Shown one piece after another: positions 1-35,147 of a stretch of DNA of 35,147 nucleotides. The notes below the pieces were generated by a model. That model made no database searches. It was given only the letters and a program-made list of their open reading frames with translations, and had not been told where the DNA came from. A program made the translations under genes and the position numbers. The DNA comes from Oscillatoriales cyanobacterium PMM_0008 (GTDB lineage Bacteria; Cyanobacteriota; Cyanobacteriia; Cyanobacteriales; Aerosakkonemataceae), in NCBI GenBank assembly GCA_949128025.1, contig CASBRD010000205.1:1-35147 (forward strand), read 5' to 3'. Numbering within the stretch: position 1 is the first letter of the stretch; each line of letters starts with the position of its first letter.

Positions 1-49
1 CGGGGAGGGGGTTAGGGGGTGGGGTTCTCTTGGACTTTTGCAATATTGT

Positions 50-943
50 CTAATCTTCAATTTTCCAAAACCAATTGTCTTTTAATTTCCTAACTTCCAG
101 ATAGGGAGAATTACCAGAAGGCTTGACAGTTATATCTTTATTATCCGACCTGTAAACAAAACCTGTCCTCCTATTTCCCCAAACTGCTAAATCGCTACAA
201 AAGAAAATACTATTTGTATTAGCCTCTTTTGTAATGGTAATTTTTCTATTAGGACAACCAACTAGATAACGATACTGGCAGGGAAGTATTACTTCCGAGA
301 CAACTTGACCGGGAGGAGTTTTTATTTCTCCCGATTTTACCATTACCACTACTTCTTCAAAGGCTTTCAAGTGGGTATTGAATGTTTCGCGGGTAGGGTT
401 AGCGGGAATAGTAAACAGGATTAATATCATAGTTATTATAGTCAAGGAAAAAGGTACGATCGCTTTTCGTAAATTATGCTTAACTTGGATAAATACGTAA
501 ATCGGCCAAAGGAATAAAAAACTCCAAAATAAAAGCGTGTCACTTATACCTTTTTTCAGTACCGCCAAGCTAATAACCAATAAAATAGAGAAGACAATTA
601 AAAAAAATATCGCTCTGAAAAGAGCGGTTAAAATTATCCGATACTCTTCTATTAAAGAGCCCGGTTGAGTTATGGCTGGATTCGTTGAAAAGTAAGTCGG
701 CCAGTAAAATAAGAATATCAAAAAGGCAAAATTTATCCAGAACAAGGAGACAAACTCGCCCAGGTAACATTTAAATATCCTAAATATAAGTTCCAAACAG
801 CAAAAGACAAGTAAAATCAATGAGATGAGCGAAACTTTTGATTGCTGAGGCAAATTTCTGAGGTTTTGCATAACGATATGGGTACGTTGTTGCGCTTGGG
901 CGCTCTCATCCTTATGTAGTTGCGCTTTAGCGCTAAAGCGCAA
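50..943 (-). CDS. Hypothetical multi-pass membrane protein
   Basis: I do not recognise this family. The 297-residue product has about five hydrophobic segments (roughly residues 37-57, 63-84, 104-128, 135-152 and 161-180). A polar C-terminal domain of about 110 residues follows, with cysteines near 222, 230 and 249, probably exposed on one side of the membrane. The first 24 residues are encoded by a palindromic repeat at 880-954 that recurs at 18290-18361. The internal ATG at 871 (protein starting MQNLRNLPQQ) is therefore a likely true start, giving 273 residues. The gene follows the saccharopine-dehydrogenase-like gene by about 30 bases on the same strand, but the repeat separates them. The function is unknown. 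Confidence 0.6.
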   Translation of the reverse strand: MRFSAKAQLHKDESAQAQQRTHIVMQNLRNLPQQSKVSLISLILLVFCCLELIFRIFKCYLGEFVSLFWINFAFLIFLFYWPTYFSTNPAITQPGSLIEEYRIILTALFRAIFFLIVFSILLVISLAVLKKGISDTLLFWSFLFLWPIYVFIQVKHNLRKAIVPFSLTIITMILILFTIPANPTRETFNTHLKAFEEVVVMVKSGEIKTPPGQVVSEVILPCQYRYLVGCPNRKITITKEANTNSIFFCSDLAVWGNRRTGFVYRSDNKDITVKPSGNSPYLEVRKLKDNWFWKIED

Positions 944-954
944 CCACTTACCTA
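880..954. repeat. Palindromic dispersed repeat, copy A
   Basis: An imperfect inverted repeat has outer arms GGTACGTTGTTGCGCTT and AAGCGCAACCACTTACC around GCGC-rich inner arms. It shares its outer sequence and the core TTGCGCTTTAGCGC with the element at 18290-18361. It covers the annotated 5' end of the membrane protein gene, so the start codon at 943 lies inside a repeat. Confidence 0.8.
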
Positions 955-973
955 TGCGATCGCCAACCTTTCC

Positions 974-2080
974 CTAATTTACCCAATCTCGCTGTATCGT
1001 TATCCCACGGCTTTCCATTGTTTCTTCAAACAAATCGGTTGGCAGCGCCTGTTCCACAGGCCAAACACCGGGTTTTGTCAGTTTTCCATCCAATATTAGC
1101 TGGGCTAGGCTGCCAGTGCCGTAACCAGCTGCCACGGCTGTATTTTTATGTACCAAAGTGGAACAAAAACCAACTGGTTGCCCATCTTTTTTTCCGGTAA
1201 CTTCAGAACGAATTGCCACGCCAATGCCGCTAAAATTGTCGGTGAAATTAGTCATTTTGTGGCTGACATTAGCTAAAAACTCGATTACGTTTGGATTCTT
1301 GATCCAGGTGGTAGGCCAAACCTTGGCAACCCACCAAGTTAGGTAATTGTAAAAATCGGGAACAGAACCGAATTTTGTAATAACAGTTTTGACAGGAAAA
1401 GTGTCGGGCAAAGTGAAAGTTTCTGGCATATCGTACCAGTAGACGCCCGTGCGATCGTAAGGAGATGGAAATACAACAGCTTCGCGATCGCTATATGGCT
1501 TCACCGTCTGCCACTTTCCATCTATCCAAGCTTCAAAAGGATTTTGCAAACCTAAAAATGTAGTTCGCATCACGGTAATTCCCGCGCCGCCGGAACCAGA
1601 CACCACATAACTGAGGTGAATACTTTCTGCCTCATCCAATTGCTCGACTCCCTGACGTACCATGCTGTTAGAGATACCGGGGAAAATGCCCGTATTAACG
1701 ATCGCAGTTATTCCCGCTGCTTCGGCGGCAGATTTATAGTTCAGGGCTTTGCTGGTAAAAGAACGATGATCGCTGACATCTAAATAATTGGCACCTTGTT
1801 CGATGCAAGTTTTGAGAACGTTGGCATCCCGGTAATGAAATGGGCCAGCACAGTGGATGACGATGTTGACAGATGCAACGGCATTTCGCAACCCCTCCTT
1901 ATCCGCCAAATCCAAAGCCAGGAACTGCACTTGCGACCCCAACGTTTCAGCCACTGTTTCCCCAGCACTTGAGTTCCGCCCAGTAATAGTAATCTCTGCC
2001 TTTGTGTGAGCAACCAGATCCGCAGCAACGCTGCTGCCTATCCGTCCGCTTCCTCCTACAATTAAAACTCTATCAGTCAT
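974..2080 (-). CDS. Saccharopine dehydrogenase-like NAD(P)-binding oxidoreductase
   Basis: The 368-residue protein begins with a Rossmann fold: VLIVGGSGRIGSSVA at about residues 5-19 matches the GxGxxG nucleotide loop, followed by a ITITGRN strand. It continues with LALDLAD and VIHCAGPFHY, typical of the saccharopine dehydrogenase NADP-binding family (PF03435). Such proteins in bacteria are usually not true lysine-pathway enzymes, and the substrate cannot be read from the sequence. The N-terminus starts cleanly at the nucleotide-binding strand, which supports the ATG at 2080. It lies about 95 bases downstream of crtO on the same strand, so co-transcription is possible. Some family members act on lipids or isoprenoids, but any link to the ketolase is inference. 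Confidence 0.85.
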   Translation of the reverse strand: MTDRVLIVGGSGRIGSSVAADLVAHTKAEITITGRNSSAGETVAETLGSQVQFLALDLADKEGLRNAVASVNIVIHCAGPFHYRDANVLKTCIEQGANYLDVSDHRSFTSKALNYKSAAEAAGITAIVNTGIFPGISNSMVRQGVEQLDEAESIHLSYVVSGSGGAGITVMRTTFLGLQNPFEAWIDGKWQTVKPYSDREAVVFPSPYDRTGVYWYDMPETFTLPDTFPVKTVITKFGSVPDFYNYLTWWVAKVWPTTWIKNPNVIEFLANVSHKMTNFTDNFSGIGVAIRSEVTGKKDGQPVGFCSTLVHKNTAVAAGYGTGSLAQLILDGKLTKPGVWPVEQALPTDLFEETMESRGITIQRDWVN

Positions 2081-2176
2081 TTGTAAAAATTGATCTCTTT
2101 AACCTCAGTGGAGCAAATTTAAGTTATCCTCGCCATCAGTAGCAAGGATAACTTTTCTTCTGGTGAGGGATTACCT

Positions 2177-3871
2177 TCAAGAGGTTTTGAAGACCGAGGC
2201 GATCGTTGACTTGAGAGAACTTCCCGCATCTTTTAGAGTTTGGGCTAGAGGCTGCTGTGCGTGTAGGAAGATGCGAGCGCAATTGCGTCCCGGCATCCCG
2301 GAAATCGAACCGCCTGGATGAGTTCCCGCGCCGGTGAGAAACAGCCCTTCGATCGGCGTTTTGTAGTTTGCCAACTCCGGTAAGGGACGGAAGAACACCA
2401 TCTGATCGAGGGTCATGTCGATGTGGTAGTAGTTACCTTTATATGCCCCCAGACGCTCTCCCAGTTCGGCGGGACTTTCTACGCGACGTGCGATCGTAGC
2501 TGTCTTGACATTGGGCGCATAATCGGCAAGTTTGTCAATTACGCGATCGGCCACTTTATTTTTCAGATCGTCCGTCCAGCCAGTCCCATTCAAGCCAGTT
2601 CCCTCCGCACCAGCAATTTGATAAGGAGCAAAATACTCAATCCAGACAGTATGCTTACCAGGGGGAGCCATCGACGGGTCTAGCATCGTCGGCTGAACCA
2701 GATACATGGAAGGATCTTCCAGCGGAATCTTGCCAACAGACGGGTCGCTGTGTGCAATTTCCACCTGTCTCACAGAGTCAGCAATCAACACAGAACCGAT
2801 CAGGTATTCATCTTTGTGGTCGTGATGCACAAAGCGCAGCGGTTCATCCATCGCCAAATCAATTTTGAGGATGGTTTCGTTATTGTTGACAATCCGACGT
2901 TCTAAGCGCTCCTTTAAATTTGGGTCGGCAGTATTCACATCGCTTTCATCCACCAATTGCAAGAACAGGCGCTTGGCATCAATGTTAGAAATAATACCTT
3001 TGGTTGCCCGGTATTCCCTGCCACCACCAACTCGGACTCCCACAGCCCTTCCATCATCAATTAAAATCTTTTCAACGTGCTGGTCAGTGAGTATTTTTCC
3101 GCCTAAGCTTGTCACTAAATTGACTAACGCCTTTACGAGCGCCCCGGTGCCACCTCTAGGTCTTGCCATGCCAGGGTTATGGCGCATTGTCATCATGATC
3201 GCACCCACAGCAATGCTTTTTTGAGAGGGAGGGGCTCCGAGTTCGGATGCCAATCGTGCCAGTGGCGCTTTGAGAAACTCGGAATCAAACCACTCGTTGA
3301 TGACATCCTCAGCGCTGGTTAGCATTGTGCGAATAAAGTCCAATGTCTTGTCCGGGCCACCGATTACGGAAAATAAATCTTGCAGCTTTTTCAAGTCGTA
3401 GTTGCCAACAATATCGATAATTGACTTTGGTGGCGCATTGAACATGGGAATCATCGCGCCGATCACACGCTGCCAAAAGTCTGTGTATTCTGCATATTTT
3501 TTAGCGTCGCGCTCGTTGTAGCGGGCAATTTCCGCACAGGTTTTTTCAACGGATCTGTGACCCAAAAAGTATTTACCATCTGGATGAGGACAAAAGACGA
3601 CTGGATCGCAGAAAAGGTACTCCAGACCGTACTTTTCCAGTTCTAATTCCTCAATGACTGGGCCCAGGTGGATGAATTCGTGATCGATCGCGCAGAGGTT
3701 GAAGTGAAAACCGGGTGCCTCTTTCGGCAATGCTTCCTCGGTTGTTGCCGCGCCGCCGGGAACAGGGCGTTTTTCTAGTAGTAACACGCTATATCCAGCT
3801 TTGAGCAGATAAGCGGCACAAACCAGCCCATTGTGGCCTGCACCAATGATTACAACATCATAAGTTTCCAT
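2177..3871 (-). CDS. crtO: Beta-carotene ketolase, CrtO type
   Basis: The 564-residue flavoprotein belongs to the phytoene-desaturase superfamily. It has an N-terminal FAD loop (GAGHNG at residues 10-15), the strand LLLEKRPVPGGAATTE, and a C-terminal FAD-binding segment containing LTGAGTHPGGSISGMPG. Segments such as CAIDHEFIHLGPV, GLEYLFCDP, SPAELGERLGAYKGN and GTGWTDDLKNKVADRVIDKL match what I recall of Synechocystis CrtO (slr0088), which introduces a 4-keto group into beta-carotene to give echinenone. The length fits the family. Echinenone is a membrane carotenoid and, in many cyanobacteria, a ligand of orange carotenoid protein. The start at 3871 places the FAD motif at the usual distance. 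A P450, a sulfotransferase-like gene and a glycosyltransferase lie upstream on the same strand. Confidence 0.92.
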   Translation of the reverse strand: METYDVVIIGAGHNGLVCAAYLLKAGYSVLLLEKRPVPGGAATTEEALPKEAPGFHFNLCAIDHEFIHLGPVIEELELEKYGLEYLFCDPVVFCPHPDGKYFLGHRSVEKTCAEIARYNERDAKKYAEYTDFWQRVIGAMIPMFNAPPKSIIDIVGNYDLKKLQDLFSVIGGPDKTLDFIRTMLTSAEDVINEWFDSEFLKAPLARLASELGAPPSQKSIAVGAIMMTMRHNPGMARPRGGTGALVKALVNLVTSLGGKILTDQHVEKILIDDGRAVGVRVGGGREYRATKGIISNIDAKRLFLQLVDESDVNTADPNLKERLERRIVNNNETILKIDLAMDEPLRFVHHDHKDEYLIGSVLIADSVRQVEIAHSDPSVGKIPLEDPSMYLVQPTMLDPSMAPPGKHTVWIEYFAPYQIAGAEGTGLNGTGWTDDLKNKVADRVIDKLADYAPNVKTATIARRVESPAELGERLGAYKGNYYHIDMTLDQMVFFRPLPELANYKTPIEGLFLTGAGTHPGGSISGMPGRNCARIFLHAQQPLAQTLKDAGSSLKSTIASVFKTS

Positions 3872-4006
3872 TTATGCAACTCCGAGAGATTTCAAGCTTA
3901 CCCTATCCTAATAAAATTACAAAATGTAAAGAATCTGTCCAATTAGAGAGATTGCCGTGAAAAGCAAGGGGACAAGAGGGAGAGCTTTTGATTGAGGCAT
4001 ACGAAG

Positions 4007-4801
4007 TTACAAAAATGGCAGTTGTCTGATGTAGGCTTCCGCCATCACCGTTAAGCTGCCTTTTTGCACTTCCATATCCTTGACGCGAAACGCACTTCCT
4101 TCCAATTCATAGTAAGGTAAATTCAGCAGTTCCTTGAACTTCAACATCAAAGCCAAAATTAATTCCAGTGAAATGCCATTTCCCGGCGTGCAGTGGAACG
4201 CCTCTAGTAACAACGGCTGAGAAGAAGTGCGCGGGTAAAGCAAAGCAATGAAGTCTAACTGTCGAGAATTACCCTCGTGCAGGAGAACTTTTCCGCTGCA
4301 TTTTATCTGACCGTTACCTGGTAGGTGAATCTCGATGTGTTGCAATTCCAGGGTGATAATTTGACCATTTACATCCAGGTCTAAAGGTGGCAACTTGCTG
4401 CGGATGTAGTCGGAGTTGAGAGAGAGGTTGATATCTTCTTCTGTTAGGACAACGCGGATAGCGGCATCGGTCGGATGATTAAGTTTAATTTCACCAAAAA
4501 GAGCGCTTAAAGGATTAATTGAAATCCGACCTGTTTGTACTTGTACTTCCTGCACGCGGATGTCTTTTTGGATTTCCAAACCTTGGCCTGCAAATGAAAC
4601 TGAATCTGCTTGTCCTTGAACGATATTAAGCAGATTGGTTCGGACATCTACATTGACGTCCTCTACTTTATCCAATTGGCTAATTACCCCTATTTCTGCT
4701 GCGGCAGAAAGTACTTCTTCTTCCAGCCGGGGTTCCTTGTCTCGCGTCATGATGTAGTCTCCCGATCGCATATATTTGGCCACTTTACGCGATCGCGTCA
4801 A
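4007..4801 (-). CDS. DUF2993 (LmeA-type) lipid-binding domain protein
   Basis: The 264-residue protein has the cyanobacterial DUF2993 pattern: an AAAEIGVISQLDKVEDVNVDV segment early on, then VQGQADSVSFAGQGLEIQ, GRISINPL and alternating beta strands. The family is related to mycobacterial LmeA and is thought to bind phospholipids or other lipids, probably with an elongated beta-rich fold. No signal peptide is evident. The start is uncertain: the first 17 residues include translated CGATCG-rich sequence, and internal ATGs at residues 11 and 18 (position 4750) are plausible. It sits between crtO and the P450 on the same strand, which would suit a carrier for a hydrophobic substrate, but that is inference. 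Confidence 0.8.
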   Translation of the reverse strand: MTRSRKVAKYMRSGDYIMTRDKEPRLEEEVLSAAAEIGVISQLDKVEDVNVDVRTNLLNIVQGQADSVSFAGQGLEIQKDIRVQEVQVQTGRISINPLSALFGEIKLNHPTDAAIRVVLTEEDINLSLNSDYIRSKLPPLDLDVNGQIITLELQHIEIHLPGNGQIKCSGKVLLHEGNSRQLDFIALLYPRTSSQPLLLEAFHCTPGNGISLELILALMLKFKELLNLPYYELEGSAFRVKDMEVQKGSLTVMAEAYIRQLPFL

Positions 4802-4866
4802 TTAATTTATCTGCATGGCGACATAGGAAATATTTTGCAGTTATCTATCTTTTGTTTATTTTTCAG

Positions 4867-6243
4867 CTAAACAGTAGTTTCCATGATTCCAGATTTCCGA
4901 TAACGTCGATCGCTAACAACCATCCGCACGCCGCCAGATGGGCCTAATGTAAAGCCACGACGTATGGGTCGAACTGGACGTCGATCGGCAAGGGTCATTT
5001 GCCAGTTTGATAGTATTGTTCCCAGCACCAGTTTCATTTCAAATGCTGCCAATGCTATACCGAGACAGCGACGATTACCTCCTCCAAAGGGGAAATATTC
5101 GTAGGGGGAAAACTGGCGTTCTAGAAAGCGTTCTGGTTTAAATTTGTCTGGTTCTGGATAAATATCTTCCCGCCGATGTGTTAAATAAATACAGGGAGCT
5201 ACCTGTGTACCGGGTTCAAATAAATGACCCATAATTTCTATGGGAGATTTGACAATTCTGCCAAAGGTGATCAACAAAATTGGGTAAATTCGCAGCGTTT
5301 CGTTGCAAACAGCACTAAGATAGGGCAGTTTGGCGAAAGCAGCAGGGTCTGTGTTGTCGCCAAGGCTATCTATTTCTTGCAGCAACTGGTCAAGCACACC
5401 CGGTACGTGGTGAATTGAGTATAGGGCCCAAGCTAAGGATGTGGCTGTAGTTTCGTGACCGGCTACTAAAAGCGATCGCAATTCGTCGTGCAATTCTGCA
5501 TCTGTCATTGGTTGAGAGTTTTCGTCACGCGCAGACATGAGTAAGGAGAGAATGTCTGTGCGGGATGGATCTGGTTTTTCTCGACGTTCGCTAATTTCCG
5601 CATAGAGGAGTTTGCTAATTTCCTCTTGGCGACGCAGGAAGCGACCCCACGGACTCCACGAACCTAAATCTTTTTGCAGTACCGGAAAGAAAAGCAAGGC
5701 GGAATTCAAGGGAGAACTTATCTCATCCAGCATTTCTGACAAAAGTTGCCGCAGTTGTTGACTGCGGATTCCTTCTTGCAAACCAAACACTGCTTGTAAG
5801 ATTACGCGCAGGGAAATCTCTTGCATCACCTCGCGAACTGAGAATTTATGACCGATTTGCCACTCTTTGGTAACTGTAAAAGTGATATCTTGAATTAGCT
5901 GAGCGTAGGTTCGCATCCGTTCGCCGTGAAATGGAGGCATCAATAACTGGCGTTCTCTGCGGTGGCGATCGCCATCCATCAACATCAGCGAATACTGTCC
6001 GAGTATCGGTTTTGCCAACTGGTTCGCAGGCCCGCTGTCAAACTGTTTGTAATCGGCTGTAAAAACTTCTTTAATTGCTTGTGGGTTGCTTAAGAAGACG
6101 ATGGGATTACAATTCTCGCCCACCCGCAGCGTGAAAATTTCGCCATAATTTTTAGCACAGGTATCCATCAGTGTCAAGGGGCTAGCAACCCATTGGAGCA
6201 GCTGTACAATTTCAGGAGTTTTCGGGCCTGGTGGTAGTTTCAT
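4867..6243 (-). CDS. Cytochrome P450 (CYP110-like)
   Basis: The 458-residue P450 is complete. It starts with a proline-rich hinge (LPPGPKTP), has the I-helix oxygen-activation motif AGHETT at 261-266, the K-helix ExxR at E315-R318, the PERF motif near 370-373 and the heme loop FPFGGGNRRCLG at 384-395 with axial ligand Cys393. The MKLPPGPKTPEIVQLLQWV-type N-terminus and overall length resemble the cyanobacterial CYP110 family, whose members hydroxylate fatty acids, alkanes or terpenoids. No membrane anchor is present, so it is probably soluble and needs a separate ferredoxin. It is co-directional with a sulfotransferase-like gene 72 bases upstream. The subfamily and substrate are not certain. 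Confidence 0.92.
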   Translation of the reverse strand: MKLPPGPKTPEIVQLLQWVASPLTLMDTCAKNYGEIFTLRVGENCNPIVFLSNPQAIKEVFTADYKQFDSGPANQLAKPILGQYSLMLMDGDRHRRERQLLMPPFHGERMRTYAQLIQDITFTVTKEWQIGHKFSVREVMQEISLRVILQAVFGLQEGIRSQQLRQLLSEMLDEISSPLNSALLFFPVLQKDLGSWSPWGRFLRRQEEISKLLYAEISERREKPDPSRTDILSLLMSARDENSQPMTDAELHDELRSLLVAGHETTATSLAWALYSIHHVPGVLDQLLQEIDSLGDNTDPAAFAKLPYLSAVCNETLRIYPILLITFGRIVKSPIEIMGHLFEPGTQVAPCIYLTHRREDIYPEPDKFKPERFLERQFSPYEYFPFGGGNRRCLGIALAAFEMKLVLGTILSNWQMTLADRRPVRPIRRGFTLGPSGGVRMVVSDRRYRKSGIMETTV

Positions 6244-6315
6244 GGTAGGTTTTTGTTTGAGAATGTTAAATCTTGTGATAAGGTAGCAATTATCTCCCCC
6301 GCTCTGCTAGGAAAT

Positions 6316-7464
6316 TTAAGACATGGGTTTACGATGAGTGTAATCTTTGTTCCATATCCCTTTAACCATCATCGAAATAACCTGAAATAAACCTAGTTTT
6401 TGCACCATAGTTACTATACTCAAAGTTTTATTAAAATCGTAACTATAACGAATTCCAGGTGGTGAAGAACGTTCGCAGCAAATTAATAGAATATCTTTCG
6501 GGTTTATTGTATGCAGCAACTCCCAAATCAGAATTATCTCAGTTTCCGTAAATATGAGTGAATACTTAAACACTTCCTCTAATTCTCGTTCTGCATCAGC
6601 CACAATTCTGTTAGCTTCCATTGCAAAGCTGCCACCCATCGCATAGTTCGGTTGTGCTTTAGCGATTTTATCAGCTTTCTTTTCTTGCAGATAGTTCACC
6701 ATCTGAGCGATTAACGCATCTCTTTCTTTGTCTTCTAAGCTATCAGCACTATGATACTTTGGATCTGAAAGTAATTCCTCTAAGGGTAATTTTTGCCACT
6801 CGTTTCTTACGTTAACAACTTTTCCGGCTACATCTTGTAGTACAGGCATTGGAACAAGACCAAAAGATGCAAACATCTCTAGAACAAAATCGTATTTATT
6901 TAGCTGTTCCAAGTCACATTCTACATATCTAATTCTGGGAAACATCTTTTTATATTCTTCGGCACGAAGATAAGTCTCTTCTACGTACCATTTGCAAATA
7001 TCGTAAGGACTCGCATTATCAGGAGGCTTACTTATGTTACGTTCAGCATTAGGAGTTAGAAGCCAAGTGCGAGTCCATTCTGACCTACCTGGAACATCAC
7101 GAACACGAAGTAGACTGTATGCAGTCTTATCAACGACTCTTCTCAAAATAATTACTCCGATTTCCTCCTGAGATATATACTTATCTGGAAGTAAATATCC
7201 CCAACCTTTAATAAACGAATGGTTTGTCTCACAGTAGGTTTTACGACCATTTTTACTCTTCTTGTGGATCTGCCTCATTTTCAAGGGCATTAATTTTTGT
7301 AACTCGCGATCGTCCCCAGTATTAAATTTTTGCATTGGGAAGCCATTCATTATTGGGAATCCTTCGTGGATGCTAACAGTGTTTTCTGCCTGAGATAGTA
7401 ATTCTGTCAAATAGTCCGATCCGCTACGTCCAGAATTAATACAAAAAATGTACTTTATGCTCAT
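6316..7464 (-). CDS. Sulfotransferase-like (PAPS-dependent fold) protein
   Basis: The product begins MSIKYIFCINSGRSGSDYLT. The first strand followed by SGRSGS is the 5'-phosphosulfate-binding loop typical of P-loop sulfotransferase-fold proteins, and a later segment has the IILRRV..TAYSLLRVRD pattern expected around the 3'-phosphate-binding site. The rest is poorly conserved to my eye, so the acceptor is unknown. I chose the ATG at 7464 rather than the ORF start at 7488: AGGAA lies about 7 bases upstream of it, and the family begins right at this strand. It is 57 bases downstream of the glycosyltransferase and 72 upstream of the P450, suggesting shared transcription with tailoring enzymes. 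A non-sulfating member of the fold remains possible. Confidence 0.7.
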   Translation of the reverse strand: MSIKYIFCINSGRSGSDYLTELLSQAENTVSIHEGFPIMNGFPMQKFNTGDDRELQKLMPLKMRQIHKKSKNGRKTYCETNHSFIKGWGYLLPDKYISQEEIGVIILRRVVDKTAYSLLRVRDVPGRSEWTRTWLLTPNAERNISKPPDNASPYDICKWYVEETYLRAEEYKKMFPRIRYVECDLEQLNKYDFVLEMFASFGLVPMPVLQDVAGKVVNVRNEWQKLPLEELLSDPKYHSADSLEDKERDALIAQMVNYLQEKKADKIAKAQPNYAMGGSFAMEANRIVADAERELEEVFKYSLIFTETEIILIWELLHTINPKDILLICCERSSPPGIRYSYDFNKTLSIVTMVQKLGLFQVISMMVKGIWNKDYTHRKPMS

Positions 7465-7520
7465 TAAACTGTTTCCTGGTACTACCAAAATTTCGCCAAA
7501 TCGAGAACAGACTGACTTTG

Positions 7521-8798
7521 CTATTTTTGAGCCAAGACAGGCTTCCCCGTAGATGCCACCTGTTCCACAATATCAATAGCACGACTAACCCCGCCTGCTT
7601 GCTTAATCCCATCTTGTAGTCTCAAGGCATTTTTTTTATAGGAATCCTCCGTTAACACTTGTTTAACAGCCTTCTGTAGCCTTTGCACCGTCAATTTAGC
7701 TAACGGCACACACTCCCCCGCACCCGTCCAAGCAATACGCGCTGCTACTCCCGGCTGGTCGTTTGCGATCGGAATTGCCACCATTGGCACCCCATTGTTC
7801 AGAGATTCTAAAGTCGTATTCATTCCAGCATGAGTAATAGTGAGAGTGGCTTTTTGGAGTAGTTCTAGTTGAGGTGCATAGCTAACAACCAAAGGTGAAC
7901 CGGGCAATCCTTGTAAAGATTCTGGGCTAGTTGAACCACCCAGAGAAATCACCAATTGGGCATCCAATCCCACACAAGCTTCTGCAATAGATTGAAAAAT
8001 CGGCAACAAGCGATTTTGTACAGTTCCCAAAGAGGCGTAAATCAGCGGTTTTCCGGTCAACTTTTCAAATGGAAAAGATACTGGTTCGCGAGTGGCTTGA
8101 TTGTGGTAAGGCCCAGTGAAATGGAAGCATGAGGGCAAATCCTGCCTTGGAAATTCAAACTCAGCAGGTTGTTGACTGAGTTGGGCTAATTGGGAATAGG
8201 CATCTTGAGGATGGGTATAGAGGGGCAACTTCCATTGTTGGCGATACTCGTTCACCACCTGCTGGATTGGTTGGGCGATGCGATCGAGCAGCGAGTAAGC
8301 CGCTCGGTTACGCAAACGCGCCCACCAAGCTGGGTTATAATTCCACGTTGTAAAAAAGGGAGGAACTGTCTCTTCTCGATTAATCAGCAGCGCACTGCAG
8401 ACAGTAATAAAGGGAATGCCCAGAAATTCTGCCACAGTTCCTCCGCCGGGTGAAACTTGGTCTATTAGCACTGCTTCTACACCTGCTGCTTTTAGTGCAG
8501 CTGGAGCATCCCGCAGTAGCGCATCAGCCCCCTGCTGTAAGAGAGTGATGGTATACCGCAAGGCAGCTAAGCCGCTCAGTTTCCCTAGCTGTGCCAAGGA
8601 TTCTGCGGTTACTCCCGCAGGGAACTCAGATTCAGAAATCGGCCAAAAGTCCAATCCCGCTGCCAGTGTCTTGGCTTGGGCGTCGGCAATTCCGAATAGG
8701 GTGACGCGATGACCGCGTTCTTGCAGTTCGCGCCCTAACGGAAGCATCGTGTTGAGGTGACCAGTTGCGGCAGGACAGATGATACCAAAATGTGTCAT
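7521..8798 (-). CDS. UGT/MGT-family glycosyltransferase (CrtX-like)
   Basis: This GT1-family enzyme of about 425 residues begins MTHFGIICPAATGHLNTMLP, the usual N-terminal acceptor-domain motif, followed by GRELQERGHRVTLFG. The C-terminal nucleotide-sugar site reads LIYASLGTV, then APQLELLQKATLTITHAG with NTTLESLNNGVPMVAIPI after it, matching the UGT signature. Relatives glycosylate small lipophilic acceptors such as macrolides, sterols and carotenoids (CrtX). The reading frame extends to 8846, but that stretch translates a heptamer repeat (8800-8827), so I place the start at 8798. Its clustering with CrtO, P450 and sulfotransferase genes suggests glycosylation of an oxidised lipophilic product. 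The acceptor and the sugar are not known. Confidence 0.85.
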   Translation of the reverse strand: MTHFGIICPAATGHLNTMLPLGRELQERGHRVTLFGIADAQAKTLAAGLDFWPISESEFPAGVTAESLAQLGKLSGLAALRYTITLLQQGADALLRDAPAALKAAGVEAVLIDQVSPGGGTVAEFLGIPFITVCSALLINREETVPPFFTTWNYNPAWWARLRNRAAYSLLDRIAQPIQQVVNEYRQQWKLPLYTHPQDAYSQLAQLSQQPAEFEFPRQDLPSCFHFTGPYHNQATREPVSFPFEKLTGKPLIYASLGTVQNRLLPIFQSIAEACVGLDAQLVISLGGSTSPESLQGLPGSPLVVSYAPQLELLQKATLTITHAGMNTTLESLNNGVPMVAIPIANDQPGVAARIAWTGAGECVPLAKLTVQRLQKAVKQVLTEDSYKKNALRLQDGIKQAGGVSRAIDIVEQVASTGKPVLAQK

Positions 8799-8799
8799 A

Positions 8800-8827
8800 G
8801 GGCATAGGGCATTGGGCATGGGACATG
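8800..8827. repeat. Heptamer tandem repeat at a gene start
   Basis: Four near-identical 7-base units are seen on the plus strand: GGGCATA, GGGCATT, GGGCATG, GGACATG. They lie directly against the preferred start codon of the glycosyltransferase (8798), and translate as spurious N-terminal residues if the longer frame is used. The remaining 8828-9095 is AT-rich with no further gene seen. It must hold the divergent promoters for the glycosyltransferase and the phosphoketolase, but I could not fix their elements. Confidence 0.75.
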
Positions 8828-9095
8828 GAGGACTGGGAATTCTCAAATATTAATCTTTAATGCCCAATCCCCGATTTTTAAGTTTTAATTTTTAATTTGC
8901 TTTTTTGATTATACCGTCCTACATTTCAGGCATAAACCGCAAAACCAAGGCTCCATGACCTGTGAATCGTCATATTTAACTTAATTATCCTTGCATTATT
9001 TATAAATCATCAATTTTTCCAACATCAAAGTTGTAAAATTTTTGTTAAATTAATCCAGCACGTACAGTCTCCTCATACACTTTAAGGAACTCAGA

Positions 9096-11336
9096 ATGAC
9101 TGCAACAACTCCAAAAGCAACGTTATCATCCCCGGATTTTTGTGAGGGAATTCAATATTTTGGCGAAGCGCTACCGAATTTCGAGACTTATGGTGCGAAA
9201 TCTGCGATCGCTGAAGGCAGTATAGCAATTTCTGACCCGACTGACCAAGCTGCTGTCTACCAAACTTTGCTGGTTGCAGATGCTCTGCGCTATCTTACTC
9301 TGCAAGTGACAGGAAGTAAAGCTTCTGGACACCCAGGCGGTTTTGCCAGCCAAGCGGAAGCTTATGCTGCGTTGGTGATGCTGGGATATAAGAATATTAT
9401 CACAGAAGTTGGACACCACGCCCCTGGTTTTTATAGTGCGATGTTCCTCGATCGCTCTTTGGAGGACATGGGTATTTCTACTGTACAGCAATTGCGCGAT
9501 CGCTATCGCGAAAAGCACGGACTCCTGGGCCACCTTTCCGGCTTCATTCCCGGTATTCTCGCACCTGCTGGCCCCCTCGGTCAAGGTCAGCACTTTGCAA
9601 TGGCAGCTGCATTATTGCACAAAGATAAACTTTTCCCCTTCACAGTCGGTGATGGCGGTTTTGGTGAACCTTATGTGATGAGCAGTATGGCACATTTCCA
9701 CACAGCTTATCCCAGCGCGACAAATTTCTTGCCTGTGTTGGTTTGGAATGGTTACAGTCAGGAACATCATAGCATGGTTTCCACCAAAACCAATGAGGAA
9801 ATGCTTGCTTATTGGCACGGTAATGGTTTTGAAGAAGTTATCTTAGTGAATGCCAAAGATTTTGACGATCAAAACCAACCGGGCGATTATGTTGATAGCA
9901 CTGCTTTCTCTTTTGAACAGCGCCTCGCTTTCACCAAAGCAGTGTTAGCTGGTATTGACAAAGCGGCGAAATCTGCACTTAGCGGCAAACTAACTGCATT
10001 TATCATCAAACAGTTGAAAGGTGCGGGAGTTCACGCACGGGGAGCAAAATCTCACAATCTTTATCCGAAAGATACTTTAGATGCGCCGCATATTATAGAT
10101 GCGTTGAAAAAACGTGCTTTATCTGCGGAAGCTTGGCAATTGGTGCGGACAAATTGCGAAAAAGCTGGTGGTGGCCCTGCTGCAAAAACTGTGGTGACAG
10201 AATTTCAATTACCGTTGGCAGAATTAGGTGAATTGCCTTTGGAAGAATATGCTGTGGGTGGAGATCCGAAGGTTTCAACAACAGCAATGGGGCGATTAGT
10301 TGGGAAAGTGGGAGAATGCGATCGCACTTTTTTAGTTACCAACGCTGATGGAAACGAAGCATCTGGAATTGCCAACATCAACCAGGCATTAAAGATTATT
10401 CACCCTACCACAGATGACTTATACAATCAATCGCCAAACGGACAAGTTTACGAACCTTTGAGTGAAGATGCTTGTGCTGGTTTAGCAGTGGGTTTATCCT
10501 TGATGGGTGCAAGGAGTTTGTGGTGTTCCTACGAATCTTTTGCCATCAACGGTTTACCAATTTGGCAAACTGTTACGCAAGCAATGGCAGAATTGCGCCG
10601 TCCTACTCCTGCTACTATTACCTTATACACAGCCGGTGCATTAGAGCAAGGGCGCAACGGTTGGACGCACCAACGTCCAGAAGTTGAAGCATATTTTGCG
10701 GCGATGATGCGAAATGGTAATGTTTTCCCATTATTCCCACCCGATGCTAACAGCATCCAAGTTTGTTATGACTGGGCATTGACAACCAAAAATAAGGGAA
10801 TTGTGATTACTGCCAGTAAATCGCCATTGCCAATTCGTACCACTTTTGAACAAACTCGTCAAGGGTTAAAAGATGGCGCAGTGGTGTTGCAAGAAATCGA
10901 ACCCGCCCAAACAAATCTTAATGAAGGTGGCAGTAAGAAAGTTGTGTTTGCAGTGATTGGCGATATGACCTTAATGCCAGTATTTGAAGCAGCAGCTTTC
11001 TTGGAAGGTGAAGGTATTGGAGTGAAGATTGTTTCTATTATCAATCCTCGCCGTTTGTATCGTCCTAATGATGTTGCTTGGGATACTTGTTCTGAACCTG
11101 ATGGTGGATTTTTGGATGATGCTAAATTCGCAGAAATATTTGGTGGCGATGCGCTAATTGGTGTTACTGGTGGCGCGAGTGGAATGTTGGAACCAATTAT
11201 GTTGAGAAGTAACGCCAAACGCGATACTTTCGCATGGAAACGTGGGGAAACAACTGCTTCTGCTGGTGAGTTAATGGCGTTTAATGGATTGACGGCGGAA
11301 GCGTTGACAAAACGTGCGATCGAGTTAGTGCATTAA
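9096..11336 (+). CDS. Divergent phosphoketolase/transketolase-like TPP enzyme
   Basis: The 746-residue protein has the three-part layout of thiamine-diphosphate phosphoketolases. The N-terminal pyrophosphate domain has GHHAPGFYSAMF near 106 and GDGGFGEP at 185-192 as the TPP/metal motif. The middle domain has SYESF at 478-482 with the presumed catalytic Glu480, followed by the QGRNGWTHQRPEV segment that parallels QDHNGFSHQDPGV of standard Xfp. A C-terminal domain completes it. It lacks the GHWGTTPG and GPGHGGP signatures of classical Xfp and is shorter than the usual roughly 800 residues, so it resembles the second, divergent cyanobacterial type (Synechocystis sll0529 as I recall). Cleavage of xylulose-5-P or fructose-6-P to acetyl-P is expected but not proven. 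AAGGAA precedes the ATG by 7 bases. Confidence 0.82.
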   Translation: MTATTPKATLSSPDFCEGIQYFGEALPNFETYGAKSAIAEGSIAISDPTDQAAVYQTLLVADALRYLTLQVTGSKASGHPGGFASQAEAYAALVMLGYKNIITEVGHHAPGFYSAMFLDRSLEDMGISTVQQLRDRYREKHGLLGHLSGFIPGILAPAGPLGQGQHFAMAAALLHKDKLFPFTVGDGGFGEPYVMSSMAHFHTAYPSATNFLPVLVWNGYSQEHHSMVSTKTNEEMLAYWHGNGFEEVILVNAKDFDDQNQPGDYVDSTAFSFEQRLAFTKAVLAGIDKAAKSALSGKLTAFIIKQLKGAGVHARGAKSHNLYPKDTLDAPHIIDALKKRALSAEAWQLVRTNCEKAGGGPAAKTVVTEFQLPLAELGELPLEEYAVGGDPKVSTTAMGRLVGKVGECDRTFLVTNADGNEASGIANINQALKIIHPTTDDLYNQSPNGQVYEPLSEDACAGLAVGLSLMGARSLWCSYESFAINGLPIWQTVTQAMAELRRPTPATITLYTAGALEQGRNGWTHQRPEVEAYFAAMMRNGNVFPLFPPDANSIQVCYDWALTTKNKGIVITASKSPLPIRTTFEQTRQGLKDGAVVLQEIEPAQTNLNEGGSKKVVFAVIGDMTLMPVFEAAAFLEGEGIGVKIVSIINPRRLYRPNDVAWDTCSEPDGGFLDDAKFAEIFGGDALIGVTGGASGMLEPIMLRSNAKRDTFAWKRGETTASAGELMAFNGLTAEALTKRAIELVH

Positions 11337-11348
11337 GTTTGAGGTGAT

Positions 11349-11378
11349 GCCCCTACCTGGGTTATACTAGGTAGGGGC
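11349..11378 (+). repeat. Perfect hairpin downstream of the phosphoketolase
   Basis: GCCCCTACCT (11349-11358) and AGGTAGGGGC (11369-11378) form a perfect 10-bp stem around a 10-base loop. It lies 13 bases after the phosphoketolase stop and 17 bases before the AbrB-like start. No T-run follows, so it is more likely a dispersed cyanobacterial palindrome than a classical terminator. It could still attenuate readthrough or protect the upstream mRNA end. Confidence 0.85.
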
Positions 11379-11395
11379 TGACTGAGGAACCAAGG

Positions 11396-11635
11396 ATGGC
11401 ACTAACAAAATTAACCAACTCTGGACAAGTTGCGATTCCTTCAGAAATTCTAGAAAGGCTTAACTTGCAACCGGGGGACTCGATTGATTTTGCGATCGGG
11501 CCAGATGGCAAGGTTTATTTACAACCCACCAAGATTGATGTGAGAGAATTATCTGGTATACTCTATGAAGAAGGTAGAAAAGCTGTTTCTCTAGAAGAAA
11601 TGGAGGAAGCGATCGCTGAGTGTGCAGGCTCTTAG
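11396..11635 (+). CDS. AbrB/MazE/SpoVT-fold DNA-binding protein (orphan antitoxin-like)
   Basis: The 79-residue protein begins with a swapped-hairpin AbrB domain: LTNSGQVAIPSEILERLNLQPGDSIDF-type spacing matches the pattern K.t..GQi.iP..ir..L.l..GD.i.f. An acidic C-terminal tail (LEEMEEAIAE) resembles toxin-binding tails of MazE- or VapB-like antitoxins. Such antitoxins normally repress their own operon and neutralise a PIN or MazF toxin encoded just downstream. Here the 302 bases that follow contain no such ORF, so the toxin appears to be lost, or the protein acts as a plain regulator. A GAGGAAC-type ribosome site lies about 10 bases upstream. Its own operator may include the adjacent hairpin. 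Confidence 0.82.
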   Translation: MALTKLTNSGQVAIPSEILERLNLQPGDSIDFAIGPDGKVYLQPTKIDVRELSGILYEEGRKAVSLEEMEEAIAECAGS

Positions 11636-11937
11636 ATACTTAGTTTGCTAAAATTTCAGTAAAATGCTAAAAAAGTAAAGCTCGTGTCTCAAAATTATTA
11701 AAATTTCTGATAACTAGCCAGAAGTGGTCTAGCGATTGCCTGATTCAACGGTTGCCGTAAAGGTCGATCGATAAGATAATGGGATACGGGATTAATTTAC
11801 CCCTGACCCTATAAAAAGCCGAAAAGCCCAAAGTTGAAGTGATGTTCAGAACGTTTCTGGATATTACCCTCTAAAGAGTGAATATACGGGCAGTCTCGGT
11901 ATAATAATAGTTAACCTTAAATAGGACAGGAGATATC
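11636..11937. other. AT-rich intergenic region before the helicase operon
   Basis: No gene is seen in these 302 bases. I looked for a toxin gene partnering the preceding AbrB-like protein and found none. There is a small inverted repeat CAGAA-cgt-TTCTG at 11847-11859, a second at about 11870-11879 (CTCTAAAGAG), a TATAAT hexamer at 11900-11905 and an AGGAG ribosome site at 11928-11932. The helicase promoter and any operator most likely lie in the last 100 bases. Confidence 0.6.
11900..11905 (+). promoter_or_regulatory. Candidate -10 element of the helicase operon
   Basis: TATAAT, a perfect sigma-70 -10 consensus, sits 33 bases upstream of the helicase ATG. No good -35 hexamer is present at 16-18 bases further upstream, so the promoter may be weak or need an activator. 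Just upstream, small inverted repeats at 11847-11859 and 11870-11879 could be operator half-sites. Confidence 0.4.
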
Positions 11938-14439
11938 ATGCCTATCGACTTTGGCAAAATCAATATCGGCAACACAAGTAATACGGCTCTTCATCCTAGA
12001 GAAATATTTACGGCTCTCCCCGGTAAGAAAGAAGGCAAGTTTGAATATCCGAGAGATGTTCAAACACAAGTTTGGGATCATTGGTTTTTAAGGAGACAAG
12101 AGAAAAATTTAGTAATCAAAATGAATACGGGCAGTGGAAAAACAGTGGTCGGATTACTCATCCTCAAAAGTTGCTTAAATGAAGGTAAAGGCCCCGCAGT
12201 TTATGTAGTTCCTGACAATTATCTGGTAAAACAGGTTACTGGTGAAGCAAAAGACCTTGGAATTGAAGTTACTAATGACACTAATTCTCATATATTTCTC
12301 TCAGGCAAAGCTATTTTGGTTATTAATATCTACAAGCTTGTTAATGGAAAGTCAGTTTTTGGTGTTGGTGACGAAGGCAGAAAAATAGAGATTGGTAGCA
12401 TTATTATTGATGATGCCCATGCCTGTATCGAGACAGTAGAAGACCAATTTATGTTAACAATCGATACTAAAAGTGAAAATACGGTATACCAAGAAATCTA
12501 TAGTTGCTTTAAAGAATCACTTCATGATCAATGTTATACAAAGGCATCTGAAATTGAGAATCGGGATCGGGATGCTTATATGCAAGTACCTTTTTGGAGT
12601 TGGCAAGGTAAAATCTCAGAAATATCAAACATTTTAATTAAGCATAAAGATGAGGAATGGATAAAATTTGTCTGGCCATTGATCAAGGAATCACTACCTC
12701 TGTCAAGGTGCGTTGTTAGCTCAGATAAAATAGAGATTTCACCACACTGCATACCAATTGATATGATTCCAAGTATAACAAATGCTAGAAGAAAGATATT
12801 TATGACTGCTACTTTAGTAGATGATAGCATTTTATCTAGCCATTTTGGTATTACAGAGGAGTCTATCAATAAACCTGTTATACCCGATACAGCAGGTGAT
12901 ATTGGTGATAGGATGATTCTTCTTCCACAAGTAATCAACAATAAACTAACTGATGAGGAAATTAAGCAATTTTGTAAGTCGATTTCACAGGATGTAAATG
13001 TTGTTATTATCGTTCCGTCAGATGAGAGAGCTAAATACTGGCGAGCAGAAGCAGATCTAATTTTGAATAAGGATAATCTCTATGAAGGAGTAACTCGCTT
13101 AAAAAGGGAAAAAGTTGGTCTGACAATATTAGTGAATCGCTACGATGGTATAGATTTACCTAAAGATGCGTGTAGATTTCTTGTAATTGATGGACTGCCC
13201 GTTGTTAGACGGCTAATTGATAAAGTTGAAAGTGGCATAATAATGGGAAGCTCAAGAAAAGCTGCTCAACTAATCCCAAAAATAGAGCAAGGAATGGGAC
13301 GTGGCGTTAGATCTAGCGATGACTACTGCGCGGTATTTTTAATGGGGCGTAATCTTACTAGCCAATTGTATGCAGGAGGTGCAATAGGTAGATTTTCTCC
13401 AGGAACTAAAGCCCAACTCAATCTATCAGACCAGATTTCTGAGCTAATTAAAGGAGAAGATTTGTCTCAGATACGGGAAGCGATTATGTATTGCTTACAT
13501 AGAGACCAAAATTGGGTATCTAAAAGCAAGGGAGCTTTGGCAGCACTTTCATACGAAGCAAATAGTACGCCTGATTTGGTAACAATTGCACAAAGGAAAG
13601 CATATGATTTTGCTTTTATAAAAAATTATAATGCCGCAGTGAGTGAGCTTAGAAACGTTATAAATACAGTAGATGAGAAACCTCTCAAGTCTTATCTAAA
13701 ACAATGTTTGGCAGAGTACATTAACTTCTACGATCAGGCAGAGGCGCAAAAAACTTTGATGTCAGCAGCCAGCGATAATTCAAGAGTAACGAAGCCAATG
13801 GAAGGCATTTCATATCACAAACTTGAATCGAAAGCTATGGATCAAGCAAGAATATGTAGGGATTACTTAACCCGAAAATTTAACGATCCAAATAAAATCA
13901 TTATTGAGATGAATGGATTGTTAGACTCATTGATATTTAAGCCAGATACAGCAGATATATTTGAAGAATCATTGAAGACAATTGCCCGGTATATTGGGTT
14001 TAATAGTCAGCGTCCAGAAACAGAGTATAAAAAAGGCCCAGATGTACTTTGGGCAGTCGGAAACCTCAAATACTTTGTGATTGAGTGTAAAAATGGAGCT
14101 ACTACGGATACAATTAATAAGCATGACTGCAATCAACTAAATGGCTCTGGCGTGTGGTTTACTAATAGTTATGATAAAACTTGTAGCTTTACTCCGATTA
14201 TGGTTCATCTATCAGTGAAGTTGGAATATGCTGCCTCACTTCCAGAAGGAACGCGGATTATTAATGAGGAAAAACTGAATTTATTGCGTAAAAATATATC
14301 CGATTTCATTAATTCATTATGCGTAGAGAACAAAATTGATGACGATAAATTTATTAGGGAAAGATTGATATTTCACAAACTTAGAGCCGATGATCTTTGT
14401 GCCAATTATACTACTGAGTTTGTAGTGAAAGCACAGTAA
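11938..14439 (+). CDS. SF2 helicase with C-terminal PD-(D/E)XK-like nuclease domain
   Basis: The 833-residue protein carries superfamily-2 helicase motifs: Walker A MNTGSGKT at 62-69, a DEAD-like Walker B DDAH at 158-161, motif III TAT at 290-292 and motif VI QGMGRGVRS at 451-459. A helical linker follows. At about 700-720 there is a restriction-nuclease-like core, with Asp702 in GPDVLW, then strand LKYFVIECKNG giving Glu716-Cys-Lys718. This is a helicase-nuclease fusion of a kind common in restriction and antiphage systems, probably acting on DNA. I do not recognise it as a named family. AGGAG lies 5 bases before the ATG. A Panacea gene follows after 43 bases. The AT-rich composition and absence of GCGATCGC suggest acquisition. 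Confidence 0.85.
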   Translation: MPIDFGKINIGNTSNTALHPREIFTALPGKKEGKFEYPRDVQTQVWDHWFLRRQEKNLVIKMNTGSGKTVVGLLILKSCLNEGKGPAVYVVPDNYLVKQVTGEAKDLGIEVTNDTNSHIFLSGKAILVINIYKLVNGKSVFGVGDEGRKIEIGSIIIDDAHACIETVEDQFMLTIDTKSENTVYQEIYSCFKESLHDQCYTKASEIENRDRDAYMQVPFWSWQGKISEISNILIKHKDEEWIKFVWPLIKESLPLSRCVVSSDKIEISPHCIPIDMIPSITNARRKIFMTATLVDDSILSSHFGITEESINKPVIPDTAGDIGDRMILLPQVINNKLTDEEIKQFCKSISQDVNVVIIVPSDERAKYWRAEADLILNKDNLYEGVTRLKREKVGLTILVNRYDGIDLPKDACRFLVIDGLPVVRRLIDKVESGIIMGSSRKAAQLIPKIEQGMGRGVRSSDDYCAVFLMGRNLTSQLYAGGAIGRFSPGTKAQLNLSDQISELIKGEDLSQIREAIMYCLHRDQNWVSKSKGALAALSYEANSTPDLVTIAQRKAYDFAFIKNYNAAVSELRNVINTVDEKPLKSYLKQCLAEYINFYDQAEAQKTLMSAASDNSRVTKPMEGISYHKLESKAMDQARICRDYLTRKFNDPNKIIIEMNGLLDSLIFKPDTADIFEESLKTIARYIGFNSQRPETEYKKGPDVLWAVGNLKYFVIECKNGATTDTINKHDCNQLNGSGVWFTNSYDKTCSFTPIMVHLSVKLEYAASLPEGTRIINEEKLNLLRKNISDFINSLCVENKIDDDKFIRERLIFHKLRADDLCANYTTEFVVKAQ

Positions 14440-14482
14440 TGGCAAGGCATACACGCTAATGAAAATCAATGAGGGCTTACTT

Positions 14483-14953
14483 ATGATTTCCGAAAATCTC
14501 AAAAAAATTGTGAGTATTATCATCCTCCATCACAGAGAGGTTTTTCAAGAAAGCCTAACTCCGATGAAGCTGCAAAAGCTTTGTTACTATGTCCAAGCTA
14601 TTTATATGGCTACTCACGATGGAGAACCACTATTTGAGGAAGATTTTGAGGCTTGGACGTATGGGCCTGTGATTCGTGCCTTGTATGATGACTACAAAGA
14701 TTATGGATGGAGAAGCATTCAAGAAGAGTTTGAGTTTCCAGAACTAGAACCAGAAAAGATAGAGTTTATCAAACAAATCGTTGAAGCTTACGGACGATAT
14801 GATGGCGCAGCTTTAGCTACAATGACTCATCGTGAAGATCCTTGGCTAGATGCTAGAAAAGGATTGTCTGAAACTGAAGGTTCTAATGCCTCAATATCTA
14901 AAGACTCTATGAAGGGTTTCTTTGAGAGTAAGCTAGCAGCTTATGTAGGCTAA
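14483..14953 (+). CDS. Panacea-domain (SocA-like, DUF4065) protein, putative antitoxin
   Basis: The product has the Panacea/SocA signature: LTPMKLQKLCYYVQAIYMATHDGEPLFEEDFEAWTYGPV lies near its N-terminus, with the diagnostic KLQKLCYYVQ and FEAWTYGPV blocks, and a conserved DPW near the C-terminus. Panacea proteins act as antitoxins for many unrelated toxins, and SocA is a proteolytic adaptor for the toxin SocB. I place the start at 14483, where GAGGG lies 7 bases upstream. The ATG at 14459 in the same frame has no ribosome site. The next gene begins 5 bases after the stop, so the two are translationally coupled. That layout is what a toxin-antitoxin pair would show. Confidence 0.88.
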   Translation: MISENLKKIVSIIILHHREVFQESLTPMKLQKLCYYVQAIYMATHDGEPLFEEDFEAWTYGPVIRALYDDYKDYGWRSIQEEFEFPELEPEKIEFIKQIVEAYGRYDGAALATMTHREDPWLDARKGLSETEGSNASISKDSMKGFFESKLAAYVG

Positions 14954-14958
14954 TCCAA

Positions 14959-15630
14959 ATGGCTAAGAAAAAAATTGAAAGCAGCGTTCTCAAAAGTTTA
15001 GCCGAAGACTCTTATCGCCAAATATCAAATGAAAAACTCAGGATTTCCTTCAAGTTTGTTGATTGGGAATCAGAAGAGTTTTTTCTTCACGGCTTAAGCA
15101 AAAAATATTATGAACTACTTTTTGATGCGTTTAATGACATTCAAACTTCGACCGCTGATGATATTAAGCAGCAAACCCATCCAAGGCTGATGCCTAAATT
15201 TATTAATTGGAAAGGGGATAGCACCATCACAAAAAGTTCCTTTCCAGATAAGATTAAAGATTCATTGCGTCCTCAATGCGGCAATGATGAGAATGAATTA
15301 CAAAAGCAATATGAGGAAATGAGTAGAGACTCTTTTGAACTTAGGGTGGCAAAGGACTATGGGAGAATACATGGTTTTATTTTTGATAATACGTTTTATA
15401 TAGTGTGGTTTGACCCTGCACACAATCTTTTCCCAGGTAGGGATGATAAAGGAAGAGATAGAAAAACTAAGCTTCCAAGCGAAGTTGCACAGGTAAAAAG
15501 TTTTTCCCCGGAAGAAGTTAACCGAATTAAAGAATTAAATATAGCCCTTTCTGAAGAAAATCAGAGACTTAGGCAAGAAAATGCAGAGTTAATGCAGCTT
15601 CTAGATAAAGAAACCGATCCTGATAAGTAG
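14959..15630 (+). CDS. Uncharacterised Panacea partner, candidate toxin with C-terminal coiled coil
   Basis: The 223-residue protein is not one I can name. Its central segment HGFIFDNTFYIVWFDPAHNLFPG (about residues 136-158) reads like the closing beta hairpin of a small nuclease- or RelE-like toxin fold. The last 50 residues form a likely leucine-zipper coiled coil (LNIALSEENQRLRQENAELM). The N-terminal half is mixed charged with FKFVDWESEEFF. It starts 5 bases after the Panacea stop, and gene coupling is the main reason to call it the toxin of that antitoxin. It could instead be a structural partner linking the helicase-nuclease to the Panacea protein. Toxicity is inference only. Confidence 0.65.
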   Translation: MAKKKIESSVLKSLAEDSYRQISNEKLRISFKFVDWESEEFFLHGLSKKYYELLFDAFNDIQTSTADDIKQQTHPRLMPKFINWKGDSTITKSSFPDKIKDSLRPQCGNDENELQKQYEEMSRDSFELRVAKDYGRIHGFIFDNTFYIVWFDPAHNLFPGRDDKGRDRKTKLPSEVAQVKSFSPEEVNRIKELNIALSEENQRLRQENAELMQLLDKETDPDK

Positions 15631-15731
15631 GAATAAGCAGGTAGTTTAGGAGGAAAAGGTTTGAGGATTTAGCAAGTGCGATCGCTCTATCTCCGTGTTA
15701 AAATTATCGTAAGCAATTGAGGTAGCTGGCT

Positions 15732-16226
15732 ATGAAATGGGAAGAAGTATGTGAAAATAAACAGTTGCAAGACTTACCCTTTAAGATTGAATTGAACAAA
15801 TGGGGACAAATTGTAATGAGTCCAGCCAAACTAAAGCATTCATTTTACCAAGGGAGAATACAAAGTTTATTAGAAATGCTCCTGAAAACGGGTGTGGCAA
15901 TGCCAGAGTGTGCGATCCAAACAACTGATGGAGTTAAAGTTGCTGATGTTGTTTGGGCTTCCGATCCAAGAGCAGATATTATTTTAGAAGAAACAGCAGC
16001 TTCTATTGCTCCTGAAATTTGTGTGGAAGTAAAATCTGCTAGCAATACATTAGAAGAAATGTTGGAGAAAAAAGATTTATACTTCGCCGCAGGTGCAGAA
16101 GAAGTTTGGGTTTGCGATGCCCAAGGTAAAATGAGATTTTATAATCCACAAGGAGAATTAAGTAAATCTTTGTTAGTACCAGAATTTCCAGAGCAAATTC
16201 AACGCAGAAATCAACCTACAGCTTGA
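15732..16226 (+). CDS. Uma2-family PD-(D/E)XK-fold protein
   Basis: The 164-residue protein matches the Uma2 (DUF820) family, hugely expanded in cyanobacteria. It has an N-terminal KIELNKWGQIVMSPA block, DPRADIILEE, then PEICVEVKSASNT giving the Glu-x-Lys pair, and GAEEVWVCDAQGKMRFYN at the end. The fold is restriction-endonuclease-like and the active-site D...ExK residues are present, but the cellular role of the family is unclear. AGGTAG lies upstream of the ATG. A second Uma2 gene of a different subtype follows within 100 bases, so the two may be transcribed together. Confidence 0.9.
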   Translation: MKWEEVCENKQLQDLPFKIELNKWGQIVMSPAKLKHSFYQGRIQSLLEMLLKTGVAMPECAIQTTDGVKVADVVWASDPRADIILEETAASIAPEICVEVKSASNTLEEMLEKKDLYFAAGAEEVWVCDAQGKMRFYNPQGELSKSLLVPEFPEQIQRRNQPTA

Positions 16227-16323
16227 AAGGGAAAATGGGAGTGCGATCGCTTAAATTTAGTAAAGGCGATATTTTCAGTTTGTAGATACACTAGAAATAG
16301 TAGCTTAAGAGGCGCAAAAGCTT

Positions 16324-16920
16324 ATGATAGCAGAACTCTTAGAGAAAACCAGAGGATTAGAAGATCGACATTTTATTCTACCAGGTTATTACAATTGGCA
16401 GCAATTCAAAGCAATTGAAGCCTTGATAGATGAAGTGGGTGGCGTGCGGTTATCTTATCTTGATGGGTGTGTGGAGTTTATGACACTAGGCGAAAACCAT
16501 GAAACGATTAAAAGTTTTTTGGCTATATTGCTAGCACTCTACTTTTTTGAAAAAAGGATTGAATTTATTCCTGTAGGCAGCGCAACTCGTGAAGATGAGG
16601 CTAAAGCTGTCTCATTTGAACCAGATGAGTCATATTATATAGGAGAAAAGAAAGAACATCCCGACCTGGCAATTGAAGTAGCAATTACTAGCGGTGACTC
16701 TAGAAAACTGGAACGATACAGGCGTTTTCGGATTGCAGAAGTGTGGTTTTGCAAAAATAATAAACTTTCTATATACCGAGTGCGTGAAGATAATTATGAG
16801 CAAGTTTCCCGTAGCGAATTTTTACCGGAATTGGATTTGGCATTGCTGGTGCGTTGTGTTCTAATGCCGTCGAAACTTGAGGCTATGGCAGAGTTTATAA
16901 ATGGAATTCGTCAGCAGTAA
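16324..16920 (+). CDS. Uma2-family protein, subtype lacking the ExK lysine
   Basis: The 198-residue protein is a second Uma2 subtype. It has the FILPGYYNWQQFKAIEALID N-terminus, then VRLSYLDGCVEFMTLGENHE, HPDLAIEVAITSGDSRKLERY and IAEVWFCKNNKLSIYRV. At the nuclease core the motif reads IEVAITSG, so the usual lysine of ExK is alanine. I recall this IEVxITSG form as normal for the subtype, whose catalytic competence is doubtful. It differs clearly from its neighbour, so the pair did not arise by a recent tandem duplication. Palindromic repeats follow from 16944. Confidence 0.88.
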   Translation: MIAELLEKTRGLEDRHFILPGYYNWQQFKAIEALIDEVGGVRLSYLDGCVEFMTLGENHETIKSFLAILLALYFFEKRIEFIPVGSATREDEAKAVSFEPDESYYIGEKKEHPDLAIEVAITSGDSRKLERYRRFRIAEVWFCKNNKLSIYRVREDNYEQVSRSEFLPELDLALLVRCVLMPSKLEAMAEFINGIRQQ

Positions 16921-16943
16921 TTGAATGAGTGCGATCGCGCATG

Positions 16944-17165
16944 AGAAACCCGGTTTCTTTCGTTGGAAATGTCGATATTTCCTTGCTTCAACCCAAAGAA
17001 ACCTGGTTTCTGCCCAGCTAGATATCAGTTTCTCTTATATAGGTACTAAACCTACCGACAGTACCTATTTAATGGGTACTGTACCTATTCCGAGTGTCAG
17101 AAACCGGGTTTTTGTGATTAACTCCACCCCAAAAGCTTAATTTTTGGTTCAAAAACCTGGTTTTT
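16944..17165. repeat. Cluster of AAACC-N-GGTTT palindromes
   Basis: Four copies of a short palindrome with a variable central base occur within 222 bases: AGAAACC-C-GGTTTCT (16944-16958), AGAAACC-T-GGTTTCT (16997-17011), AAACC-G-GGTTT (17101-17111) and AAAAACC-T-GGTTTTT (17151-17165). The last one touches the 3' end of the fic pseudogene. Between them, ACAGTACC (17058-17065) and GGTACTGT (17075-17082) form a perfect 8-bp stem. I treat a 71-codon ORF across this block (16925-17140) as spurious, so the stretch holds no gene. Confidence 0.85.
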
Positions 17166-18210
17166 CAGGTCTTTCCCCAACGCGCATCAGCACCTCGTCC
17201 CCGACATTGCAGACGCCCAGCATCTCTCTCTCGGCGCAAGATACGGCGAATCAAGTCAATTCCCACCGTTGGACACCGTTCCTGCAATTCTCGAATCGAG
17301 AATTCTGAAGGCAAATTATTAATTGCATCCAAAACGATCGCAGTTTTACTTCCTTTCGCTGACGTAACATACCCCACTCGCTGCTCAAATTCTCGATACG
17401 CCGACAGCAGCATCACTCCTAAAAAATACTCCCACCAAGGCAATAAGTTATGCTGACTTTCATGCCAACCTTGAGAAGACTGATAAAGTGTATCGTAATA
17501 GCTTTCTTTTGTTGTTTCGATAATCCGTTCTAAACTAATAAATCGCCCCACCTCATAATCTGCTTTATATAACAGCAACAGCGTTAATAACCTCACCATC
17601 CGTCCGTTACCATCTAAAAACGGGTGAATGCACAAGAAATCCAAGATATAAGTCGGAATAAGCAACAAAGGTTCTATTTCGCCAGATTTCCAAAGGCGAT
17701 CGAATCTTTCTTGCAAGCGTTCCATCGCCATTGGAGTAGCATAAGCTGGAGTTGGTCGAAATCTCACTACTTTAGTTCCATCGGGATAAGTAGCACTAAT
17801 TTCATTATCTACCGTTTTCCATCGCCCGCCTTTATTGACAGCAAATTGATAAAGATCGCGGTGCAATTGTAATATTACCCGGTGGTAAAAGGAATATGAG
17901 CATAGTTGTTATGAATCGTTTTCAGCACATCACGATATCCGGCGATTTCTTGTTCCGATCGATCTTGCGGGGTCGTTTTTTCTGCTACCAATTTCTTAAT
18001 CCGATCCAATGGTACCGTAATCCCTTCAATGCGATTAGAAGATTCCGTACTCTGGATAACCGCAGCTTGACGCAAAGTTTCTAAAACTTGGGGTGCTTGT
18101 TGTTTAAATAACTCTTGCTTGCCCTTATACTCTCCAATTAGGCGAATCGTTTGGAGAAGTCTTTGATTAAGCGGTTGTCGTTCAATAAAACTATCTTCAA
18201 ATGACTTCAT
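17165..18210 (-). pseudogene. Fic-family AMP-transferase gene broken by a one-base frameshift
   Basis: Two adjacent frames together make one Fic protein of about 345 residues. The first (18210-17875, 111 residues) has the N-terminal inhibitory-helix motif SSNRIEG and ends HIPFTTG-stop. The second (17165-17866) resumes with LHRDLYQFA, then carries the intact Fic motif HPFLDGNGR and a C-terminal winged-helix-like region. Adding one G to the minus-strand GGG (plus-strand CCC at 17878-17880) restores TTGVILQLHRDLY, which is the normal Fic sequence. The break is thus a single deletion in a short homopolymer. Fic enzymes transfer AMP onto proteins. All other motifs are preserved, so the damage is recent, phase-variable or a sequencing error. 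Confidence 0.9.
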
Positions 18211-18289
18211 CTTTCATTTACCTCGCTTTTTATATTATACTTAACTCAAGTAGCTAGTTACTTGCATCGTAATGGTTTGTAATCGCTAA

Positions 18290-18361
18290 TAGGTACGTTT
18301 TTGCGCTTTAGCGCTCTTATCCCAGTTGTAATAAGAGCGCTAAAGCGCAACAACGTACCTA
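18290..18361. repeat. Long palindromic dispersed repeat, copy B
   Basis: Two 31-base arms (18290-18320 and 18331-18361) are reverse complements with one mismatch, around a 10-base loop. The ends read TAGGTACGTT and ACGTACCTA, and the arms contain TTGCGCTTTAGCGC. It is related to the element at 880-954. No ORF is inside, so it may be a non-autonomous mobile hairpin element. It sits between fic and a small membrane protein gene. Confidence 0.92.
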
Positions 18362-18391
18362 CTACTTAATCAAATAACATCCAAGATATCT

Positions 18392-18655
18392 ATGACAGAA
18401 GACACTGAGTTTGAACTAAAGAACCGCGAAAAGGATAAAGAACTAAAACGAAAGCAAAAGCGAATATCCTTCTGGGTGAAAGATATTTCTGTATTTATAG
18501 TTGCTCTCGTCATTATTTTGCTAATTGACTTTTACGCATTCACAATTATGCAAAAGGGTAGCGCTTCTGAGGGAGAAATGAGATTTGCGATCGCAGCTCT
18601 TTCTTCTACAGTTATCGGTCTTCTTAGCTACATGGTTGGGAGAGCTAGCAAATAG
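18392..18655 (+). CDS. Small two-segment membrane protein, hypothetical
   Basis: The 87-residue protein has a highly charged N-terminal 25 residues (lysine- and glutamate-rich), then a hydrophobic segment around residues 30-50 (ISVFIVALVIILLIDFYAF) and a second around 64-83. This looks like a helical hairpin with a cytosolic basic tail. I do not recognise it. No clear Shine-Dalgarno sequence precedes the ATG. It stands alone, flanked by a palindromic repeat upstream and repeat-rich, gene-free DNA downstream. A role in the neighbouring toxin-like cluster is possible, but nothing shows it. Confidence 0.6.
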   Translation: MTEDTEFELKNREKDKELKRKQKRISFWVKDISVFIVALVIILLIDFYAFTIMQKGSASEGEMRFAIAALSSTVIGLLSYMVGRASK

Positions 18656-18700
18656 GGATAACCAGCATATTGTAGTTTAACATGGAACGGGTTGCCGGAG

Positions 18701-18768
18701 TGCGATCGCAGTTTTGGTTCCCTTCGCTGACGTAACATAACCCACTCGCTGCTCCAATTCCCGATCGT
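18701..18768 (-). pseudogene. Remnant of a second fic gene
   Basis: Read on the minus strand, this stretch encodes RELEQRVGYVTSAKGTKTAIA. It matches REFEQRVGYVTSAKGSKTAIV of the fic pseudogene (around 17336-17396) in about 18 of 21 residues and in most bases. Nothing else of a fic gene surrounds it. It is therefore debris of a paralogue or of a partial duplication, about 1.4 kb from the longer copy. Confidence 0.85.
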
Positions 18769-19027
18769 CGCTAGTTAATTCAATTTACCTCATCCCCACG
18801 CTCTGACAGCCTGGGGATAAGCATTTCATGATTAATGACTTTAGCAGCCAACTGCGATCGCTTAACGTTCATCCTTGCCGTACAATGGTGGATGCGTCGC
18901 CACCCAGCTACAATATGGTCAACCAGGCTTGCATTAGTACATTTGTTCTGAAAAGTTAAGCTCTAATCAGAAGTTAAAGCACAAACGCGGTTACTCCCTT
19001 CCCGATGGAAGACTATGTATAGTGAGA

Positions 19028-19092
19028 GGGCGAAGCATTGCGGGATTAATCTTAACTCAAAACCAAAACGTCAATTCCGCAATGCTTCGCCC
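19028..19092. repeat. Inverted repeat with 16-bp perfect arms
   Basis: GGGCGAAGCATTGCGG (19028-19043) is the exact reverse complement of 19077-19092, with a 33-base loop. The arms extend further inward with a mismatch. It looks like a cyanobacterial dispersed palindrome and lies upstream of the tandem membrane-protein genes. Confidence 0.88.
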
Positions 19093-19223
19093 CTACATAA
19101 TCTTGTGGCGGGAACGGAATAAGTGATTTACCATTGATCTGTATCGCTAACTTAGGCGCAGGTTTCAAAGGTTGCTTCCACCAAGCGCCAGCTTTCCACA
19201 TCCAACTTAAAGAATACACCGCC

Positions 19224-19874
19224 GTGCGACCAGATTTACAAGGTTTAGAGATTACGAAGGGGGAACTGAAACACTTGAGTGGTGTGAGTATTGATGCTGT
19301 CGTTAGACCTCCCACACCGCGAAAGTTTTTATCAGAAGTTTTTAACACCCTTTTGCTAATCGGACTAATTTCTGTCAGTAATTTTCTCTTGATTTTAGCT
19401 TTCCCGGATCATCGTCTGGCTTTAATTGCAGCCCATGCAGTTGTCGCCGCCGTATTAATCATTCAGGATGCCATCAAAATATTCTTTAGCTTAAATCACC
19501 GTCATTTTATCAATCTTATCGATGACGTTCACCGCTTTAATATCACAATTAAAGGTATAGATATTAACGATCAAATAGAAGCAGCAGGCAATCCCAGAGT
19601 TGGTTTAAAAGACAGAGAGCGAGTAATTCAAGCCCTGAAACTGACCCGCGAAGATATCATCCGCGCACTGAAGACCGAAAAAGTTCTCAGGGAAAACGAG
19701 CGGTTTATCAAAGTAAATCCAGACTTATTTGCCAATAACTTGACAGCTTTAGCAGCATTGCAAGTAAACGAACAGGCAAGTGAGTACGGACGCATTTTAA
19801 ACGAAGCATTTCAGATCGGTTTGAGCATCCAAGATGAGATGAAACAATTGAAAAGTCGGCATTTAAATGAGTAA
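19224..19874 (+). CDS. Conserved hypothetical membrane protein, tandem paralogue 1
   Basis: From the GTG at 19224 the product (about 216 residues) starts (V)RPDLQGLEITKGELKHLSGV, which aligns directly with the start of the following gene (GTG-RSDIQGLEITKGELRHLSGV). That alignment is why I reject the longer frame from 19134. Two hydrophobic segments follow (LLLIGLISVSNFLLILAF and LIAAHAVVAAVLIIQDA), then a charged cytosolic-type region with LIDDVHRFN, LTREDIIRAL and LRENERFI. The family is unknown to me. The C-terminal half is helical and may form a coiled coil. The two genes are 16 bases apart and probably co-transcribed. Confidence 0.75.
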   Translation: MRPDLQGLEITKGELKHLSGVSIDAVVRPPTPRKFLSEVFNTLLLIGLISVSNFLLILAFPDHRLALIAAHAVVAAVLIIQDAIKIFFSLNHRHFINLIDDVHRFNITIKGIDINDQIEAAGNPRVGLKDRERVIQALKLTREDIIRALKTEKVLRENERFIKVNPDLFANNLTALAALQVNEQASEYGRILNEAFQIGLSIQDEMKQLKSRHLNE

Positions 19875-19890
19875 AAGGGATTGACATTCT

Positions 19891-20562
19891 GTGCGATCGG
19901 ATATACAAGGATTAGAGATTACTAAGGGAGAATTGAGACACTTAAGCGGTGTCGATCCAGATGATGTGTTCAGAGCCTCTATGCTGCGAGAGTCGAGCAA
20001 GCAATTGACTTTTTTATTTAACGAACTATTGATTGCTCTTGCTCTCACTCCCATCATCGTCGGGGCTCTTTATACCTTTATAATTAGACCGATACGCGGG
20101 GCATCGATCAATTGGGCTATTTTATTACTAATAATAGTGCCAATTTCGGTAATCGCTGGCAGATGGTTCTGGCTGAGAAGCAATAGTCCGAAATTACTTG
20201 TCAATTTGCTGGATGATGTAGATAGGTATCATGCTGTACTCCAAGCTATAGATATTAGCGATCGCTTAGAAACAGCCGGTTCCTCTGGCGGAGTTTTAAC
20301 CGATCGGACCCAAGTAATTGCAGCACTTCAGCTAACGCGAGAAGATTTAATTCGCGCTTTGATGAGCGAGAGGATTTTGCGAGAAAATAAAAACTTGATT
20401 GCTGCGAATCCAGAACTGTTCACCAATAACTTGAGAGCTTTAGAAGCGATGCAAGTCAACACTCAAGCTGGTGAATACGGACGACTTCTGAATGAAGCAT
20501 TGCAGATTGGCCTCAGCGTACAAGAAGAGATGCGAAAATTGCAACATCAGCGATCGCGTTAA
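19891..20562 (+). CDS. Conserved hypothetical membrane protein, tandem paralogue 2
   Basis: This 223-residue protein starts at a GTG and parallels the preceding gene end to end: EITKGELRHLSGV, two hydrophobic segments (LLIALALTPIIVGALYTFII and WAILLLIIVPISVIAGRWFW), LLDDVDRYHAVLQAIDISDRLE, LTREDLIRAL and GEYGRLLNEALQIGLSVQEEM. The membrane segments diverge most while the soluble helical part is conserved, suggesting selection on the cytosolic domain. The stop is directly followed by the sugar-kinase start with a 2-base gap, so all three genes may form one operon. The function is unknown. Confidence 0.8.
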   Translation: MRSDIQGLEITKGELRHLSGVDPDDVFRASMLRESSKQLTFLFNELLIALALTPIIVGALYTFIIRPIRGASINWAILLLIIVPISVIAGRWFWLRSNSPKLLVNLLDDVDRYHAVLQAIDISDRLETAGSSGGVLTDRTQVIAALQLTREDLIRALMSERILRENKNLIAANPELFTNNLRALEAMQVNTQAGEYGRLLNEALQIGLSVQEEMRKLQHQRSR

Positions 20563-20564
20563 AA

Positions 20565-22019
20565 ATGGCAACCAAACCCAAAATTATTGTTCTAGATGAT
20601 GACCCCACTGGTTCTCAAACCGTCCACAGCTGCCTGCTGCTGACCCGTTGGGATGTCGAGACATTGCGACTGGGGTTGAATGACGAGTCGCCCATTTTCT
20701 TTGTGCTGACGAATACCAGGGCGCTTACGCCAGAGGAAGCAGCCGATCGCACTCGCGAAGTCTGCCACAACCTCAAACTAGCACTAGAAGCGGACACCCC
20801 TCCCCGCAACGGAGAGGGGAGTCAGACTCCCCTCTCTAACCCCCCCCCGTTGACGGGGGGGCAGGGGGGGGTTCTAATTGTCAGTCGTTCCGACTCAACG
20901 CTGCGGGGACATTACCCAGTCGAAACCGATGTCATTGCCGAAGAACTCGGCCCCTTTGACGCCCATTTCCTAGTTCCAGCCTTCTTCGAGGGAGGGCGAT
21001 TCACCCGCGAGTCCGTGCATTACCTCATCGTCAACGGTGTACCAACTCCAGTACACGAAACCGAGTTTGCCCGCGATTCCGTCTTTGGCTACCACCACAG
21101 CTACTTACCCAAGTATGTAGAGGAAAAAACCAAAGGGCGCATTCCATCTGAAACAGTGGAGCAATTTTTGCTGGCAGATATTCGCGCCGGAAGTCTGGAA
21201 AGACTGATGAACCTCACGGGTAATCAATGTTGCGTTGTCGATGGAGAAACCCAAGCTGACTTAAACCGCTTTGCAGCAGATATCCTCACCGCCGCAAGTC
21301 TTGGCAAACGCTTCCTGTTTCGCAGCGCTGCCAGCATCTTAACCGCTTTGGCTGCCCTACCCCCGCAACCGATCGGCCCTGAAGATATGGCGCAGTACGT
21401 GCGGGGAGGCAAACCCGGTGCCGTAATTGTGGGTTCCCATGTTAAAAAGACTACCGAGCAACTGGAAAGTCTTTTACAAGAGGCGGGAATAGTTGCGATC
21501 GAAATTGATGTTACTCGCCTACTGGATGAATCCGTAGGGGCGGGTTTAGCAGATCCCCCTGATCGAGGACAGACAACCATTCAGCAAAACCCGCCCCTAC
21601 GTGCCGCTTTGTTGGCAGAAACGCTCAAAACTGTACGTGATGCTCATGCTGGCGGTAAGACACCAGTAGTTTATACCAGCCGTCGGGAACTCACTTTTAA
21701 AGATACCGAAACACGGTTGCAATTTGGTGTGACTGTTTCAGCTTTGTTGATGGATATCGTGCGCGGATTGCCCGACGATATTGGATTTCTGATTAGTAAA
21801 GGAGGGATTACCTCAAACGATGTATTGAGTACAGGTTTAGCCTTGACTTCGGCGCGACTGCTGGGGCAGATTTTGCCTGGTTGTTCGATCGTGCGAACTC
21901 CAACGGATCATCCGCAATTTCCTAATTTGCCAGTGGTGCTGTTTCCAGGAAATGTTGGCGATGCAGATGCTTTGGCAACGACTTATCGACGGTTGTGCAA
22001 AAGTACAGCGATAAGGTGA
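20565..22019 (+). CDS. Four-carbon acid sugar kinase family protein (OtnK/DUF1537)
   Basis: The 484-residue protein has the N-terminal KIIVLDDDPTGSQTV motif, VSRSDSTLRGHYP, VPAFFEGGRFT and the C-terminal nucleotide-binding-domain segments LISKGGITSNDV and GLALTSARLLGQILPG of the four-carbon acid sugar kinase family. Family members phosphorylate acids such as D-threonate, D-erythronate or D-ribonate. The substrate here is unknown and the usual OtnC/PdxA-like partner genes are not adjacent. Two segments are foreign to the family and are translated dispersed repeats: residues about 78-103 (TPPRNGEGSQTPLSNPPP...) and 323-346 (VGAGLADPPDRG...). Both keep the frame. Whether the enzyme stays active is open. 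Confidence 0.88.
   Translation: MATKPKIIVLDDDPTGSQTVHSCLLLTRWDVETLRLGLNDESPIFFVLTNTRALTPEEAADRTREVCHNLKLALEADTPPRNGEGSQTPLSNPPPLTGGQGGVLIVSRSDSTLRGHYPVETDVIAEELGPFDAHFLVPAFFEGGRFTRESVHYLIVNGVPTPVHETEFARDSVFGYHHSYLPKYVEEKTKGRIPSETVEQFLLADIRAGSLERLMNLTGNQCCVVDGETQADLNRFAADILTAASLGKRFLFRSAASILTALAALPPQPIGPEDMAQYVRGGKPGAVIVGSHVKKTTEQLESLLQEAGIVAIEIDVTRLLDESVGAGLADPPDRGQTTIQQNPPLRAALLAETLKTVRDAHAGGKTPVVYTSRRELTFKDTETRLQFGVTVSALLMDIVRGLPDDIGFLISKGGITSNDVLSTGLALTSARLLGQILPGCSIVRTPTDHPQFPNLPVVLFPGNVGDADALATTYRRLCKSTAIR
20797..20872. repeat. Dispersed G/C-run repeat inside the sugar-kinase gene
   Basis: AGAGGGGAGTC (20813-20823) and GACTCCCCTCT (20825-20835) are a perfect 11-bp inverted repeat. They are followed by a run of nine C, then CGTTGA-type sequence and runs of seven and eight G. 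The block is typical intergenic repeat DNA yet is translated in frame within the kinase, just before VSRSDSTLRG. Confidence 0.85.
21533..21601. repeat. GTAGGGGCGGGTTT-type inverted repeat inside the sugar-kinase gene
   Basis: CGTAGGGGCGGGTTT (21533-21547) is the exact reverse complement of 21587-21601. This arm sequence is familiar from intergenic repeats of filamentous cyanobacteria. Its 69 bases (23 codons) are in frame and encode a proline- and glycine-rich insert in the kinase. Confidence 0.88.
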
Positions 22020-22043
22020 AAAACATTTAGAAAGTGTTTGAGT

Positions 22044-22069
22044 GTAGGGTGCATTACAACGCACCCTAC
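22044..22069. repeat. GTAGGGTGC hairpin after the sugar kinase
   Basis: GTAGGGTGC (22044-22052) pairs with GCACCCTAC (22061-22069) across an 8-base loop. It lies 24 bases after the kinase stop. No T-run follows, so I read it as a dispersed GTAGGGTGC-type palindrome rather than a terminator. The rest of 22070-22274 shows no gene. The DUF262 promoter must be there. Confidence 0.8.
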
Positions 22070-22274
22070 GAGCGAGAGGGGAATAATGATGCTAGAATAG
22101 ATCGATATGAGCGATCGCACTCTATGTTCATGCTGGCGACACGCTCAAGCATTCGACCTCATCTACCTTGCTCTTGTCAGGTCAGTAGCTCCCTTCCCTA
22201 TATTTCTGTTCTGAGCTTAAGCCTGGAAACGCTAGAATCATTCACAACAGCCACGCTGAGAGAGGATGTAAACA

Positions 22275-23450
22275 ATGTCACTTGCACCAGTTGAAGAAAA
22301 AATGTGGGAGAAATCTCCCTCAAAAACTCGGATTAAAAAATCTGAGGATGAGATTAACAAGAAGTACGAATCACAAGAGAAGAGAATACTTACCGAAATC
22401 AACCGTGAAAAGCTTCCGAGTTTTGTCGAAGCGTTATCAAAAAATCCTAAGTACATGAATTTGCGCCCATTTTATCAGAGAAGGGCGCGTTGGGATAACA
22501 AGATGAAGTCACTACTGATCGAGTCGTTTCTAATTAACATTCCCGTTCCGTCTATTATTCTTTATGAGATTGATTATAACTCTTATGAAGTAATGGATGG
22601 TCAACAGAGAATCAGCGCTATTCAGGATTTTTATACAAATGAATTCGCGCTGACTGGACTTGAAATTTGGCCAGAACTAAATCAACTTAAATACGAGCAA
22701 CTTTCTGTGAAAATTCGGGCAGGTCTTGATCGTCGTTCTATATCATCTATAGTAATTCTTAGAGAATCAACCTCCGATCCGGAAGAAGCTTTATTTCTAA
22801 AACAGAAGACCTTCGAGCGTCTTAATACTGGTGGAGTGGATTTAAGTCCGCAAGAAGTCAGAAACTGCTTGTATTATGGAAAATTTGATTCCCTATTAAT
22901 AGAATTATCACGTCATCCCATATTTGCTAAAGCTTGGGGAATTCCTATCGACGATAACAGTCCAGAATTATCAATAAATACTCTTTATAAAAAGATGGAA
23001 GATGCAGAGTTAGTTCTCCGTTTTTTTGCTTTGCGAAATGTAGAGCATTTCCGTAATGGTATGGAGGGTTTTCTTGATCTTTACATGATGAAAAGCTTGG
23101 AATTTTATGAGCCAGACATTGAATTTTTCAAAGATATTTTTTTACAAACAATCAATCTGGCTCACCAAATTTATGAAAAAAATTTGTTCAAACCTTTTTC
23201 ACCCAAGTCTGGAACTTGGCAGAAAAAGTCTTATAAAGCTTACTATGATGCTGTTATGGTTGGGTTTAGCAGACATTTGCATGAAGCAGAAATATTGATT
23301 GCTCGTAAATCAAGAGTAATTGAAGAGACAAAGAAGCTCTTTGATAAGCAAGAATCGCGTCTTTTAACAGGTGAGGGTAGAACTAAGGCTGATATCCAGG
23401 CTCGAATTAGGATATTTGACGAAATGCTCTCGCAAGTTATTGGGGAGTAA
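22275..23450 (+). CDS. DUF262 (GmrS-like, ParB/Srx fold) protein
   Basis: The 391-residue protein has the DUF262 core: NLRPFYQRRARWDNKMKSLLIESFL, then NIPVPSIILYE, and SYEVMDGQQRISAIQDFY. The DGQQR block is the nucleotide-binding and catalytic hallmark of the family. RLNTGGVDLSPQEVRNCLY follows, also typical. DUF262 is the GmrS part of the type IV GmrSD restriction enzymes. Here the DUF1524 (GmrD, HNH nuclease) half is missing, and the next gene encodes a HEPN protein instead. A GAGAGGA-type ribosome site lies 9 bases before the ATG. The gene is AT-rich with no GCGATCGC. It probably senses nucleotides or modified DNA for its partner. Confidence 0.88.
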   Translation: MSLAPVEEKMWEKSPSKTRIKKSEDEINKKYESQEKRILTEINREKLPSFVEALSKNPKYMNLRPFYQRRARWDNKMKSLLIESFLINIPVPSIILYEIDYNSYEVMDGQQRISAIQDFYTNEFALTGLEIWPELNQLKYEQLSVKIRAGLDRRSISSIVILRESTSDPEEALFLKQKTFERLNTGGVDLSPQEVRNCLYYGKFDSLLIELSRHPIFAKAWGIPIDDNSPELSINTLYKKMEDAELVLRFFALRNVEHFRNGMEGFLDLYMMKSLEFYEPDIEFFKDIFLQTINLAHQIYEKNLFKPFSPKSGTWQKKSYKAYYDAVMVGFSRHLHEAEILIARKSRVIEETKKLFDKQESRLLTGEGRTKADIQARIRIFDEMLSQVIGE

Positions 23451-23456
23451 CTTGCA

Positions 23457-24530
23457 ATGTTTGATGAGCTTCTCAAGATAGTAAGTATCAATATTTCCAC
23501 TATACGCAAAATTATCCAGACTAACGATAGGCTGAGAGGAATTGTATTTGGAGATGAGACTGTAATACAACAGGAATTAGATGAAAATACGCAACTTACT
23601 AAACTAATAGAAGATATTCCTAGTAACCGGGAGTGGCGAGTTTACGATCACTGTGCTGTAGTTACAAGGTTGTATGCTATTTATGAGCGATTTGTTGAGG
23701 ATTTAATTGCAGAATGGCTTGAACTTTTACCCGGTATTGTTACAAAATATTCAGATTTGGAAGAAAGAATTAAAGATACACACCAGATAGGTGTGGGAAG
23801 ATTATTACTAGACCTTAAGAAAAAGAGATTTAAAGACCTGTCTCTTAATGAGGTGATTCAAGGTTTATTTAATGGAGTAACTGGTAAGAAAAAATACAAA
23901 TTAATCCCTGATACTTTTTTATTACACGAACAAAATTTACGCAGAGAAGTCCTAGAAAAATTATTTGCTGATGCTGGGATCTCGAACGCATGGGGTTGGG
24001 TGGATAAGCATAGAAAGGTTAAGCAATTTATAGAGGAGGTTCGAGGGAGTCAAAATACTGCGGAAGGAGAGCTAAATGAATTAATTACCTATCGAAATGA
24101 TGCAGCACACGGATCTATTGTAGATGATATTCTCGGTACTGAAAAACTGCTAGAATTGGGTGACTTTGTAGAGGCTTTGTGCCAAGCTCTAGCGGAGTTA
24201 GTAACTTTTCAAGTTATTTCACGGCAAACTGCAATAGGTAAAGCTGAGGAAATAGGTCAAATTACAGAGTGGTTTAAGAAGCATAAAGCAGGAGTAGGGA
24301 AAGTTAAGGAAATCACTTTGTCTGTGGGAAGAAAACTTTTTCTGGTTAACGAGGCATCCTCATACTGTCGGTTCGCTACGATTGAGAGTATTATGATTAA
24401 TGATATTTCTAAGAAACGGGTTGTAATTACCAGCGAACAGGAGGTGGGGTTAAAGTTTTTTGATATTGATGCGAAAAAAGGGTTGAGACTTTATATACAA
24501 AAAAAGGGTTATACACGAAAAAAGGGTTAA
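23457..24530 (+). CDS. HEPN-domain protein (MAE_28990/MAE_18760-like), candidate RNase toxin
   Basis: The 357-residue protein has a helical region with DHCAVVTRLYAIYERFVEDLI near residues 63-83. Further on, LITYRNDAAHGS carries the HEPN R-x4-H motif at Arg213-His218, the usual RNase active-site signature. The N-terminal pattern and length fit the MAE_28990/MAE_18760 group of cyanobacterial HEPN proteins. The start is 6 bases after the DUF262 stop, with GGGGAG overlapping that stop, so the two are coupled. Paired with DUF262, it may be an abortive-infection or toxin-like effector regulated by its partner. Its last 20 residues derive from an A-rich repetitive stretch ending in RKKG. RNase activity is inferred from the motif. 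Confidence 0.82.
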   Translation: MFDELLKIVSINISTIRKIIQTNDRLRGIVFGDETVIQQELDENTQLTKLIEDIPSNREWRVYDHCAVVTRLYAIYERFVEDLIAEWLELLPGIVTKYSDLEERIKDTHQIGVGRLLLDLKKKRFKDLSLNEVIQGLFNGVTGKKKYKLIPDTFLLHEQNLRREVLEKLFADAGISNAWGWVDKHRKVKQFIEEVRGSQNTAEGELNELITYRNDAAHGSIVDDILGTEKLLELGDFVEALCQALAELVTFQVISRQTAIGKAEEIGQITEWFKKHKAGVGKVKEITLSVGRKLFLVNEASSYCRFATIESIMINDISKKRVVITSEQEVGLKFFDIDAKKGLRLYIQKKGYTRKKG

Positions 24531-24542
24531 GCCTTTATGTAA

Positions 24543-24575
24543 CTGAATAAAAAAGCGATCGCTCTTTTTATTCAG
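24543..24575 (+). terminator. Hairpin terminator after the HEPN gene
   Basis: CTGAATAAAAAAGCGATC and GATCGCTCTTTTTATTCAG form a near-perfect stem centred on GCGATCGC, with an A-run on one side and CTTTTTATT on the other. It lies 13 bases after the HEPN stop. The shape suits a bidirectional factor-independent terminator. Confidence 0.75.
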
Positions 24576-24774
24576 GATTGCACCGAAGTCAGCTTGCAAG
24601 AAGAGGTGGATGAAGGTTTACGGGCAGTTCTGTACCTCTGACGATCGCGCGATTTTTGACAGCAATAGAATAAGATAGTGGCGATCGCCAAAACTGGGTT
24701 TCACACCGATCGCATATTCCCCCGCCCGATCGGGTTAAAATTGATAGCTAATCTGCCTCTAGCGCCACAACTGC

Positions 24775-25569
24775 ATGACTGTCGATTCTTCTGTTCCTTC
24801 CCCAGTCGAGACAATTCCCGAAACTCCCCCGCAACCAGTTCTGCCCCTGCAAGTCCACCTCAAAGGTGAAGAGGGACGGCTGTTATTATTGTTGCCGCCA
24901 GAAACGCCAAACTTGGATGGATCTCCGACCTCGCTTACTTGGCCCGATCTTTGGCTGCAACTCAAGCAGCGTCTTAATGCTGGCGAACGCTTCTGGCAAA
25001 CAAATATACCAGTGCATCTTATGGCGCAAGACCGACTTTTAGATGGACGGCAGTTACAAGAAATTGCCGACGCTCTCTCAGAATCCCAACTTAAGCTGGA
25101 GCGAGTTTATACCAGTCGTCGTCAAACTGCCGTTGCTGCTGCTGCTGCTGGTTACTCTGTAGACCAACTCTCAGCAGCGATCGCATTTCTAAATAAACCT
25201 AACTCCCAAACAGGACAGGCGCTTGCCGAACCCTTATACCTGCAAACAACCTTACGCTCAGGGGTAGAGGTTCGTCACCCCGGCACTGTGGTACTCTTGG
25301 GAGACGTTAATCCTGGCAGTTCGGTAGTCGCTGATGGCGATATTATAATTTGGGGTCGTCTGCGAGGATTGGTTCATGCCGGTGCCAAAGGCAACGCCCA
25401 ATGCTTGATTATGGCTTTACAGATGGAACCCACTCAGCTCAGAATTGCAGATAATGTGGCTAGGGCACCAGAAAAACCACCAGCTGAGTTTTACCCGGAA
25501 GTTGCTTATGTGACGCCCCAGGGAATTCGCATCGCTAGAGCAACTGGTTTCGTTAGGACTAGGGACTAG
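24775..25569 (+). CDS. minC: Septum site-determining protein MinC
   Basis: The 264-residue protein is a cyanobacterial MinC. The divergent N-terminal domain contains LLLLPPETPNLDGSP and the C-terminal beta-helix domain reads LRSGVEVRHPGTVVLLGDVNPGSSVVADGDIIIWGRLRGLVHAGAKGN, the part that binds MinD and FtsZ. It inhibits FtsZ ring assembly away from midcell. minD and minE follow on the same strand, giving the usual order. The start is at the ATG of the alanine- and proline-rich N-terminal tail, though another start slightly downstream cannot be excluded. Confidence 0.95.
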   Translation: MTVDSSVPSPVETIPETPPQPVLPLQVHLKGEEGRLLLLLPPETPNLDGSPTSLTWPDLWLQLKQRLNAGERFWQTNIPVHLMAQDRLLDGRQLQEIADALSESQLKLERVYTSRRQTAVAAAAAGYSVDQLSAAIAFLNKPNSQTGQALAEPLYLQTTLRSGVEVRHPGTVVLLGDVNPGSSVVADGDIIIWGRLRGLVHAGAKGNAQCLIMALQMEPTQLRIADNVARAPEKPPAEFYPEVAYVTPQGIRIARATGFVRTRD

Positions 25570-25576
25570 GCGCTAG

Positions 25577-25606
25577 AAAAGTCACTCATTCAAAAGTCAC
25601 TCATTC
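25577..25606. repeat. 15-base tandem duplication between minC and minD
   Basis: AAAAGTCACTCATTC is present twice without spacing, followed by an A-run. It is part of the 143-base minC-minD gap, which also holds a decayed copy of AGGGACTAGG/AGGGACTGGG. Confidence 0.85.
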
Positions 25607-25680
25607 AAAAAAAAAGCTCTAGGGACTGGGAAAATGTTCTTTAATCTTTAATCCTTCATCCCAATCACCGATCGCCCAAT

Positions 25681-25708
25681 CCAAAATCCAAAATCCAAAA
25701 TCCAAAAT
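25681..25708. repeat. Four-copy CCAAAAT heptamer repeat upstream of minD
   Basis: The heptamer CCAAAAT occurs four times in a row and ends 4 bases before the minD ATG. The repeat occupies the place of a ribosome-binding site and no Shine-Dalgarno sequence is visible. Translation of minD may depend on an unstructured leader. Confidence 0.88.
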
Positions 25709-25712
25709 TCTT

Positions 25713-26522
25713 ATGAGTCGTGTTATAGTCATCACTTCTGGTAAAGGAGGAGTGGGCAAAACTACCTCTACAGCCAACATTGGTATGGCGATCGCATCTC
25801 GCGGTCATCAGGTTGCTGTGGTCGATGCCGATTTTGGTCTGCGAAATCTCGACTTACTGCTGGGGTTGGAAAACAGAATTGTCTACACAGCGGTAGATGT
25901 GCTGGCAGGTGAGTGTACCTTAGAAAAAGCTTTGGTAAAAGATAAGCGACAGCCGAAACTTGTACTCTTACCAGCTGCTCAAAATCGCACCAAAGATGCC
26001 GTAACGCCAGACCAAATGAAGCGACTGGTGAGCGAGTTGGCAAAAACCTACGAATATATTCTCATAGACAGTCCAGCTGGAATCGAGATGGGCTTTCGGA
26101 ATGCGATCGCAGGCGCACAAGAAGCGATCATCGTCACAACTCCCGAAATTGCAGCCGTCCGGGATGCCGATCGGGTGATTGGTTTGTTGGAAGCGCACAG
26201 CATTAAGCGCATCCAGCTAGTAGTCAACCGCATTAGACCCGCAATGGTAGAAGCTAACGATATGATGTCAGTACAGGATGTGCAAGAAATCCTCGCCATT
26301 CCCCTGATCGGTGCGATTCCAGATGACGAGCGCGTGATAGTTTCTACTAATCGTGGCGAACCTTTAGTGTTAGGGGAAAATAACTCTCTCGCCGCCGTTG
26401 CCTACCATAACATCGCTCGCCGTTTGGATGGAGAAAAGGTAGAATTTCTCGACCTGAACGCACCCCCGTCAGGTTTTTTTGCTCGCATCCGACGCTTCTT
26501 TGGCAGTAAACCCCGCAGTTAA
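25713..26522 (+). CDS. minD: Septum site-determining ATPase MinD
   Basis: The 269-residue ParA/MinD ATPase has the deviant Walker A motif [11 protein letters not shown] at residues 9-19, the switch strands [14 protein letters not shown] and [11 protein letters not shown], and a C-terminal amphipathic membrane-targeting helix [12 protein letters not shown]. It binds ATP, dimerises at the membrane, recruits MinC and is released by MinE. Length and motif order are normal. The start is fixed by the usual [13 protein letters not shown] beginning. The start codon directly follows a CCAAAAT repeat array, so no ordinary ribosome site is present. Confidence 0.97.
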
Positions 26523-26595
26523 GAGGGGGAGAGTGGGGAGTAGGGGGAAAGTGGGCGAGCCAGAGAAGCTAATAAATGATATTTTATTTTTCTCT

Positions 26596-26623
26596 ATTCC
26601 CAAGTCCCTATTCCCAAGTCCCT
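26596..26623. repeat. 14-base tandem repeat between minD and minE
   Basis: ATTCCCAAGTCCCT is repeated twice exactly, followed by ATTCCCTTATTC and a decayed ATTCCTTATTA. A G-rich stretch precedes it (from about 26524). The 139-base minD-minE gap is therefore mostly repeat DNA. Confidence 0.85.
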
Positions 26624-26661
26624 ATTCCCTTATTCTCTATTCCTTATTATTCACATCTACC

Positions 26662-26949
26662 ATGATTAACGAACTTCTAGAAAAACTTTTTCCCTGGTCA
26701 ACTCCTACTAACAGTCGGGTGGATGTTAAGCGTCGCCTCCAACTGGTAATCGCGCACGATCGGGCCGGACTTTCTCCAGAGATGATAGAGGCGATGCGAA
26801 AAGAAATTCTAGAAGTTGTTTCTCGCTACGTAGAACTGGATGCAGACGGGTTGGAGTTTGCGATCGAGAGTCACGATCGGGCCACAGCATTGATTGCGAA
26901 TTTGCCAATTCTACGGGTCAAGGTTGAGCCAGCTGAGGAAATTACCTGA
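26662..26949 (+). CDS. minE: Cell division topological specificity factor MinE
   Basis: The 95-residue protein starts [19 protein letters not shown]. The first dozen residues are the membrane-targeting helix, followed by [33 protein letters not shown], the MinD-contact helix and dimerisation domain of MinE. It stimulates MinD ATPase to place the division site. The reading frame is open for 61 more codons upstream, but those overlap the end of minD and translate repeat DNA, so I choose the ATG at 26662. Confidence 0.95.
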
Positions 26950-27017
26950 AGATATCAAGGTGTTCCCCCATCGCTATAAAATCAAGCTTGACTTCCACAA
27001 GTTGTTAAGGAGATGCC

Positions 27018-28157
27018 ATGCCCCAAATGCAAGATATTCAAGAGAGCCAGGAACGCCTAGCCTCTAGCACAGTAGAATTTGGCAGAAAATTAAAATTCCA
27101 AAAGAACAATGCTTTTCAAGTAGAGCTTCAGCGGCGCGTTGATGAATTCTTTCTCTTCACCGGACGGCAGAAACGAGACTGTCCGCAGATGTATGTGAAG
27201 ACAGCTATCTTACTGTTGAGTTTCGCCCTATTGTATGGATTATTAGTGTTCAAAGCCCAGACATGGTGGCAGGCGCTGCCCCTGTCCATTCTACTGGGTA
27301 TAGTGGCCGCCGGAATCGGTTTCAACATTCAGCACGACGGCGGACATCAGGCTTATTCGAGCATTCCTTGGGTCAATAAGCTGACAGGAATGACCATAGC
27401 GCTGCTCGGCGGCAGTTCCTATAACTGGCACTGGAAGCACGCTGTGTTCCATCATATGTATGTCAACATCAAGGCTCATGACGGTGACCTCGATATCGGC
27501 ATTTTCGGTCGGCTAACCCCTCACCAACAGTGGTTCCCGTTTCATCAATGGCAACACTATTACCTCTGGCTGCTATACGGGCTAATGGCGATCCGGTGGC
27601 AGCTTTACGATGATTTCCACAATGTCCTGATTGGACAAATTGGCGAGCGCCCATATCCGCGCCCGACGGGGTGGGAGTTGTTCATCTTTTTGATGGAGAA
27701 AGGGATCTTCTTTACCTTGGCTTTCGGGATTCCCCTGCTGTTTCACTCTGTCTGGGTCGTCCTCATATTCTACGGCGTGAGTGCGATCGTATTGGGTATA
27801 ATTCTCAGCGTTGTGTTTCAATTAGCCCACGTCGTTGAAGAAGCTTCTTTCCCTCTGCCCCTGGAGGACACCGGACGGATCGATAACGCTTGGGCGATAC
27901 ATCAGGCTGAAACGACGGTGAACTTTGCCCGCTACAACCCTGTAGTCTCTTGGTTCGTGGGCGGACTCAACTTTCAAGTTGAACACCACCTTTTGCCCCA
28001 GATTTGCCATGTCAATTATCCTGCCATTTCCAAGTTGGTGGAGGAAACCTGCCAGGAATTTGGGGTGCAGTACAACGAACACAAGTCTGTCTGGGCTGGG
28101 ATAACCTCCCACGGACGTTGGTTATGGCGAATGGGAATGCCGAATTCGATCGAGTGA
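27018..28157 (+). CDS. Acyl-lipid fatty acid desaturase, Delta6-like (DesD-related)
   Basis: The 379-residue membrane di-iron enzyme has three histidine boxes: HDGGH near residue 110, HAVFHH near 146 and QVEHH near 323. The third has the Q-x-x-HH form of front-end desaturases. QRRVDEFFLFTG and FQLAHVVEEASF also resemble the Synechocystis Delta6 desaturase DesD, which has QVTHH at this place. No cytochrome b5 domain is fused, as usual for ferredoxin-dependent cyanobacterial enzymes. Several hydrophobic segments flank the boxes. It would introduce a double bond into membrane lipid acyl chains. Delta6 specificity is an inference. AAGGAG lies 9 bases before the ATG. Tandem hairpins follow the gene. 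Confidence 0.88.
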   Translation: MPQMQDIQESQERLASSTVEFGRKLKFQKNNAFQVELQRRVDEFFLFTGRQKRDCPQMYVKTAILLLSFALLYGLLVFKAQTWWQALPLSILLGIVAAGIGFNIQHDGGHQAYSSIPWVNKLTGMTIALLGGSSYNWHWKHAVFHHMYVNIKAHDGDLDIGIFGRLTPHQQWFPFHQWQHYYLWLLYGLMAIRWQLYDDFHNVLIGQIGERPYPRPTGWELFIFLMEKGIFFTLAFGIPLLFHSVWVVLIFYGVSAIVLGIILSVVFQLAHVVEEASFPLPLEDTGRIDNAWAIHQAETTVNFARYNPVVSWFVGGLNFQVEHHLLPQICHVNYPAISKLVEETCQEFGVQYNEHKSVWAGITSHGRWLWRMGMPNSIE

Positions 28158-28185
28158 CATTCTCCCCAAATTTTCATCTGAGGTC

Positions 28186-28223
28186 GATCGAAAAAGCAGG
28201 AATTAACTCCGGCTTTTTCGATC
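28186..28223 (+). terminator. First of two tandem hairpins after the desaturase
   Basis: GATCGAAAAAGC (28186-28197) pairs perfectly with GCTTTTTCGATC (28212-28223) across a 14-base loop. It stands 29 bases after the desaturase stop. The A- and T-runs are inside the stem, so by itself it is a weaker terminator than the next hairpin, and it may serve transcripts arriving from either side. Confidence 0.65.
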
Positions 28224-28224
28224 T

Positions 28225-28258
28225 ATAGCAACCGCCTTGGCGGTTGCTATATTTTTCT
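28225..28258 (+). terminator. Factor-independent terminator of the desaturase gene
   Basis: ATAGCAACCGCC (28225-28236) pairs perfectly with GGCGGTTGCTAT (28239-28250) with a 2-base loop, followed by ATTTTTCTT. This is a strong classical terminator on the plus strand. It lies 3 bases from the end of the convergent kinase gene. Confidence 0.9.
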
Positions 28259-28261
28259 TGA

Positions 28262-29536
28262 TTAAACTTGTTGATGAGTTGGTATTTTTATCAAAAACTC
28301 CGTACCCTCTCCCTTCGTTGACCTGCATTCTAACAGTCCCTTGTGCTTGTCAACAACAATTGAGTACGCAATTGCCAATCCCAATCCAGTTCCTTTACCG
28401 ACTGGCTTGGTGGTAAAGAAAGGATTAAATATTTGTTGTACAACTTCTGGCGTCATTCCCGATCCGTTGTCTGCGATCGCAATCTCTACCCAATTTCCAT
28501 CCAAGAGTTTAGTCCGAATCCAAATCGAGGGTGTAGGCGCTTCTCCATTCTCCTCCTCAAGGTAATCAATTGCGTTGTTTAAAATATTGAAGAATACCTG
28601 ATTTAGCTGAGCGGGATAACACTCTATGGGAGGCAGATAGCCGTATTCCTTCACTACTTGAATTTGAGGCTCGTCATTAGTAGAGAGGTTGTTATAAGAG
28701 TTTTTAGACAGCCTGTGTTCCAAAAGTAAAAGAGTGTTATCAATACCTTCGTGAATATCAACTTGTTTGCTTTCAGCTTCGTCTAGCCTAGAAAAACTCT
28801 TTAACTTTACCACAAGATCGCGAATCCGATTTGCTCCAGATGACATCGAATCCAAGCTTTTTGGGAGGTCTTCACTCAGAAATTCCCAATCGAGATTTTC
28901 TAATGCCAACTGAATCTCATCAGTCGGGTTAGAATAGTGTTTTTGATAAAGGTGAATTAGGTTTAGCAGATCGGCGACGCGGTTTTTGGTATGAGCGAGA
29001 TTGCCGCTGATAAAAGCGATCGGGTTGTTAATTGCGTGAGCAATTCCGGCCACCATTTGACCGAGGCCAGACATTTTTTCGCTTTGCACCAGTTGAGCTT
29101 GAGTTTGTTGCAACTCCTGCAAAGTTTGGCTTAGTTGCTGATTGATTTCGCCCAATTGTTGCTGGTATTGATAGACTCGCAATCCCGCTCGTACCCGTGC
29201 CAACAATTCATTTGATTCGATTGGTTTAGAGACAAAATCATCTGCTCCCGCATCTAAACCTTGGACTCGATCGGCTACAGAATCGCGAGCAGTAAGAAGA
29301 ATAAAAAATGTGCTAGCTAGATCTGGTGTTGCCTTGAGGCGACGACAAACTTCTACTCCATCCATCAGCGGCATCATCCAATCGCAAAGTATTAAAGCCG
29401 GACGTACATTAAATGCTTTTTCTAATCCTTCTTCACCATTTTTAGCTACAGCAACTTCATAGCCTTCTAGTTGCAGGTCTCTTTTAAGCAGTAATCGAGT
29501 TGCGGAATCATCTTCAACTACAAGAATTTTTGACAT
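28262..29536 (-). CDS. Response regulator-histidine kinase with substituted H-box
   Basis: The 424-residue protein has an N-terminal receiver (VVEDDS at residues 6-11, phosphoacceptor Asp52 in CDWMMP, Lys104 in SKPIE). A coiled coil rich in Q and L follows (about 120-155), then a histidine kinase core with GIAHAINNP at 164-172 (His167), a HATPase domain with DNGSGM and [10 protein letters not shown], and a short tail. Cyanobacterial kinases of this type normally read HEINNP. Here the residue after His is Ala168, which may lower phosphatase or kinase activity. It probably is an intermediate relay protein near the two hybrid kinases upstream on the same strand. The signal input is unknown. Confidence 0.88.
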   Translation of the reverse strand: MSKILVVEDDSATRLLLKRDLQLEGYEVAVAKNGEEGLEKAFNVRPALILCDWMMPLMDGVEVCRRLKATPDLASTFFILLTARDSVADRVQGLDAGADDFVSKPIESNELLARVRAGLRVYQYQQQLGEINQQLSQTLQELQQTQAQLVQSEKMSGLGQMVAGIAHAINNPIAFISGNLAHTKNRVADLLNLIHLYQKHYSNPTDEIQLALENLDWEFLSEDLPKSLDSMSSGANRIRDLVVKLKSFSRLDEAESKQVDIHEGIDNTLLLLEHRLSKNSYNNLSTNDEPQIQVVKEYGYLPPIECYPAQLNQVFFNILNNAIDYLEEENGEAPTPSIWIRTKLLDGNWVEIAIADNGSGMTPEVVQQIFNPFFTTKPVGKGTGLGLAIAYSIVVDKHKGLLECRSTKGEGTEFLIKIPTHQQV

Positions 29537-29601
29537 GGAAAGGTGACGGGCTAGGGGCTAGGAGAAGAGAGGGGTAAAGGTGATTGAGAGAGAATATTTA
29601 A

Positions 29602-29654
29602 AATTTTGGATTGCAAATTTTAGATTTTAAATTTAAAATTTGCAATCTAAAATT
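29602..29654. repeat. AT-rich inverted repeat between kinase genes
   Basis: Arms at 29602-29622 and 29634-29654 are complementary in 20 of 21 positions (GATTGCAAATTTTA pairs exactly with TAAAATTTGCAATC) around an 11-base loop. It is of the AAAATCTAAAATT family seen at 31394-31450 and 32892-32926, and lies 11 bases from the 3' end of the ethylene-receptor-like kinase gene. Confidence 0.85.
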
Positions 29655-29665
29655 ACCATTGCTTG

Positions 29666-32600
29666 TTACCAATTAGCAATGAAGGTGTTGACCCGCTCCA
29701 GTATTTTTTCCAATTGTGCTATAATTTCCGACGCACCATCTAGCTGGTTTGCTTCAGCCTGACTCTGTAACCTTGCTGCGAGGTCTGGCATGAATCGAAT
29801 AGCCACGGTAGCGCTCCCCCCTTTAAGCTGGTGAGCGCGACGACCGAGGATGTTGCAATCTCCGGAGAGCAGTGCTTCCTTGGCTTCTTTTAGGTAAGTT
29901 GGAGCATCTTCCATAAAAGCTTGGAGTAGTTCTAGTTGAAATTCGGCGTCTCCTCTGGCAATTTCGTAGAGACGGACGCGATCGACAATTTCTTCCGTTG
30001 GGGACTGGATTGGGAATTCTAAATTCATGGAATTATCTGCTGAAGGTTGAGATTCGGTATTTATATCTTGTTGTCGGTTATCCAGAATCTTTGTGCTTTC
30101 ATCCTTTGTTTGTATCCATCGCTCTATAACTTCTGACAATTGTTTCGTAGAAATGGGTTTAGTTATATAGTCATCCATTCCAGCCGCTAGACACTTTTCG
30201 CGATCGCCGCTCATAGCGTGAGCAGTCAAAGCAATAACTACAGTATGCCGCTCCTGACATTCCCTGACGCGAATTGTCTTTGTTGTTTCGTAGCCATCTA
30301 GCACTGGCATTTGACAATCCATTAATACTAAATCGTAGCTAGTGTTTGTCATTAGTTCGATCGCTGCTTGACCGTTGGTAGCACAATCTGCCTGATAGCC
30401 CAATATTTTTAATTGATTTAGCACAACTTTTTGGTTAATTGGCATATCTTCTACCAACAAGATTTTGAGATTTGATGTTAATAATGGGTCATTAATAATA
30501 GGCGAATCAGGGGTATCCGACCACAGCCGATCAGATTGGTTAGCTTCTTCTCGATTACCGATCGCCGATGACTGATTACCCATTACCGCCAACATTTGAC
30601 TTTTCTGCAAAGGGACTGTAAACCAGAATACCGACCCTTTACCCACCTCACTCTCTACGCCAATTTCACCCTCCATCAACTCCACCAGCTGCTTGCAAAT
30701 TGCCAAACCCAAACCCGAACCTCCACAAGCTCTGGTGGTCGAGCCATCCACTTGAGAGAAGGATTGAAACAGCTTTTTCTGGTTTTCTGGTGCAATACCA
30801 ATGCCAGTATCTCGAACAGAAAACAAAATACGGAATTCAGAATTGAGTATTTTTTTTGTATTGTAGCTTGTGACAAAGGGGGTTTCTTTATGAATTCTGA
30901 CTGCGATCGTCACTTCCCCTTTGTCTGTAAATTTAATTGAGTTTTCTACCAAATTAACGAGAGTTTGATGCAGGCGGTGGGGGTCTCCGATTAATTGTTG
31001 GGGTACGTTGGCGTCAATCGAGGTTAGCAGTCTGATTCCTTTAGCATTGGCTTGTGTTTGTACCAGGCTTAGTACCTCTTTTATAGTGGTATTTAGATCG
31101 AATACCCGCCTTTGGAGACGCATTTTACCAGCTTCTAACTTGGAGAAATCGAGAATATCATTAATCAGTGCAAGCAGGGTTTCAGCACTGATTTTGATAG
31201 TCTGCATAAATTCTTGCTGGTGGTTTGTGAGGGTGGTTTTTAAAAGTAAGTCTGTCATTCCCAGCACGCCGTTCATCGGAGTGCGGATTTCGTGACTCAT
31301 GTTGGCTAAAAAGATAGATTTCATCCGGGCAGCTTCTAAGGCTGCTTCTCGTGCTTCTACCAATTCGTTAATCACCTGAGTCACGATGATGATGCCACCA
31401 ATTTGACATTTTGGATTGAGAATTTTAGATTTTAAGTTATTAGATTGTTCGTAGGTATCTATCGTCTCTGGTGTCTGGGTTGCATCCCGCCAGTCGAAAT
31501 CTGTTTGAATGTACCACGGTTGGACAGCCCAGCAGAGATAGAGTTTGGTGCCATCTTCACGCTCGATCGCATCTTCGGGTAAGGAAATGACTTCTCCTTG
31601 CAGCGCCCGCGAATAAATTGCTTTTGTTTGCTTTGAAATTTCAGGTAAAATTTCATGGTGCGATCGCCCGATCAAGTCCAGCCCGTCCAGGTCGTAATCC
31701 TTCAGCCATCGATCGCTGTAGGCGAGATACCGCATCTCGGTATCAAACATCGCCATCGCCACAGGTGCGTTGGTCACAATTTGCCGCAATTGTTGGCGTT
31801 CTTGCTCTAAAGCCAGTTCTACTTTTTTGCGTTCGACAATTTCAGCTTCAAGGGTATAGAGCGTTTCTGACAACTCGGCGGTACGTTCGCGAACCCGAAC
31901 TTCTAACCCATCGTAAGCGCGGCGCAGACTTTCCTGTGCCCACTGGCGTTGAATTTCGGCAGCAGCTCGTGCGGCAAAGATTTTCATAATTGCTTTGGCG
32001 CTTTCCACGTCCGAGAGGGGTTTGTCATGATTAACGCACAAAATACCGATCGGCTGTCGCGATGAGTCAAGCACTGGCACTCCTAGACAGCAGGTTACAC
32101 CCATAACTCCTAACACCTTAGCTTCTGGGAAGAGTTCCTGCACCCCGGAAGGGTAGTAACACAGCTTTCCTTGTTCGATCGCTGTTTCGCAGGGAGTACC
32201 GGCTATGTTGTACTCGAAGTTTGTCTCCAGATTATCATCTGCCCAGAAAGCAAGAGTCTGCAATTTGTCAGGCCCTTCGCTGACAATTTCAGCAATAAAA
32301 GCGTAGCGAACTCCCAGCGCTTCTCCCAGATTGCGAACAACGGCTGGAAAGAATTCTTCACCCGTCACCGAGGCTGTTGCTACCACAATATTGTGTAGAA
32401 CTTCTTCTGCCCGTTGGCGTTCGACAATCTGATTTTGCAGCTCTCGATTAACCGCTTCTAGTTGCTCTGGAGTTTTGAGAGCCAAAAATTGAGGCAGCAG
32501 GACTCCCATTTCTACGGCAGTATAGCAGGAGACCAGGGCGGTCAATGCTTTTTCCACACCCGATAGCCAATATGCTGGATGCCAGAGCGTCCAGATTTCG

Positions 32601-32842
32601 AGCAAGTGCCCCGTGCCACAAAGGATGATGAAGGCTCCAAATAAGCCAAATACGCCTAAAAAAGGGATCTCATTCCGCTTGTAGATAAAGTAGATCAGCA
32701 TCGCCGGAATAGAGAAATAGGCGATCGCAATGAACAAATCTGAAAGCACGTGCAGCCAAACCAGTGGAGTTTCCCACAGGTAGCAGTTACCGTGCGGCAT
32801 ATACTGTGTTGGCGACAATAGTTGTTTGAAAAATTCCCACAT
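29666..32842 (-). CDS. Ethylene-receptor-like hybrid histidine kinase (TM-GAF-PAS-HK-REC-Hpt)
   Basis: The 1058-residue protein starts with a three-helix membrane domain like plant ETR1 and Synechocystis SynEtr1, including Asp35, and Cys75 and His79 in CGTGH, the residues expected to bind Cu(I) and ethylene. A GAF domain follows (about 145-300, no obvious bilin-binding Cys-His), then PAS (about 345-490), HisKA with His517 in MSHEIRTP, HATPase (about 620-745; [23 protein letters not shown]), a receiver with Asp842, and an Hpt domain with His1004 in AHQLKGG. It should sense a small ligand at the membrane and pass phosphate internally. AT-rich repeats are translated near residues 465-483 and 656-672. 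Ethylene binding itself is not shown. Confidence 0.9.
30826..30872. repeat. AATTCTGAATTC-type repeat inside the HATPase coding region
   Basis: On the minus strand this reads AATACAAAAAAAATACTCAA followed by TTCTGAATTCC, like the AATTCTGAATTC repeats common between genes. It encodes [12 protein letters not shown], an extra loop just before [11 protein letters not shown]. The frame is kept. Confidence 0.6.
31394..31450. repeat. AAAATCTAAAATTC-type repeat inside the PAS coding region
   Basis: The minus-strand sequence contains AAAATCTAAAATTCTCAATC and CAAAATG, the same repeat class found between the kinase genes. It encodes [13 protein letters not shown] near residues 469-481, in the loop before the last PAS strand (GGIIIVTQV), without breaking the frame. 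Confidence 0.75.
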
Positions 32843-32891
32843 ATAAAATTGGTGATTTATGATTGGTGATTGTAAAATGGAAAATTTAAAC

Positions 32892-32926
32892 TTTTAGATT
32901 TACAATTGTAAATTTAAAATCTAAAA
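32892..32926. repeat. AT-rich hairpin between the two hybrid kinases
   Basis: TTTTAGATTT (32892-32901) pairs with AAATCTAAAA (32917-32926), with the palindrome TACAATTGTA inside. It lies 3 bases beyond the stop of the upstream kinase gene, in an 86-base gap, and could act as a 3' stabiliser. No T-run follows on the minus strand. Confidence 0.75.
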
Positions 32927-32928
32927 TT

Positions 32929-35147
32929 TCACACATTATCTATAAACTTCTTAACACGCTCAAAAATTGTTTCTAATTCCGCTATCATTTCATCTGCCCC
33001 CTCCAGATTGTTTAATTTTGCCTGACTCTCAAGCTTATGTGCAATTTCAGGCATTGAGCGGATAGCCACTGTAGCGCTTCCCCCTTTGATTTGGTGCGCG
33101 CGACGAGCGAGTATGTCAAAATCTCCTGACACGATCGCTAGTTTGGCTTCTTGTATGTAAGTTTCTGCATCTTCGACAAAAGCTTGCAGCAGTTCTTGTT
33201 GAAACTCAACGTCTCCTTTAGAGATTTGGGAAAGGCGTGCAATATCTACAACTTCTATGGATGAAGAATCGTTGGCCCGATCGTCAATTATATTTATGGC
33301 ATTTTCTGCTGCTCCTATCAAGCTGAAATTTGAGTATGTAAGACTTTGAGGCTGACCTGATTCTATTGTTAATTCTTCCCGTTTGATTTGCAATTGAGAA
33401 GACCAGCGATCTAAAATTATTTGCAATTGTTTTAGATCGATCGGTTTGCTGATATAATCATCCATCCCAGCACCGAGACACTTTTCCCGTTCCCCAACTA
33501 AAGCATTTGCCGTCATCGCAATTATCGCATAGCGTTCGCCGTACAAACGCCGCAATTCTTTTGTTGCTTCATAGCCATCCATCACAGGCATCTGACAATC
33601 CATTAATACGATGTCATAATGCTCTGATGCTAAAATATCTAGTGCCTCTTGACCGTTATTGACGCAATTCGCCTTATAGCCTAACACTTTGAGTTGATTC
33701 AGCCCTACCTTCTGGTTAATTGGGGTATCTTCAACCAATAAAATCCGTAAATTTTTCTCAGGCGTCAGTTGTGGGTTTTCAGCAGTAACTTCTTCTTGCC
33801 TGCTTACTGCTGGCGACGGACTGTTTACCGCATTCAGCAAGCAGTCAAATAAGCGGGAGGCTTTCACAGGTTTAGTCAAATAACCAGCTAAACCCCGGTC
33901 TATTAAGTTTTTAGCCTCCTCTCGCTGTTTCGCTGTAGTGAGGAGAACCCATTGGGTTTGTTGCATCAACGGATCTGAATAAATCATGCGCTCCAACATA
34001 GTACCGCTTAGTTCCGGTAGCTGCATATCAATGAGAGCGATATCGTAAGGACGATGCTCAGCTGAGGCATTCCGCACTGCGATCATTGCCATCCAAGCTC
34101 GTTCCATTTCAGTCACTTCTATTCCCCACAAAATTGCCAGAGAACGCACCACTTTACGAATTGTGGGTTTGCTACTCACTACCAGCATTTTCAGTCCGGA
34201 AAGTGAAGTAATCACCGACAATGGTGCTGTCTGTAAAATTGTTTTTTGCAAGGGCATAGTAAACCAAAAACTCGAACCGAATCCCAGGGTACTTTTTACA
34301 CCAATTTCGCCTCCCATCAACTCCACTAACTGCTTGCAAATTGCTAATCCCAATCCGGTGCCCCCGTATTTGCGTGTGGTAGAATCATCGACTTGGGAGA
34401 AAGATTGGAACAGCTTTTTCTGACTTTCTGGGTCGATCCCAATGCCGGTATCCTTGACCGAAAATCTCAAGCAATTGGTATTTGCTAATTGTGCTTCCTC
34501 ATTAGCGATCGCCTCAACGTGGATTACCACTTCGCCAACGTCGGTGAATTTGAGCGCATTGCCTACCAAATTTATCAATATTTGCCGCAGACGGGCTGGG
34601 TCGCCATTGATTTGTCTCGGCACATCACTCTCAATTAATGCGGCTAGTTCTATGCCTTTGCTCTGTGCCGATGTGGCGAGCAGATCCAGTACGTCTTCCA
34701 GGCAGAGATTCAAGTCAAAATCCACTTTATCCAGTCGCATTTCTCCGGCTTCCAGTTTAGAGAAGTCGAGAATATCGTTGATGAGAGTTAGTAGGGTTTG
34801 ACCGCTGACTTTCAAAGTTTGTACAAAGTCGAGTTGTTCGGGAGTTAGCTGGGTTTTCAAAAGTAAGTCTGTCATTCCCAAGACGCCATTCATGGGAGTA
34901 CGAATTTCATGACTCATGTTAGCGAGGAACATGGACTTCATTCGGGAAGCTTCGAGTGCTTCTTCTCGTGCTTGTTGTGCTTGCTCAAAGAGAGTGGATT
35001 GCTGAATAGCGATCGCCAGTTGGACGCTAAGCTGCTGTAATAACTCGATCTCCGATTGAGTCCAAACCCTTGTATCGCGACATTCATGGGCAATCAGCAG
35101 TCCCCAGAGTCTTGAGTGCTGAGTGGGGGAGTGGGGGAGTGGGGGAG
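32929..35147 (-). CDS. GAF hybrid histidine kinase with two receivers and Hpt, 5' end outside window
   Basis: The frame stays open to the right edge, so the N-terminus is missing. Visible at the edge is the end of a GAF domain of the phytochrome/cyanobacteriochrome-like kind ([10 protein letters not shown]...[23 protein letters not shown]). Counting from the ATG at 34941, which I regard as internal: His11 in MSHEIRTP, HATPase with [15 protein letters not shown] and GGTGLGLAI, a first receiver (about 250-370) with Asp305 but SS instead of the usual acidic pair, a second receiver with Asp448, and Hpt with His616. The first receiver may be non-phosphorylatable. It lies 86 bases upstream of the ethylene-receptor-like kinase and may be co-transcribed. 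Confidence 0.9.
35122..35147. repeat. 8-base tandem repeat at the right edge, within a reading frame
   Basis: AGTGGGGG occurs three times and the array is cut by the window end. In the kinase frame it translates as a PLPHSPT-type peptide directly before the [10 protein letters not shown] strand of GAF, so it may be a repeat captured in the coding region. The full array is not visible. Confidence 0.7.

Follow-up and report, generated by a model that had tools for sequence, protein, structure and literature searches.

What is an inverted repeat doing inside the reading frame of a cyanobacterial kinase gene, and how might it have come to be there? The question arises in a stretch of 35,147 nucleotides from Oscillatoriales cyanobacterium PMM_0008 (this whole stretch of DNA is what we call the window), in which a 67-bp element lies within a single open frame of 484 codons. 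We consider it very probable that this segment belongs to a dispersed palindromic element, small and non-coding, that is spreading in a cyanobacterial family, and that the copy seen here sits in frame in a dispensable loop of the kinase. The features on which the argument turns are as follows.

20565 to 22019, forward strand: DUF1537-family acid-sugar kinase-like gene, 484 amino acids, which holds both captured repeats (Pfam, structure search)
20793 to 20873, forward strand: first captured repeat, of the other (CCCCTCCCC / GGGGGG) kind, residues 77-103 (coding DNA of genomes G000, G001 and G002)
21534 to 21600, forward strand: 67-bp dispersed inverted-repeat element, captured in frame (family copies in the same genome; empty site in congener G002)
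21533 to 21547, forward strand: left 15-nt arm as initially annotated, CGTAGGGGCGGGTTT; the family arm is 21534-21547
21548 to 21586, forward strand: 39-nt interior, moderately conserved by column among 33 copies of 67 bp
21587 to 21601, forward strand: right 15-nt arm as initially annotated, AAACCCGCCCCTACG; the family arm is 21587-21600

The host gene and its surroundings

The features by which a DUF1537 acid-sugar kinase is recognised are present in the protein: both Pfam domains (SBD_N, 195 bits; NBD_C, 131.7 bits) and the DUF1537 fold, a structure search with the kinase model having returned 8 PDB chains at E ≤ 0.001, including the DUF1537 structures 5dmh, 4xgj and 1yzy, even though phmmer of the protein against PDB sequences gave no match. 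We describe the product of 20565-22019 as a predicted DUF1537-type acid-sugar kinase; its match to the NCBIfam D-threonate kinase model is far below the cut-off (60 bits versus 450 bits), too low to assign a substrate. The DUF1537 family includes four-carbon acid-sugar kinases.

As for the neighbourhood, the window at 19134-20562 contains two adjoining ORFs, paralogues of each other with 74% identical DNA across 145 nt, neither of which has a Pfam match. Downstream of the kinase, at 22275-24530, Pfam recognises a GmrSD-type (DUF262) gene that only 6 bp separate from a gene with a HEPN domain; on this basis the pair resembles defence modules. Another palindrome, GTAGGGTGCATTACAACGCACCCTAC (22044-22069), starts 24 bp past the kinase stop codon, folds at -15.9 kcal/mol and has the same GTAGGG/CCCTAC ends as the 67-bp element.

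Boundaries of the element

The element is laid out as GTAGGGGCGGGTTT-N39-AAACCCGCCCCTAC and is translated as VGAGLADPPDRGQTTIQQNPPL plus one base, which corresponds to residues 324-345 of the kinase. It had initially been annotated as a 69-base inverted repeat with perfect 15-bp arms. These arms (21533-21547 and 21587-21601) do pair exactly, and they stretch to 21 nt at 90%; the figure of 15 nt counts one flanking base per side, the arm that is common to the family being 14 nt. The outer C and G of the 15-nt arms vary between family copies, so that the repeat unit is 67 bp.

A chance origin of the hairpin is excluded because the arm 14-mer GTAGGGGCGGGTTT is found twice in the window (at most one mismatch) against an expectation of 0.00, a count that 0 of 100 shuffles reached, and because the segment 21525-21610, folded as RNA, attains -35.2 kcal/mol (z = -4.78), a stability equalled in 0 of 200 shuffles. 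We found no gathering-level match to an Rfam RNA in the window, in which the one sub-threshold match lies elsewhere, at 22138-22199. Nor did the 69 bases match anything at E 0.01 in plasmid and phage collections, from which records near the source genome may be absent; a plasmid or phage origin of the element thus finds no support there.

Filled and empty sites

The initial annotation had suggested a comparison with closely related strains. The segment is present in the source genome (G000) and in its congener G001, the kinase gene of which is 96% identical and holds the same copy of the 67-bp element; it is absent from congener G002, the kinase of which is 96% identical to that of the source over residues 103-483 and 99% over residues 1-77. 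The empty site of G002 reads TCT GAA GCT CAA CGT, and the carriers read TCC or TCT, then GTA...CTA CGT. Between TCC and CGT there are 66 nt in the carrier versus 9 nt in G002, i.e., a 67-bp element has replaced about 10 bp, and the net gain relative to G002 is 57 nt, or 19 codons. This codon comparison rules out the unit originally proposed (69 bases inserted as exactly 23 codons), and the 69-base span itself neither starts nor stops at a codon boundary: its first position, 21533, ends a TCC codon, and its last, 21601, is the middle base of a CGT codon.

We inspected 30 homologous loci, drawn from 59 genomes with a match (the source genome included). The 67-bp element is present in G000 and G001 and missing from the remaining 28 loci, including those of G005 and G006; at this second site G004 and G008 have a different repeat, of CCCCCTT...AAGGGGG type, and G011 and G029 have slightly longer linkers. 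We also aligned homologues, namely 80 retained out of 212 relatives (all 80 cyanobacteria by title), 6 of the 80 loci being left out because the match range crossed a stop codon. Of the 75 sequences in the alignment, 73 have 18-20 residues at site 2; the source protein has 39, and Phormidium LEGE 05292 (the G008 record) has 52, its extra length stemming from that different repeat. The inspected loci and the 75-row alignment overlap in at least G002, G003, G008, G023, G035 and G051. Had the segment been universal in homologues, the idea of an insertion would have been undermined; among cyanobacterial homologues it is not, 73 of 75 having the short form. Judged from these sequences, the short form is ancestral and the 67-bp element a derived insertion, because the other 27 inspected loci (beyond G002) also lack it.

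The initial annotation further described this repeat as the second in the same gene, and here it was correct: 20793-20873 is a repeat of another type, and G002 lacks this one too, having 18 nt (GAG AAA ATT CAG GAT TTT) at that position, so that the net gain is 63 nt, or 21 codons. Both repeats are common to the same two species, G000 and G001; since they are of different kinds, they represent separate events. Neither insertion simply adds sequence: relative to G002 some native bases are gone at each site, and the explanation must therefore also include either a replacement or a deletion that came later. Both sites are repeat-prone in the sequences compared: five tandem units of a CCCCCAACCCCCC-type repeat occupy site 1 of G003, and site 2 has received the different repeat of G004 and G008 described above.

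A dispersed family of repeats

The source genome contains 34 exact-ended copies of the element (a reversed-pattern control gave 0) and 137 exact single arms. Exact-ended copies were found in 18 of 60 genomes, the source included: 17 in G001 and 20 in G002; among the seven other members of the taxonomic family, six have 2 to 18 each and G006 has none; the 50 genomes outside it have 0 to 3 apiece. A typical member is mostly 66-67 bp with GTAG...CTAC ends. Among the 45 copies in the fetched loci of the source genome, a few of which lie at contig ends, the commonest length is 67 bp (33 copies), followed by 66 bp (10) and 64 bp (2); their arms are almost invariant and their interior is moderately conserved.

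Three of these 45 copies fall within ORFs of at least 300 amino acids, which marks a depletion of the family from genes; a fourth (L025) lies upstream of a probable start. Over both strands of the 45 copies, the frame that begins with GTA is open in 57 of 90 cases and the AGG frame in 47 of 90; the TAG frame is open in 0 of 90. The GTA frame is the one used by the kinase copy and by all the in-frame family copies that we found in five other proteins: L018 and L021 (G000), L074 (G007), and L078 and L086 (G042). We take L018 to be RecJ-like, L021 TPR-CHAT-like, L074 M1 aminopeptidase-like, L078 GltB-like and L086 DUF4157-like. Element-free relatives were seen for the L018, L074 and L078 genes, and the L021 copy is filled in all three congeners, with no empty site among them. 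The element thus occurs in frame in ORFs of unrelated proteins that have repeat-free homologues.

Some of these loci have features of their own. In the L018 gene (L018:1501-1567, G000:C391) the element is nested in an in-frame repeat of CAAAACT type, such that its exact junction cannot be set; the G002 counterpart has a shorter linker and no element. G042, a relative from the same taxonomic order, has a 62-bp variant in two proteins (L086 and L078), where it is translated as VGAGSP...KPAPT; because this variant is shorter, its second arm is read in another frame than in the 67-bp copies. At L091:1090-2085 (G000:C346), a small gene pair lies between two intact copies, and its second gene matches ParE_toxin.

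A constrained gene with two free loops

The initial annotation had also proposed that the insert be mapped on a predicted structure. An AlphaFold2 model of the kinase built with 74 homologues has a mean pLDDT of 80.6. Internally it drops below 50 in just two segments, residues 79-100 and 325-342, both of which lie within the inserts (residues 77-103 and 324-345). The first of them links helix 56-77 to strand 103-108, and the second links helix 316-325 to helix 345-362. These low values fit flexible loops, and would likewise be produced by a shortage of homologues that carry the inserts, so they are no proof of disorder. Outside the inserts, the dN/dS ratio between the two carriers is 0.132 (16 nonsynonymous and 38 synonymous changes), as compared to 6 nonsynonymous and 0 synonymous changes within the inserts (Fisher p = 0.0015, on small numbers). 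Furthermore, 208 of 209 columns that are conserved in at least 95% of the other 74 homologues are kept in the source protein; the sole departure, F to V at residue 103, lies at the margin of the first repeat. Since the inserts and the rest of the gene differ in this manner, relaxation is confined to the loops: the gene outside them is constrained by purifying selection, and two loops are free. The choice originally offered, between tolerant loops and relaxed selection, can be divided accordingly: repeat capture in tolerant loops is supported by the pLDDT values and by the recurrence of repeats at both sites, and relaxed selection on the gene as a whole is rejected on the dN/dS of 0.13 and the 208 conserved columns.

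It is against this background that two accounts centred on the gene itself should be viewed. Were the repeats piling up in a decaying gene under relaxed selection, one might expect what is seen in their distribution (two repeats in one gene, both in G000 and G001, both missing from G002) and in a dN/dS to G002 that is somewhat higher for G000 (0.234) than for G001 (0.173); but the kinase frame is open in all three congeners, the low dN/dS applies to everything outside the inserts, and the one deviation at a conserved column borders the first repeat, so we regard decay as very unlikely. The insert could alternatively be a selected functional addition, either a regulatory loop or an mRNA hairpin that controls the kinase. 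The mRNA would contain a highly stable hairpin, and the insert is retained in two species, yet its 22 codons show 2 nonsynonymous and 0 synonymous changes between these carriers, the same element occurs in unrelated proteins and mostly outside long ORFs, and unrelated repeats are found at the same loop in other lineages; we hold this account to be very unlikely.

Flanks, junctions and candidate mobilisers

The flanks of family copies in the source genome and its relatives contain a direct repeat of at least 4 bp in only 1 of 84 distinct cases; repeats of 2 bp (13 versus 8.3 expected) and 3 bp (3 versus 1.4) are in slight excess. In G001, L223 reads CTAATAGCTAAA-GTCCACTA-AAGTGGACT, and L015 of the source genome reads CTAATAGCTAAA-element-AAGTGGACT, equivalent to an 8-bp replacement, in related repeat flanks at different places that are not strict orthologues. 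Among 11 filled locus pairs of the three congeners (9 sites), the orientation of the interior is kept in 10 and inverted in one. This one is L038:1501-1567 (G000:C260) versus L260:561 (G001:C8), where the interior is inverted in place, the arms are intact and the intergenic flanks are 97% identical. At L033:1501-1566 (G000:C63), the element lies inside a larger palindromic unit, TTACAGCGGCTTGC...GCAAGCCGCTGTA, the whole of which is missing at the G001 match.

What might move such an element? One tentative possibility is that it is REPIN-like, a dimer with outward-facing GTAG that a RAYT (IS200/IS605-like) transposase would move as single-stranded DNA. Both outer ends carry GTAG, the interior varies yet the length is tightly kept (67 or 66 bp in all but 2 of the 45 copies), long flank duplications are nearly absent, and GTAG repeats have been published from filamentous and unicellular cyanobacteria and from the inside of ORFs (PMC3733652, in its accessible portion). 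Moreover, Y1_Tnp matches number 6 in the source genome and 57 in the relatives (7 of 7 searched), and one of those in the source genome (C264:316-558) shares a contig with the copy in the CHAT-like gene, at a distance of roughly 1.8 kb. On the other hand, a REP needs an unpaired GTAG beside its own stem-loop, and here the RNA fold pairs GTAG with CTAC inside the long hairpin, while three typical arms, each folded alone, reach only 0 to -1.8 kcal/mol. The scan of Y1_Tnp loci took in 36 of them (114 kb), covering 30 of the 57 matches in relatives; at no locus does the element stand on either side of the gene at once, and two have a family copy on one side only (L303 and L307, 76 and 159 bp past the ORF). 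We find it doubtful that the element is instead a classical MITE, i.e., the deletion remnant of an insertion sequence with a DDE transposase and GTAGGGGCGGGTTT as its terminal inverted repeats. Short terminal inverted repeats, an even length, dispersed copies and the lack of any coding capacity of its own are all MITE-like; the larger palindromic unit that is missing as a unit at L033 and the slight excess of 2-bp and 3-bp flank repeats may point the same way; the near absence of duplications of 4 bp or more weighs somewhat against it. So does our reading, by eye, of three places at which inward-facing arms lie 0.5-3 kb apart, among 100 of the 137 arm positions listed: no transposase lies between them. 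The intervening genes encode a pentapeptide-repeat protein (C295) and the ParE-like pair (C346), both from a Pfam run, and at C260 what is presumably a nitrate-type ABC binding protein. In the loci examined, a transposase tied to the repeat family was not found.

Returning to our preferred reading, that a dispersed palindromic element was captured in a dispensable loop, we envisage that the copy arrived by an event that would leave no long target duplication. Among many insertions, the survivors would be those that combine a dispensable loop, a net length divisible by three and a stop-poor frame (one of two). In the kinase, the 22 encoded residues would lengthen the linker between two helices, and the predicted kinase core would be left working. 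Quite improbable, in our estimation, is the more specific proposal that the family spreads by replacing 8-10 bp of target, instead of adding itself together with a duplication, and has an interior that flips between the arms, via hairpin-primed template switching at replication forks.

Relation to known repeats

Our literature searches found no description of this repeat family, which is weak evidence of absence given that subscription journals are mostly uncovered by them. Small dispersed repeats (SDR) of cyanobacteria, reportedly described by Elhai and colleagues in 2008, are said to be very small and to occur in filamentous forms, traits that the present family shares.

One close parallel lies in another phylum. 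According to the accessible text of one survey, the Rickettsia RPEs (the CGTC-type RPE-4 and RPE-6, and RPE-1) keep the frame of ORFs whose products are unrelated and probably functional (PMC3733652). The element described here is likewise a small palindromic dispersed repeat that is found in frame in unrelated ORFs; it differs from CGTC-type RPEs in its GTAG end motif, in its sequence and in the phylum of its host, and also in that R. conorii is listed there among the genomes richest in intragenic copies, in contrast to 3 of 45 copies here. As far as the same text goes, Di Nocera et al. (2013; PMC3733652) describe GTAG and CGTC palindromic repeats inside ORFs, over half of them dimers or groups that encode 20-30 amino acids, with some ORFs holding two such repeats; among other arguments, they propose that an insert that falls in a flexible linker or loop may have no effect on fitness, an argument that the kinase case matches closely. 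The element shares outward GTAG termini and an encoded length of 20-30 amino acids with their intragenic GTAG REP dimers, but it is unlike GTAG REPs proper, each unit of which has an unpaired GTAG and a stem-loop, in that its arms do not fold alone. Because the REP definition fails at the level of the arm, we class the element with RPE-like or MITE-like in-frame inserts and keep it apart from the GTAG REPs. REPINs are inverted pairs that are reported for Nostoc punctiforme; by definition they have REP arms, and they are linked to RAYTs, in the part of that account available (PMC3116915), and neither feature is established for the 67-bp element.

In-frame capture of palindromic repeats is therefore already known, from the Rickettsia RPEs and from intragenic GTAG/CGTC REPs (PMC3733652, in the text accessible), and the kinase is a clear new example. 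It is a well-resolved case of repeat DNA that has turned into protein sequence in a cyanobacterium, with carriers, a close empty site, outgroups and a structure model all at hand, and in other lineages unrelated repeats have entered the same two loops. With it, palindromic insertion within genes is extended to a cyanobacterial repeat family for which we found no description, and its pairs of filled and empty sites can be used for working out how the element moves. If the template-switching reading is true, a transposase-free process would be feeding in-frame loop insertions into cyanobacterial genes.
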